DNA of 52,466 nt, taken from Fuerstiella sp. (GTDB lineage Bacteria; Planctomycetota; Planctomycetia; Planctomycetales; Planctomycetaceae). The stretch lies in assembly GCA_029941865.1 (NCBI GenBank), contig JAPYTO010000018.1, positions 1 to 52,466 of the forward strand. Reading direction: 5' to 3'. The notes under the pieces were generated by a model. It did no database searches, had not been told where the DNA came from, and saw nothing but the letters and a program-made list of their open reading frames with translations. The position numbers were made by a program, and so were the translations under genes. Shown piece after piece: positions 1-52,466 of this stretch (its first letter is position 1; every line of letters starts with the position of its first letter).

Positions 1-178
1 CCAGCTTCAACGCCGAGGCCGTACGACTGAGACCATGAGCATCTGCCAGTTTCACCGCCAGTGCCCAGAGCTTTCCCGGGATCCGAGCACCCACTTTCCG
101 TGTCCGCCGCCATGCCTCAAACCGATTTCGCCCAACTGCCAGCGACGCGGGAATATCGCTACGCTTTCGTCCTGCCAT
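1..178 (-). CDS. Transposase-associated small protein, cut by window edge
   Basis: An ATG at 178 on the minus strand opens a frame that stays open through base 1, giving 59 codons. A GGGAG ribosome binding site lies about 7 bases upstream. The translation is basic and contains the motif RFEAWRRTRK, then KLWALAVKLA and HGLSRTASALKL, which reads as a helix-turn-helix. From memory this resembles small proteins that accompany IS66-like transposases in planctomycetes and deltaproteobacteria; that is an inference. The C-terminus lies outside the window. It sits 97 bases downstream of the kinase-WD40 gene on the same strand, so a mobile element may begin at this edge. Confidence 0.5.
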   Translation of the reverse strand, partial: MAGRKRSDIPASLAVGRNRFEAWRRTRKVGARIPGKLWALAVKLADAHGLSRTASALKL

Positions 179-274
179 GGTCGTGCTCCCAAATGGTGAA
201 AGCAACCACGGTAGCCATGCCAACAAAATCATTCAGGCACGCTTGCCGGAAGGACACCTTCATTTTACCGTCGG

Positions 275-1777
275 CTAACGCTGTACCGCTGACGGAGTCG
301 AATCCATATCCAATTCGACGTCATAGCGGGCAAACGATTTGTTCAACGCATGCAGATCAAACAATTCGATCGAGTTGTGATTATGCACGACGACCGAGAG
401 GTATCTGCCGTTGGCCGAGAATGCCAAGTGCAGAATCGCGTTGCGGAAAGGATCGAATGTAAGTTGCCTCTGGAAGGTCTCTCCCTGGCGTTCCCACAAG
501 ATGGTCGTTCCGCTGATGTCTCCTGTTGCTAGCCAGCGTCCATCGGTCGAAAGGGCTTGTGCCAGGACTCGCTGGCCTAGTTCCGCAATCCGGTGAATGA
601 GTTTCCCGCTCGGAATCGCTCGGCGTTCAACCCTGCCCGCGTCGCCGGAGACGACCATCCAGGTCTCCTCAGGCCCGAGGTCAATGTTGTTGACCGACTC
701 GTCGGAGATCTTAATCTGCGTTTCCAGCTGACCTGTATTTGGATCGGTCAATTGAACCGTACCATTGCGAGCGGCGGAATAGATCCGCTTCTTTCCTGTT
801 TCGATGTCGTAGATGTGCGACCACTCATCCGGCACGTCAGCCCATTGCGTCGGTTGAGCATCGGAGGACAAGTCCCACGAAAAAAGACGGTCATTGTCGA
901 CAGCCGCCCAAACCCTGCCTCCGTCCGGCGAAATTGCAGGTACCTCCATGGGGACTTGATCCAGCGGCTGTCCGTCCGAAGTTGCGGTCAACGGAGAAAC
1001 GACAATGTCCTCGATCTCAATCTCGTCGAGCGAACGGGGCGCGGCGACTATTTCCAACAACGCATCGTGGGTCGTTGCGAAGTTCTCTCGCGACGAGTAT
1101 TTGAGAACGACCATGCCCAATGTACTACCGGCAAACTCGCGTGCGCCATAATGGCGACGATTGGCTGCTGAGTCGGAAGAACCCTCTCGTGGGACTTTGT
1201 CCAGATGACCGACGGAGATCGCTCGGCCTTCATTCGCATTGCATTTGACTCGAACGATGGCGGATACGGCGAGTCTGGGCCATGCCTGAGGGATCTTCGC
1301 CATCGGTAGTTCGACACGTAACGAGACAGCGGAGGTTTTCGGGCGCAGCCGTAGGAATTCGCTGCCATCCGCCCTCCTGACGCGTTGAATAGCGTGCCCA
1401 TCGCCCCCGGCGTGAATGACGTCCAGTCCCAGACTCACCGACTTGCCGATGGACGTCAGGACCTGAACGCGGTCAGCGCCATGGCGTTCGTCCCGGTCCC
1501 AAACAACGAGCCCCAACGATCGTAGAGAGGTGACGCGTTTCGCCCCCAACGCGGCGAACTGCGTCACGCTTTCGTGGTTCTGTCGCTCGGCGACCATGAC
1601 GTTCTTGCCGATGACGTCGCCCGTTTCACAGTCCCATTGGATCACCGAGTCAGTGTTGCCTTCCACCGGCGTCTCGCACGAGGTCGAGATGACTGCACCA
1701 TCGAACACAACGCGCCCCCTCGTCCAAAGGACTCCACCGAGGAGTTTTCGGCTCATTGGTTGACGACATTCGTACAA
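275..1777 (-). CDS. WD40-repeat C-terminal part of a split Ser/Thr kinase-WD40 protein
   Basis: This frame encodes about 500 residues of WD40-type beta-propeller. The recurring patterns include DGRVWAAVDNDRLFSWDL, DGRWLATGDISGTTILWE and NGRYLSVVVHNHNSIELFDL, that is, GH-like turns followed by W/F-D repeat ends. There is no good independent start: the sense reading continues directly from the frame upstream (1753-3039) across the G/C run at 1783-1790. Restoring one base there joins GGP to IQLYECRQPMSRKL without a gap. It is therefore best seen as the last third of a gene of about 1331 codons starting at 4268. The propeller would lie outside the membrane and is thought to bind partners in this family. 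Either a real frameshift mutation or a sequencing deletion explains the split. Confidence 0.75.
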   Translation of the reverse strand: MYECRQPMSRKLLGGVLWTRGRVVFDGAVISTSCETPVEGNTDSVIQWDCETGDVIGKNVMVAERQNHESVTQFAALGAKRVTSLRSLGLVVWDRDERHGADRVQVLTSIGKSVSLGLDVIHAGGDGHAIQRVRRADGSEFLRLRPKTSAVSLRVELPMAKIPQAWPRLAVSAIVRVKCNANEGRAISVGHLDKVPREGSSDSAANRRHYGAREFAGSTLGMVVLKYSSRENFATTHDALLEIVAAPRSLDEIEIEDIVVSPLTATSDGQPLDQVPMEVPAISPDGGRVWAAVDNDRLFSWDLSSDAQPTQWADVPDEWSHIYDIETGKKRIYSAARNGTVQLTDPNTGQLETQIKISDESVNNIDLGPEETWMVVSGDAGRVERRAIPSGKLIHRIAELGQRVLAQALSTDGRWLATGDISGTTILWERQGETFQRQLTFDPFRNAILHLAFSANGRYLSVVVHNHNSIELFDLHALNKSFARYDVELDMDSTPSAVQR

Positions 1778-3039
1778 TTGAATGGGCCCCCAGAGCGAAA
1801 GGCGAAAAAACAGCCGCTAGGGTCCAGGGCGGCAATCGCCCGATGGCGGGCAGTTACGGGAAGCTCATAGAGCAGGTGGTTGGATGTCGTGTCCCAGATT
1901 CGCAGCCAATCCGGTCCGGGCGAAAACAAGTAACGTCCCTCGAAGGCTGGTGCAGACATCGGCGCTCGGCTGAACAACTCGTTCGATTTGACCGAAGTTC
2001 GCAAGTCGAAAATCTGCGTTGAAGAATCCGCGCCAGCAATGACCAGTTGCCCTGTACAACAAGCGATAAATCCGGAAAACCCAGGCGTCATCTGTGGAGC
2101 AGAGAATCGAGAGCCAGGAGCGTATGCGACGGACGGCTCACCTAAATCCGCGTAGAACTGCAACACCCCGTTTCCCGGCAGCACGATGATCCGGTTGCCA
2201 GTCTCATCGACCGCGAAGTCGCGAATATTAAGGTCTCGACTGACCTCCTGTTCGAAGTTCTTCCACTGTTTGATTCGCCGCCCGACGGTATGTGCGTAAA
2301 GCCTTCTCCCATCGTGAGAGAATTGGACTTTCGAGACCTCGGAATCCTCCAGAACATCAAGCTTTCGTGGACTCGCGCCCGGATCGGTCAGATCGTAAAC
2401 CAACACTTTGCCGAACCGTGTTCCCGCTGCGAGCCAGCGACTGTTGGGACTGAAACACAACGCCCGAAACCCGTTATCCACTTTCCGGTCGCCACGGGCG
2501 ATTCGCCGCTGTGTGTCTTCCTCACTCTCGAACGAGAACGTCCACTTTGGATGGTCGAAGTTCGAAGTCTCGAAGACGAGCAATTTGGGCCGCACTTCGT
2601 CAATCGACTGGCCTGTAGCGAAGTACTGGCCGTCTCGACTGAACGCGAGCGAACCCGCCAGGATGTCGTCAGCCACCGTTTGCTGAAGTCGCAGGTCAAA
2701 ACTTGTGGTGGGGCCGAGAATCGTCTGTCTTAGCAGCACCTCGTCGCGAACGGCTGATGTCAGCGTGTTCGTTTTCTCCAACAGCTCCTCAACACGCCAG
2801 GTCCAACCAGGTTCATGACGTGCTTTGGCGGCGGCCGCCTCCAGCAGTAAGCGATAGAATTGAGCCGTGTCAGCCGTCTGCTTGCGGCTCTCGGCCAGCT
2901 GGTTGGCGGTTGCCAACCCGCAGCGGTCGACAGCATTTCTCGCCGGTAGCCAACTCCGACAACGATCACGACCAGGAGTAACGCTGCCGTCGCCAGCGAG
3001 CTGGCTCGAGCAGGATACCGTTTGCACCATCGCCCCCAT
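1753..3039 (-). CDS. WD40-repeat middle part of the split Ser/Thr kinase-WD40 protein
   Basis: The meaningful reading starts near 2917, not at the first start codon; the first 35 or so residues are an out-of-frame copy of the kinase membrane segment. From there the protein reads LATANQLAESRKQ, the helical linker usual after the membrane helix of planctomycete kinase-WD40 proteins. Propeller repeats follow, such as FSRDGQYFATGQ, FSPNSRWLAAGTRFGKVLVYDL and FSHDGRRLYAHTVGRRIKQW. It ends at 1753 just after the G/C run where the next third continues in another frame. The overlaps with both neighbours are the frameshift zones. As drawn, this piece alone would make no sensible protein unless the frame is restored. 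Confidence 0.7.
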   Translation of the reverse strand: MGAMVQTVSCSSQLAGDGSVTPGRDRCRSWLPARNAVDRCGLATANQLAESRKQTADTAQFYRLLLEAAAAKARHEPGWTWRVEELLEKTNTLTSAVRDEVLLRQTILGPTTSFDLRLQQTVADDILAGSLAFSRDGQYFATGQSIDEVRPKLLVFETSNFDHPKWTFSFESEEDTQRRIARGDRKVDNGFRALCFSPNSRWLAAGTRFGKVLVYDLTDPGASPRKLDVLEDSEVSKVQFSHDGRRLYAHTVGRRIKQWKNFEQEVSRDLNIRDFAVDETGNRIIVLPGNGVLQFYADLGEPSVAYAPGSRFSAPQMTPGFSGFIACCTGQLVIAGADSSTQIFDLRTSVKSNELFSRAPMSAPAFEGRYLFSPGPDWLRIWDTTSNHLLYELPVTARHRAIAALDPSGCFFAFRSGGPFNCTNVVNQ

Positions 3040-4268
3040 CGAACCACGGCGCTCACCGGGCGGGCAGCAATCGGGTCTCCTGCGAGGTAGTGACGCAGAT
3101 CACTGGCCAAAGCGTCGCAGGACGAATAACGTTGTGCCGATTCCTTGGCCAGGCAGGTCAGGCAGATCGTCTCCAGGTCGCGACCGACTTGTGGGCTGAA
3201 GACGCGGGGGCTGACTGGATCCTCCTGCAACAATTGCTGTAGAGTTTCAGCGACGCTCGCGGCGCGATGCGGCGGTCGGCCAGTCAGGACGAAATAGAGA
3301 ATCGCGCCAAGTGCATAGACATCGCTCGTCCGGCCGATCTTGTCCAGTTCGCCCCGGGCTTGCTCTGGTGCCATGTAGCTCGGTGTTCCGATCAGTTGGC
3401 CGCTGCGTGTGAGATCACTCGTCGCTTCAACATTCAGATTTTTGGCCAATCCAAAGTCGGTCAAACGCGGTTCCTGTCGATCGTCAATCAGCACGTTCGC
3501 TGGCTTCAGGTCCCGGTGGAGAATGCCTTGCTCGTGCGCGTACTGAACCGCGCACGCGAGCTTGACCATCAGTTCAGCAGCTGGACGTGGGGCGTAAAGG
3601 TCCTGCGAAACAGCCGAAGTCAGATCGTGTCCATCAACCAAACCCATTGAAAAATAGTGCTGACCGTTTGCCTTGCCCACTTCATAGATCGGGACGATGT
3701 TCGGGTGGTCCAGCAAAGCGGCCGCGCGAGCTTCGTTTTGAAAACGTTTGACCTCCTCACTGGAAGCAAACTTCCCAGAGAGGATCACTTTCAAGGCAAC
3801 CGTTCGATTAAGCGAATGATCGATTGCCTTGTACACGATCCCCATGGCTCCGCGAGCAATCTCTCCGGTCAGAGTGAACTCTCCCACGTCCCTGATCTGG
3901 ACGGACGAAGTGGCATCGTCCGAGTCAACTGACGATGGCTGACGCAAAACTTGCGTCTCATCGTGAGCTGGTCGCGCCGCTCTGTTGGCACGCGATTCGT
4001 GGCGCGAGATGCAATTGTCGAGAACGTCACGATCGGAAGCGAACTGACGAGCGTATTTCTCGACGTCGATGTGGCCATCGCTGCGAGTGCTATACTCCAG
4101 TTCCAGATCAAGCAACTCGCGCAACAGAAGTCGACGATGATCGCCGGGCCAGTCCTCGATCAGGAAATCGGCGATAGATCCACAAGCGCCATCCTGGAGC
4201 GCAAGCTCAAACTGATCACATGTCGTGTCGATCTGCTCCCAGAGATGATCATGATTGTCTGAAGCCAC
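2760..4268 (-). CDS. Ser/Thr protein kinase, N-terminal part of the split kinase-WD40 protein
   Basis: This is a Hanks-type Ser/Thr kinase. Residues 1-85 form the acidic helical module common at the N-terminus of planctomycete kinases (FELALQDG, LLRELLDLELE). The kinase domain runs from about 129 to 395, with the glycine loop at 137-145, the ATP-binding lysine in VALK (160), the catalytic HRDLKPAN (251-258), DFG (271-273) and APEQ near 300. A membrane helix lies at about 421-441. After it the frame becomes nonsense (Trp/Arg-rich tail), and the sensible continuation is in the next frame from about 2917, next to a three-base C run at 2917-2919. The reconstructed protein is a cytoplasmic kinase, one membrane pass and an external WD40 propeller. 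All catalytic residues are present, so the kinase half itself looks intact. Confidence 0.88.
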   Translation of the reverse strand: MASDNHDHLWEQIDTTCDQFELALQDGACGSIADFLIEDWPGDHRRLLLRELLDLELEYSTRSDGHIDVEKYARQFASDRDVLDNCISRHESRANRAARPAHDETQVLRQPSSVDSDDATSSVQIRDVGEFTLTGEIARGAMGIVYKAIDHSLNRTVALKVILSGKFASSEEVKRFQNEARAAALLDHPNIVPIYEVGKANGQHYFSMGLVDGHDLTSAVSQDLYAPRPAAELMVKLACAVQYAHEQGILHRDLKPANVLIDDRQEPRLTDFGLAKNLNVEATSDLTRSGQLIGTPSYMAPEQARGELDKIGRTSDVYALGAILYFVLTGRPPHRAASVAETLQQLLQEDPVSPRVFSPQVGRDLETICLTCLAKESAQRYSSCDALASDLRHYLAGDPIAARPVSAVVRWGRWCKRYPARASSLATAALLLVVIVVGVGYRREMLSTAAGWQPPTSWPRAASRRLTRLNSIAYCWRRPPPKHVMNLVGPGVLRSCWRKRTR

Positions 4269-4461
4269 GGCAGGTCACTCGAGCGAAAGTCATTCGTTTT
4301 CAGCTCCTAAGCATAATTGCAAGGCAACCTCGAGCAACCGCGGCATCGAATATCTGTCGGGAATTGCGATAACGGGACATTCTGCTCTACGCAATAGGTA
4401 CAATGTCCCTTGGTTCTCCACCCGCGGAATGGAACAATTGGTTGCAAACCTGAGTCCGCAG

Positions 4462-5628
4462 TTACCCCTCAAACGTGATGCTGCTGACACTTCCTGTTCC
4501 TCGTGCCACGCTGCTGTGGTCGCGGTATTTTTTGAGTTGTCCTTCATCCAGTTCCACGCCGAGTCCCGGGCCTTCCGGAACGCGTGCTGCGGCCGGGCCG
4601 AGTGTCAGTGGGGTTTTCAGCATGTCCGCTTCGTGATAAAGCGGGCCGATGAAATCACCGGGATACCGTTCGCTGGCAATCGTTGGCAGAGCAGCTCCCA
4701 GATGCAGCATAGCGGCTGTGCCGATTCCCAGTTCCAGATTGCTGCCCATCGCACACGGAATGCCCGCTGCCTTTGCGACGTGAACGACCTCCACAGTGGC
4801 CTGAACGCCGCCGTTCTTGCCCGGGTATACGCTGATGATGTCGACTGCACGTTCCGCAGTCAGATGCCATGCGTCGCCACAGGTGAACGCACTTTCGTCG
4901 GCCATGATGGGAATATCCGTGTGCCGCCGCAACGCCGCCAGTTCTGATCGATCGGCCGTCGGAATCGGTTGTTCCGCAAACAGAATATTGAATTCTCGCA
5001 GCCGACGCAGCATCTCCTTGGCCTGCGGGACCGTCCAGCCGCAATTGGCGTCGACACTGATCGGGATGTCGGGACCTGCCAGTTCCCGGATCGCTCGAAC
5101 TCGCTCAAAATCCTGATCCGGATCCAGTCCGACTTTGACTTTCAGGCACTTGACGCCTTTGTCCAGAAACTTTCGCGCGAGTTCGACGGCGTGCGGGATG
5201 TCGATCGATCCGACCACCATTCTGATCGGCATTTCCCCACGCACTTTCCCGCCCAGCAGTTGATACACGGGCACACCTGCCGATTTGCCGGCAAGATCCC
5301 AGAGCGCCATTTCAACGGCGGCTTTCGTAAACGGGTTAAGTCGAACCACACCTTCGATCAGGCGACGCAGATGGTTCACCTGAGTCGGATCTTCACCCGT
5401 GAGTACAGGAGCGATTAGTCCGTGGATGATGGCCACGCAACTCTGGCTTGTTTCACCGCTCCAGCGAGGGGCGACGGTGGCTTCGCCAAGCCCAGTCAAT
5501 CCTTCATCGGTATGGACCTGAACAATGACATAGGGCGACGTTGCGTGTTCGCCATGAGAAGTTTTCGTGGTCATGCCCGGCTTGAGCGGAACATTAACCG
5601 GAATGGCTTCGATTCGAGTGATCTTCAT
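4462..5628 (-). CDS. Enolase-superfamily enzyme, muconate-lactonizing subgroup
   Basis: The 388-residue protein has the full enolase-superfamily layout: an N-terminal capping domain (1-125) and a C-terminal barrel. The barrel has the KxK pair at 163/165 (LKVKVG), metal ligands D193 (SVDANCGW), E219 (FAEQPI) and D244 (MADES), and a lysine on the sixth strand at 271 (YPGKNGG). KxK plus this last lysine marks the muconate lactonizing enzyme subgroup, which includes cycloisomerases, o-succinylbenzoate synthases, dipeptide epimerases and N-acylamino acid racemases. Members abstract a proton alpha to a carboxylate with Mg2+. It is the last gene of the five-gene minus-strand cluster, 75 bases after the amidohydrolase, so an acid or N-acyl amino acid released by the amide-cleaving genes is a plausible substrate. 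Exact substrate unknown. Confidence 0.88.
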   Translation of the reverse strand: MKITRIEAIPVNVPLKPGMTTKTSHGEHATSPYVIVQVHTDEGLTGLGEATVAPRWSGETSQSCVAIIHGLIAPVLTGEDPTQVNHLRRLIEGVVRLNPFTKAAVEMALWDLAGKSAGVPVYQLLGGKVRGEMPIRMVVGSIDIPHAVELARKFLDKGVKCLKVKVGLDPDQDFERVRAIRELAGPDIPISVDANCGWTVPQAKEMLRRLREFNILFAEQPIPTADRSELAALRRHTDIPIMADESAFTCGDAWHLTAERAVDIISVYPGKNGGVQATVEVVHVAKAAGIPCAMGSNLELGIGTAAMLHLGAALPTIASERYPGDFIGPLYHEADMLKTPLTLGPAAARVPEGPGLGVELDEGQLKKYRDHSSVARGTGSVSSITFEG

Positions 5629-5703
5629 TGGCGAGGTCTGTTCGCAGGATGTCCGAGGGATGAAGGCCGCGGGCTTGAGACGAAGGTTTGATTCGATCGT
5701 GTA

Positions 5704-6606
5704 TCAAGCGTATTCCGGCAGGAATGGTTTCCAGTTTTCATAAATGATGTTGTGAATCATCTCGTCCGGAATTCTGGGAAAACTGGTCCCGGCAACAACG
5801 TCGTTGATTTTTTTCTGTCCGGCAATGACCTGAGCCGCGGTGGCCGACGGAAAGTCTGAACCGAAGATTAACTTGTGATCCACTCCGTATTCGATGGCCG
5901 TCATGAACGCCTGATAATGACGCAGCGGTCGGTAGTGCAGGGCGGAAATATTCGTATAGAGATTGGGGTGCTTGCGGATCAGCACGACGCACTCGTCTTC
6001 CCAGGGGTGCCCCATATGACTGATGACAATTCGCAGGTCCGGGCACGCGATGGCAATGTCTTCCAGCTGGATCGGATTGGCGTACTTCAACGGGCCGGTT
6101 CTGACGAATGATGTGCCCTGGTGAATGTTGACCGGAATACCCAATGATTCTGCCTTCCGGAACAGTGGAAGATGTATCGGGTCCTGTGGATTCCAGTTCT
6201 GGTAGATCGGCGAACATTTTAATCCTCGCAGACCAAGATTGTTGACGTAATGTTCGAGTTGATCAACGCAGTCCGGATCGTTGGGGTCAACCGAACACCA
6301 GCCGACAAACTTTTCGGAATGCTCGGCGACGAAGCGGGCGATGAGTTCCTGGTCGCAGTTGATTCCGGTGAATGGGGCTTTGATGCCGAACACAATCGCC
6401 TTGTCGACATCGGTGGTGGCCGCGAGCAACTGCTCAGGCTTCGAATCGAATGCGTTGGCTTCTTTGACATCGCTGCCGGCGAAATAGACATCGTCGGAAA
6501 GTTTCATCTTGGCCCGCTTCGCTTCCCATGCGAAGTCGACGAATTCATCCGAAAGATGTTCCGGGTGCCACATCAGGTTGGTGTGTGTGTCAAACAACAT
6601 AGCCAT
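5704..6606 (-). CDS. Amidohydrolase family 2 (TIM-barrel) protein with altered HxH motif
   Basis: The protein belongs to the amidohydrolase-2 family of metal-dependent hydrolases/decarboxylases. Barrel landmarks are GLRGLKCSPIY, IPVNIHQGTS, ISHMGHPWEDE, a conserved NISALHYRP block and FGSDFP near the end. I chose the ATG at 6606 because an AAAGG lies 9 bases before it; ATG 6600 and TTG 6612 are alternatives. It overlaps the end of the transporter gene by 17 bases, implying translational coupling. Oddly, the usual first-strand metal motif DxHxH reads D-T-H-T-N here, so the second histidine is an asparagine. The paralogue at 11379 keeps H-S-H. The protein may bind metal differently, or be a non-hydrolytic partner. 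It is likely cytoplasmic. Confidence 0.85.
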   Translation of the reverse strand: MAMLFDTHTNLMWHPEHLSDEFVDFAWEAKRAKMKLSDDVYFAGSDVKEANAFDSKPEQLLAATTDVDKAIVFGIKAPFTGINCDQELIARFVAEHSEKFVGWCSVDPNDPDCVDQLEHYVNNLGLRGLKCSPIYQNWNPQDPIHLPLFRKAESLGIPVNIHQGTSFVRTGPLKYANPIQLEDIAIACPDLRIVISHMGHPWEDECVVLIRKHPNLYTNISALHYRPLRHYQAFMTAIEYGVDHKLIFGSDFPSATAAQVIAGQKKINDVVAGTSFPRIPDEMIHNIIYENWKPFLPEYA

Positions 6607-7957
6607 CTTCAATCGCCTTTGACGGGTTCACCGCAAACCAGCTTAGCGCACCCAAAAAGTAAAAGGCAGCATGCAGGTAAATCACCAGATCCCAGTTTCC
6701 ATCGGTTTCGCGAATCTGATCAAACCAGTTGCCCAGAACGATTGGCAGCAAGACGCCTGCCAGGCACCCTGCCATGTTCATGACTCCCATGACGACCGCT
6801 GTGTGCCGGCCGCCGATGTCGATGGTCGCGGTCCATGCGGCGGGGGACCCGATACCGGAAAACAGTGCGCCCATTGCAATGACAAGCGAAAGTTCCGTCG
6901 CTGACGACGTCCAGGCAGATGCCATCGTAAATAATCCGCTGACGGTCAACGACACGATCGCCGTTCCGCTGCGGCTGATCCATTTACTGCCCGTCACTCG
7001 AAACATCCAGTCTACAATGACTCCCCCGGAAATGCTTCCAATGACGACAGCAATCAACGGCAGACTGTTCAGCATTCCCGCTTCCGCTTTGTTGATGCCG
7101 TAGACGTATTCCAGAAAAGCAAAAAACCACGTCACAAAAAAAACGTAACCCGCAGCGCGAAAGAACGACTGCACACACAGCCCCCACATTCCCGGACACT
7201 TCAGCATATTCAGCATCAGCGTCCTGTTTGAAGTCTCCTGCCCTGTCACATCCTCCGTTTCGGCCGCATCACTCTCTGTGTGAATAGTCGCAGCGTTATC
7301 GGGCCGATTGATTTCATGAATCAGATCGAGTTCCGCTTGATTTACGCTGCGGTGATCCTTTGGAAACGTGCGAAAGAAGTAGCAGAAGCTGAGTGCCCAC
7401 ACGATTCCGACCACGGAATAGGCCGCAAAGATGGCTCGCCAGCCGTAGTCGTGCGCCAGCAGCCAGCCCGTCAGTCCCATTGTGAACGCGCCTCCTATGG
7501 ACATTGACGCGACGATCCAGGAACTGCTCCGTCCGCGCCACCGGGGCGGGATCCAGTCCTTCAGAATCTTTGCGGAGATCGGAGCCAGGCCTGCCTGAAA
7601 AAGTCCCAGGGAAAATCGAGATGCCCACAGCATTTGATATGCAGAGGCCATGGCTGACCATGCGTTGCTGAGTGACCAGCACACGCTCAGAAACGCAAAT
7701 GCGAAACGCGTTCCGAACCGATTGCCCAGCCAGCCACCGGGCACCTGGCACAGCAGATAGCCGACTGCGAATGCGCTCATCAGCTCGCCCATCCGCGCGT
7801 CGCTGAATCCGAGATCTTCCTGGATCGAGGTGTTGGCCGCCGATATACAGTACCGTGTGAGATATGCGCTCGCGGACGCGAATGACACGGCTCCGAGTAC
7901 GAACCAGCGGACACTGGTTGGCGAATCGGAGCGGGATTCGGGAAGTCCGCGAGTCAC
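6590..7957 (-). CDS. MFS transporter, anion:cation symporter-like
   Basis: A 455-residue polytopic membrane protein with about twelve hydrophobic segments in two halves separated by a hydrophilic loop near residues 205-235. The first half carries the MFS signature between helices 2 and 3 (GYLLCQVPGGWLGNRFGTRF), typical of the anion:cation symporter group that takes up organic acids. The start is a GTG whose GTGA overlaps the stop codon of the dimethylformamidase-like gene upstream; an AAGAAG lies just before it. Its 3' end overlaps the amidohydrolase start. Position inside a tightly packed catabolic operon suggests that it imports the substrate of the neighbouring hydrolases. Substrate cannot be read from sequence. 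Confidence 0.9.
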   Translation of the reverse strand: MTRGLPESRSDSPTSVRWFVLGAVSFASASAYLTRYCISAANTSIQEDLGFSDARMGELMSAFAVGYLLCQVPGGWLGNRFGTRFAFAFLSVCWSLSNAWSAMASAYQMLWASRFSLGLFQAGLAPISAKILKDWIPPRWRGRSSSWIVASMSIGGAFTMGLTGWLLAHDYGWRAIFAAYSVVGIVWALSFCYFFRTFPKDHRSVNQAELDLIHEINRPDNAATIHTESDAAETEDVTGQETSNRTLMLNMLKCPGMWGLCVQSFFRAAGYVFFVTWFFAFLEYVYGINKAEAGMLNSLPLIAVVIGSISGGVIVDWMFRVTGSKWISRSGTAIVSLTVSGLFTMASAWTSSATELSLVIAMGALFSGIGSPAAWTATIDIGGRHTAVVMGVMNMAGCLAGVLLPIVLGNWFDQIRETDGNWDLVIYLHAAFYFLGALSWFAVNPSKAIEDGYVV

Positions 7958-9507
7958 GTTCTTCTTTCGAGGAATCGACGCAGAACATTGCGCGTGATGG
8001 CCGAAGTCCCGTCGTCAATCGGCAGCGACAGTGTCCAGCATAACGAACCTGCGGCAAAGACGCTTCCGCCGGAGGGTGTATCGTAAATCGTGAGATCCGC
8101 ACCTGCCGTGGCGGGATTTGCACCTTTGGCAAGGTGCAGAATGTTATCCGGAGAATCGGGGCTGATCTTATCCAGTTCGTGTGCCGACGCGCCGCCAGGA
8201 CAGCGTTCGTGCAGGCTACTCATTCCGAACAGATCTTCGTTTTTCAGACCCGTGCCTGCGAAAACCCAGTGGTCATCGTTGATCACACGGTATGGAGCAC
8301 CCGTCTGGAATCCGGAGTGTGTGTACGCCACTCCCAATAGCCTTGCTTCGGTTTCGCCGCGGAGGCAGTGGTCTCCTTCGCGGCGACACAGAATCGTCGA
8401 GTCGTCTTGAAATTCGACCTCCGCATACATGGCGCATCCGCCCAGATACATGAGCCGGCCGCCCTGTTCGTACACCCATTTCTTAATGCGAGAGTACATC
8501 TGTGGCGACCAGTACTCGGAATGAAGATTCAGAACAAGGACGTCATAGGCTTCCAGCGGCAAACCATCGAAGTGCAGATCGGTTTCCGAGTACAGGTCGT
8601 AGTCGAACCCTTCCCGCTCCATCCAGCCGAGCAAACGCCATTCTCCAGGTGCGAACACGGAGTCGATGCGGCCTGGGATCGTGTCCGAAATGTGAGTGTC
8701 CTCCGGAACGCAACTGGCAGGCTCAGGCCGCTGGAACGACAGCGGCGCGGCTTTCTGTTCGAACGGCCAGGTGTCCGGTTGCGTGTAGCGTTTCAGGTCC
8801 TGGCGCGAATTGACGATGGGGCGATCGGGCAGGCCATCCTGGTTAAAGTAGTTGCTGCGTCCGCCAAATCGGTTGTACGCGTTTTGTGTTATCGTGGATG
8901 CCAGCACGGCGATTTTCGCCTGCGGCTCGCGCGGCGAAACGATCCACGGAAATGAGCAGAACTCACCATCGCGAGTCTTCGCATGCAGGTAGTACAGCCC
9001 TGAGCGTTCCGGTGCCGGGATACTGTGCTTTTGATATTGCAGATTGTAGCCCGTGCGATTCCAGTCGACTCCGGTCTGAGTGAAGTCACGGTCCGGCAGA
9101 ATCTGAGCCATGGCGTTCGGCCCATGTTCATCGCACCACCCGAAACTGCGAATGAACTCTTTTTCCCAGCCGTAGCGCCAGAGGTCCAGCCGAAACTCGT
9201 TTGTACTGTGGACGCAGTATTCCGACGTCTCGCCGGACCGACTCCATTTGGGCCACATGAATCCGTACATGCGATCAGAAAGCAGCCGAAACCGAATCAA
9301 CTCGCTACCAGTGACATTGACATCCACACGTTTCGCTGTGTAACCCGGCTTCGAAAGTGTGACCCGCCAGTCGCGGGATGCGATGTCGGCGTACACGGCT
9401 CCAGAAGCGCGGGAAGTTGCCGTCAACGACGTGCCGTTGCCTTCAAATTCGAATGCCACGCCCGCAATTGCGACATAGTCTTCGTCGCTGACATATCCGA
9501 CCAGCAC
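7954..9507 (-). CDS. N,N-dimethylformamidase large-subunit-like protein, copy A
   Basis: The 517-residue protein matches the large subunit of N,N-dimethylformamidase in pattern. It has a short N-terminal beta-sandwich like carboxypeptidase regulatory domains (GAVYADIASRDW), then the characteristic SGLYYLHAKTRDGEFCSFPW, GGRSNYFNQDGLP, EWRLLGWMEREGFDYDLYSE, LNLHSEYWSPQMY and GGRLMYLGGCAMYAEVEF blocks, and a C-terminal GGSVFAAGSLCW segment. Dimethylformamidase hydrolyses an amide with a mononuclear iron held by tyrosines and a glutamate. The tyrosine in GGCAMY could be one ligand; that is inference from memory of the structure. Start is GTG 9507 with a strong AAGGGGAG upstream. It lies 21 bases after copy B and overlaps the transporter gene. 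No signal peptide is visible. True substrate unknown. Confidence 0.8.
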   Translation of the reverse strand: MLVGYVSDEDYVAIAGVAFEFEGNGTSLTATSRASGAVYADIASRDWRVTLSKPGYTAKRVDVNVTGSELIRFRLLSDRMYGFMWPKWSRSGETSEYCVHSTNEFRLDLWRYGWEKEFIRSFGWCDEHGPNAMAQILPDRDFTQTGVDWNRTGYNLQYQKHSIPAPERSGLYYLHAKTRDGEFCSFPWIVSPREPQAKIAVLASTITQNAYNRFGGRSNYFNQDGLPDRPIVNSRQDLKRYTQPDTWPFEQKAAPLSFQRPEPASCVPEDTHISDTIPGRIDSVFAPGEWRLLGWMEREGFDYDLYSETDLHFDGLPLEAYDVLVLNLHSEYWSPQMYSRIKKWVYEQGGRLMYLGGCAMYAEVEFQDDSTILCRREGDHCLRGETEARLLGVAYTHSGFQTGAPYRVINDDHWVFAGTGLKNEDLFGMSSLHERCPGGASAHELDKISPDSPDNILHLAKGANPATAGADLTIYDTPSGGSVFAAGSLCWTLSLPIDDGTSAITRNVLRRFLERRT

Positions 9508-9528
9508 AGTCGCTCCCCTTTTCTAAGT

Positions 9529-11127
9529 TCAATCCAAAAATCGTAGCAGAACGTTTTCCGTAATCTTTGAGACAGCATCGTCCACAAGCACGGAGCTCGG
9601 CCAGCAGATGGATCCAACGGAGAACACGGCACCGCCTCCACTCGGTTCGTGAATTACAATTTCAGCACCGCCACCATCCGGGTTAAGGCCTCTTGCCAGC
9701 ACTTGCACGTTCGATGGCGATGAACTCGATACTTTATCTGTTTCATGACCGGACGCTCCGCCGGGAACTCGCATATGTAGACTCTTCTGGCCGAAGGTGT
9801 CGCCATTCGTCAGCCCGGTTCCTTCAAAGCACCAATGATCCGCCTTAGTCACCTGGTACGGTGCGGCTGTCATGATTCCCGGGAATGTAAACACAACGCC
9901 CAGCAGGTTGGCTTCCGATTCCTGTCGCTTGGCAAACCGGCTTTCGTATTCACGACCATCCGGTGCGAACTGCGGTTCTGAGTGACTCCAATTGGTGTTC
10001 TGGTACACGATGCGATGATCGTCGAGGAATTCGACTTCGCAGTTCAGGCCGTTGCCGCCCAGATACATCAGCCGCCCGCCACGTTCGAAGACCCAGCTTT
10101 TCAGTCGGAAGTACATGTCCGCAGACCAGTATTCCGGATGAGTGCTGATGATCAACACTCGGTATTCGTCCAGTGGAACCTGGTCGAAATGGAATTGTGT
10201 TTCGCTGTAGAAATCGTAGTCCAGCCCTTTGCGTTCCATCCAGCCCAGCAAACGCCATTCGGCCGCCGCCATATGACAACCCTGACGACCGGCGATCGGG
10301 TCTGTCAGCTGCTCATTCTCGTCGATGTGATTGAATGGATCCGGGCGTTCGAGTGACAGTGGTTCGTAGGTGTCCTGATCGTAGCTGCGATGTTCTTGCT
10401 CAGTATATCGTTTGAGTTCCAGCCGCGAGTTAATGATGGGCGTCGACGGCAGTCGGTCTGCATTAATATAATTGCTGCGGCCACCGAAGCTGTTGTATGC
10501 GTTCCAGTTAATGTCCGATGCCAGCACTGCTGTTTTTGAACGAGGTTTGTCTGGCGCTACAATCCATGGGAACGTGAATGAGAGCCCCGATTTGCTTCGT
10601 GTATGGAAGTAGTACAAACCAGAGCGTTCCGGAGCTTCGACAAACTGATTCAGCGCCTTGCTGTGGTAACCATGTTTGTTCCATTCAACGCCGGTCTGTG
10701 TGTAATCGCCATCGGGCGTAATCTGCATCGTGGCGCGCGGTCCGTGTTCGTCGAACGTACCGATGCGGCGGATGAATTCCTTTTCAGCACCGTAGCGCCG
10801 GAGTTCCAGCTCGTATTCTTCGACGGCGTGCACTCGAAATTCGGACCGCTCACCGGACTTCACGCACCGAGGCCAGACGTAACCCAGCAGACAGTCGGAT
10901 AACAGACGAAATTGATGTGGTGCATTTTCCCGAATCTTTGCCTTGACGATTTTCGAACCATACCCTTCGCGGCCCACGACAATCTCATAGTCGCCTGGCG
11001 AAATGTCCGCGTAGACGGCGCCCGAAATGCTGGAGCGCGCCGCGACGACGTCGCCATGATCTCGGAATTCGAACAGTACGTCGCCCACGGCCACGTAACG
11101 TTCGTCACTGACGTATCCCACAAGCAT
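9529..11127 (-). CDS. N,N-dimethylformamidase large-subunit-like protein, copy B
   Basis: Paralogue of copy A, 532 residues, with the same block order: SGAVYADISPGDY, RSGLYYFHTRSKSG, GGRSNYINADRLP, EWRLLGWMERKGLDYDFYSE, STHPEYWSADMYFR, GGRLMYLGG and GGAVFSVGSICW. I start it at ATG 11127, which aligns exactly with the start of copy A (MLVGYVSDE) and has AAAGG upstream; the frame is open for another 79 codons, but that part is rich in Arg and unlike the family. Copy B carries N where copy A has Y in the segment after LMYLGG (NGLN against CAMY), so the two may differ in metal binding. It is the first gene of the five-gene cluster and faces the amidohydrolase at 11379 across 251 bases. Confidence 0.8.
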   Translation of the reverse strand: MLVGYVSDERYVAVGDVLFEFRDHGDVVAARSSISGAVYADISPGDYEIVVGREGYGSKIVKAKIRENAPHQFRLLSDCLLGYVWPRCVKSGERSEFRVHAVEEYELELRRYGAEKEFIRRIGTFDEHGPRATMQITPDGDYTQTGVEWNKHGYHSKALNQFVEAPERSGLYYFHTRSKSGLSFTFPWIVAPDKPRSKTAVLASDINWNAYNSFGGRSNYINADRLPSTPIINSRLELKRYTEQEHRSYDQDTYEPLSLERPDPFNHIDENEQLTDPIAGRQGCHMAAAEWRLLGWMERKGLDYDFYSETQFHFDQVPLDEYRVLIISTHPEYWSADMYFRLKSWVFERGGRLMYLGGNGLNCEVEFLDDHRIVYQNTNWSHSEPQFAPDGREYESRFAKRQESEANLLGVVFTFPGIMTAAPYQVTKADHWCFEGTGLTNGDTFGQKSLHMRVPGGASGHETDKVSSSSPSNVQVLARGLNPDGGGAEIVIHEPSGGGAVFSVGSICWPSSVLVDDAVSKITENVLLRFLD

Positions 11128-11345
11128 GTTCCGTGGCCTTTCTGGAGTCAGTCTGAATACCTTTGGTGTGTCGCTTCCTTCGATACGAATCAATGAAAGG
11201 CTAACATAAAGCACTGGCATTGACAGTGGCACGACTCGTTTGTTACAGCGCCATCGGTCAGAACGCTTCCTTGTGGCATCCCGGCGAATTCCTGGATTGA
11301 TGCTCTTCACCTGTTGCCACCTTGAACGTGTTTTGCGATCGTGTC

Positions 11346-11359
11346 CAGGGAGATCCCTG
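11346..11359. promoter_or_regulatory. Inverted repeat in divergent promoter region, operator candidate
   Basis: CAGGGA-GA-TCCCTG, two 6-base arms with a 2-base spacer, lies 19 bases before the ATG at 11379 and inside the 251-base divergent gap between the two catabolic transcription units. Its position would suit a repressor site or an mRNA hairpin next to the GAGG ribosome binding site. No regulator gene adjoins the cluster, so the assignment is speculative. Confidence 0.3.
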
Positions 11360-11378
11360 AACAAATTGTGAGGCGAAG

Positions 11379-12227
11379 ATGATCGTCGACGTCCACAGCC
11401 ATACCTGGCAATACCCCACTCATTTCAATGACGACTTTCAACACCAGGCACGTCGGGCCCGGGCCGGTGTTGAGGTGGATCTGACAGTGCGCTATGACGA
11501 ATACATGGGCGGCGCGACTCAGGTCGATCGAACGATTGTGTTCGGTGGCAAGGCGCGGCTGAGTGGGTTGTGGGTTGATGATGAATACGTCGCTGAGTAT
11601 GTGGCTGCTCATCCTGAGAAACTGATCGGGTTCCTGTCGCTCGATCCGACTCAGGATGATTGGCAGCAGGAAATGCGGAATGGCCACCAGGAACTTGGTC
11701 TGCGCGGTATCAAACTGCTGTCAATGTACGCGGGATTTCAGCCGGATGACGAACGACTCGATCCGCTTTGGTCATACGCCACTCAGCATTCACTGCCGGT
11801 GCTGCTGCATACCGGCACAACGTTCATCGCCCAGGCGCCGCTGGAGTGTACTTTGCCGCGACATCTGGATCGTGTGGCGATACGCTTCCCCGAAGTGAAG
11901 ATTATCATGGCACATCTCGGACATCCGTATGAACACGAATGCGTTGCCGTAGTTCGCAAGCACCCGAACGTGTACACCGACATCAGTGCTTTGCACTACC
12001 GACCGTTTCAGCTGTACCACAGTCTGATGTTGGTGCAGGAATATGGAGTCTGGGACAAGCTACTGTTCGGCAGTGACTATCCGTTTACGACCGTGGATGC
12101 ATCGATCGACGGTTTGCGCAAGCTGAATGAACAGGTTGAAGGAACGTCATTGCCGCGTCTGCAGGTGGATGAAATTGAAGCCCTGATTCAACGCGACAGC
12201 CTGGGACTTCTGGGGCTGGATGGATGA
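11379..12227 (+). CDS. Amidohydrolase family 2 (TIM-barrel) hydrolase
   Basis: A 282-residue amidohydrolase-2 protein with intact metal motifs: D-V-H-S-H at residues 4-8, LLHTGTTF, IMAHLGHPYEHE and LLFGSDYP. It is clearly a paralogue of the 5704-6606 protein: both share KHPN(V/L)YT(D/N)ISALHYRP, which is not a general family feature, so the two probably arose by duplication within this pathway. The start ATG has GAGG 5 bases upstream. It is transcribed divergently from the dimethylformamidase-like operon, most likely under shared control. Family members hydrolyse or decarboxylate cyclic or aromatic carboxylates; the specific reaction cannot be read. Probably cytoplasmic, since no signal peptide is seen. 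Confidence 0.87.
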   Translation: MIVDVHSHTWQYPTHFNDDFQHQARRARAGVEVDLTVRYDEYMGGATQVDRTIVFGGKARLSGLWVDDEYVAEYVAAHPEKLIGFLSLDPTQDDWQQEMRNGHQELGLRGIKLLSMYAGFQPDDERLDPLWSYATQHSLPVLLHTGTTFIAQAPLECTLPRHLDRVAIRFPEVKIIMAHLGHPYEHECVAVVRKHPNVYTDISALHYRPFQLYHSLMLVQEYGVWDKLLFGSDYPFTTVDASIDGLRKLNEQVEGTSLPRLQVDEIEALIQRDSLGLLGLDG

Positions 12228-12234
12228 TTAATTC

Positions 12235-12881
12235 GTGCGAAACACGGCGCCGCGTTCGGCTTCGATACGTTTGGCGATCTCGTTGATGCCCAAACAGTTC
12301 TCCGGCCAGACTGCAGCGGGCACGTGCGATAGCCGCAGCAACAGCCTTGCCAGCATTCCCGCGTATCCCTTCAATTCGCGGATTCGCACCTTGTCGGGGG
12401 TAATCGCCGCGACTGCGCTGGCGGCTGCAAGATCGCGGAGTCGAAGATTAAGCAGGCGTGGCTCGGTGAATGGTTCGAATTCAGAGTGAATCAGTGCGAC
12501 GCAGCCCGACAGACGATCCCGCAGTGGCTAGGGTTCATGCGGCATTCCGTACCCGACATCGACGGCGGGGGCTTCGACGTCGATCGACGGGCAAAACAGG
12601 CACGGGCGTGCGTCGAGGCGCCATGCGTCGTGGGTGACGACCTTCAGTGATCCAGCATGGCAGTCAGCGGTGTGCAGTTCAAATTGTTCGACAGACTTGT
12701 TCTGCAGATGAAGCAAGTCAAACTGTCCGGCCACATACTCCGCAGCCGCGCGTTCGTTCTCCGTTCCCGCCCAGCGCACTCCGATGTTGTCGCAAAGGAC
12801 GTTGATGTGATCGGCAATGCACGAGCCGACGTACGCTTCACCCATCAGCCAGCAGTCAGTTGTTCTCCAATCAATACTCAT
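12235..12881 (-). pseudogene. Decayed M28-type aminopeptidase fragment
   Basis: From ATG 12881 the frame encodes 117 residues that look like the start of an M28-type exopeptidase (GVRWAGTENERAAAEYVAGQFD, the standard N-terminal helix). A TAG at about 12528 follows VGYGMPHEP. The same frame then continues sensibly after the stop: LRDRLSGCVALIHSEFEP, LAAASAVAAITPDK and so on to TAA at 12235, which resembles the PA-like insert of these enzymes. No zinc-binding catalytic half follows, since the neighbouring amidohydrolase ends only 8 bases away. The gene is therefore both interrupted by an in-frame stop and truncated, and should be non-functional. A readthrough product would still lack the active site. 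Confidence 0.6.
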
Positions 12882-13310
12882 TCCTGTTCCACAGTCCGAT
12901 CATTCGTTGATTACTCGTTTCGAGACTGCGACAGCCTGTCATCAGAAGTCCACTTCATCTGATACGATGAAGAGAGTCTGGTCGACAATGTGTGGCACAC
13001 TCGGAACTGCCGCGACAAACTACGAATACAGTACCGTAAGAATCCCGGCAGCCACATCAACGTGATGAGCTGATTCGACGGAATCCGGAGAACGGAAAAT
13101 GCCAGCGTGTCTGCCCGTCTGTGTTCATCGTCGTCCGCGGCCAGATGTTCCTGGCTGTGATGAAAAGCGGATGGCCGAACGGCGGGAATTTGCACGCCAG
13201 TGGTCATTCAGGCCAATGGCAGCGATCTGCCGTTCATACGTAATGTTGAATTCACATCCACGAAGCAGACCTTCGGCATAAGTTTGTGGGTGGCATCGCG
13301 CCACATGACG
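12882..13310. other. Non-coding gap, no gene recognised
   Basis: About 430 bases between the peptidase remnant and the metallophosphoesterase. Short frames on the minus strand are interrupted and resemble no family I know, although one (HAGIFRSPDSVESAHHVDVAAG) could be further decayed coding sequence. No terminator or repeat was seen. Confidence 0.4.
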
Positions 13311-14195
13311 TTAAACGGCAGAGGTGCGGTCGGAGTCCGAAGCAGAGTCCGGCGGAAGCGGCAGTAGTCCACGCGGAAACAGATGCCGACTTGCCGGAAC
13401 GAAACCGGCGTCTGAATCAAAGTACAGGTAGTGAGTGATCTTCATTGTGTCGGAGTTGAAATCGATCACGTTGAAGCTGTTCTTCTCACGTTCTCGTCCT
13501 CGGCCACGTCGTGACGTTGTTGTCCCGGACTGTACGATAACGATTCCGCGTTCACGGTGGACTCCTGAGTATACATCAAGTGTGTTTCCGATGTAGGCAC
13601 GGTGCAGATGACCTCCCAGAATCATGTCGACGTCGTCCTCAACGAATCGCATGATGGCTCGTTTCGCTTTGGGCATGGTTCGGTCGTACAGATTGTCCGG
13701 TGCCGGAGCGAAGTGATGATGCGCTACCACGATTCTTGCTGCGTCCACAGGTGCCTCGGCAAATACCTGTTCAGCGGTTTCCAGTTGCCACTGATGAATT
13801 CGACCATTGGTGATGGCCGTTCGTGGCGATGATGAGTCGATGCCGACAATGACGGCGTGATCCATGGAGAGCACCGGGTTAATTTCCGGGGAGATGTACT
13901 TCCTGTACAGACCGTGCGAATCGAGGAAACGTTCGCGAATTCGACACAGCGGGACGTCGTGGTTACCGGGAACGTAGAGCCGAGGCACGTCGGGAAGTCG
14001 ATCCAGAAATTCCCGCGCAGCCTGAAACTGTTCTTCCTTCGCTCGCTGTGTAAAGTCACCACTGACGACAATCGCGTCGATGTTCAGATGATGAGCAATT
14101 CGCAGCACGGCCTGTCCTACTTCAGCGATGAATGGTGGGCCGAAGTGAAGGTCGGAAAGATGCAGGATTCTTGCCAGCGGTTGGGAGCGGTGCAT
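13311..14195 (-). CDS. Calcineurin-like metallophosphoesterase, CpdA-type
   Basis: A metallophosphoesterase with all five family blocks in order: D-L-H (ILHLSDLHFG) near residue 15, GD in VVSGDFTQRA, VPGNHD, an AHHHF histidine block, and GGHLHRA. The QRAKEEQF after GDFT is typical of the class III/CpdA-like group, which includes cyclic-nucleotide phosphodiesterases. I chose ATG 14195, giving 294 residues; a GTG at 14243 would add 16 residues. No convincing ribosome binding site decides between them. No signal peptide or membrane segment is seen, so the protein should be cytoplasmic. It stands alone between a decayed region and the divergent lipid genes. The substrate could be a cyclic nucleotide, another phosphodiester or a nucleic acid. 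Confidence 0.87.
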   Translation of the reverse strand: MHRSQPLARILHLSDLHFGPPFIAEVGQAVLRIAHHLNIDAIVVSGDFTQRAKEEQFQAAREFLDRLPDVPRLYVPGNHDVPLCRIRERFLDSHGLYRKYISPEINPVLSMDHAVIVGIDSSSPRTAITNGRIHQWQLETAEQVFAEAPVDAARIVVAHHHFAPAPDNLYDRTMPKAKRAIMRFVEDDVDMILGGHLHRAYIGNTLDVYSGVHRERGIVIVQSGTTTSRRGRGREREKNSFNVIDFNSDTMKITHYLYFDSDAGFVPASRHLFPRGLLPLPPDSASDSDRTSAV

Positions 14196-14437
14196 GGCGA
14201 GGTGCTTTTCAAAGATAATTGATGCCACCCGAAGAGAATGCACACTTCGTACCGGTCGCCACGAAGTGCGATCCCTCAGATTATCAAGCGATTGAGGTCT
14301 GGATCGGCTTGAACGCCTGGCTCATGCCTTCTTGAGTTGAACATAACCTGCCACTCATTCATTCGATACTGTGCAGAAGTGCGAATTCGCACGTCTGCGT
14401 CACGCATTTCCGTTCGCACCAATGGAGCCAATGCGGC

Positions 14438-15325
14438 ATGTTAACTGCAAGTCCGGAAGGTATGCGAACTCTTGCCAAACGACTTTTGTTGCCGTTTCTG
14501 ATCGTTCTGTTCCTGGCGATCATTGCAGTTCTGGCATCACGTTACGCGTCGCTGGACTGGTTTGTTCGTAACGACCGGTGGCTGAGATCAGTCATCAGGG
14601 CGAATCCGGTGACATCGTCGTTCATTGCGTTCGCCATCTATCTGATTGTTTCTCTGGTTCCGGGAACAACAGGCAAGTCGATTGTTCTCGGCTGGTTGTT
14701 TGGACTGCTGGTGGGCGTGATCATTGTGAACACGGCATTGGTGGCGGCGTCACTGGTGACGTTTCTGCTGTGCCGATATTACCTGAAGGCCGAGGTACAG
14801 TCCCGCTTCGGCTTCTACCTGCGACCGATTCAGAGGCGGATGAGGAGTGATGGGACTCTGTATTTGCTGACGCTGCGTCTTGCGCACGCTCCGTTCAGTT
14901 TCATGAACTACGCCGCCGGAGTGGGAACGGACGTTTCTTTCCACACGTTCTGGTGGACGACTCAGCTCGGCCTGCTGCCCGGAAACATCGTGTTCGTCTA
15001 CGCCGGATCTCGGCTGCCGACAATCGAAGAAGCCATTGTCCGCGGCCCATTGGGGCTGTTGGATGGTCCCATGATGCTGGCACCGTGGCTGACGACCTTT
15101 CCGTCTGTGTCGACAGCACGCGGTTTTTTGGTGTCGGTCGCGGCAGGTCTGCTCATCGTGGTGGCGGCGTTTCTCGGAGACATAAACATGTCGGCGATCA
15201 AACGAGATGTTGGCGTGAAGGACGGCAGTTCGATTCTGCCGGGGATGGGAGGGGTCATCGACCGAGTTGACAGTTTAACGTTTACGGCGCCGGCCTTTTA
15301 TTACTTTCTGATTGTCGTCCTCTGA
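14438..15325 (+). CDS. VTT (DedA/TVP38-like) membrane protein fused to the CdsA C-terminal signature
   Basis: Residues about 15-215 are a VTT/DedA-type membrane domain: FAIYLIVSLVPGTTGK, a GWLFGLLVG segment, LRLAHAPFSFMNYAAG and LGLLPGNIVFVYAG. From about 220 the protein changes to the C-terminal hallmark of CDP-diacylglycerol synthase: FLGD (D248), S252-x-x-K255-R256, K261-D262, LPGMGG and D275-R-V-D278. The 27-residue spacing of D248 and D275 matches the two metal-binding aspartates of the Thermotoga enzyme as I recall it. The first two thirds of CdsA are absent. The next gene is a CDP-alcohol phosphatidyltransferase 24 bases on, the enzyme class that consumes CDP-diacylglycerol. The protein is either an internal-deletion chimera of two once-adjacent genes or a genuine new architecture. 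Start ATG has GGAG 10 bases upstream. Confidence 0.8.
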   Translation: MLTASPEGMRTLAKRLLLPFLIVLFLAIIAVLASRYASLDWFVRNDRWLRSVIRANPVTSSFIAFAIYLIVSLVPGTTGKSIVLGWLFGLLVGVIIVNTALVAASLVTFLLCRYYLKAEVQSRFGFYLRPIQRRMRSDGTLYLLTLRLAHAPFSFMNYAAGVGTDVSFHTFWWTTQLGLLPGNIVFVYAGSRLPTIEEAIVRGPLGLLDGPMMLAPWLTTFPSVSTARGFLVSVAAGLLIVVAAFLGDINMSAIKRDVGVKDGSSILPGMGGVIDRVDSLTFTAPAFYYFLIVVL

Positions 15326-15349
15326 AAGATGTTATTGCAGGAAGTCATG

Positions 15350-16006
15350 ATGCCGAATCGCTGCGAACCAATGACCAAGCTGCCTGACGATCCGCTGTCG
15401 TCAAATGGACAGGACCTGCCGAGTCCTTTTAAGGACCGGTACCTGACGATACCGAACGTCATCTGCTTTGCTCGAATCATCGGATCCCTTGCTCTTATTC
15501 TGGTCTCCGCAGCAGGCCATGTTAACGTCTTCGTTATCGGCTATGTTGTCTTCAGTCTCTCTGATTGGGTGGACGGCTGGCTGGCAAGATGGCTGAATCA
15601 GCGTTCTGATTTTGGTGCGAGACTCGACAGCGCTTCCGATGCCGTTCTCAATGCCTGCTTACTGATTGGCAGCCTGATTCTGAAATGGGACGTACTTCAG
15701 GGCGAGCTTGCGTGGTTGCTGATGGCTATCACCAGTTACGCAGTCTCGATGAGCTACGGCCTGTGGAAATACGGGCGTTTCCCCAGTTATCACACCTACG
15801 GCGCAAAAATGACCAATTACCTTGTCCTGGGCGGAGCCGTTGCGATGCTGCTGGACTGGGCCATCTGGCCGCTAAGAATTGCTGCTGTCGCCGGCACGAT
15901 GGCAAATCTGGAAGCGATCGCCATTACATTCGTTCTTCCAACGTGGCGTGCAGATATGCTGACGTTGTTGAGAGTGTTGCCCGGTCGATCCGGAAAGGCT
16001 GACTGA
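15350..16006 (+). CDS. CDP-alcohol phosphatidyltransferase
   Basis: The protein carries the complete family motif D-x2-D-G-x2-A-R-x8-G-x3-D-x3-D: D72, D75, G76, A79, R80, G89, D93 and D97 when started at ATG 15350. These aspartates bind the metals that activate transfer of a phosphatidyl group from CDP-diacylglycerol to an alcohol such as glycerol-3-phosphate, inositol or serine. About six hydrophobic segments place it in the inner membrane. AGGAAG at 15339-15344 favours ATG 15350 (5-base spacing) over ATG 15347 or 15329. It follows the VTT-CdsA' gene closely and is almost certainly co-transcribed. The acceptor alcohol is not evident; the C-terminal region has no recognisable specificity motif. 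Confidence 0.9.
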   Translation: MPNRCEPMTKLPDDPLSSNGQDLPSPFKDRYLTIPNVICFARIIGSLALILVSAAGHVNVFVIGYVVFSLSDWVDGWLARWLNQRSDFGARLDSASDAVLNACLLIGSLILKWDVLQGELAWLLMAITSYAVSMSYGLWKYGRFPSYHTYGAKMTNYLVLGGAVAMLLDWAIWPLRIAAVAGTMANLEAIAITFVLPTWRADMLTLLRVLPGRSGKAD

Positions 16007-16007
16007 C

Positions 16008-16026
16008 GGTTTCACGTTCGTGAACC
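16008..16026. terminator. Weak hairpin between convergent genes
   Basis: GGTTTCACG-TT-CGTGAACC pairs with one bulged T and lies in the 26-base gap between convergent genes ending at 16006 and 16033. It lacks a T tract, so it is only a possible bidirectional stop. Confidence 0.3.
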
Positions 16027-16032
16027 ATCTGT

Positions 16033-16506
16033 TCAAACGCTCGTCTGTGGAGCAGAAACAGATCTCTTCGAACGGACGTCGCCTGACTGAGTAGAAACCT
16101 CTCGTGGCACGTTTACAAGATTACCGCGTGGTTCGGCGTTCGACCGGAGATCCTCTGTTGACCGTCCGTTACCTTCTTCGCTGTCGGGCGATTCAATATC
16201 GCATGAGCTGTCCAGAGGTGTCGGCAAGGGCAAATTTCCGGCTTCCATAAGTCGGTCAAATTCGCGGTCGTCGAATGTTGCGGCGGACGTGGCCATGATC
16301 CCGAAACCTCCGCCCAGCAGCATCAGTCCAACGATCATGCACAGTCCCACAGCCGGCAACGATAATCGTCCGTTGACACCGAGATTCTGCAACGTTCCCG
16401 CAGCGACCATCAACATTGTGGCAACTCCACAGGCGCTGAGGACTAAGCCCGTCAGAAATCGGAGTTTCCTCATCGGCCTGGAATCACGTGGTGTGCTTGT
16501 CTTCAT
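16033..16506 (-). CDS. Small membrane protein of unknown function
   Basis: About 157 residues from ATG 16506 (MKTSTPRDSRP). Two membrane helices are visible, FLTGLVLSACGVATMLMVAAG and VGLCMIVGLMLLGGGFGIMA, joined by a short loop. A hydrophilic C-terminal tail of about 80 residues follows, rich in Ser, Glu, Asp and Arg. I do not recognise a family. GGGAG lies about 10 bases before the chosen start; an in-frame upstream start at 16545 would add 13 basic residues. It is convergent with the phosphatidyltransferase and separated from the divergent coiled-coil gene by about 335 bases (16507-16841), in which I see no gene. Confidence 0.6.
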   Translation of the reverse strand: MKTSTPRDSRPMRKLRFLTGLVLSACGVATMLMVAAGTLQNLGVNGRLSLPAVGLCMIVGLMLLGGGFGIMATSAATFDDREFDRLMEAGNLPLPTPLDSSCDIESPDSEEGNGRSTEDLRSNAEPRGNLVNVPREVSTQSGDVRSKRSVSAPQTSV

Positions 16507-16841
16507 CCTTCTTGTCTCCCGTCCTGTAAGTAGACACCTTTCCACAACCGAAAAACCGAAACGGTTGTCGCGTGCTCCGCGAATTCACCGTCACCAACGT
16601 GATCCAGCTTCGCGTGGTTCAAACAATTGTGCCAGGAATCTGCCACTCTCGTCGAAGTACAGGATTCGGCGCTGCGAAAACGCTGGCATTTAGCGGATTT
16701 GCGGTGCTCCGGCCCTTTTTTGAAGAATCTGCCGAAATGCAGCCAGGCTTTCTGAAGCAACGGCGAATCAGGCGTGTGGCGAGTGTTCATGTCACAAGTG
16801 TGTGTGTTTCCCATGGTACGTGAGGTTTAGGAGAGAATACG

Positions 16842-17654
16842 ATGTTAAAGAAAATGGTTATCGGTTCGCTGGCTACGACACTTGTCGCCGGGTTTATTTT
16901 CGGAAAGGACATGTTCAGCTACGCTACCACGGCATGTACTAATGTTCGAGACGCAGTGAAATCCGAAATTACTCCGGAATTTGAGCTGGCTCGGATTCGC
17001 AATGAAATTGACAAACTCATGCCGGAGATTCGTCAGCACATGACAGTGGTGGCCGAACAGAGTGTTGACGTCAAGGACCTTGAACGAGACATCACGAAGA
17101 AAGAATCTAATCTGGCTGGCCAAAGGGAAGCGATTCTCGCTCTGCGAGGCGATCTCACCAGCGCACACGATAAGTTCACTTACCGCCATGTGTCGTACAC
17201 TCGCGGTGAAGTGGAATCTGACCTGTCCCAGCGTTTCGAAGCATTTCGCGTGGGCGAAGACGCCGTGACTCGTGATCGCCAGATCCTGTCCGCTCAGCGG
17301 CAGACTCTGCGAGCCAATCAGCAGAAACTGGACAGCATGTTGGGACGAAAGCAGGAACTGTCTGTGCTGGTGTCTCAGGTGGAAGCTCGACTGAAGACAA
17401 TTCAGGCAGCTGAGGCGGTCAACAACATCGAAGTCGACGACACGAAGCTCACTCGCGTTGAGGGCCTGATCAAGGACCTGAATCACGCCCTGGACGTAAG
17501 GGAATCTCTGCTGGAAACAGAAGGCCATGTCATGGGCCGCATTCCGGTTGAAGTCGATTCAGTTGAGCTGCAGACTGATGTTGTGACAGAAATCGATCAG
17601 CACTTCGGCCTCGTTTCTGACGAAGCCGAAGCAAATAGTAACAGCTCAATCTGA
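16842..17654 (+). CDS. Membrane-anchored coiled-coil protein
   Basis: A 270-residue protein starting with one hydrophobic segment (VIGSLATTLVAGFIFG). Long amphipathic heptad-type helices follow, about 45-215, for example IRNEIDKLMPEIRQHM, VKDLERDITKKESNL and LRANQQKLDSMLGRKQELSVL. An acidic tail follows. Similar single-pass coiled-coil proteins are common in planctomycetes and loosely resemble PspA, but I cannot assign a function. The start has an excellent ribosome binding site, AGGAGAG. A strong terminator lies 120 bases after its stop, so it forms its own transcription unit upstream of the FHA-kinase genes. Confidence 0.75.
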   Translation: MLKKMVIGSLATTLVAGFIFGKDMFSYATTACTNVRDAVKSEITPEFELARIRNEIDKLMPEIRQHMTVVAEQSVDVKDLERDITKKESNLAGQREAILALRGDLTSAHDKFTYRHVSYTRGEVESDLSQRFEAFRVGEDAVTRDRQILSAQRQTLRANQQKLDSMLGRKQELSVLVSQVEARLKTIQAAEAVNNIEVDDTKLTRVEGLIKDLNHALDVRESLLETEGHVMGRIPVEVDSVELQTDVVTEIDQHFGLVSDEAEANSNSSI

Positions 17655-17775
17655 GTCAGCATTCTGACTGTGCCGGCAACGGCACGTCACTGCGTCAGCG
17701 ATTCTGAGAGTCGCGTCGAATCAGATTCAGCATGGCAGGACGGGAAACCTACCGCTGATCCGGGACACACACCTG

Positions 17776-17810
17776 CTCCGGGCTCAAAGGCTTGAGCTCG
17801 GAGTATTTTT
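17776..17810 (+). terminator. Rho-independent terminator
   Basis: CTCCGGGCTCAA pairs with TTGAGCTCGGAG across the 4-base loop AGGC with a single wobble, and is followed directly by TATTTTT. It ends the transcription unit of the coiled-coil gene (16842-17654). Confidence 0.85.
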
Positions 17811-17918
17811 ATTCGGTAAATTGATTCGAATTACGAACAATACTGATCTGAATCAAACAAATTCTCGTTCCGACAAAGTCACTTCGGAACGAATATCACC
17901 CTTCGACAACTCGGTACA

Positions 17919-18632
17919 ATGAACTCGGGCACTCTTCAACTGGATAGTCAACGCCGGCAAAATCGCTGGTATTGTGATACCTGCGTGCCCGCACAGGGGG
18001 TGACTCTTAAGGCTCTTGAGGGGGAAATGGTGGCGACGAGTCCCTGCAAAAAGTACATGCTGTGGATCGACGGAGTCGGTGCGTGGCAATTGTGCGTTGG
18101 CGAGTCGTTTATTGTCGGTGCACCATCTTTTGAAAAAAAATCTGCTGACATCGCCCTGCTGGCAAATATCTCGCGAATTCACGCTTCTATCAAACGCAAC
18201 AGCGAAGAATGGCGTCTGACGGCTCATCAGCCGACGACCGTTTCCGGACGGACAGTCGAGCAGGACACGGTTCTTCGTAGTGGTGATGAAATCCGGCTGG
18301 CGGAACGAGTGCGACTGGGGTTTCGGATTCCCAGTATTCTCAGCACTTCTGCTGTTATCGACTTCGAAAGTGATCATCGACCATCACACAGCGTTGACGG
18401 TATTATACTGCTGGCGGATCATTGTCTGCTGGGGCCACGGCGAGACCACCATATTCGTTGCACGCACTGGCCCGACGTTGTCGTCTTGTTTTTGAACGAA
18501 GGAAAGCTGCGTTGTCGGTCGAAGGCTGCTCTCAGTGTCGACGGACAAGTTGCGGCGGATTCCATCGAGCTCAAACATGGTTGTGTCGTAACAGGAGAAG
18601 AACTCAGATTTCGAGTCGAACAGATGGAGTAG
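17919..18632 (+). CDS. FHA-domain-like protein
   Basis: A 237-residue protein with a forkhead-associated-type core at about 58-145: ESFIVGAPSFEKKSADIALL, then SRIHASIKR and EEWRLTAHQPTTVSGRTV, matching the strand pattern in which R, S and H near the loops bind phosphothreonine. The N-terminal C-x2-C (WYCDTCVP) might be half of a small metal site. A second region (VDGIILLADHCLLGP, DGQVAADSIELKHGCVVTGEELRFRV) looks like a partial repeat of the FHA fold. It lies 77 bases before the Ser/Thr kinase gene, in the same direction, so it could read phosphothreonines made by that kinase; this is inference from context. No clear ribosome binding site is seen at the chosen ATG. Confidence 0.7.
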   Translation: MNSGTLQLDSQRRQNRWYCDTCVPAQGVTLKALEGEMVATSPCKKYMLWIDGVGAWQLCVGESFIVGAPSFEKKSADIALLANISRIHASIKRNSEEWRLTAHQPTTVSGRTVEQDTVLRSGDEIRLAERVRLGFRIPSILSTSAVIDFESDHRPSHSVDGIILLADHCLLGPRRDHHIRCTHWPDVVVLFLNEGKLRCRSKAALSVDGQVAADSIELKHGCVVTGEELRFRVEQME

Positions 18633-18709
18633 AGTGCGGCACTCAGTAGATCCTGGAAATTCAGGCAAACACGCGAAAAACGAAACGAAAACCGGGTCGG
18701 ACTTAAGTT

Positions 18710-20725
18710 ATGAAATTCACCTTTGCACCAGAAGCGCGTCCTCTTGATGGATACACCATCAAGCGTGCCGTCCACCGGGGTGGATTTGGCGAGGTGTACT
18801 ATGCTTTGAGCGACGCAGGCAAGGAAGTCGCTCTCAAGCTGCTGAACAATAACCTGGAAATTGAGCTTCGTGGTGTCAGGCAGTGCCTTAATCTCAAGCA
18901 TCCCAACCTCGTCACGATCTTCGATATCAAACAGGACGGTGACAACGACCACTGGGTCATCATGGAGTTTGTCAGTGGTCGCGGCCTTTATGAGGTGCTG
19001 CGAGACTACCCCAATGGCATGCCGTTGGAAGAAGTACTCTTCTGGCTCGGCGGAATAACGGCCGGACTCAGCTTTCTGCACGACCGCGGTATCGTACATC
19101 GCGACCTCAAGCCCGCCAACGTATTTCAGGATCCTGGTGGTGTCAAAATCGGCGACGTTGGGCTGTCGAAGTACATTTCAGAAAGCCGCCGTAGCGCTCA
19201 GACACAGAGTGTTGGCACGGTCTACTACATGGCTCCTGAAGTTGCCAAAGGCCGATACGGCCGAGAAGTCGATGTCTACGCCATGGGCATCATGCTGTAC
19301 GAAATGATCACCGGCAAAGTGCCGTTCGATGGTCAGACAACGGCCGAAATACTGATGAAGCATCTTACGGCGGAACCGGACTTATCCTGTCTCCCCGCAG
19401 AGATGCGTCCGGTTCTGGCAGCGGCTCTGGAAAAAGATCCGGACCAGCGGACCGGCAGCATTGAAGAACTTCAACGACAGTTTCGCAATGTCGTCCAGAC
19501 TGCCGACATGGCCGCTCCCGTTCCTCTGGCAAAGTCGGCACACGCAGCAGCACCAACAGCCGGAAAACGCGCCGCACATGTGCAAACGCCGGAATCTGCA
19601 ACCGTCGTCGACGTTGACATTCAGTCCGCGAACCCCGCCCCCACTGGCATTGCTGCTGTTGTTGGACTCTGGAACGCAATTCCCACGCCATTGCAGTGGG
19701 TCATTGGCGGTGCCGGGGCATTGCTGATTCTGGAATCCGGGATGTTGCGTTCGGTCGCGGTCGGCGGCATGATTGGCGGAGCCGCGTATCTGGGTTACAA
19801 GATCCTGAGCATTTTTGGGGGCGAACCATTTCGTACGAAATCAACGCCCCATCAGGCTGCTCCCATTCGGCCTGCTGCTGCTCCACCTCGCGGTCAGAGA
19901 CCTGCGTCGCCGGCAGCGGAGACCAGAGTCCCATCGGATCCCATTCCGGCGCGAAGGTACGCACGAAATACTCGAGACCGGAATTATACACCAGCGACGC
20001 TTCGAAAAATTTCGAAAACTCATCGCGCCACCGATATGACGACGTCGATCACCGTGTCGCTGGCCGCATCGGCCCTGGTGACCACGGCCGTCTTTCTTAC
20101 GACCGATTTATTAATTGACAGCGCTCAAGCCGTCTATTTTGCCGCCATCACAATGCTGGCATCGTGGGCGCTCATTATTCCGTCGAAAATCTGGGAAGGT
20201 CGTAGGGGCGACAGTTTCACGCGGAGACTGTGTCTTGGCACTCTTGGGCTGGGTGTCGGTTTTCTGGCAGCCGTGCTGCCGGAGTATCTGCTCATCAGTC
20301 ATGACGTACCGTTTCACGGCGGTTTCAATGGTGGCCCTGTGCTCGTTGGTCGTGTTGCGGTTGCTGACGGAACGGGCTTTCCGACGGTCGCCTGCTTCAT
20401 GATATTTTTTGCGGCTTTGTTTTCTGCCCGACGCTGGTGGTGGCAGGTCGACAGTTTTCGCAAAGCGCGGTTTCGAGTTTCCAGCGCGTTGTTCACTCTG
20501 GTGATTGGCGTCGTGATTGCGGCGGTGCTGCAGAAGTTTTCTTTCCCGGAAGCTCTGGGAGCAACGTGGGCGCTGGCTATTTCGGCTGTCGTACAGTTAT
20601 CTGCAGGCTGGACTCCAGCCGAGGACAGAAGGCTTGCGCCGGCACCCGCACCGGACAAAACACCCGACAGGTCGGTCAATCCACCTGCTCACATGGCCAA
20701 GGCCGAGCAGGCGTCATTCAATTGA
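18710..20725 (+). CDS. Ser/Thr protein kinase with multi-pass membrane C-terminus
   Basis: The 671-residue protein has a Hanks-type kinase domain at 14-270: glycine loop GGFGEVY (24-30), lysine K43 in VALK, HRDLKPANV (130-138), and APEV near 175. The Mg-binding loop reads D-V-G (149-151) rather than D-F-G; the essential aspartate is kept. An Ala/Pro-rich linker follows, then a membrane region near 325-370 (VIGGAGALLILESG), a basic spacer, and a second block of about four helices from residue 445 onward. The tail after 645 is hydrophilic. It is the middle gene of an FHA-kinase-membrane protein set, which suggests envelope-linked phosphosignalling. Start ATG 18710 is directly upstream of the conserved domain. 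Confidence 0.9.
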   Translation: MKFTFAPEARPLDGYTIKRAVHRGGFGEVYYALSDAGKEVALKLLNNNLEIELRGVRQCLNLKHPNLVTIFDIKQDGDNDHWVIMEFVSGRGLYEVLRDYPNGMPLEEVLFWLGGITAGLSFLHDRGIVHRDLKPANVFQDPGGVKIGDVGLSKYISESRRSAQTQSVGTVYYMAPEVAKGRYGREVDVYAMGIMLYEMITGKVPFDGQTTAEILMKHLTAEPDLSCLPAEMRPVLAAALEKDPDQRTGSIEELQRQFRNVVQTADMAAPVPLAKSAHAAAPTAGKRAAHVQTPESATVVDVDIQSANPAPTGIAAVVGLWNAIPTPLQWVIGGAGALLILESGMLRSVAVGGMIGGAAYLGYKILSIFGGEPFRTKSTPHQAAPIRPAAAPPRGQRPASPAAETRVPSDPIPARRYARNTRDRNYTPATLRKISKTHRATDMTTSITVSLAASALVTTAVFLTTDLLIDSAQAVYFAAITMLASWALIIPSKIWEGRRGDSFTRRLCLGTLGLGVGFLAAVLPEYLLISHDVPFHGGFNGGPVLVGRVAVADGTGFPTVACFMIFFAALFSARRWWWQVDSFRKARFRVSSALFTLVIGVVIAAVLQKFSFPEALGATWALAISAVVQLSAGWTPAEDRRLAPAPAPDKTPDRSVNPPAHMAKAEQASFN

Positions 20726-20807
20726 GAATGAATCGTGTTGCTCGTCGCGGAATTCAGGCAGTCGCAATGTACAGGTCATCACAACAGAAAGTCGGAGCAA
20801 ATCTATC

Positions 20808-22034
20808 ATGATTACGCTGATGATTTTCGTCGTCGTTGGTTTTCTGCTGCTGTCGGGGCTGTTTGCGCATCGCCGCAGTATTTTTCATGCGGCCGGTGTT
20901 GCAGTGGCCATCTGCGTTGGCCTGGCTTTGGTGTTCTCCGTTTTTTATATGGGGAAGATTACGCTGGAGCCGCCCGATTCCAGGCTAACAGCGATGGTCA
21001 ATGATAACAGTAGTGAACTCCCTGGAGTCCGCATGTCGAATGAACGTGCGCACGAAACCGGAATCACGACCGTCCTGTCGACATCACAGTCCGGGGCAGT
21101 ACAGCAACTGGAAAACGGTGATATGCTCGTATTGCCGTTGTCTCAGGACTTCCTGGCTGGACTGCTGGGCCCGGAGGGCGCAGCAGCCGTTGCAAAGTTG
21201 AATGCATCCATTTCGCCGGAACTGCGACAGGCCTATGCCCTCATTCCGTTGTCCGCAACAGCGCCGCAGCCAGCCAGCCCTGTGATTCGACACGCTGGCG
21301 GAATCCGCACCTTCCTGGCGGCGCTATCACATGTATGGACCGCTGCAACTCCGGAACCTCACCTGACGGCAGAAGCGAACATCGAACCGGCTGTTTCCCG
21401 GGATTCGTCGCGGTCGTCGGAGCCACCGGAATGGATCGACAATCCTGGTATTGGGCAAACGGTCGTGCAGTCGCAGTTCGTCGAAGCCAGCATCCCCGCG
21501 GCAGAAGCGTTGAGACCAGCCATCGTTGAAGCGTTGAGGCACAGAGTGACCGGATTGGTTTCCCGCAGGTTTGCCGCAGACGACGGTTGGGAAAAGGTGG
21601 TGGAACTGGCGGTGACGGATCACGCTATTCGCAATTCCTCCAGGAAGACCTGGACCCGCACTGAAGTGATTGACGCCGTGGGCAGTCCGACTCAGATGCG
21701 CAAGACATACGCTTTGATTGAGTTCCCGGAAGAATTCGAAGAACAGATTCTGGGCGACATCGAGACCGCACTAAAGAGGAATCGCGTCACAGCCCTGTGC
21801 ATTACACTGGGCATCGTTTGGCTCTGCGCAGTGCTGCTGAACTTAGCCTTTCGCGCTGGACAACATGGAACGTTTCTCAGGAAGCTTGCCACGGTGCCGG
21901 TGATGGGGTTGCTGATCCTGCCGTGTGTCCTTGCCTTTGTTTTCATGACCAGCGCCATGGCCAGCGGTCGGACATTCGATTTCAGTTGGTCCGAAAACCG
22001 CATCAGCTGCGTGGTTGACCGCGTTGGCAAGTAA
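20808..22034 (+). CDS. Membrane protein of unknown function
   Basis: I start this at ATG 20808 (MITLMIFVVVGFLLLSG), preceded by GGAG, giving 408 residues; the frame is open upstream, but that part lies over the end of the kinase gene in another frame. Two N-terminal membrane helices are followed by a long probably periplasmic domain (about 50-340) with no motif I recognise. Two C-terminal helices follow (VTALCITLGIVWLCAVLLNLAF and TVPVMGLLILPCVLAFVFM). It follows the kinase by 82 bases in the same direction and is probably co-transcribed. A role as a substrate or sensor of the kinase is possible but only from context. Confidence 0.75.
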   Translation: MITLMIFVVVGFLLLSGLFAHRRSIFHAAGVAVAICVGLALVFSVFYMGKITLEPPDSRLTAMVNDNSSELPGVRMSNERAHETGITTVLSTSQSGAVQQLENGDMLVLPLSQDFLAGLLGPEGAAAVAKLNASISPELRQAYALIPLSATAPQPASPVIRHAGGIRTFLAALSHVWTAATPEPHLTAEANIEPAVSRDSSRSSEPPEWIDNPGIGQTVVQSQFVEASIPAAEALRPAIVEALRHRVTGLVSRRFAADDGWEKVVELAVTDHAIRNSSRKTWTRTEVIDAVGSPTQMRKTYALIEFPEEFEEQILGDIETALKRNRVTALCITLGIVWLCAVLLNLAFRAGQHGTFLRKLATVPVMGLLILPCVLAFVFMTSAMASGRTFDFSWSENRISCVVDRVGK

Positions 22035-22150
22035 GATTAATGCCCCGCAGAGTATAGCCGTTGTCGATAACAGCTTCCTCTGCTGGTTGAGAGCAACACT
22101 CACAATGTATCCTGTGCCACGTCAGAACGTGCGTTCATGCTGGCTCGCTT

Positions 22151-22348
22151 TCAATCCGTGCAGGTCGCTTTTTCCCAGTCGTTCGTGAAGTACTCGGCAC
22201 CGTCTTCGGCCGCAGCAGCTTTAAGCAATTCAAGTCGCCGACCGCAAAGCGACTCGATCGCAGCGTCATCGGGACAACCGCGAATCTCCCGACGATACGG
22301 CAATCCGATAAAGCCGGTGGCGCCCAACACGGCAATCCTGAATTTCAT
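22151..22348 (-). pseudogene. Remnant of a Gfo/Idh/MocA-type oxidoreductase
   Basis: A 65-codon frame begins MKFRIAVLGATGFIGLPYRR and continues with REIRGCPDDAAIESLCGRR and AAAAEDGAEYFTNDW. This is the N-terminal Rossmann segment of a Gfo/Idh/MocA NAD-dependent sugar dehydrogenase, including the dinucleotide-binding glycines. It stops there; the remaining 280 or so residues that the family needs are not found downstream. It looks like the stump of a deleted gene. Bases 22035-22150 and 22349-22516 around it hold no recognisable gene. Confidence 0.55.
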
Positions 22349-22516
22349 GTTTGTGCTTTGTCAGAGCTCGAGTATTGGGATTGGTCTGATGGGAGCTCGG
22401 CTGTTCTGACCGAGCAGGTGCAGCAGTCGAAGTCTTCATGGGATGGTCAGCGCAAATTCGGTGTTTCACTTCCCGATGTAGTCCACTTCAGTTGAATGTT
22501 GATGCAGCTTCAGGTT

Positions 22517-23248
22517 CTACTTCAGAATCTTCAGACGCAGATCCTTGAAATGAACAATCATGTCGGGGTCGTGCAACTGAAGCTGGATCATGCCCTTGTG
22601 CAGTCGCCGTTCCGGGGCGAGGTATTCTGTAAACTCCGACGCCAACTTGCCGTTGATGTAGAACTGGAAGTGATTCTGTTTTGCAATTACCCGTACGTCG
22701 TTCCATTTTCTCTTCCTGATGTCGGCCTCCGTCAACCCGTTCTCGATCGGTGTGATCACAGGTTTGTCGTTTTCATCAATGATTAAGCGATCGCCCAGGA
22801 AACAACGATGTTCTGTGCGACCGGGAGTATGAAAATCCCACGCGCCAAGAACCTGCTTGCCGATCCCCAGGTGCCCAAGGTCGGCGTGATAACATTGGAA
22901 GTTGCGGCGACCCGTTGGGTCGGGAATTGCACGAATGCTTACACCGCTGTTGCCTTTGCCAGGGAATCGATAACTGAATCTGAGTTCAAAGTCGGCGATC
23001 TGTTTGTTTGCACTGTAGGTGAGGTAACCTCTGCTCTTGTCTCCGACACCGATCAGGATTCCGCCTTTCACCTCCCAGGCTGGGTCGGCTTTGGCGGGCA
23101 TCGCTTCCCAATCGTCCAGTGTCCTGCCATCGAAGATGGAAACGAAACCTGATTCTGCATCCGGGGGCTCGGCTGACGCACTGTCCGACGGACAGCATCC
23201 GAGCAGAAATACCGCCACCCAAATCACGACGTCATTACATTTGTTCAT
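22517..23248 (-). CDS. Exported DUF1080 (3-keto-disaccharide hydrolase-like) protein
   Basis: About 243 residues from ATG 23248. The first 27 form a signal peptide (VVIWVAVFLLGCCPSDSASA); the LLGC may act as a lipobox. The rest is a DUF1080 jelly-roll domain with the usual landmarks: FVSIFDGRTLDDWEA, WEVKGGILIG, FELRFSYRFPGKGNSGVSIRA, the KWNDVRVIAKQN block and KGMIQLQLHDPDMIVHFKDLRLK at the end. Some family members cleave 3-keto-glycosides, and planctomycetes carry many copies for glycan turnover. It would act in the periplasm or at the cell surface. The gene stands alone, with the repeat-rich gap 23249-23739 upstream. The listed frame could start 11 codons earlier at 23281, but that would bury the signal peptide. 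Confidence 0.88.
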   Translation of the reverse strand: MNKCNDVVIWVAVFLLGCCPSDSASAEPPDAESGFVSIFDGRTLDDWEAMPAKADPAWEVKGGILIGVGDKSRGYLTYSANKQIADFELRFSYRFPGKGNSGVSIRAIPDPTGRRNFQCYHADLGHLGIGKQVLGAWDFHTPGRTEHRCFLGDRLIIDENDKPVITPIENGLTEADIRKRKWNDVRVIAKQNHFQFYINGKLASEFTEYLAPERRLHKGMIQLQLHDPDMIVHFKDLRLKILK

Positions 23249-23501
23249 GCTCGGCCATCCCGATCGAAAACGCGGTCGCAAACCTGATCAGCAATACGCC
23301 GCCTTGTGCGCTACCATTAATGGACATTGATACGGCACGTAACATGTTACGGTGACGATACCGCAGCACAACCCACCATCAGTTCCACGGTTGCCCCACC
23401 GAAATTGCGCTGGGTGGCACCATTTGTTTGCCACAGGGCGACCCGCTGGATCGTCGCTGAATCTGAACGCGGTCGCCGCACCGCCAAATCCGGTGAGGAC
23501 A

Positions 23502-23631
23502 CTAGTGCATTGTCACAGTTAAATCTTCGGGTTGCAGATTCGTGGCGTAAGCTTCCAGCTTGCGATTCATAAGGAAAAACACACGGCAAGCAGGATGCTT
23601 ACCCCACTTTTTGACAGTGACAAAGCACTAG
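23502..23631. mobile_element. MITE-like inverted-repeat element in a CTAG site
   Basis: A 130-base element too short to code. The ends CTAGTGCATTGTCACAGT and the reverse complement of ACAGTGACAAAGCACTAG match at most positions. Inside, a second pair of arms, beginning GTGGCGTAAGCTTCC near 23551 and ending GGATGCTTACCCCAC near 23607, continues the foldback. Each end abuts CTAG, a target typical of IS630- and some IS5-type elements. The right-hand CTAG coincides with the first bases of the dispersed repeat at 23628, as if the element had inserted there. No transposase is nearby, so it would move only in trans. Confidence 0.6.
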
Positions 23632-23730
23632 AGCAGTCTACAAATCGACGGAACCAGTTGTGGCTCGTGGGGGCAGACGTTCTGCTATTGAAACACGTCA
23701 ACCGCGGCCATGAGCCAGCGAAATTCGCTG
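23628..23730 (+). repeat. Dispersed structured repeat R1, copy 1
   Basis: Full-length copy of about 103 bases. It differs from the copy at 48376-48479 at only about 12 positions. Three pairings are visible: an outer stem TGGCTCGTGG with CCATGAGCCA, an inner GCAG-ACGTT-CTGC hairpin, and a terminal perfect palindrome CAGCGAA-A-TTCGCTG (23716-23730). It lies between the DUF1080 gene and the 3' end of the sugar kinase gene. Confidence 0.75.
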
Positions 23731-23739
23731 TATTGATCG

Positions 23740-24831
23740 CTACCGTACAACCCGGCCGGACGCGGAACCCGTCATCAGTGCATCCACTTCCGCCCGGTTA
23801 CTGAAATTGAAGTCACCGAGAATGGAATGAGCCAGACATGAACTGGCCGTAGCGAATTGAAGAGCTTCTTCGGGACCGGCGTAGTCGTCATGGTTCAAGG
23901 CAAACAACAGGCCGGCGGCGAAGGCATCTCCGCCGCCAACGCGATCCACAATATTGCGAATCTGATACGGCTGATAGGTACCTTCCAGTTCCGGGGCAAA
24001 CATCGCTTTATCGGCGGAAACGTCAAACAGCATCGCGCCCCAGTTGTTGTGGCTGGCTGAAATACTTTCACGCAGAGTCGTGGCAACAAATTTGACGTTG
24101 GGGAAACGTGACACAACCTGGCGAGCGACACCCGGATAGGCTTGCACTTCGACGTTTCCGGAATCCACATCGGTGTGTCCGGCATGGATCCCCAGAACAT
24201 CGCCGCAGTCGCCTTCGTTGGCGATTAAGATGTCGACATGCGGCAGCACCCGAGCCATCGTTTCCGCTGCCAGCTGCTTCCGCTCGACGCCCGGTTTCCA
24301 GTTCCAGAGTTTCGCGCGATAGTTCAGGTCACACGAAACTCGCACGCCGGCGTCCTGTGCCCGTTGTACGGCCGCAATGGTGGCTTCTGCAGCGTGTTCT
24401 GATAACGCTGGAGTAATTCCGGACACGTGCAACGAATGCGCTCCGCTGAATGCGGTGTCCCAGTCATACTCAGCGGGTGCTGTCAGGCTGATGGTCGATC
24501 CGGCTCGGTCGTAGATGACGCGACTGGGGCGTTGGTTGGCTCCACTTTCCACAAAGTAGATGCCCATTCGTCCCGCGCTCGACCGAATCACATTGGCGGT
24601 GTCGACTCCCAGTCCCCGCAGCGTCGCAATACAGGCGTCAGTCAGGGGGCTGTCTGGCAGCGCAGAAACAAAGCCGACGTCGGCGCCCAGCATCGCCAAC
24701 GACGAGGCCACATTCGCCTCAGCGCCGGCAAACGTCACATCAATCGGCCCTGGCAGCGTTTGTTGAATTCGCAGAAATCCCGGCGGAGCCATCCGCATCA
24801 TGATTTCACCAAACGTCATGAATTGTGGCAT
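23740..24831 (-). CDS. PfkB-family sugar kinase, 2-keto-3-deoxygluconate kinase-like
   Basis: About 363 residues from ATG 24831, which lies one base after the stop of the DJ-1/PfpI gene. PfkB (ribokinase) features are MTFGEIMMRMAPPG at the start, FAGAEANVASSLAMLGADVGFVSALPDS in the substrate-binding lid, CDLNYRAKLW, an ATP-site segment, and DRVGGGDAFAAGL near 310, whose aspartate is the catalytic base. The GEIMMR start and the DLNYR block are typical of 2-keto-3-deoxygluconate kinases, so phosphorylation of KDG from uronate or pectin breakdown is likely, but other sugars cannot be excluded. The upstream in-frame start at 24888 lies inside the preceding gene. Cytoplasmic. Confidence 0.87.
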   Translation of the reverse strand: MPQFMTFGEIMMRMAPPGFLRIQQTLPGPIDVTFAGAEANVASSLAMLGADVGFVSALPDSPLTDACIATLRGLGVDTANVIRSSAGRMGIYFVESGANQRPSRVIYDRAGSTISLTAPAEYDWDTAFSGAHSLHVSGITPALSEHAAEATIAAVQRAQDAGVRVSCDLNYRAKLWNWKPGVERKQLAAETMARVLPHVDILIANEGDCGDVLGIHAGHTDVDSGNVEVQAYPGVARQVVSRFPNVKFVATTLRESISASHNNWGAMLFDVSADKAMFAPELEGTYQPYQIRNIVDRVGGGDAFAAGLLFALNHDDYAGPEEALQFATASSCLAHSILGDFNFSNRAEVDALMTGSASGRVVR

Positions 24832-24832
24832 G

Positions 24833-25357
24833 TTATTTTTCTTGCTGATACAACGACAGAATGCCTTTGCAGAAATCCGGTAAATCATCCGGGCGACGAC
24901 TGCTCACGAAATGTCGATCGACGACAACGGGGGCATCTTCGAAGATGGCGCCGGCGTTGATGAGATCATCCTTGATGCCGGGCGATCCTGTGACCTTTAC
25001 GTCTTTGTAGACGCCGGCAGAAATTGGAATCCAGCCACCATGACAGATGGCGGCCACAAGCTTGCCGGCTGCGGCGAACTCACGGGTGATTCTCAGTACT
25101 TCAGGATCGCGTCGAAGCTTATCCGGCATCCAGCCGCCTCCGCAGATCAGCCCGTGGTAGCTGGATGTGTCGATGCCATTGATGGCGATGTCAGAGACAC
25201 ACGGATAACCGTTCTTGCCGACGTACTTTGTACCTGCCTGCTGCCCTGCTGTGACAAACGTGCCGCCGGCTTCGATCAGTCGCAGCTTCGGGTACCAGAG
25301 TTCAAGATCTTCGTAGTCTGTGCCAACAAAGGCCAGAAATGACTTACCAGTCAGCAT
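24833..25357 (-). CDS. DJ-1/PfpI-family protein
   Basis: A 174-residue DJ-1/PfpI protein from ATG 25357, chosen because GGAAAG precedes it by 8 bases and because the fold begins right after (SFLAFVGTDYEDLELWYP). The nucleophile elbow is A-A-I-C105-H106-G-G, with the supporting acidic residue in the TDYEDLE segment and GLICGGGWMPDKLR as the oxyanion-side loop. Family members are proteases, glyoxalase-like hydratases or stress proteins; the CHG elbow fits the PfpI/YhbO group. The next gene begins immediately after its stop, so a sugar-kinase partnership, for example repair of reactive carbonyls, is conceivable. The R2 repeat lies about 55-100 bases upstream of its start. Confidence 0.87.
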   Translation of the reverse strand: MLTGKSFLAFVGTDYEDLELWYPKLRLIEAGGTFVTAGQQAGTKYVGKNGYPCVSDIAINGIDTSSYHGLICGGGWMPDKLRRDPEVLRITREFAAAGKLVAAICHGGWIPISAGVYKDVKVTGSPGIKDDLINAGAIFEDAPVVVDRHFVSSRRPDDLPDFCKGILSLYQQEK

Positions 25358-25411
25358 CAACAAGCTTTCCAATTCTGTTGGCGTACCAACCTGTAATTCT
25401 GTCTGAATGCG

Positions 25412-25455
25412 GCAAAGGGGCGGGAGTCTTTTCCCGACGAACAGTAATTGACTCT
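25412..25455. repeat. Short intergenic repeat R2, copy 1
   Basis: Contains GGGCGGGAGTCTTTTCCCG, which folds as CGGGA-loop-TCCCG, then AACAGTA. It shares about 28 of 38 aligned bases with the copy at 33699. Both copies lie about 50-100 bases upstream of a minus-strand start codon. Confidence 0.45.
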
Positions 25456-25495
25456 GATCCAACAGCGGCGAAAGAAGATTTTCGACCGTCTGCGT

Positions 25496-26488
25496 CTATT
25501 GAGTCTCAGTATTCAGCACTTCATACGGTTGCTTCGAATTGGTGCGACGGGGTGGATCCAGATAATGATAACCGGTGTTGGGGTTGGTTCGGTCGAATGC
25601 GAACGCGTCCCGATTGGCGATGAAGTGCCGCAGATACGTCACCGGAATGGCAAAGCCAAGGCCTTCGCCAAACGTCAGCTTCATGTTGATCACACCAACG
25701 ACTTCGCCTTTCGAATTGAACAGCGGGCCACCACTGTTACCTGGATTGATCTGAGCCGTCGTTTGAAGGTAGACAATTCCGTTCATGTTCCGGTTACGAG
25801 TGCTCACGATGCCCTCAGAGACCGATCGTTCCAGCCCCAGCGGACTACCGATCGCAAACACGGTATCACCTTCACGCTGAGAGTCGTTTTCTGCCACGTA
25901 TACTGGCTGAAAGTCGATTCCCTCCTGTTTGGGGATTTCCAGGAGAGCCAGGTCGAAATGAGGATTCAACGCTTGGATCTTTACGTCGCGAACGGCCACT
26001 CGTTCAAATTCTCCCGTCTTGCCACGATGGAATATTGTTACGGCGACCCGAGTTTGCCCTTCGATGACGTGATAGTTTGTCACGCAGTGACCAGCCTTGC
26101 TGATGATGAAACCCGAACCCAACCCATCCGGCGTCTGCACCAGGACGACTCCTTCAGCAAACCGGCTGACCAGTTCCTTGACTGTTCGCACCTGAAGTTT
26201 TGCAGACCGCAGCAGTCCCGAATCGGTTTTAATTGTTTCGGGTTTCGCTGAGGGATTGTCCTCGATTCGTTCGCTGATTTTGTCCAGCGGAATACGAATG
26301 ACGTCGACACCGATGTCCACGAACAGGGAATCCTGCTGGACTTTCAGCACCTGACCAACAATCTGCTGTCCTGACTTCAACACGATGGTGTCGGCCTGGG
26401 TGTCAGATGCGGAAAGCATCGAGAATGCCAGGCACAAGCTGACGTTCAGGATTTGGGCCGTCCGGCGAATTCGATGTTTTTCAACCAT
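25496..26488 (-). CDS. Secreted trypsin-like (HtrA-type) serine protease without PDZ domain
   Basis: About 330 residues from ATG 26488, chosen because it begins a signal peptide (KHRIRRTAQILNVSLCLAFS). A short SH3-like segment follows (VLKSGQQIVGQVLKVQQDSLFV). The protease domain carries the triad H140 (CVTNYHVI), D179 (NPHFDLALLEI) and S252 (NPGNSGGPLF). HtrA/DegP proteins usually add one or two PDZ domains; this one ends after the protease fold with a short hydrophilic tail, so substrate selection must differ. It should act in the periplasm. It follows the haem lipoprotein gene closely, in one transcription unit. In-frame starts at 26527 and 26566 exist, but add non-signal sequence. Confidence 0.88.
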   Translation of the reverse strand: MVEKHRIRRTAQILNVSLCLAFSMLSASDTQADTIVLKSGQQIVGQVLKVQQDSLFVDIGVDVIRIPLDKISERIEDNPSAKPETIKTDSGLLRSAKLQVRTVKELVSRFAEGVVLVQTPDGLGSGFIISKAGHCVTNYHVIEGQTRVAVTIFHRGKTGEFERVAVRDVKIQALNPHFDLALLEIPKQEGIDFQPVYVAENDSQREGDTVFAIGSPLGLERSVSEGIVSTRNRNMNGIVYLQTTAQINPGNSGGPLFNSKGEVVGVINMKLTFGEGLGFAIPVTYLRHFIANRDAFAFDRTNPNTGYHYLDPPRRTNSKQPYEVLNTETQ

Positions 26489-26529
26489 GATCGCTATGTT
26501 CCGTGCCTCAGTGGATGAGGCGGTCATCG

Positions 26530-27696
26530 TTAGTTGTTCTTGTAGGCAGCGTGACATTCCTGGCACGCCGTGGACACCTTCGACAGGGCGAGCTCGTAGG
26601 TGTCGAAGTCGCCGCCTTCGGCTGCATTGACGGCGGCCTTCGCGCCCTCGACGATTCGCTGAGCGTATCCAACGTATTCTTCATCGTCGCCATAGCCATA
26701 ATCGTCGAGTGAAATGACTTTGGCCAATGTTCCCAGAATAGTGGATTCGTGTTTGACCATATCCTGCTTCGATGCGAAGCCACCTTCGTTGACTTCGGTC
26801 TTCAGCTTCGTTTCCGCCTGGCTCATGCGCATCATGACGTATCGCATCTCGGCCACGGTCGAAAAATCATCGTCGGCGGATGGTTCATCAAGATCCGCGG
26901 GCCGCGAACGATTCAATGTGTCGGCCATGTTTTCGAACAGTTTCAGCAAACGATCCTGATCTTTTTTGCCGCGTTTCAGCGTGTCTTCGTTCATTTTCTT
27001 GGCGAGGTCGCGGATGTAGATCGCGTCCTCTTTCCAGCTGATATCCTCGGGATGCTGCATGACGATCCCCGACAACACTGCGACGGTAGCGGCGTTTGGA
27101 GGGACCATCAGCATTGAACTGTTGTACGACCCAACCGATTGCAACGACTGATTCAGGAAGTTGCGAATTGACGTGATCTCCTCGTCGATCACTGTCATCG
27201 GCATTAATTCGTCCCACGATTGTCCTCCGCTTGCGACTGTCGTCGGTGGGTCGGTCGCTGGTGCTGCGGACGGTGGCGAGTCATTGTTCATGGCGGGTGC
27301 CGCTGGCAGCGACTGACCGCCCGTCGAGGCAACCCCATTCAATGGCGTCGTATCCGACGCAACGGTATACGGCTGATCGAAAAAGACATCCAGGGGCACG
27401 TTTCCAAGGTATTCCACGCCGTTGGCGTCCTTCCAACGCTCGTTTTGTCGGCGCGGACCATTCGAGGCGCTGTTGGACGAAGCAGGCGGCGGTGTCACCG
27501 TTGTGGAATCAGTATTCGTTGTGGACTGGACCGCAGCTGGCGGGGGTGCCTCGCCGCCCCCGCAGCCGATGAGAAATGTCGATGCAGCGGCACAGACAAC
27601 CGCGAACAGGATCTCTGGCCGACACGTGGACTCAGCGACAGCCAGACCAAAGGAGCCACGGCTGCGACTCGATCGCATTTTGTCACAACAAGACAT
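26530..27696 (-). CDS. Cytochrome c'-like haem lipoprotein
   Basis: About 388 residues from ATG 27696. The N-terminus has a lipobox-like STFLIGC (FAVVCAAASTFLIGC), then a Pro/Ser/Thr-rich linker. The C-terminal 200 residues are helical, ending in C-Q-E-C-H (VSTACQECHAAYKNN), a covalent haem c site at the extreme C-terminus as in cytochrome c' and cytochrome b562-like four-helix bundles. It would be anchored in the membrane, facing the periplasm. The alternative start at 27744 lies inside an R1 repeat and is unlikely. The protease gene follows closely. Possible roles are electron transfer or gas sensing. Confidence 0.78.
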   Translation of the reverse strand: MSCCDKMRSSRSRGSFGLAVAESTCRPEILFAVVCAAASTFLIGCGGGEAPPPAAVQSTTNTDSTTVTPPPASSNSASNGPRRQNERWKDANGVEYLGNVPLDVFFDQPYTVASDTTPLNGVASTGGQSLPAAPAMNNDSPPSAAPATDPPTTVASGGQSWDELMPMTVIDEEITSIRNFLNQSLQSVGSYNSSMLMVPPNAATVAVLSGIVMQHPEDISWKEDAIYIRDLAKKMNEDTLKRGKKDQDRLLKLFENMADTLNRSRPADLDEPSADDDFSTVAEMRYVMMRMSQAETKLKTEVNEGGFASKQDMVKHESTILGTLAKVISLDDYGYGDDEEYVGYAQRIVEGAKAAVNAAEGGDFDTYELALSKVSTACQECHAAYKNN

Positions 27697-27721
27697 GTTG
27701 AAGCACTTTACTTTTTCTCGT

Positions 27722-27801
27722 GAACCCTTGTGGCTCGTGGGCATAGCCGTTTCTCAATCTGGAACGCGTCTTTCGCGGGCACGATTCAGCGTAAAACTCT
27801 G
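27722..27801 (+). repeat. Dispersed structured repeat R1, copy 2 (degenerate)
   Basis: Shares TTGTGGCTCGTGGG, a GAACGCGTC block and CACGATTCAGCGTAAAACT with the other copies, in the same order and spacing. The terminal palindrome is imperfect here (CAGCGTAAAACTCTG). It lies in the upstream region of the haem lipoprotein gene, reading against it. The rest of 27697-28092 shows no gene. Confidence 0.6.
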
Positions 27802-28092
27802 TAGTCATCCACACCTGAGTACCGACCAGCTGCTTTCTGAACGCGTGGACAGCATTCTACACCATGTGCTGCCGATGAGCCATGTTGCCACGGAAACACC
27901 TTCCGACGATCAGAACGCTTTGAAATCCAGAAACATAACGTCTGGAAGTCCTGTTGCAGAGCGGTCTGGTCGGCCTTGCCCGGAACACCTACTCAATCGG
28001 AACAATCCTTAAAGTCTTCCCAGTTTTACAGCCGATGAAGCTGAATACCAGCAGGTGATCGTTGCGCCCTGTCGCTGCCCGGGAAGTTAGAC

Positions 28093-28848
28093 ATGAAACA
28101 TAGACTTTTGGCCTTCATTGGCACTCTGCCGCTGGTTCTGGCTGGTTGCTGTTGCGTCCCGACTCCGGTTTGCATGCAACCCCCGGGCCCAGGGTATTGT
28201 GTTCCGGGGCCACTATTCGCGCCCGTCGGTCCCATGTGCCGACCATTTGCTCCCGTCATGCCCACGACCTGTCAACCCCTTGCCTATCAGGGGGCGGCCC
28301 GGTTTCCAGCAAGGCCGCATCACGGAGTGATGCGGCACAGCTGGCCGATCCCGCAGGCCTATGTTGCCAACAAGCGGAACGGCGGAACCAAACGAGACCC
28401 ATGCGCCGACTGTCGTAGCCGGCGTGGTTGTACGTGCGGGGACCAGTTGCACGTGCGTCGAAGTTGCCCCAGCGATTGTTCGGCACCAGGTGTGGGTGCC
28501 TATGGCATTGAATTTGGCTGTCAGGCGCTCATTGGCACGTGCATCGATTCAGGCGTTTCCGGACGATCCGGACCACTGAACCGCCAGCCGGATTCCGGGC
28601 TGGAAAGTATTCAGCGGGCACCCGTTCCGCCAACACCGCCAGAGCCGGATGATCGATTCGTGGAGCCTCCGCCGGAAGTGAGAGTCGTCGTTCCTCCAAC
28701 GAGCGTTCGCCGAGTCAATTACGTGAGTCTTAACAGTTCCATGCCGCCGGAAGACTACAACCGCAGCCACACGAAGTCGGCCGTCTACGAGACGTATGAG
28801 TCGACGACGATCCCCGCAATGACGGTTGTTCACAAGCGAATTGAGTGA
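28093..28848 (+). CDS. Cys- and Pro-rich lipoprotein of unknown function
   Basis: A 251-residue protein with a lipoprotein signal (LLAFIGTLPLVLAGC, lipobox LAGC at about 15-18). The mature part starts CCVPTPVCMQPPGPGYCVPG and is rich in Pro and Cys. A cysteine cluster follows (CADCRSRRGCTCG and CPSDCSAPG), then a Pro-rich stretch (RAPVPPTPPEPDDRFVEPPPE) and a short Ser/Thr-rich tail. The many cysteines suggest disulfide cross-linking at the outer surface, as seen in planctomycete cell-envelope proteins; this is inference. I recognise no family. It is transcribed divergently from the haem lipoprotein gene. Confidence 0.7.
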   Translation: MKHRLLAFIGTLPLVLAGCCCVPTPVCMQPPGPGYCVPGPLFAPVGPMCRPFAPVMPTTCQPLAYQGAARFPARPHHGVMRHSWPIPQAYVANKRNGGTKRDPCADCRSRRGCTCGDQLHVRRSCPSDCSAPGVGAYGIEFGCQALIGTCIDSGVSGRSGPLNRQPDSGLESIQRAPVPPTPPEPDDRFVEPPPEVRVVVPPTSVRRVNYVSLNSSMPPEDYNRSHTKSAVYETYESTTIPAMTVVHKRIE

Positions 28849-28864
28849 CGGAACGCCGCAGAAC

Positions 28865-28889
28865 GCCTGGAGGTTTATCCCCAGGCTTT
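28865..28889 (+). terminator. Possible terminator hairpin
   Basis: GCCTGG pairs with CCAGGC across a 10-base loop and is followed by only TTTG. It lies 17 bases after the lipoprotein gene stop. Weak T tract, so uncertain. Confidence 0.35.
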
Positions 28890-29068
28890 GTCCCTGACGT
28901 CGCGTTCTGACCAGTTCACGTGGGTGTCTTCGAATTGACACAACCGGTATTTTCCGAGATCCGGCGAGGTGGGCCCCTGCTGCAGGCAATTTTTGCCAGA
29001 GTCCAGGCATGGCGGCGCCGATACAGTCTTCGGGGATTGACTGTTTTGTGTAATCGGAAAAGTGACCA

Positions 29069-29482
29069 ATGAACGCTCGAGTTCTTCTGCTGGTGCTGAT
29101 TACTGGACTGTTTATGGCAGCCTGGGATGGGGATCAGGCTGCGATGCATGCGGCAATTGCCAAGCGTACGCAGCAAAGAGCCACTGCGATCGCTGCCATG
29201 GAGCGGACCGTCGATAGTGAGCCAACGGAAGTTGCACTTTCAAAACACTCACTAACCGTGCTGAAGATCCAGGAATCCAGGCCTGCAGCGTCAGAACAGA
29301 TCGACGTACCGTTGCCTCCGGGCATCGCCGCTGGCCAATACCAGGCCGTCAATCAATTCGGCCACACACAGCTGATAGAAGTCTCGGAACACGAAGCAAC
29401 CGGACAGAACGTTCGCGACTTCCACCTGGTTGACGCCAAAGACGGCAGCCGATGGTACCTGATCAGAATCGAACACCGGTAA
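29069..29482 (+). CDS. Small exported protein of unknown function
   Basis: A 137-residue protein with an N-terminal hydrophobic segment (VLLLVLITGLFMAAW) that could be a signal peptide or anchor. A basic helix follows (AAIAKRTQQRATAIAAMER), then a C-terminal beta-rich part (VPLPPGIAAGQYQAVNQFG, DFHLVDAKDGSRWYLIRIEHR). I recognise no family. The frame has a good coding appearance and no overlapping gene. Upstream, 28849-29068 has only the hairpin noted; downstream, the R1 repeat copy 3 begins about 150 bases on. Confidence 0.6.
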   Translation: MNARVLLLVLITGLFMAAWDGDQAAMHAAIAKRTQQRATAIAAMERTVDSEPTEVALSKHSLTVLKIQESRPAASEQIDVPLPPGIAAGQYQAVNQFGHTQLIEVSEHEATGQNVRDFHLVDAKDGSRWYLIRIEHR

Positions 29483-29630
29483 GTCTGCGCGACGCAGTGC
29501 CTGTGACGTCAGAATTGCACTTCGCCGGGCAATCGTCAGGGGCGGCAGCAGAAATCACGCCATCCAACATCAGCAGGCAGAACCAACGACGATTACGTTT
29601 GACTCGCGCAGTTTTTCAAAAGATGTAGAC

Positions 29631-29704
29631 GTGTGGCTCGTGGGAAAGTGACTTTCGCAAGTAAAAAGACGTTCGCCGCGGCCACGATTCAGCGTAATAC
29701 GCTG
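29631..29704 (+). repeat. Dispersed structured repeat R1, copy 3
   Basis: Keeps the R1 frame: GTGGCTCGTGG paired with CCACGATTCA, an inner AAAGT-G-ACTTT hairpin, and a terminal palindrome CAGCGTA-A-TACGCTG (29690-29704). In this palindrome both arms differ from copy 1 by a matched change, so pairing is preserved. It lies between the ends of two convergent genes. Confidence 0.7.
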
Positions 29705-29718
29705 CGGTTCTGTCATGC

Positions 29719-29937
29719 TTACTGTTGCTGTTCGCGACTGCAGATTCTGGCGGCCGTCGAAATCCTCACCAGCAGGATGCCGGCTCGCAGAAGGCCCATC
29801 GCCGCCAGCATCACGACGCCGGCTTCCACAATACGGGCGTCCTGCGGATTGGAGACGTAGCCGACCCCCGTTCGGACAAGATACAACGCGGCCAATATCA
29901 GCAGCCAGCCCGCGGCTTCACGAATCAGAATGAACAT
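29719..29937 (-). CDS. Small two-helix membrane protein
   Basis: About 72 residues from ATG 29937, where GGAG lies 7 bases upstream. Two membrane helices are visible (AAGWLLILAALYLVRTGVG and EAGVVMLAAMGLLRAGILLV). Its start overlaps the end of the preceding membrane protein gene by 20 bases, so it is the last gene of the MoxR operon. No family recognised; the small size and coupling suggest an accessory subunit. Confidence 0.6.
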   Translation of the reverse strand: MFILIREAAGWLLILAALYLVRTGVGYVSNPQDARIVEAGVVMLAAMGLLRAGILLVRISTAARICSREQQQ

Positions 29938-30799
29938 GCTGTGTCTCCGATGAATCATTGGGGATCGTTTTTGTTGCAGTGAGATTTCTGCGTCGAGCCA
30001 TCCGACGACGTCGCTTAAGTCGTCGTTTGGTCACCATTCGCAGGTCTCGGTGCAGCCATTTAAGAAACACGCTGCGAAGGTAAACACCGGCCTGAGCGGG
30101 CGACAGCCTGCGCCAGACGCCTTCGTTGATGACAAGCCACGCCAGCACGAACACCGAAAACAGCAGCAGGCCGGACATGATAACGCGGTAACCGGTCGGT
30201 CGCAGACGAAACTCACGGATCGTATTGAGTCCTGTGAACGTCGTATCCACGGGCACGAGTGACATCAGAAGATACGCCAGTACTGAACAGGCGACAAGCA
30301 GCAGCACGGATCGACCGACTGTTACCATGGCCGCACCTGAATACCGGGACATCGTGGGTGAAACACGACCATCCATTGGAGCAGCACCGGCTGTCAGGGA
30401 AGACAGCAGTCGCCTGACTGTTGATTGCTTATCGATTTCCTGCAGGGTGCGGAAGCGACTCACGGCCATCATCAGCAAAACGGTGGCCATCACCCACACA
30501 AATTCGCCGACTATGCTGCGGGAACTCACCACGTGCGGCTCCAGAAAGAACAGGTGAACCTGCAGTAGCGCCAGCAGCAACGCACCCGTCCAGCGACGCA
30601 GCGTCAACACCAGGATCGCCAGAAAGAAAAACTTCAGCGACAGATTCAGCACAGCCCCCGTGTACAGGAATGTCAGAAAGAACCAGCCACAGAACATGAC
30701 CAGCAGCAGGTTCGCCGCTTTCATGATCTGCAGATCAGGTCTGACTGCTGCCGAATTCTCAGCAGCAGCAGGTGGCTGCGAAGGTGTCAGAGATGACAT
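29918..30799 (-). CDS. Polytopic membrane protein of the MoxR operon
   Basis: A 293-residue protein with about six membrane helices (for example ANLLLVMFCGWFFLTFLYTG, SIVGEFVWVMATVLLMMAV and VGRSVLLLVACSVLAYLLMSLV) and a very basic C-terminal region (KRRLKRRRRMARRR) that would lie in the cytoplasm. It starts directly after the DUF58 gene stop, with no gap, and overlaps the small membrane protein gene. I cannot assign a family; in related operons this slot holds a transglutaminase-like membrane protein, but no catalytic Cys-His-Asp block is visible here. It probably supports the MoxR/DUF58 complex at the membrane. Confidence 0.7.
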   Translation of the reverse strand: MSSLTPSQPPAAAENSAAVRPDLQIMKAANLLLVMFCGWFFLTFLYTGAVLNLSLKFFFLAILVLTLRRWTGALLLALLQVHLFFLEPHVVSSRSIVGEFVWVMATVLLMMAVSRFRTLQEIDKQSTVRRLLSSLTAGAAPMDGRVSPTMSRYSGAAMVTVGRSVLLLVACSVLAYLLMSLVPVDTTFTGLNTIREFRLRPTGYRVIMSGLLLFSVFVLAWLVINEGVWRRLSPAQAGVYLRSVFLKWLHRDLRMVTKRRLKRRRRMARRRNLTATKTIPNDSSETQHVHSDS

Positions 30800-32506
30800 T
30801 CAGCGGACTCCTGAAAATGCAACGCGGCCACTGCGAGCCAATTCAGTTTCTGCGAGCACCATTCGAATGGCCTCCTGCTCACCGGATAGAGCCACCGATG
30901 CCCCCAGTCGTCGCAACTCGCGCTGCAGGCGACTGGCGAGTTCACGACTGCGCAATCCTTCGGCCCGTTCCAGCAGTTCTTCGGCAGTCGTTCCGACATC
31001 AGTGCTGTGTTGTGGCTGCGGTCGGCGAAACGCCGGCGTCGGGCATACAAAAATCACCCGATGATGACGCGCCAGCGCCAGTTTGATGGCAGGCAATACG
31101 TGACTGATGTTCGTGGCACACTCCAGAAGATTGGCCAACACGACGTAAACTTCGTTGTCACGCGCCGTCGCCACGGATTCAGTGATGGCCTTGCTGAGCA
31201 TTTCCATCGTCGCCATGCCGTCGTGAAACCCCTGACTGCGCGTTTCTACCAGGGGGGGCATCCACGATACGCCGGCTTCGCTTAACAGACGTTGAGCAAA
31301 CTGCGCCATCATTCGATCATCGTGAATAAGTTCCACAATCTGGCTGACAGACAGGTCATACAAATCGGCCAGCACATTGGCCAGAATTGTGCGGCGGTAG
31401 AATCGACGACGTGTCCACGGAGCGATCGGAAAGAAGGTGAATGGCACCTGGTTGATTCGCGGATCCAGCAGTTCCGGATAGTGTTCGCCACACAGTCGCA
31501 TGGCAGCATTAATCAGCGCTGGCGACAGCCGTTGGGCGGGAGGATTCGGTGGCACCGCGAAATCTGTAAACTGCTCAAGAAAATTGTGAAATCCACGTTC
31601 ACCGCCAGTCGGACGAATTCGTCGTTGGCCCCGTTCATCAAACAGAACGGCTCCCACGGGATCGCCCGCTGAGATGGCGGACCGCGCCACACTGCCCGCC
31701 ACGTAACTCATCTGATCAATCAGCCTGCGGCCAAAGCCACCGATTCTGGTTCCAACAGAACCGTCGACGAACAGATACACACGCACGGGAACTTCGGATT
31801 CGTACTGCCGGGTCATCAGCATGTCGCGCCGAGCTGATACTTTCCAGGCGATTGACTTCGGCGGATCACCCGGGACGTATTCCCGCAGCTCAAGCAACTC
31901 TGATCCCATGCCGGCTCGCTGCAGGCGGTGAATGCCGTGCTGCGGCAACGAGTTCATCCGCTTGACCAGCGGCTGAGAATCATTGACGCTGGCGTACGCC
32001 GGAAGGACTCGAAAGGTCTGCTTCAATGGAATGAACCGTTCCGTCACGAAAAATCCCTGAGCGTCCTGCAGCCTCAGGCAAATCCCCGGCAGGATCAGTG
32101 TGCCAATTCCCCGTGCGCGACCTTCATAGCAAAAGCTGTTCGACGCTGATTTCGAAATGATGGCGTGCTCGTTCTTACCGGAGACCAATTCGAGATTCTC
32201 TGACAGACAGTCGCGGATGACGAGCAAAGGACTCACGTGACGATTTCCGGACGTCATTTCGACCGACACCGAAATCCTGCGTTCGGACCAGACGAGTCCC
32301 GTGGCTTCCGTTCTGCCGTTCACTTTTCGCGTGAACTGCAGCGCCGGCAGCTCACGCCAGACACGCCAGTAGAACCACAGCCACTCGGCGAACAGCCAGA
32401 CCAGAATCGTCAACGACGACCATGCCAGCGCATTCTGGTTGCGCAAAATTCCCAGACCGAATCCGGAAATTCCCAGCAGTACCAGCCAGCGACTTCGAGC
32501 GGTCAT
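30800..32506 (-). CDS. DUF58 domain protein
   Basis: A 568-residue protein. Two N-terminal hydrophobic segments (WLVLLGISGFGLGIL and LTILVWLFAEWLWFYW) anchor it. A beta-rich region follows, then the DUF58 core near 205-245: ELREYVPGDPPKSIAWKVSARRD followed by E-S-E and a VWA-like strand VRVYLFVDGSVG. DUF58 proteins work with MoxR AAA+ ATPases, which are thought to act as chaperones for VWA-type partners. The C-terminal 250 residues extend beyond the usual domain. It lies 181 bases after the MoxR gene; that gap shows only a 23-codon frame. Confidence 0.88.
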   Translation of the reverse strand: MTARSRWLVLLGISGFGLGILRNQNALAWSSLTILVWLFAEWLWFYWRVWRELPALQFTRKVNGRTEATGLVWSERRISVSVEMTSGNRHVSPLLVIRDCLSENLELVSGKNEHAIISKSASNSFCYEGRARGIGTLILPGICLRLQDAQGFFVTERFIPLKQTFRVLPAYASVNDSQPLVKRMNSLPQHGIHRLQRAGMGSELLELREYVPGDPPKSIAWKVSARRDMLMTRQYESEVPVRVYLFVDGSVGTRIGGFGRRLIDQMSYVAGSVARSAISAGDPVGAVLFDERGQRRIRPTGGERGFHNFLEQFTDFAVPPNPPAQRLSPALINAAMRLCGEHYPELLDPRINQVPFTFFPIAPWTRRRFYRRTILANVLADLYDLSVSQIVELIHDDRMMAQFAQRLLSEAGVSWMPPLVETRSQGFHDGMATMEMLSKAITESVATARDNEVYVVLANLLECATNISHVLPAIKLALARHHRVIFVCPTPAFRRPQPQHSTDVGTTAEELLERAEGLRSRELASRLQRELRRLGASVALSGEQEAIRMVLAETELARSGRVAFSGVR

Positions 32507-32687
32507 TGTGTTGCTGCTTTAAGGTTGGCGTGGGCGACAAAAGTTGGCCGTGACTCTCCGAGCAAATTCGCCATCCGTGACCGCAGAAACGTTGTCGGAT
32601 CTCGTCACCTGGATGGACTGCAACGAATTCGCTCCGAACTTGACTCCTGATTCCGAGCGTCAGCTCGCACGAACCATCGAAGATGGC

Positions 32688-33650
32688 TCACCGTCGATCC
32701 AGCACCGGCACGGCTTCAATCACCTGCAGGATGACATCACTCACCGTCCTGCCGTCCATTTCCGCTTCCGGTCGCATGATCAGTCGATGTCCCAGTACGG
32801 GCAGACAAACCGCCTGAATGTCTTCGTGAGTCAGAAACCCGCGCCCGCTCATCAGCGCATGAGCTCGACCGGCTTTCATCAGGTTGATGGCGGCGCGAGG
32901 ACTTGCTCCCAGGACAAGGTCCGGGTGAGCACGACTTTCACGAGCCAGATCGATGATGTATTCCTGCAGCTCACGCGTACCGTAAACACTGTCCAGTTGT
33001 CGCTGAATGCCGATGATTTCCTCAGCGCTGGTGACGGCTGTCGTAATTGCCGCCGTGTGACTGTGCAGGTCCAGCATGTCGACTTCCCGGTCTCGCTCTG
33101 GATAGCCGACTTCGATGCGAAACAAAAAACGGTCCAGCTGAGCTTCCGGCAGGCGATAGACGCCTTCCTGTTCGATGGGGTTCTGGGTGGCCAGCACCAT
33201 GAACGGTTCCGGTAGCGGCAGTGTCTTTCCTTCAATCGTCACCTGTCGTTCCTGCATCGCTTCCAGCAAGGCGGACTGGGTTCGAGCCGGAGCGCGATTC
33301 AGTTCGTCGCCCAGCAGCAGTTGGCAGAAGATCGGCCCCTTACGCAGCACAAAGTCGCTGGTCTGGCGATCCAGAACCTGAGTGCCGGTGACATCGGACG
33401 GCAACAGGTCCGGCGTAAACTGAACGCGTTCAAAGTGGATGCCCAGTGATGTCGAAAACGTACGGCACAGCGTCGTCTTAGCCGTGCCGGGGACGCCTTC
33501 CAGCAGCACATGGCCGCCAGCAAGCAATGCCATCAGCAGCTGGTCGGTGACATGATCCAATCCGACAACAACCTGCCTGACCGATTCCAGCGTTCGCTTT
33601 CTGAGTGAATTGACTCGTTCAGCAAGTTCATTCGTATTCAAGACAGACAC
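32688..33650 (-). CDS. MoxR-family AAA+ ATPase
   Basis: A 320-residue MoxR ATPase. Walker A is GVPGTAKT (52-59), Walker B is LLLGDELNRA with D115-E116, and sensor-1 is in LATQNPIEQEG, with the MoxR-specific insert FTPDLLPSDVTG. The C-terminal lid ends in GRGFLTHEDIQAV and a MSDVILQVIE-type helix. These ATPases assemble as hexamers and remodel VWA-containing partners, here the DUF58 and DUF4350 products. It is the third gene of the six-gene minus-strand operon, with an R2 repeat in the 130-base gap upstream. Confidence 0.93.
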   Translation of the reverse strand: MSVLNTNELAERVNSLRKRTLESVRQVVVGLDHVTDQLLMALLAGGHVLLEGVPGTAKTTLCRTFSTSLGIHFERVQFTPDLLPSDVTGTQVLDRQTSDFVLRKGPIFCQLLLGDELNRAPARTQSALLEAMQERQVTIEGKTLPLPEPFMVLATQNPIEQEGVYRLPEAQLDRFLFRIEVGYPERDREVDMLDLHSHTAAITTAVTSAEEIIGIQRQLDSVYGTRELQEYIIDLARESRAHPDLVLGASPRAAINLMKAGRAHALMSGRGFLTHEDIQAVCLPVLGHRLIMRPEAEMDGRTVSDVILQVIEAVPVLDRR

Positions 33651-33698
33651 AGTTGGTTTCTTCTGTAAGTTGTTGGAGACCGGAATTCATTGGAAGGA

Positions 33699-33741
33699 CT
33701 AAAGGGCGGAAGTCTTTTTCGAATAAACAGTACTCGTCTTT
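33699..33741. repeat. Short intergenic repeat R2, copy 2
   Basis: Contains GGGCGGAAGTCTTTTTCG, then AACAGTA, aligned with copy 1 at about 28 of 38 bases. The hairpin is retained through a G-T wobble (CGGAA with TTTCG). It lies about 50-90 bases upstream of the MoxR start, inside the operon. Confidence 0.45.
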
Positions 33742-33781
33742 AGACAAAAAAAATCCGTCACTCTCGCCAGCACTTATCGAT

Positions 33782-35359
33782 TCAGTGCAGTTCTGCTCCC
33801 ATTTGCTGTTCCGAGCGGTAGCTCGTATCCGTTGGCGGTCGGCACCGTCTCAGCAGCTTCCCCTGCCGATGAAGTTGTCGCAGTTGATGGATCGTCTGGC
33901 CAATCGTTTCGAATCGGCGGCGTGAAATATGGACCGTCCGCGTGTTTACAGCAAGGTCCAGCACGACGGAGAGTTGATTCCGCGTCGATTTTTCCTGAAC
34001 AACCAACACTCCGGTGGCAGCGTTTGCGGCCAATAGACGCTGCCAGTTGGCGGGATCCTCCAGACCAGTCAGTTCCTCGCACAGTTCTCTGGCCAGCAGG
34101 CTGGACGCAAAACCAAACTCCGCCGACTTTATCTTTCGGCCGGCACTGAGATCGTGAGCCGTCTTCATATCGCGATTGGGCATCGGTTCCTGCGGAGTTG
34201 AGCCGGTTGCCGAGAGTTTCCAGATCACGAATGCCAATGCCACGATGGCCAGCAGGAACAGGAATATTCGCCAGTAATACGGTGCACGTGCGTTTCGTGG
34301 TCGATTGGCCAGCACTTCGTTCAGAACGTTTGACTGTTCGACGTTCTGAATCACTGAGTTCGCGACGCGCAGCATCGTCTCCAGTTCCGGTTCCGGCATG
34401 TTCTCCGGCAATTCCGGTAGCGACGTTGGAGGCGGCAGATTGTTCAGCAAGGGGCTGTCTTCATAGCTACCGAGCCCGGTGCCGTCGGCTACGAACAACA
34501 GCCGCGACCGTTGACCTTCACACAGCATTTTGCTGACGTTGATCGCCAAAATTGCATTGTCGCCGTGCCACAGCATTCCGTTTGTGAACAGGCTCTGGTC
34601 ACCGACAATGATCAACGGACCGCTGGCAGGTGGACTCAGGGTTATTGTGGCAACGACGGGTTTACCGCCAGCATCGACCGGAGCGCATCGTAGCGGCAAT
34701 CGCGCGGCCACGTCCGGCTTCCGCGCAAACCACCGCGGATTGTCCAGCCAGCCGGATCGATTGACGACGATGCTGTTCACGCCAGTCGTCAGAGGATGAT
34801 CAGGATCCAGATCAGTGATGTTCAAACAGTCGCGGTGAGACTGATACCAATCACGCGAACGCACGCCAACCACAGGCCCTCTGTGGAATTCACAGATCCG
34901 TCCGGCGGAATATTTCAGATCGGACGCCAGGAGAACCGCGCCACCGTTTTCACAGAATGTTTCGATCATCCGGGGATGGATGGTCCGGTCCAGCTGACCC
35001 ACAATCACAAGGACCGAGTGCTCCGGGTCATTCAAGAGCTCGTTGGCAGATGTTGTCGGATTCAGACCGTTCTGCTCCAGCAGCATCTGAAACAATTCGT
35101 AGCGAAAATGCCATTCGTCGTTGGCAGACTGCGTGGACTCCTGCGCCACCGACCTCGGACCTGCGACCAGGATGAACAGTGCCACGAGCACGATGGCAGC
35201 ACATCGTCGGCTCACGCAGGCATCACAGATTCGCACAACCGCCTGGGTAATTGACCAAACGTGATGGTTCCATGAACCTGGCCCGTTGTGCCCGCGGCCG
35301 AACGAGGAGAACTCGTTCACTGTGCCCGAATCCAAAACTCCGCGTTCTCCCGTCAACAT
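33782..35359 (-). CDS. DUF4350 membrane protein of the MoxR operon
   Basis: About 525 residues from ATG 35359, which overlaps the stop of the DUF4129 gene. After a basic leader, a membrane helix lies near 55-75 (CAAIVLVALFILVAG), then a Rossmann-like DUF4350 domain: HSVLVIVGQLDR, ENGGAVLLASD, HPLTTGVNSIVV, PLIIVGDQSLFTNGM and NAILAINVSKML. A second membrane helix follows near 365-385 (YYWRIFLFLLAIVALAFVIW), then a cytoplasmic tail. DUF4350 proteins sit in MoxR-DUF58 operons across bacteria, with unknown function; the periplasmic domain resembles a glutamine-amidotransferase-like fold. Confidence 0.85.
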   Translation of the reverse strand: MLTGERGVLDSGTVNEFSSFGRGHNGPGSWNHHVWSITQAVVRICDACVSRRCAAIVLVALFILVAGPRSVAQESTQSANDEWHFRYELFQMLLEQNGLNPTTSANELLNDPEHSVLVIVGQLDRTIHPRMIETFCENGGAVLLASDLKYSAGRICEFHRGPVVGVRSRDWYQSHRDCLNITDLDPDHPLTTGVNSIVVNRSGWLDNPRWFARKPDVAARLPLRCAPVDAGGKPVVATITLSPPASGPLIIVGDQSLFTNGMLWHGDNAILAINVSKMLCEGQRSRLLFVADGTGLGSYEDSPLLNNLPPPTSLPELPENMPEPELETMLRVANSVIQNVEQSNVLNEVLANRPRNARAPYYWRIFLFLLAIVALAFVIWKLSATGSTPQEPMPNRDMKTAHDLSAGRKIKSAEFGFASSLLARELCEELTGLEDPANWQRLLAANAATGVLVVQEKSTRNQLSVVLDLAVNTRTVHISRRRFETIGQTIHQLRQLHRQGKLLRRCRPPTDTSYRSEQQMGAELH

Positions 35360-37194
35360 GATTCGCACTGCTTCAGGGCCTGACGTGCGGATTGAATCTG
35401 CTCCTGGCTGAATTCCGTTTCTTCCGGCAGATATCGAGCCTGTTCGTAAAGCTCCGTCAGGACTTTGACAGCCTGAATATGTTCGGGCCGATCCTGCAAC
35501 ATGTGATCCGCCACCTTACGATGAGTCCACCAGCGCTGCACCTGCCGGGACGGTTGCAGTGCCATGTTGTGGAAGGCGTTCACAACGTCATGTTTCGTCC
35601 GAACGTCAACGGCCCGCACTGGCGGTCCATAGGCAGGATCGCCGAAGGGGGTCGCGAGCAACCCGGACTTCCATGCGAACAGTGCGACAATGCCCAGCAG
35701 AGCCAGCAGAGTCAGCAGGCCAAAAACATTCTCCGTAACAGCGTCACTGACGCCGACCGGCGTTGATGCCGAAGAATTCTTTGAGGACGCACGTGTTGTT
35801 GTGAGATCACTCAGGAAATTCCCTGCCGAACGGCCCAAGCTTCGCATCCCCGAGTCCGAATCGGAACGACTTTTGGTGGGCCTGCCGGTCGCCTGCGAGC
35901 CATTGCCTGAGCTGCTCCGTTTGAATTTCGCGTCTTTCGCAATTTCGACGATATCCTCTCGCAGCCCGTCCAATGCGCGAATCAGCGCACGTTCGAGACC
36001 TGCAGAGCTGCCCGACCTTGCACCGGTTTGCGACCCGGTCGCTGCGTCTCCCGGACTGCCGGCTGAACCTGATGAACGAATCTGCTGGCGAGCGTCCCTG
36101 GCAATTCTTCGGAGCGTTTCTTTGAGTCCACGTCGCTGCAGTGACGATTTGGCGTCCTGTTTGAGTTGCTCGCGTGCCACAGCAGACTCGTCAGGCGCTG
36201 ACGAGGTTTGATGTGAAATGTCGCCCGGCTTGCCTGGAGACCGTCGTGTCTGTGGCGATGTCGGCGGCCGATTTGGCACAGGCGGCAATGGTCGGTTCTT
36301 CAATTCCTTCAAATATTCGGCCACTGTCTTCGACGGAGAATCTGTGCCGCTTCCTGCGTTGTTCGGGCTCCGGCTCCCAGTCCCTGATTGTGCTTCTGCG
36401 GACGGTTGATCGTTGCCGACTTCGGTGCTGGTGGTGTCGCCTTCGCGAAACTTTCGATCCTGTTCAATCAATTTGTCCAGCACATCGCTCCACGAATCCT
36501 GCGTGTCACCGTCATTAGCGGGCTGCTGGTGCGACGGGGACGTGGACGGCCGGTTGGCGGAAGATGGATCCTCTGCCTGTTGAAGATTCGAGAATTTCTT
36601 CATGACTCCTTCCAACGCCTTCTTCAGGACGTCGTCAGACTGGTCGATGTCCTGCTCTGGTTCGGGAGGCTGTTGTTTCTGTCCCGAGGACGATGGAGGA
36701 TTGCCGGATGGACGATTCTGCGATGGGCGATTCGACGACGGGTTGTCTTTTGATGGAGGCAACAGCGGCATATTCGATCCGGAACCACCACGAGGCAGTT
36801 GACGGTCTTTTGCGTACTGTTGCAACAATTGCTGTATCTGTTGCCGAGCATCCGGGTCAGACAGCACGTTCCGAACGACGTTTGGCGGGATGTTATTCAG
36901 CAGAGGAAGCAGGTTTTCCGGAACTTCGCCGCCGAACTGCTGCAGCTGATTCAGCTGCTCCAGATCGAATCCCGAGAACTCCCGTGGCTGATCTTTCTGA
37001 CCCCCAACAAGAGTCTGCAGGTGCCTGAGCATCTGTAGCTGTTGCCCCAGGTCTGACATTCCGCCCTGCGGGAGTTCCAGAATTCGGTGCGATTGCGGCC
37101 GGGGCTGCGCGACGGCTGAAGGAGCGACCGCTCCGACTGCTATCAGCAGAAGCCATCGCAGTGTTGCATATCCTGATCGCCGGGCTGATCCCAT
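35353..37194 (-). CDS. DUF4129 membrane protein with long disordered region
   Basis: A 613-residue protein, first gene of the operon. A signal or anchor segment at 12-30 (LRWLLLIAVGAVAPSAVA) is followed by a Gln/Leu-rich stretch and about 300 residues of Ser/Pro/Gln/Gly-rich low complexity (about 130-430). A membrane helix lies near 505 (VFGLLTLLALLGIVALFAW), then the DUF4129 domain at 530-613 (DVVNAFHNMALQ, DHMLQDRPEHIQAV, LYEQARYLPEE). DUF4129 is often the C-terminal domain of transglutaminase-like proteins in these operons; here the transglutaminase part is replaced by the disordered spacer, which might reach across the envelope. AGGATTCAGG precedes the start. Confidence 0.83.
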   Translation of the reverse strand: MGSARRSGYATLRWLLLIAVGAVAPSAVAQPRPQSHRILELPQGGMSDLGQQLQMLRHLQTLVGGQKDQPREFSGFDLEQLNQLQQFGGEVPENLLPLLNNIPPNVVRNVLSDPDARQQIQQLLQQYAKDRQLPRGGSGSNMPLLPPSKDNPSSNRPSQNRPSGNPPSSSGQKQQPPEPEQDIDQSDDVLKKALEGVMKKFSNLQQAEDPSSANRPSTSPSHQQPANDGDTQDSWSDVLDKLIEQDRKFREGDTTSTEVGNDQPSAEAQSGTGSRSPNNAGSGTDSPSKTVAEYLKELKNRPLPPVPNRPPTSPQTRRSPGKPGDISHQTSSAPDESAVAREQLKQDAKSSLQRRGLKETLRRIARDARQQIRSSGSAGSPGDAATGSQTGARSGSSAGLERALIRALDGLREDIVEIAKDAKFKRSSSGNGSQATGRPTKSRSDSDSGMRSLGRSAGNFLSDLTTTRASSKNSSASTPVGVSDAVTENVFGLLTLLALLGIVALFAWKSGLLATPFGDPAYGPPVRAVDVRTKHDVVNAFHNMALQPSRQVQRWWTHRKVADHMLQDRPEHIQAVKVLTELYEQARYLPEETEFSQEQIQSARQALKQCESC

Positions 37195-37606
37195 CCTGAA
37201 TCCTATGAGCCAATTGTCTCACCGCCAGAACGACGAATGAGTATGCATTATTGCAGTCAGTCGACTGAGGAATACCCGGGATGCCAGCATTTCCGAGGAA
37301 AACGGCAGCCTGACGCGGCAGGGCGATAGCCCAAATCGACTGTTTGCGACGGTCTATTCGCGTTACCGCTCGGAAGTTGCCGGCTGGCTCCGATTGGTCG
37401 ACATAAAAGACACGAGCAAATTGCATCTTCGTTTTATGGAAGACTCGCAGCCGCGTGCAGCTCGTCAATCGCCTGGGGCGATGCGGATTCAAGTACCATG
37501 GCAAGTGAGGGGACACGTGACCGGTTTCGAAAGCAGGCCGCGCCACAAAGCGTATTCTCGCGCCACCACGTCCGGACTCATCTGTGATAGTAGCCTGGCA
37601 TTTCGG
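37195..37606. other. Non-coding region upstream of the MoxR operon
   Basis: 412 bases between the Swt1-HEPN gene stop and the DUF4129 start, both on the minus strand. No gene or strong hairpin was recognised. It probably holds the operon promoter, but no convincing -35/-10 pair was identified by eye. Confidence 0.4.
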
Positions 37607-38326
37607 CTACTCTACCTCGCTGCCGACTGTCGGAGGCGTTGCCGGAGAAATCTTTATCGGCTGACAATACGGGCAGACACTTCCGTAGTAGACTCGCGCA
37701 CAACCACCGCACTGTCGCGGTCCGGTGTTGACGACCAGACTTTGCCGAGTAACCCGGAACACGAAGCGCGTGAACACGATTGCTGTCATTGACGCCAGAA
37801 CCCACGACAGCGGTTGACGCAGATATTCCAGCACAACAACCACGATCAGAAAACCACAGACGGAGGTCACAGCCGCTGTGAACCAGTCCCGAGCTGAAAC
37901 CGATGTTTCGACGAGCTCCTGATCGTGCAGAAGCTTCAGCGTTTCCTTACGCAGTTCGTCTACCTTTTCCACAGCATCGCTGTTAGTGGCTTGCAGTAGT
38001 CGTTCGATGCTGTCCAGGCAACGGTAGGTGTCACGCAGTGAAACCTGTTTCTGGTGAGCCCAGCGATATCGAAACTCACGCAGTTCACTCACAAGGCAGC
38101 GTTCGACGAAACCAAGATCATGTCGGAAGACCTGATTCCAGTGGGCCCACATCAGGACAAGTACGACCTGGGCGTCCCATTGGTTTGGGTCAGCAGAGTT
38201 GAGGATCTGCGTCACGTTACTGGCTCGTTGCCAGTCGTCGCCCAATCTGCGCTGCAGCATGTCGTCGACGTAGGGAGCAAGGCCCGACGCGAGAATCTGT
38301 AGACCGGTTGAGATTGTACCTTTCAT
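37607..38326 (-). CDS. Swt1-type HEPN protein with two membrane helices and a zinc ribbon
   Basis: A 239-residue protein. Residues 1-115 match the Swt1-like HEPN pattern: YVDDMLQRRLGDDWQ, a hydrophobic MWAHWNQVF helix, then ELREFRYRWAHQ, in which R86-x4-H91 is the HEPN motif of metal-independent RNases (usually written RN-x-WAH; here N is replaced by Y), and the following DTYRCLDSIERLL. A coiled linker leads to two membrane helices at about 150-168 and 172-190. The C-terminus has a four-cysteine ribbon (C206-x2-C209 and C218-x2-C221). Membrane anchoring of this domain is unusual to me. AGG precedes the ATG by 6 bases. Role could be RNA binding or cleavage at the membrane, or a purely structural HEPN. 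Confidence 0.75.
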   Translation of the reverse strand: MKGTISTGLQILASGLAPYVDDMLQRRLGDDWQRASNVTQILNSADPNQWDAQVVLVLMWAHWNQVFRHDLGFVERCLVSELREFRYRWAHQKQVSLRDTYRCLDSIERLLQATNSDAVEKVDELRKETLKLLHDQELVETSVSARDWFTAAVTSVCGFLIVVVVLEYLRQPLSWVLASMTAIVFTRFVFRVTRQSLVVNTGPRQCGGCARVYYGSVCPYCQPIKISPATPPTVGSEVE

Positions 38327-38395
38327 GCAACACCTGCTCAGTATTGGAATGCTGAAATAAAGGTCGCAGAATCGTGTCAGGTGGCTAGTCTACCG

Positions 38396-38447
38396 TTTTG
38401 TCGCGACTGCTTCATGTCTTTTTTTGTCGCGACTGTTTCATGTCTTT
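38396..38447. promoter_or_regulatory. Two tandem 26-base repeats, each with a GTCGCGAC palindrome
   Basis: The two adjacent 26-base units differ at one base (C/T). Each contains the perfect palindrome GTCGCGAC and then TTCATGTCTTT. They lie 70-121 bases upstream of the Swt1-HEPN start codon. Spacing of 26 bases is about 2.5 helical turns. Arrangement and position suit paired repressor sites. A third ATCGCGAC lies near 38548. Confidence 0.5.
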
Positions 38448-38585
38448 ATTGCTCCGCTTTTTGCGCTGTTTTTTGCGTCGCATCGCTTGTGTCAAAATCG
38501 AGGCAACGTTGTGAAAAGGGACACGGGGGCTGTTGCCGAATGTCACCATCGCGACTTTGGATTGGAAAAATACAGACGAAAGCGC

Positions 38586-38620
38586 AAAAAAAAGGCTGTT
38601 ACCCATTAGGTAACAGCCTT
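38586..38620 (-). terminator. Rho-independent terminator of rpsT
   Basis: Perfect 12-base arms (AAGGCTGTTACC with GGTAACAGCCTT) around a 5-base loop; on the minus strand they run into eight T. It lies 37 bases after the rpsT stop. The rest of 38327-38656 holds the tandem repeats and no gene. Confidence 0.92.
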
Positions 38621-38656
38621 AAGCGTGTCTCAATTCAACAGTGATGAATTCAACTG

Positions 38657-38926
38657 TCAGGAACAACTTTTCTTTTTCAGTGCCGCCAAACGCGACTTCG
38701 AACGCGCTGCAGCATTGGCATGAATCAGATTCTTTGCTGCGGCCTGGTCAAGAGCCTTGACGACCAATCCGAATTCCTTATCGGCTTCCTCGCGGCTTGG
38801 CTCTCCGCTCAGCAGAGTGCGAAACCCCTTGATTTTGCCACGCAGCGTTGACCGCTGCTGACGATTCTGGAGTCGTCGCCCTGTGCTTGTACGAAGATAC
38901 TTTTTGGCTGCGGGTGTGTTTGGCAT
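38657..38926 (-). CDS. rpsT: 30S ribosomal protein S20
   Basis: An 89-residue basic helical protein with the S20 pattern: MPNTPAAKKYLRTS at the start, RLQNRQQRSTLRGKIKGFR, then FGLVVKALDQAAAKNLIHAN and the closing AARSKSRLAALKK. S20 binds 16S rRNA near the bottom of the small subunit and is a primary assembly protein. The length is normal. The gene is single, with a strong terminator just after it, and is divergent from the citrate-synthase-like gene across about 250-400 bases. No clear Shine-Dalgarno sequence precedes the ATG. Confidence 0.93.
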   Translation of the reverse strand: MPNTPAAKKYLRTSTGRRLQNRQQRSTLRGKIKGFRTLLSGEPSREEADKEFGLVVKALDQAAAKNLIHANAAARSKSRLAALKKKSCS

Positions 38927-39176
38927 CGAGGATTGACGTAAGTTGTTTTAGGTAAACGAGTTGGTCTGCTTGCCGGCGATCACGGGGGGCAAAACCGAAG
39001 CAGGGAAGCTTACCGGGTGATCGTTCAGAGTTCCAGCCTGATCGGCAAAATGCAGTGAAAACTGTACCAAAACAGGAAAACCCGCACCCTATGAGACCTA
39101 TCAAGGCGTTGGTTCAAGGCGACATCATGCCAACTCGCTTCCCTCGCGTGGATTTGATGTTATAGAATCCCGCGTC

Positions 39177-39356
39177 ATGGAAAAAGCTGCTGCGGAGTTG
39201 CAGCAGGGTGGCGGACACTATTTTAGAACAATCGGTCAGGACGGCCGAGTCCGCTACACAGAGGAATTCGCTGAAGAAGACTTTCAGCAATATCGGAATG
39301 GATTCCGAGAAAGGACTCTGCCATGGAGCATGCATCGCCAGCTCCACACCTGGTGA
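39177..39356 (+). CDS. Small 59-residue protein upstream of the citrate-synthase-like gene
   Basis: An ATG at 39177 opens a 59-codon frame reading MEKAAAELQQGGGHYFRTIG, then QDGRVRYTEEFAEEDFQQYR and NGFRERTLPW, ending TGA at 39356. It is acidic and Gln-rich with a natural-looking amino-acid balance. Its stop overlaps a GTG (39353) that is in frame with the next gene as GTGA, which suggests translational coupling. I know no family for it. It could equally be leader sequence of the larger gene in another frame. Bases 38927-39176 before it should hold both divergent promoters; no other gene is seen there. Confidence 0.45.
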   Translation: MEKAAAELQQGGGHYFRTIGQDGRVRYTEEFAEEDFQQYRNGFRERTLPWSMHRQLHTW

Positions 39357-40498
39357 AGGGGCTTCACCAGATTGTGAACGATCTACACCAAACACCCGAT
39401 ACCGTTCATTCGGGACTCAGTGGTGTGATTTGTGGTGAAACCGAGCTTTTTGGTTGCCGCAATGGTCGCGTCGAATACTGTGGCGTGGATGTCGAGGACC
39501 TTTGTGCAGAGGGCTGCTTTGAGTCGGTCATCTGGCTGCTGCTGAAGGGAAGTGCAGCTGACCCCGATGAACTGGCCGACATCAGCACCATTCTGGCCGA
39601 GTCTGCGGTCATCGATCAGCCGGTCAGCGAGACGATCGCAACTATGCCGTTGCAGACGCGTCCGCTGGACCTTTTTCCGCTGAGCATTGCACTGCTGTCC
39701 TGTTTTGATCCGACCCCGGGGGACCGTAGCTTTGAGGCGTCGCGTTCTCAGTTCTGGCGAGTGATGGCCCAACTGCCGGTGTTGTTGCATGTGGCGTTTG
39801 GCGGACGGCTGCAGGAAGGCCGCGCCCTGTCCGGTGATGAATCATCGAAAACACTGTCCTACGCGGGGCGGCTGCTGCAGATTCTTCGCGATGACAACTG
39901 CGAGCCAACGCCTGTCGAGGAACAGGCGATGAACGCGGTGATGATCTGTCAGTGCATGACCGAAATGCGCCCAGCCTGCTTTTCCGCCCGATTCTTCGGC
40001 AGCGCCGTCAATGACATCGTGGCCGCATTGAAGGCCGCCTCATCGATGTTTGTATCGCAGTTGAGGAACGACCCGTTTGCCTGGTCGTCGGAACGGTTGA
40101 AGAGTTTCCGGTCTCCGGATCATGCCGATCGCTGGTGGAAGACTCGGCAGCCGAAAGGCATGCCGTTTGGATTTCACCGCGAAGACGAAGAGGACCTTCG
40201 GGTTGCTATTCTGCGGCAACAATCGCGAGAACTTCTCGGCAGCCTGGACAGCATTGTGATGGAATCATCGGCAGCTCGTCTGGAATCTCTACTGGCACGC
40301 GAAGGTTTGTTCCCCACGACGGATTGGGCGGCCGCGCGAACTCTGACCCTGCTGAACGTGCCGGAAGACCGAATTTCTCTCGCGATCGGGATTGCACGGA
40401 TGGTTGGCTGGGCCGCTCAGACAATTGAGCAGCACACCTCTGGCATCCAGCTGCTGCCGAGTCTACGCTATGTCGGCAGCGAGCCGGAATCGATCTGA
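39323..40498 (+). CDS. Citrate-synthase-like protein without recognisable catalytic histidines
   Basis: A 391-residue protein with the citrate synthase N-terminal signature GLSGVICGETELFGCRNGRVEYCGVDVEDL shortened here to its key parts: GLSGV at 31-35, VDVEDL at 55-60 and SVIWLLLKG at 68-76. It ends with ARMVGWAAQTIEQ, corresponding to the normal RMPGW...EQ. The central active-site blocks are altered: the segment that should read H-E-x-N-A-S-T-F-A is MTEMRPACFSARF, and the following helix lacks the usual LHGG. The GFGHR block has become GMPFGFHRED. Citrate formation is therefore unlikely; it may be a regulatory or degenerate paralogue. ATG 39323 has AAAGGA 7 bases before it; GTG 39353 is an alternative. 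Confidence 0.72.
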   Translation: MEHASPAPHLVKGLHQIVNDLHQTPDTVHSGLSGVICGETELFGCRNGRVEYCGVDVEDLCAEGCFESVIWLLLKGSAADPDELADISTILAESAVIDQPVSETIATMPLQTRPLDLFPLSIALLSCFDPTPGDRSFEASRSQFWRVMAQLPVLLHVAFGGRLQEGRALSGDESSKTLSYAGRLLQILRDDNCEPTPVEEQAMNAVMICQCMTEMRPACFSARFFGSAVNDIVAALKAASSMFVSQLRNDPFAWSSERLKSFRSPDHADRWWKTRQPKGMPFGFHREDEEDLRVAILRQQSRELLGSLDSIVMESSAARLESLLAREGLFPTTDWAAARTLTLLNVPEDRISLAIGIARMVGWAAQTIEQHTSGIQLLPSLRYVGSEPESI

Positions 40499-40677
40499 AA
40501 CGACCGTCGACTCCGTCACCGCCATCATGCCGAAGCCGTGACACCGATTCGAACCGATGGCGGGAATGCCGTGTTACTCAGACACGGCACGGCCGCAACT
40601 CCACTTAGGCGTCCATGCAAAATCCTGTGGTCTGCTCCCGTCGTCCGCAGGATGACCGCAAGAAAACAATTTACATC

Positions 40678-42066
40678 ATGTCCCACGCATTTCAGCAGTG
40701 TATTCATCCCGACTGCCAGGCCACGTACGATATCGGTCAGATCCTGACCGCGTGCGAAAAGTGTGGCAGTCTGCTGGACGTTCAATACGACTGGGACCAG
40801 ATCCCCGTCCCGACATCGCTGCGGGAATTCGAATCCCGCTGGAGCAATCGTCTGAATCCGTTGGACTTCAGCGGTGTGTGGCGTTTTCGAGAGCTGCTTG
40901 GTTTTCCCGCTGACGATCAGATTGTGACCATCGGCGAGGGGCAGACGATCCTGCAGCAGAACGATCGACTTGCTGCGTTGATCGGCATGAATCCGGGAAA
41001 ACTGTTTCTGCAGTACGAAGGTCTGAACCCTTCGGGCAGCTTCAAAGATAACGGCATGACGGCTGCGTCAACTCACGCACGTATGGTGGGCGCTAAAATG
41101 ACAGCCTGTGCCTCGACGGGAAACACCAGTGCATCGCTGGCCATCTACGCGGGAGTGTCCGGCCTGTTTCAGTGTGTCGTCTTTGTCGGCAGCGGAAAGA
41201 TTGCCTACGGAAAACTTTCGCAGGCGCTGGACTATGGAGCAAAGACTCTGCAGATCGAAGGTGATTTCGATGACGCTTTGGCCCGAGTCCGCGAACTATG
41301 TGCGGAACACCCCATCTATCTTTGTAACAGCGTGAATCCGTTTCGACTGGAGGGTCAGAAGACGATCATGTTCCGAGTGCTGGAAGGTCTGGGCTGGGAA
41401 GTGCCGGACTGGATTGTTGTTCCCGGTGGAAATCTCGGCAACAGCAGCTCCTTCGGCAAGGCCTTCATGGAATTGAAGCAGCTCGGTCTGATTGATCGTA
41501 TTCCCCGTCTGGCGATCATCAACGCCGCAGGTGCCAGCACGCTGGACGAACTAGTGAACAACAATGAACTGCAGTGGAACGAAGGTCACAACAACGCTGA
41601 CGTCATTCGCAATTACTACGCATCGATGGACAGCGAAGACCGCCGTGCCAGTACGCTGGCGTCAGCCATCGAGATCAATCGCCCGGTCAACCTGGTGAAA
41701 TCTCTGCGAGCTCTGAATGTTTGCGATGGCGTCGTTCGCAGCGTTGCAGACCAGGAGATTGTGGATGCGCGAGCGTTGATCGCCGCGAACGGATTTGGCT
41801 GCGAACCCGCCAGCGGTGCGACCATCGCCGGTCTCAGGCAGCTACGTGCAGAAGGTGTGATCGCTGCCAGTGATCGAGTCGCCTGCATTTTGACGGGGCA
41901 CCAACTGAAGGATCCGGACCTGACAGTCGCCTACCACACCGGCGATCCTGAAAAGCAGGCCCAAAAACTCCATCCCGCCGGCGTCTACAAAACCCCTCAC
42001 GCCAACTCACCGATCGCCGTCAGGAATGATACGGCGGCAATTGTCCAGGCTCTGGGTTTGGCATAG
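40678..42066 (+). CDS. thrC: Threonine synthase
   Basis: About 462 residues from ATG 40678; the frame could begin 21 codons earlier at 40615. An N-terminal zinc-ribbon-like set C8, C13, C26, C29 (CIHPDC, CEKCGS) is typical of one threonine synthase class. The PLP-binding lysine is K123 in [10 protein letters not shown]. The phosphate-cup and ring regions [12 protein letters not shown] and [16 protein letters not shown] are intact. The enzyme converts O-phosphohomoserine to threonine with release of phosphate. It follows the citrate-synthase-like gene by about 180 bases, in the same direction, and converges on the exchanger gene; a short GTGTCCCAGGACAC hairpin at 42139-42152 lies in the gap. 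Confidence 0.92.
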
Positions 42067-42183
42067 GCGGTAACGTGGCACACGGCGATTTCGTGCTGGT
42101 CGTCCAGTCGCTGCGGATTTGTCTGTGACAAATGTTATGTGTCCCAGGACACGATTTCTTGTGAGGAAGTCCTTTGTGCCGCG

Positions 42184-43560
42184 TCAGGTGCCGAATCCAA
42201 TACCCATTGAACCGAGCACTGCGTAACAGATAAAGACGGCGTACAGTCCACACAGAATGAATGCCTTTTTTCGCGTCAATTCGCGGTTGTGCCACATGAT
42301 GGCAAGGGTGACGACTGTCAGGACAACCAGCAGGGTTCTCAGGCCAACCAGTCCTGGAAGGGGCTTGCCGTCCTGCAGCAGGCTGACGGGATTCCATCCG
42401 GTCAGGTAGGAATTCACCAGAAGTGGAATCGAAAGACAGATACAGACGTCAAAAATATTGGAACCGAAGGCATTGGACACCGCTCCTGAATCATCACCAC
42501 GCATTGCTGCTCCGATGGCCAGCAGAGTGTCCGGAACCGAAGAAGCGGCAGCTGCCACGATCACCGCGACGAAGAACGTGGGGATGGACAGCTCTGTTGC
42601 TATCTGACGCGTGGCATCGACAAGAAAATAGCACGCGATGGCAGCGACCACGGACGACAGGCCGATGACTACCCATGCCGAAATGCTGGTCAGAGGAACG
42701 TGGAAGTAGCCGAACAGGACACCTGCGGAATCGGCGTCATCTTCATCATCGGCGTTGTCAATTCCCGCCTTCAGATCTTCCAGTGCTCGTGCGACGAAAT
42801 TGTACGACACCTTCAGACCGGTTTCGCGAATCTGTTCTGTGACGGCTCCGATTTCACAAGACGTTCCCTGGGCTGTAAAGATCTCCTTGACGGCCACAAT
42901 TCTAAGCCGCCAGAGTTGTGCATCACGGTATAGCTGACACACATAGACAGCGTACAGGGTCAAAAAGATACAGGCCATCCACCAGTACATATGATCCTGA
43001 AACAGGAACAGCACCATCAGGATCTGACAACTGACGCACCACATGCCGTCGCGCGAAATGACTTCGTCATCGACCACGATTGAGGGGCGGTCTTTGCGAA
43101 AGTAAGAGATGACAATTGCACAGAACGCCGGAATCAGAATCATGTTGTAGACAGCACTGCCGGCACACGTCGCGATCGTGGCACCGTAGCCTTCAGAGCC
43201 TGCCAGGATAGCTGCCTGCTCATCGGACCCGGCCGACGACAGTGCCGTCACCACAAAGAAGATGCCACAGAACAATTCCGGCATCGAACTGGCGATGGCG
43301 TCCAGAGTTGCGCCGCGCACGGAACCGGGCACCTTGAGTGTCTCGCCGATATATTGTGCTGCATCGGCGAACGGATCGCATGCTTGTGCAATGACAATGG
43401 AAATCAATGCAATTTCGGCCGCAAGGAATGCGAGTCCCCAGCCAGCCCCGAGAAAATGAAACATGATCATCGAGCTGACTGAGACCAGCATCGCCATCAG
43501 CCAGATGCGATTCGCTTTTGATGCGATGTCGCGGGTGGCCATCGAACGATCTTCTGACAC
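42184..43560 (-). CDS. Na+/Ca2+ exchanger family membrane protein
   Basis: A 458-residue protein with two inverted alpha-repeats. The first is GATLDAIASSMPELFCGIFF and the second AAAASSVPDTLLAIGAAMRG with SNAFGSNIFDVCI; the acidic residues in S-x-P-E and S-x-P-D coordinate the cation. About eleven hydrophobic segments are divided by a cytoplasmic loop near 215-275 that is acidic at its end (DNADDEDDADS). Members exchange Ca2+ for Na+ or H+, probably exporting Ca2+ here. The start is GTG with GGAG 6 bases upstream. It is convergent with thrC and shows no operon partner. Confidence 0.9.
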   Translation of the reverse strand: MSEDRSMATRDIASKANRIWLMAMLVSVSSMIMFHFLGAGWGLAFLAAEIALISIVIAQACDPFADAAQYIGETLKVPGSVRGATLDAIASSMPELFCGIFFVVTALSSAGSDEQAAILAGSEGYGATIATCAGSAVYNMILIPAFCAIVISYFRKDRPSIVVDDEVISRDGMWCVSCQILMVLFLFQDHMYWWMACIFLTLYAVYVCQLYRDAQLWRLRIVAVKEIFTAQGTSCEIGAVTEQIRETGLKVSYNFVARALEDLKAGIDNADDEDDADSAGVLFGYFHVPLTSISAWVVIGLSSVVAAIACYFLVDATRQIATELSIPTFFVAVIVAAAASSVPDTLLAIGAAMRGDDSGAVSNAFGSNIFDVCICLSIPLLVNSYLTGWNPVSLLQDGKPLPGLVGLRTLLVVLTVVTLAIMWHNRELTRKKAFILCGLYAVFICYAVLGSMGIGFGT

Positions 43561-44019
43561 CTGTATCTCCGGTAATTCCGTGTTTTCGTCTCGGAAACGC
43601 TGTGTTGTTCACTGCCTGACTCTATCAGGGAAGGCAGTTTAGGGCATTTTTTGAATTCGTCTGCACACTTCCGGTTGCGGGAATGAATGTTTTCTCTATC
43701 AGGACCTGTTCACCAGGGGCACATTTCAGTGGATTAAGCTGTGCGGGGTGGTTCGCCGTGAAATGACAACGTGCCTCTGTCTTACGGTCCGCGGAAGTGC
43801 CAGTGCCCGGATTGTTCGTGCCTATGGTGACCGGAGTTTTTTCGTCCTGAATGACTGCGTCGTGGACGGATTTTTGGCAACTGCCGCGCCGAACATGCGT
43901 ACGAATCACGGGACTCACGTCCCCCGCTCTCCAACCGCGGAATCAGGTCTCAGGCTTGACTGTTGTGGCGAACAACGTGAGTGTGTTGAACATCGTGCCA
44001 CTTGTTTCAGGATCATTCC
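43561..44019. other. Non-coding gap, no gene recognised
   Basis: 459 bases between divergent genes (exchanger on minus, DUF885 on plus). Short frames on both strands read as random, with many Cys and Arg. It presumably contains both promoters. No repeat or strong hairpin seen. Confidence 0.4.
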
Positions 44020-45885
44020 ATGACGTCCACTGTCTCACGCCGCCACTTCTTCAGGACTTCCGTCGGCACCACAACTACATCGACGACGACTGTTTCACAT
44101 GCTCGCATCGTTCTCAAACGGCTGCTGGTCATTTGTCTGCTCATTGCGGAGACAACCGCTCTTAACCTGGCTGCAGACGACTCACCGATCAGCCAGCGGA
44201 ATTCGGCCACGCAAGCACTTCATGAGCTCTTTGATTCCGAGTGGCAGCGAACCTTGCGCGAAAGCCCGACACACGCATCGCAGCTGGGTGATCGCCGGTA
44301 CAACCGTTTGTGGAGTGACGTTTCTGAAGAGGCCATCGAGACTTCGGCAGCAAAGACTCGGGCGGCCATGGCCAGGTTGTTGCAGATTGACGTCAGTCCG
44401 TTGAGTGATGCTGATCGGCTCAACTATCAACTCTTTAAACGAGAATACGAGACTCGCATCGCCAGCCAGCCGCTGCAACTTCAGTTCCTGCCGGTCAATC
44501 AACGGGGTGGCATTCAAAACCAAAACGATCTGGCCCGATTGCTAAGCTTCGATACCGTCACCGACTATGAAGACTGGATCGCTCGGCTGAACGCCTTCCC
44601 GACGTACATGGACCAGACCATTGCCTTGATGAAAAACGGCATGGCGACGGGAATGCTGCATCCGAAAGTCGTGATGAAGCGAGTCCCCACGCAGATTCGC
44701 AAGCAGCTTGTTAAGAAGGCCGAAGACAGTCTTTATTATGCACCGTTCCGCACATTCAAGGTTGAGCTGTCTGAGGCCGAGGCCACAAGACTTCGCAGTG
44801 CTGCGAAGGCGGCCATTGAACGGAATATCCTGCCAGCGTACGCTCGGTTTCTGAAATTCTTTGAGGACGAGTATCTGCCGGCGTCATTTGATGACGTCGG
44901 CTGCTGGCAGCGTCCCGACGGCCAGCAGATGTATGCCGCGCTGGCGAAGAAATTCACCACCACAGATCTGACCCCGCAGCAGATTCACGACATCGGCCTG
45001 AGTGAAGTCGCTCGAATTCGTTCTGAAATGGAGGCGATTCAGAAGCAGGTCGGGTTCGAGGGTTCGTTTCAGGAATTTCTGACTCATCTGCGGTCCGCCC
45101 CGCAGTTCTTTTTTACAGACCCCAATGATCTGCTGCAGGCGTACAAAGACTGTTGTCAACGGATCGACCCGGAATTGCCTCGACTGTTTAAACGCATTCC
45201 GAAAGCCGCCTATGAAATTATTCCTATTCCGGCTCAGATGGCTCCGGACACGACAACGGCTTACTATCAGCGGCCCTCTGCCGATGGCAGTCGTCCGGGC
45301 GGATACTACGTGAATCTGTATCGCCCGCAGGACCGACCGAAGTACGAAATTGAAGCGCTGTCGCTTCACGAATCTGTTCCCGGCCACCATTTTCAGATCG
45401 CGTTGGCAATGGAGCTGGATGACCTGCCTGAGTTTCGTCGCTACGGTGGTTACACGGCCTTCATCGAAGGTTGGGGACTGTACAGCGAAAAACTCGGCGA
45501 GGAGCTGGGACTGTACAAGGATCCCTATTCCAAATTCGGGCAGCTGACCTACGAAATGTGGCGCGCCGTACGGTTGGTTGTGGATACGGGAATGCACAGC
45601 CAGAAATGGAGTCGTCAGGCCGCCATCGATTTCTTTGTCGCCAACACGGCCAAGTCATTGCTGGATATCGAAAACGAAGTCGATCGCTACATTGCATGGC
45701 CCGGGCAGGCACTGGCGTACAAGATCGGTGAACTGAAGATTCGTGAGCTACGTGCTTTGGCAGAAAGCGAGCTTGGGGCGAGGTTCGATATCAAGGATTT
45801 CCACGACGTTGTCCTCCGTGACGGAGCCGTGCCGCTGGGTGTTCTGGAACAGAACGTAAAGACGTGGATCACAAAAGTTCACTGA
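44020..45885 (+). CDS. DUF885 family zinc metallopeptidase-like protein, exported
   Basis: About 621 residues from ATG 44020, selected because AGGA lies 11 bases upstream. A Ser/Thr/Arg-rich start with a hydrophobic segment (LLVICLLIAETTALNLA) suggests export. The body is the DUF885 helical fold, with the diagnostic HESVPGHHF near residue 449 (HExxPGHH zinc site), followed by EGWGLYSEKLGEELGLY and AYKIGELKIRELR, both highly conserved in the family. These proteins resemble M32-type carboxypeptidases, and some are dipeptidases. The length matches the family. It would act in the periplasm. It is followed after about 250 bases by the cofactor genes and is probably a separate unit. Confidence 0.9.
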   Translation: MTSTVSRRHFFRTSVGTTTTSTTTVSHARIVLKRLLVICLLIAETTALNLAADDSPISQRNSATQALHELFDSEWQRTLRESPTHASQLGDRRYNRLWSDVSEEAIETSAAKTRAAMARLLQIDVSPLSDADRLNYQLFKREYETRIASQPLQLQFLPVNQRGGIQNQNDLARLLSFDTVTDYEDWIARLNAFPTYMDQTIALMKNGMATGMLHPKVVMKRVPTQIRKQLVKKAEDSLYYAPFRTFKVELSEAEATRLRSAAKAAIERNILPAYARFLKFFEDEYLPASFDDVGCWQRPDGQQMYAALAKKFTTTDLTPQQIHDIGLSEVARIRSEMEAIQKQVGFEGSFQEFLTHLRSAPQFFFTDPNDLLQAYKDCCQRIDPELPRLFKRIPKAAYEIIPIPAQMAPDTTTAYYQRPSADGSRPGGYYVNLYRPQDRPKYEIEALSLHESVPGHHFQIALAMELDDLPEFRRYGGYTAFIEGWGLYSEKLGEELGLYKDPYSKFGQLTYEMWRAVRLVVDTGMHSQKWSRQAAIDFFVANTAKSLLDIENEVDRYIAWPGQALAYKIGELKIRELRALAESELGARFDIKDFHDVVLRDGAVPLGVLEQNVKTWITKVH

Positions 45886-45960
45886 ACCGGTTGAACGAAA
45901 TGGCGCTGTCAAACACTGCAAGGTTGGCGTCAGGCCGTTTTTCCGTCAAGGAAGACTACT

Positions 45961-46086
45961 GTGTATCAGATAACAGCGGTCAGTATTTGTGGCAACGACG
46001 AAGGCCGGCAGCACGTGATAGCGGCGTGCCGTGGAAGTTGCGCTGGAGATCGCGCGCCAATTTTCGGAAGTCTGTCGTTCCCGTAA
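45961..46086 (+). CDS. Possible 41-residue small protein
   Basis: A GTG at 45961, with AAGGAAG 7 bases upstream, opens 41 codons: VYQITAVSICGNDEGRQHVI, then AACRGSCAGDRAPIFGSLSF and a stop. The ribosome binding site is better than that of most genes here, but the product has no recognised family and three cysteines. It precedes the SDR gene by 54 bases and might be a leader peptide. Confidence 0.25.
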   Translation: MYQITAVSICGNDEGRQHVIAACRGSCAGDRAPIFGSLSFP

Positions 46087-46139
46087 GACGGCAGCGCCGG
46101 ACGGGTGCTTTTGTGCGTTGTGGCCGTTAATCTGTCCGC

Positions 46140-46898
46140 ATGTCGTTTGCAGGTTTGATCGGAAAAAGAATCGTCGTGACAGGTTCGTCCAGCGGAATTG
46201 GGCAAGCCATCGCACTTGAGTGCGCGCGAGCCGGAGCGGATGTTGTTGTCAGTTATCGCGAATCCAAAGATCTGGCGGAAGCGACGGCGACAGGCGTCCG
46301 GAAATCGGGTCGTGAAGCGTTAGTGCTGGCGGTCGACGTTGCGGACCCGGTGTCTCGCAGTCAGTTTGAAGAACGGTGTTTTTCCTTTGGCCACATTGAT
46401 GCCATTGTCAACAACGCCGGCGCTGATCTGTTGACTGGTGACATGAAAGAAGCCGACTTTGGGACAAAGTTGCGGACGTTGCTGGACGTTGATGTCGCCG
46501 GGACGATCGAAATGTCACGAGCTTTCGGCCGTCGTTTTCGTGAACAGGGAAATGGCTGCATTCTGAACATCGGCTGGGATCAGTCGGACCGGGGCATGGA
46601 AGGCGACAGCGGCGAGCTGTTTGCTGCGACCAAGAATGCCGTGATGGGGTTTACTCGCTCGTTGTCGCTGAGCCTTGCTCCTGACGTGCGAGTCAACTGC
46701 ATTGCTCCAGGTTGGATTAAGACTGCCTGGGGCGACGGCGCCAGCGACTACTGGCATCAGCGGGTCCTTGATGAGACGCCGCTGCAGCGGTGGGGGCTGC
46801 CGCAGGACATCGCCAACATGGCTCGGTTTCTGCTTAGCGAAGACGCAGCGTACATCACGGGACAGATCATTAACGTCAATGGCGGCGCGGTACGGTGA
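46140..46898 (+). CDS. SDR-family protein with substituted catalytic Ser and Tyr
   Basis: A 252-residue short-chain dehydrogenase/reductase. The cofactor site is normal: TGSSSGIG (14-21), D67-V, NNAG (91-94), and APGWIKT at 189-195. The catalytic centre is not. The usual N-I-S-S is N-I-G-W (143-146), and the Y-x3-K is F-A-A-T-K with F161 and K165, so the serine and tyrosine are missing. Either the protein binds NAD(P) without classical reduction, or another group acts as acid. The C-terminal YITGQIINVNGG is typical. It overlaps the dihydropteroate-synthase-like gene by GTGA, so it probably takes part in pterin cofactor synthesis. Cytoplasmic. Confidence 0.85.
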   Translation: MSFAGLIGKRIVVTGSSSGIGQAIALECARAGADVVVSYRESKDLAEATATGVRKSGREALVLAVDVADPVSRSQFEERCFSFGHIDAIVNNAGADLLTGDMKEADFGTKLRTLLDVDVAGTIEMSRAFGRRFREQGNGCILNIGWDQSDRGMEGDSGELFAATKNAVMGFTRSLSLSLAPDVRVNCIAPGWIKTAWGDGASDYWHQRVLDETPLQRWGLPQDIANMARFLLSEDAAYITGQIINVNGGAVR

Positions 46899-48322
46899 CG
46901 GAAAACCGAACATCAGAAGTCGGGAATTCGACCATTCTCTTCGTCAGCGGACGTCTGGCTGAATTCGGCTTGCGGGAGACCGTTGCTGAGTTGTCACAGC
47001 GACTCGGATTTCGCTACGAAGTCGCAGTGCCCGGGGTTCAGGTGGCTGCGTTGCTGCACGTCAACCTGCTGCAGAAACGACTGCATGTGCCGACGGGCGT
47101 TGATCGCGTTGTTCTGCCCGGCTGGTGCCAGGGGGATCTGTCCCGACTGGAACAACAATTCGGCGTGCCCTTCGAACGTGGGCCAAAGGATTACCGCGAT
47201 CTGCCTGAGTACTTCGGCCTCGGTGCGAAGAAAGAAGTCCGCCTTGAGGATTACTCGATCGACATCATTGCTGAGATCAATCATGCCACACGGATGTCTG
47301 TTTCAGACGTCGTCGCAGAAGCGCGGGCCATGTCGGACGATGGTGCCGACCTGATTGATGTGGGTTGCGTGCCTGGCGAAAGTTGTCGTTCCGTTGGCAA
47401 AATCGTGCGGGCACTGCGGGACGAAAACCTGCGTGTGTCGATCGATAGCTTTGACCGTTACGAAGTGGAACTGGCCGTCGCGGCCGGTGCAGAGCTGATT
47501 CTCAGTTGTAATCACACGAATATTGATTGGGTGACGGACTTTGGTGTCGAAGTCGTTGCAATTCCGGATACGCCGTCCGACGCAGAATCGCTGGATCGGT
47601 TGATCGAACAACTTTCCTCGGCAACAGTTCCGTTTCGAATTGATCCGATCATCGAACCGATCGGCATGGGATTCACCGCGTCATTGCGGCGCTACATGGA
47701 CGCTCGGCAAAAGTACCCCGACGTGCCCATGATGATGGGCATCGGGAATGTTACGGAACTGACGGAAGTGGATTCTGCCGGCGTAAATATGTTGCTGGCT
47801 GCCGTCTGCGAAGAACTCGGCATCCGAAGTGTGCTGACGACTCAGGTGATCAACTGGTGTCGAACGGCCGTCGCCGAATTCAGCGCTGCACGTCGGCTGA
47901 TCGCTCATTCCATCAACAATCACGTCATTCCCAAACACATCGATTCGTCGTTGGTGATGCTGCGGGATGCGAAGCTCAGGCCGGAATCCGAAGACTCACT
48001 GAACGCACTTGCGGCCGCATTGACGGATCCGAATTTCCGGATCTTTGCGACGTCATCAGAAGTGCATTTAATGAACAACGCAGGGCATTGGCATGGCGAC
48101 GGGCCGTTTGAAGTCTTCACGTCGGCACTGAAAGCAAACAAGGACGTCGATACAGGTCACGCGTTTTATCTGGGCTACGAGCTGGCTCGCGCAGAAATCG
48201 CTCGATTCCTGGGAAAGCAGTATACTCAGGATGAGTCGCTGCAATGGGGAGTCCTCGGAGAGCTTCCCGGATCTTCTTCCGTCCGTCATGGAAGCTCCGA
48301 CGAAGACAACGGCGGGACGTGA
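46895..48322 (+). CDS. Dihydropteroate-synthase-related protein of the methanopterin type
   Basis: A 475-residue protein. Residues 1-115 form the DUF6513-type N-terminal domain (ILFVSGRLAEFGLRETVAEL). A TIM-barrel pterin-binding domain follows: IIAEINHATRMS, DGADLIDVGCVPGESC, LRVSIDSFDRYEVE, SCNHTNIDW, and FRIDPIIEPIGMGFT with a MMMGIGNVTELTEVDSAG block, which replaces the usual SRK motif of folate enzymes. This combination is known from archaea and H4MPT-using bacteria, where it is linked to joining the pterin to the aniline-ribose moiety. The start is GTG, overlapping the stop of the SDR gene. With PabB downstream, the three genes look like part of an H4MPT pathway for C1 metabolism; no other genes of that pathway lie within the window. 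Confidence 0.85.
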   Translation: MTENRTSEVGNSTILFVSGRLAEFGLRETVAELSQRLGFRYEVAVPGVQVAALLHVNLLQKRLHVPTGVDRVVLPGWCQGDLSRLEQQFGVPFERGPKDYRDLPEYFGLGAKKEVRLEDYSIDIIAEINHATRMSVSDVVAEARAMSDDGADLIDVGCVPGESCRSVGKIVRALRDENLRVSIDSFDRYEVELAVAAGAELILSCNHTNIDWVTDFGVEVVAIPDTPSDAESLDRLIEQLSSATVPFRIDPIIEPIGMGFTASLRRYMDARQKYPDVPMMMGIGNVTELTEVDSAGVNMLLAAVCEELGIRSVLTTQVINWCRTAVAEFSAARRLIAHSINNHVIPKHIDSSLVMLRDAKLRPESEDSLNALAAALTDPNFRIFATSSEVHLMNNAGHWHGDGPFEVFTSALKANKDVDTGHAFYLGYELARAEIARFLGKQYTQDESLQWGVLGELPGSSSVRHGSSDEDNGGT

Positions 48323-48375
48323 TGGTCACGTGATCCGTGTCGCTTTGAATGGTTCGTTTATTCTGTTTCGCTTTA

Positions 48376-48479
48376 CAGCGAATTTCGCTGGCTCATGGCC
48401 GCGGTTCTTGTGTTTCGATAGCAGAACGACTGCCCGCCACGAGCCAGAACTGGTTCCGTTAATCTGTAAACTGCTTTAG
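48376..48479 (-). repeat. Dispersed structured repeat R1, copy 4
   Basis: Full-length copy of 104 bases on the minus strand, close to copy 1 (about 12 differences). Outer stem CTGGCTCGTGGC with GGCCATGAGCCAG, inner GCAG-TCGTT-CTGC, terminal palindrome at 48376-48390. It ends two bases before the GTG start of pabB, so it lies in the pabB leader, antisense to the consensus orientation. Confidence 0.75.
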
Positions 48480-48481
48480 CT

Positions 48482-49903
48482 GTGTCAAACCGTCTCTTTA
48501 TTCAAAATCTGGATGACCACCTCGACATTGTCGAGACTGTGAGACGATTCGCCGATCAGTCATTCCTGGTCGTTTTTGACAGCGAAAGTCCCGGTCGACA
48601 CCCGGATGCTCGGTACACCATTCTGACGGCCGATCCCGTCGACGTTTGTCAACTCGATCGCTGCGATCACGGAGACGCGTCATTCGAGAAATTACGCGAG
48701 TGGACCAGCCAACTGCCGCTGGTGGAGTCGGGAAATGCTCCACCATTCTGTGGCGGCATTGCCGGGTTGATGTCTTACGAACTTGGTCACGCCTTTGAAG
48801 TTCTTCCCAGAGTCGCCGTCGACGAGTTTTCAACGCCGGCTCTGACTGCCGGGTTGTTTGACTGGGCTATCGTCTGGGATCGTGCCGAACATTCCGTTCG
48901 CCTGTGTGTCCTGCAACTCGAATCCCTTGTCGCTCCGGAAGAAAGCCAGCGACGGCGGACGGAATGGGTGCTGGAGAGACTTGGCTGCGACGCGGAGCGG
49001 CCCGCCAGAGGCAGTGATGGTCAGGCTTGCTGCGAATTGTCGGCAAAGTATCCGCTGGAAGGTTACCAGGATGTCTTTTCCAGTTTCTCCGCGACGCAAT
49101 ACATGGCTGGTGTCGAACGAGTGATTGAGTACATCCGGGCGGGCGATATTTTTCAGGCCAATCTGTCTCAGCAATTGACGACGCCGTGGACGAAGTCCGC
49201 TTTCGATCTCTACTGTCGAGTGAAGCAGCACAATCCCGCACCGTTTTGCGGTCTGTTTCAGCACAACGACTTTGCTGTGGTCAGTGCCTCGCCAGAACGT
49301 TTTCTGAAAGTCAGCGATGGTCGCCTTGTTGAATCGCGGCCGATCAAGGGAACGCGCCGCCGACACCGTTCACCTATCGCCGATCTGTTCACCGGCAACG
49401 CATTGTTCGCCAGCGAAAAAGACCGCGCGGAAAATGTCATGATTGTCGACCTGCTGCGCAACGATCTGTCGCGAGTGTGTCGGCCCGGGTCAGTTAAGGT
49501 GACGGGGCTGTGTGAGATTGAAGTGTTCGAAACGGTGCAGCACCTCGTGTCCACAATTGTTGGCGAGCTGCAACCCGGTCATGACGTCTGGCATCTGTGT
49601 GCGGCGGCAATTCCCGGTGGTTCGATTACCGGTGCTCCCAAAATTCGAGCGATGGAAATTATCGCAGAACTGGAACCTACAGCACGTGGCGCTTACTGCG
49701 GGAACATGTTTTATCTGGGACCGAACGGTGACTTTGACAGCAGCATTCTGATCCGCACTTTCACGCTGAAAGGCGGTGTTGTGCAGTTTCCCGTGGGCGG
49801 CGGAATTGTGGCGGATTCGGAACCGGAAGACGAATACCAGGAAACACTTCACAAAGCGGCCGGCATGCTGCAATCCGTGGGACGGGGCTTTCCTGTAAAA
49901 TGA
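48482..49903 (+). CDS. pabB: Aminodeoxychorismate synthase component I
   Basis: A 473-residue chorismate-utilizing enzyme. The C-terminal catalytic half has the family blocks SPERFLKV, then PIKGT (287-291) where K289 is the nucleophile of aminodeoxychorismate synthases (TrpE has PIAGT), ENVMIVDLLRNDLSRV, IPGGSITGAPKIRAMEII and RGAYCGNMFYL. It makes 4-amino-4-deoxychorismate from chorismate and ammonia, which becomes p-aminobenzoate for folate or methanopterin. No glutaminase domain is fused, so PabA must lie elsewhere. Start is GTG 48482 with no good ribosome binding site; R1 copy 4 lies directly upstream. It follows the dihydropteroate-synthase-like gene in the same direction, supporting pterin synthesis. 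Confidence 0.9.
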   Translation: MSNRLFIQNLDDHLDIVETVRRFADQSFLVVFDSESPGRHPDARYTILTADPVDVCQLDRCDHGDASFEKLREWTSQLPLVESGNAPPFCGGIAGLMSYELGHAFEVLPRVAVDEFSTPALTAGLFDWAIVWDRAEHSVRLCVLQLESLVAPEESQRRRTEWVLERLGCDAERPARGSDGQACCELSAKYPLEGYQDVFSSFSATQYMAGVERVIEYIRAGDIFQANLSQQLTTPWTKSAFDLYCRVKQHNPAPFCGLFQHNDFAVVSASPERFLKVSDGRLVESRPIKGTRRRHRSPIADLFTGNALFASEKDRAENVMIVDLLRNDLSRVCRPGSVKVTGLCEIEVFETVQHLVSTIVGELQPGHDVWHLCAAAIPGGSITGAPKIRAMEIIAELEPTARGAYCGNMFYLGPNGDFDSSILIRTFTLKGGVVQFPVGGGIVADSEPEDEYQETLHKAAGMLQSVGRGFPVK

Positions 49904-50153
49904 GTCGACCCTGACCGCGTCTGTTTCCTAATCGTTAAATCCGGCAGCGACGCTCTCTCTTACACATTCCGGCGATGTTTGATGTTTCTGTGCAGAAAGC
50001 CCGATTCCGGTTGTCATGCGCAACGACTCGATTCTGTCATTCGGCCGATACAAACACATGCCGGCCCCGCTCAGCGCTTTACCGCTTCTGCGGAAAATCG
50101 CTTTCCCGTGATTGTCGCTGGCACACTCCGTCGGACGAAACACGGAAGCCACA

Positions 50154-50969
50154 ATGCCGAACCGAATCGCCGTTTTACTCACCGCAGTTTTTCTTACCAC
50201 AGCCTCGTCATTCTCTCTGGCGAGTGAAGGCTGGTACGAATCATACGAAGCCGCCCGTGATGCAGCAGAGCAGCACGAGCTTCCTTTGCTGATCCACTTT
50301 CATGCCTCGTATTGCGGTCCCTGTCGGCAAATGAGTCAGCAGGTATTTTCCAATCGTGAGGTGCAGCGACAGTTGAGTGAGGGGCTTGCCGCCGTGGAAA
50401 TTGATGTTGCGCGGGATCCTGCCATTGCTGCGCAGTTTGGTGCGTCAACAATACCGCGTGATGTCGTGGTTTATCGCGACGGAACGACTGAGACGCTAAA
50501 TGTAGGATTCAAATCAACGCTGGCTTACATGTCGTTGTTAAGGCGCGTCGCGGCGAAAGGAGCACAGTCTCCCGCGCCACGTGTCGTCGCCAGTACACGG
50601 ATTATTGGCCTTGAAGGATTCTGTCCCGTGCGTCTGTTGAGGGACCGGGAATGGGTTTCCGGTCGCGAAGATCTGACAACGACCTACCGAGGCATTACCT
50701 ACTTCTTCAGCACCGAAGAACTGCGGAAACAGTTCCTGAAAGCTCCATCGGATTATGCCCCCCAGAACATGGGGTGCGATCCCATCGTCCTGCTGACGGA
50801 TGACCGCGCGGTGGCTGGGAAAATCAGATTTGGTGCGTTTTTTGATGATAGACTATATCTGTTCAGTTCTGAGGACAATCGCGTCAGTTTCAAGCAGAGT
50901 CCGCTGAAGTACACGCGGATTCGTCACGCCATCAGAGTTGACGATCTGGTGGGTCAGCGTTTCAACTAA
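50154..50969 (+). CDS. Exported thioredoxin-like protein with YHS-like C-terminal domain
   Basis: About 271 residues from ATG 50154, where GGAAG lies 5 bases upstream. A signal peptide (IAVLLTAVFLTTASSFSLA) is followed by a thioredoxin fold with the active site C-G-P-C (HASYCGPCRQM) and a cis-proline loop (STIPRDVVVY). After a linker, a domain beginning GLEGFCPVRLLRDREWV and containing GITYFFSTEELRKQFLKAP resembles the YHS metal-binding module. The combination is common among planctomycete exported proteins; it may reduce or isomerise disulfides, or deliver metal, in the periplasm. The frame extends 14 codons upstream, but this would spoil the signal peptide. About 250 bases before it (49904-50153) contain no other gene. 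Confidence 0.87.
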   Translation: MPNRIAVLLTAVFLTTASSFSLASEGWYESYEAARDAAEQHELPLLIHFHASYCGPCRQMSQQVFSNREVQRQLSEGLAAVEIDVARDPAIAAQFGASTIPRDVVVYRDGTTETLNVGFKSTLAYMSLLRRVAAKGAQSPAPRVVASTRIIGLEGFCPVRLLRDREWVSGREDLTTTYRGITYFFSTEELRKQFLKAPSDYAPQNMGCDPIVLLTDDRAVAGKIRFGAFFDDRLYLFSSEDNRVSFKQSPLKYTRIRHAIRVDDLVGQRFN

Positions 50970-51763
50970 TGCGGGACGGCTCGCACTCAGATTTGAGCTT
51001 TCGCTCGGAGCTGCTGGTCTGCCTGCATTGGTAGCTGCGACATAGTGTCTGCGCAACATGCGCAAGTCAGCTGGCCATTCTAAATCGTGGTCAGGCCACC
51101 GCAAATGGGTGGTCTTTCCCGGTCATATCTGACGACAGTGGCGGTGGATTCTTCTGTGTTTGCAGAGTACCCAGTCAAAAAAAACACAAACCCTGCAAAA
51201 TGTAGGTGCAGATATCGCAGAGATCGATTGACACAGCAAACCGTTAAGTTAATACTAAGACCAATTGAGTTGCTGCTGATCGCGGGTTGCCCGCACTCAG
51301 CCACCACACAAGTAAAATCTTCGCGTATTCTCGGAGCTCACACAGGCAGCTCCAACAACTGACGAAGTCCCCCAGAGGCGTGACCGGTGCCTTAATTCCG
51401 GTTGTCATCGAGGACGATGATGTGTCCTGGTGACACTTCCCGGGGGTGATTTGTCAGATTGTCACTTGAGGGATGCGACTGCCTCCCCGTTTGCCTCTGC
51501 AAACAGGTTTCTCGGTGATTCGTTGTCGAGTGGCATGAATCCCTTAGCCTGCCCGAAAGGGTTCGTTTTTCGCCTGCCAGACAGGCTCTCTGGTTACTGA
51601 CCGTTCGCGAATCAACAACATTCGCTGTATGGCACGAGTTGCATCGCCATATTGCCCTTTGATGTTGTGGACTCGTCAATTTCAACGACGTGGGCAAGCA
51701 TTTTCTCGCTTTGCGCCGCTTTTGCCACGTTTCTATATTTCGTACAGGAAAATAGGGTTTCCT
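50970..51763. other. Long non-coding region with candidate structured leader
   Basis: About 790 bases with no credible gene on either strand. The first half (50970-51380) is featureless apart from an A-rich run at 51178-51187. The second half holds competing pairings: GTGTC (51422) with GACAC (51432), against GTGACA (51430) with TGTCAC (51460); and a C3-GAAA-G3 hairpin at 51552-51561, with AGCCTG (51546) and GCCTG (51572) competing for CAGGC(T) at 51582. The layout suggests a regulated 5' leader for the gene starting at 51764. Confidence 0.4.
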
Positions 51764-52466
51764 ATGCCGACAAGCAGCTCCAGTGCTGAAGAAAAAACTT
51801 CACCAGCACGCAAGACCAAAGCTACTGCCACACGAAAAAAGGTCACTCGCACTCGTCGCAAGAAGACTGAGGATGAGGCTCCGGCCGAAGCAGCAGCGAC
51901 TGAGGATTCCTTCGGAGACGGAGTCGCTGAAGACGCCCCCTCAGCAAAGCCAGCCAAAAAGCGTGTTGCTCGAAAACGGGCGCCTGCTAAGAAAAAGAAA
52001 GTCGAAGTCGAACAGGACTTTGCTGACGATCTTGCCAAGGCTCCGCCCATTGATGATACAGCAGCCGTGATGGAAGAAGCGCGGGCCGCAAGGTTTGAGG
52101 ACCACGGTGCGGATATGATTGATGATACGTCCGACGACCGAAATGGTTCCGGTGACGTTGGTCGTTCCGGTGCGTCAGGTGACGAAGGTGGCTCGGGCGA
52201 CGGCGGCAGTTCGGAAGACTCGGAGAGCAGTGACGACAGTGATCGTCCGCGCCGGCGACGAAGAAGACGAAGACGTGGCCCCAAGCCAGAGGGTCAGGGC
52301 GGGGCTCCAGGTGGTGGCGGCGACCCTCGTGGCGGCGATCCTCGTGGCGGCGGTGGTGGTGATACGCGTGGAGCCGTTGGAGCCGTTGGTGGCGGTGGCG
52401 GCGGTGGTGGCGGTGGCGGTGGCGGTGGCGGAGGTCGCGGTGGAGGTCGCGGCGGAGGTCGCGGCG
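51764..52466 (+). CDS. Lys/Arg/Gly-rich N-terminus of a probable nucleic-acid-binding protein, cut by window edge
   Basis: An ATG at 51764 opens a frame of 234 codons still open at the window end. Residues 1-50 are Lys/Arg/Ala-rich, like histone-H1-type tails (ARKTKATATRKKVTRTRRKK). An acidic Ser/Asp/Gly stretch follows near 125-160, then an Arg block after SDDSDRP (RRRRRRRRRG), and from about 180 a Gly-rich region ending in RGG repeats. Planctomycete transcription terminator Rho and RNase E/G-like proteins can carry such extensions before the conserved domain; I favour Rho slightly, but the diagnostic domain is outside the window. AGGG lies 6 bases upstream of the ATG. The long leader before it would suit autoregulation. 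Confidence 0.7.
   Translation, partial: MPTSSSSAEEKTSPARKTKATATRKKVTRTRRKKTEDEAPAEAAATEDSFGDGVAEDAPSAKPAKKRVARKRAPAKKKKVEVEQDFADDLAKAPPIDDTAAVMEEARAARFEDHGADMIDDTSDDRNGSGDVGRSGASGDEGGSGDGGSSEDSESSDDSDRPRRRRRRRRRGPKPEGQGGAPGGGGDPRGGDPRGGGGGDTRGAVGAVGGGGGGGGGGGGGGGGRGGGRGGGRG

Follow-up and report, generated by a model that had tools for sequence, protein, structure and literature searches.

The reading frame at positions 14438–15325 of the forward strand of the window (the whole 52,466-bp stretch of Fuerstiella sp. DNA analysed here) joins a VTT domain to the end of a CdsA-type CDP-diacylglycerol synthase. It probably arose in this genome's lineage by one in-frame deletion of ∼0.83 kb at a microhomology of 5–9 bp, extending from the end of a VTT gene to the interior of an adjacent YnbB-type cdsA paralog (cdsA2). 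What looks like a novel two-domain protein is therefore most likely an ordinary VTT protein that ends in the stump of a dead enzyme.

Domain organization of the hybrid protein

The hybrid is a single open frame of 295 codons with no internal stop. The first-pass annotation described a VTT domain followed by the CdsA signature with D248 and D275, with the earlier CdsA helices absent, and profile searches agree with that description. Pfam places VTT_dom (PF09335) at residues 81–191 (E = 3.9e-17; 63.3 bits against a curated cut-off of 33.9) and CTP_transf_1 (PF01148) at residues 228–292 (E = 1.8e-21, far above chance). The VTT domain is complete, whereas the CTP_transf_1 match spans only profile positions 198–262 of 264, the last quarter. 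The VTT part (14438–15075, forward strand) shows ∼71% identity to the VTT genes that stand alone in congeners. Like other members of the VTT-domain family (DedA/TVP38 relatives), it has a complete domain scoring above the cut-off, but its last membrane segment has been lost and CdsA sequence stands in its place. The C-terminal remnant (15077–15325, forward strand) is 80–83% identical to the ends of intact cdsA2 genes and retains both metal aspartates. Because the VTT genes of the congeners begin at a methionine equivalent to codon 9 of the hybrid frame, the protein may start at 14462 and have 287 rather than 295 residues. A PHROGs search returned one weak family only, of unknown function, and structure prediction of the hybrid, suggested in the first-pass annotation, was uninformative (AlphaFold2 on a small VTT plus CdsA alignment; mean pLDDT 46.7).

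The CdsA signature in the hybrid reads KRDVGVKDGSSILPGMGGVIDRVD. With an intact ortholog aligned to the Thermotoga maritima CdsA structures (4q2g/4q2e; residues 63–310, E = 1.5e-16), D248 and D275 of the hybrid fall on D219 and D246 of the metal dyad (20 subtracted from the chain numbering, an offset applied here); a review (PMC7018664) prints the second as 249. Unlike the T. maritima enzyme, the hybrid has no N-domain, no M-domain and no first part of the C-domain, including its conserved loop. The canonical CDS signature contains PGHGG (PMC7018664), and the motif KDx5PGHGGx2DRxD is present in the hybrid except for a change of H to M. We also note that PGMGG prevails in the CdsA2 family, with some PGQGG (window positions 15241–15270; orthologs in L033–L035 and L046–L069), and that this site reads PGHGG in Escherichia coli YnbB and PGFGG in the Fuerstiella housekeeping CdsA.

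Separate VTT and cdsA2 genes in relatives

A homologue search for the hybrid covered 39 related genomes. In three congeners (G003, G004 and G007), the first 218–222 and the last 80–88 residues of the hybrid match two different adjoining genes, a VTT gene of ∼222–248 codons followed by a cdsA gene of ∼315–330 codons, in the same order as in the hybrid. A CDP-alcohol phosphatidyltransferase gene lies downstream of cdsA wherever the contig extends that far, and a metallophosphoesterase gene lies upstream in G003 and G007; none was found upstream in G004 within the stretch read. The G004 locus, with VTT and cdsA2 separate and intact, lies on one closed contig. The full arrangement, again with the two genes separate and intact, is also present in another genus of the family (G174). 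Among 25 loci from Planctomycetes, Gamma- and Alphaproteobacteria, Desulfobulbaceae and others, VTT and cdsA are separate and complete in every case where both genes could be read. The ancestral VTT–cdsA–CDP-alcohol order that the first-pass annotation proposed to look for in relatives is therefore there, neither gene being disrupted, and the hybrid can be derived from it by one deletion.

Over 270 residues that include the N-terminal half, the intact CdsA2 of G004 shares 39.6% identity with E. coli YnbB, whereas its match to the housekeeping CdsA of its own genome is confined to the C-terminal part. YnbB is a CdsA paralog (PMC6362211, PMC7018664), and ynbB adjoins a CDP-alcohol phosphatidyltransferase gene, ynbA, as cdsA2 does its own. 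The differences are that the ynbABCD locus of E. coli as annotated has no VTT gene, and that the hybrid retains no more than the final quarter of the enzyme, fused to VTT, with PGMGG for PGHGG.

Both flanking genes of this arrangement are found beside the hybrid. The next gene (15329–16006, forward strand) is an intact CDP-alcohol phosphatidyltransferase, as first annotated (PF01066, E = 9.1e-18; 61% identity to the G004 copy), and its motif D-x2-D-G-x2-A-R-x8-G-x3-D-x3-D reads unbroken. On the other side, the divergent metallophosphoesterase gene (13311–14243, reverse strand; PF00149, E = 6.2e-16) is 83% identical to the G003 copy and is a conserved partner, found beside VTT in nearly all related loci. 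Two features of the phosphatidyltransferase genes are recorded here in their own right. Among close relatives, the window copy sits on the longest branch (0.34, compared with 0.13–0.28), with Tajima tests mostly not significant; this perhaps reflects relaxed constraint after loss of CdsA2. In G007, the match at a contig start (G007:C273:1-573) has two TAG codons in frame, which may be sequence errors or another instance of decay in the four-gene module.

The probable deletion junction

In DNA alignments with G003, G004 and G007, the hybrid region lacks one single stretch of 824–840 bp, and the flanks are colinear. The junction lies at 15076–15083 (forward strand), with the window sequence ATGATGCTGGCACCGTGG; for comparison, G007 has ATGATTCTGGCACTG on the VTT side of the join and G004 has CTGTTGGCCCCGTGG on the cdsA side. 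Common to both sides are a Leu-Ala codon pair and roughly 5–9 bp, and the VTT and cdsA parts are joined in frame.

The main competing explanation is an artefact of assembly or library construction, in which both genes are intact in the organism and the contig skips ∼0.83 kb. We regard this as unlikely, though it deserves serious weight. The assembly is a draft of 612 contigs, 90.5% complete, and the join is private to one sequence among the matches listed. Against an artefact, there is no long repeat at the join to mislead an assembler, only the ∼5–9 bp of microhomology. The overlaps or k-mers used by assemblers are normally longer than 9 bp, so a join at such a short match favors a real deletion. 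Preservation of the frame would moreover be a one-in-three coincidence, and the missing part of cdsA was found on none of the other contigs. The same search of this assembly found neither an intact CdsA2 nor a second allele on other contigs; it does have a housekeeping cdsA, at the end of contig C224.

The state of the CdsA remnant bears on the age of the join. It contains no stop, is as similar to its relatives as these are among themselves, and is not accelerated in a relative-rate test (Tajima tests mostly not significant). This lack of decay, which also counts in favor of an artefact, implies that (i) the deletion is recent, (ii) the tail has been retained or (iii) the join is artefactual.

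Distribution of the fusion

No further VTT–CdsA fusion in one frame was present among the matches listed in 298 genomes of the class, and no second genome with it was found in the related genomes and 25 loci searched. The fusion query gave a spanning match in G032 (L028), which on reading proved to be a 323-residue CdsA-like protein of the ordinary type with no VTT part seen; another spanning match is in G027:C10.

Two origins had been offered in the first-pass annotation: fusion of adjacent genes by internal deletion, which the ancestral order supports, and gain of a lipid-nucleotide module by a VTT protein, which is not supported, as the architecture was found in no other genome searched and what remains of CdsA is without the helices and SPxKTxEG loop of its intact relatives. 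A functional fusion, that is, a VTT lipid transporter with a CdsA-derived tail that binds CTP or CDP-lipid, is very improbable: the signature and both metal aspartates remain and the remnant is conserved to the same degree as in intact relatives, but it has only ∼80 residues, without the loop and earlier helices common to all of them, even the small archaeal CdsA relative CarS has five membrane helices (PMC7018664), and the architecture is private to one genome among the matches listed. Still more remote is the proposal that the hybrid is expressed and selected, its tail binding CTP or CDP-lipid and coupling VTT lipid transport to the CDP-diacylglycerol supply of the adjacent phosphatidyltransferase.

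Probable consequences of the proposed deletion

In the deletion model, a single event of ∼0.83 kb between the end of the VTT gene and the interior of cdsA2 would have fused the remainders in frame. Since its VTT domain is complete, the hybrid probably continues to function as a VTT protein; this part would still fold and work, with CdsA helices serving as the replacement for its last membrane segment. The full-length CdsA domain, with N-domain, M-domain and SPxKTxEG loop, is absent from the hybrid. An SPxKTxEG-type loop occurs in all 27 of 27 intact CdsA2 relatives and falls within the missing stretch. With this loop deleted and the Pfam profile represented by its last quarter alone, catalysis by the CdsA part is very unlikely, and the loss of the N-domain, M-domain and loop would leave it catalytically dead. 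Judged from sequence, the most likely outcome is that VTT function has been kept and CdsA2 function lost.

Loss of this kind is tolerated in the genus: in four of the seven congeners, neither CdsA2 nor its partner phosphatidyltransferase has a good match. The downstream phosphatidyltransferase, if still in use, could be supplied with CDP-diacylglycerol by the housekeeping CdsA.

As a fusion, the hybrid is of little importance, being a private deletion. The genes around it are of wider interest. In the flanks compared, the conserved set that stays together across phyla consists of four genes only: those for the metallophosphoesterase, the VTT protein, the YnbB-type CdsA and the CDP-alcohol phosphatidyltransferase. 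This block is present in Proteobacteria and Desulfobulbaceae (L050–L061, L064, L065, L067 and L069) and in Planctomycetes (L047–L049 and L071). Its genes all point the same way in Proteobacteria, with overlaps of a few bases between some neighbors; the metallophosphoesterase gene is divergent in most planctomycete loci. We found no description of the block in the open-access papers searched. Plausibly, it forms a dedicated pathway for phospholipid synthesis and translocation, in which a VTT protein would act beside CDP-diacylglycerol enzymes, and it offers a testable lead on VTT function.
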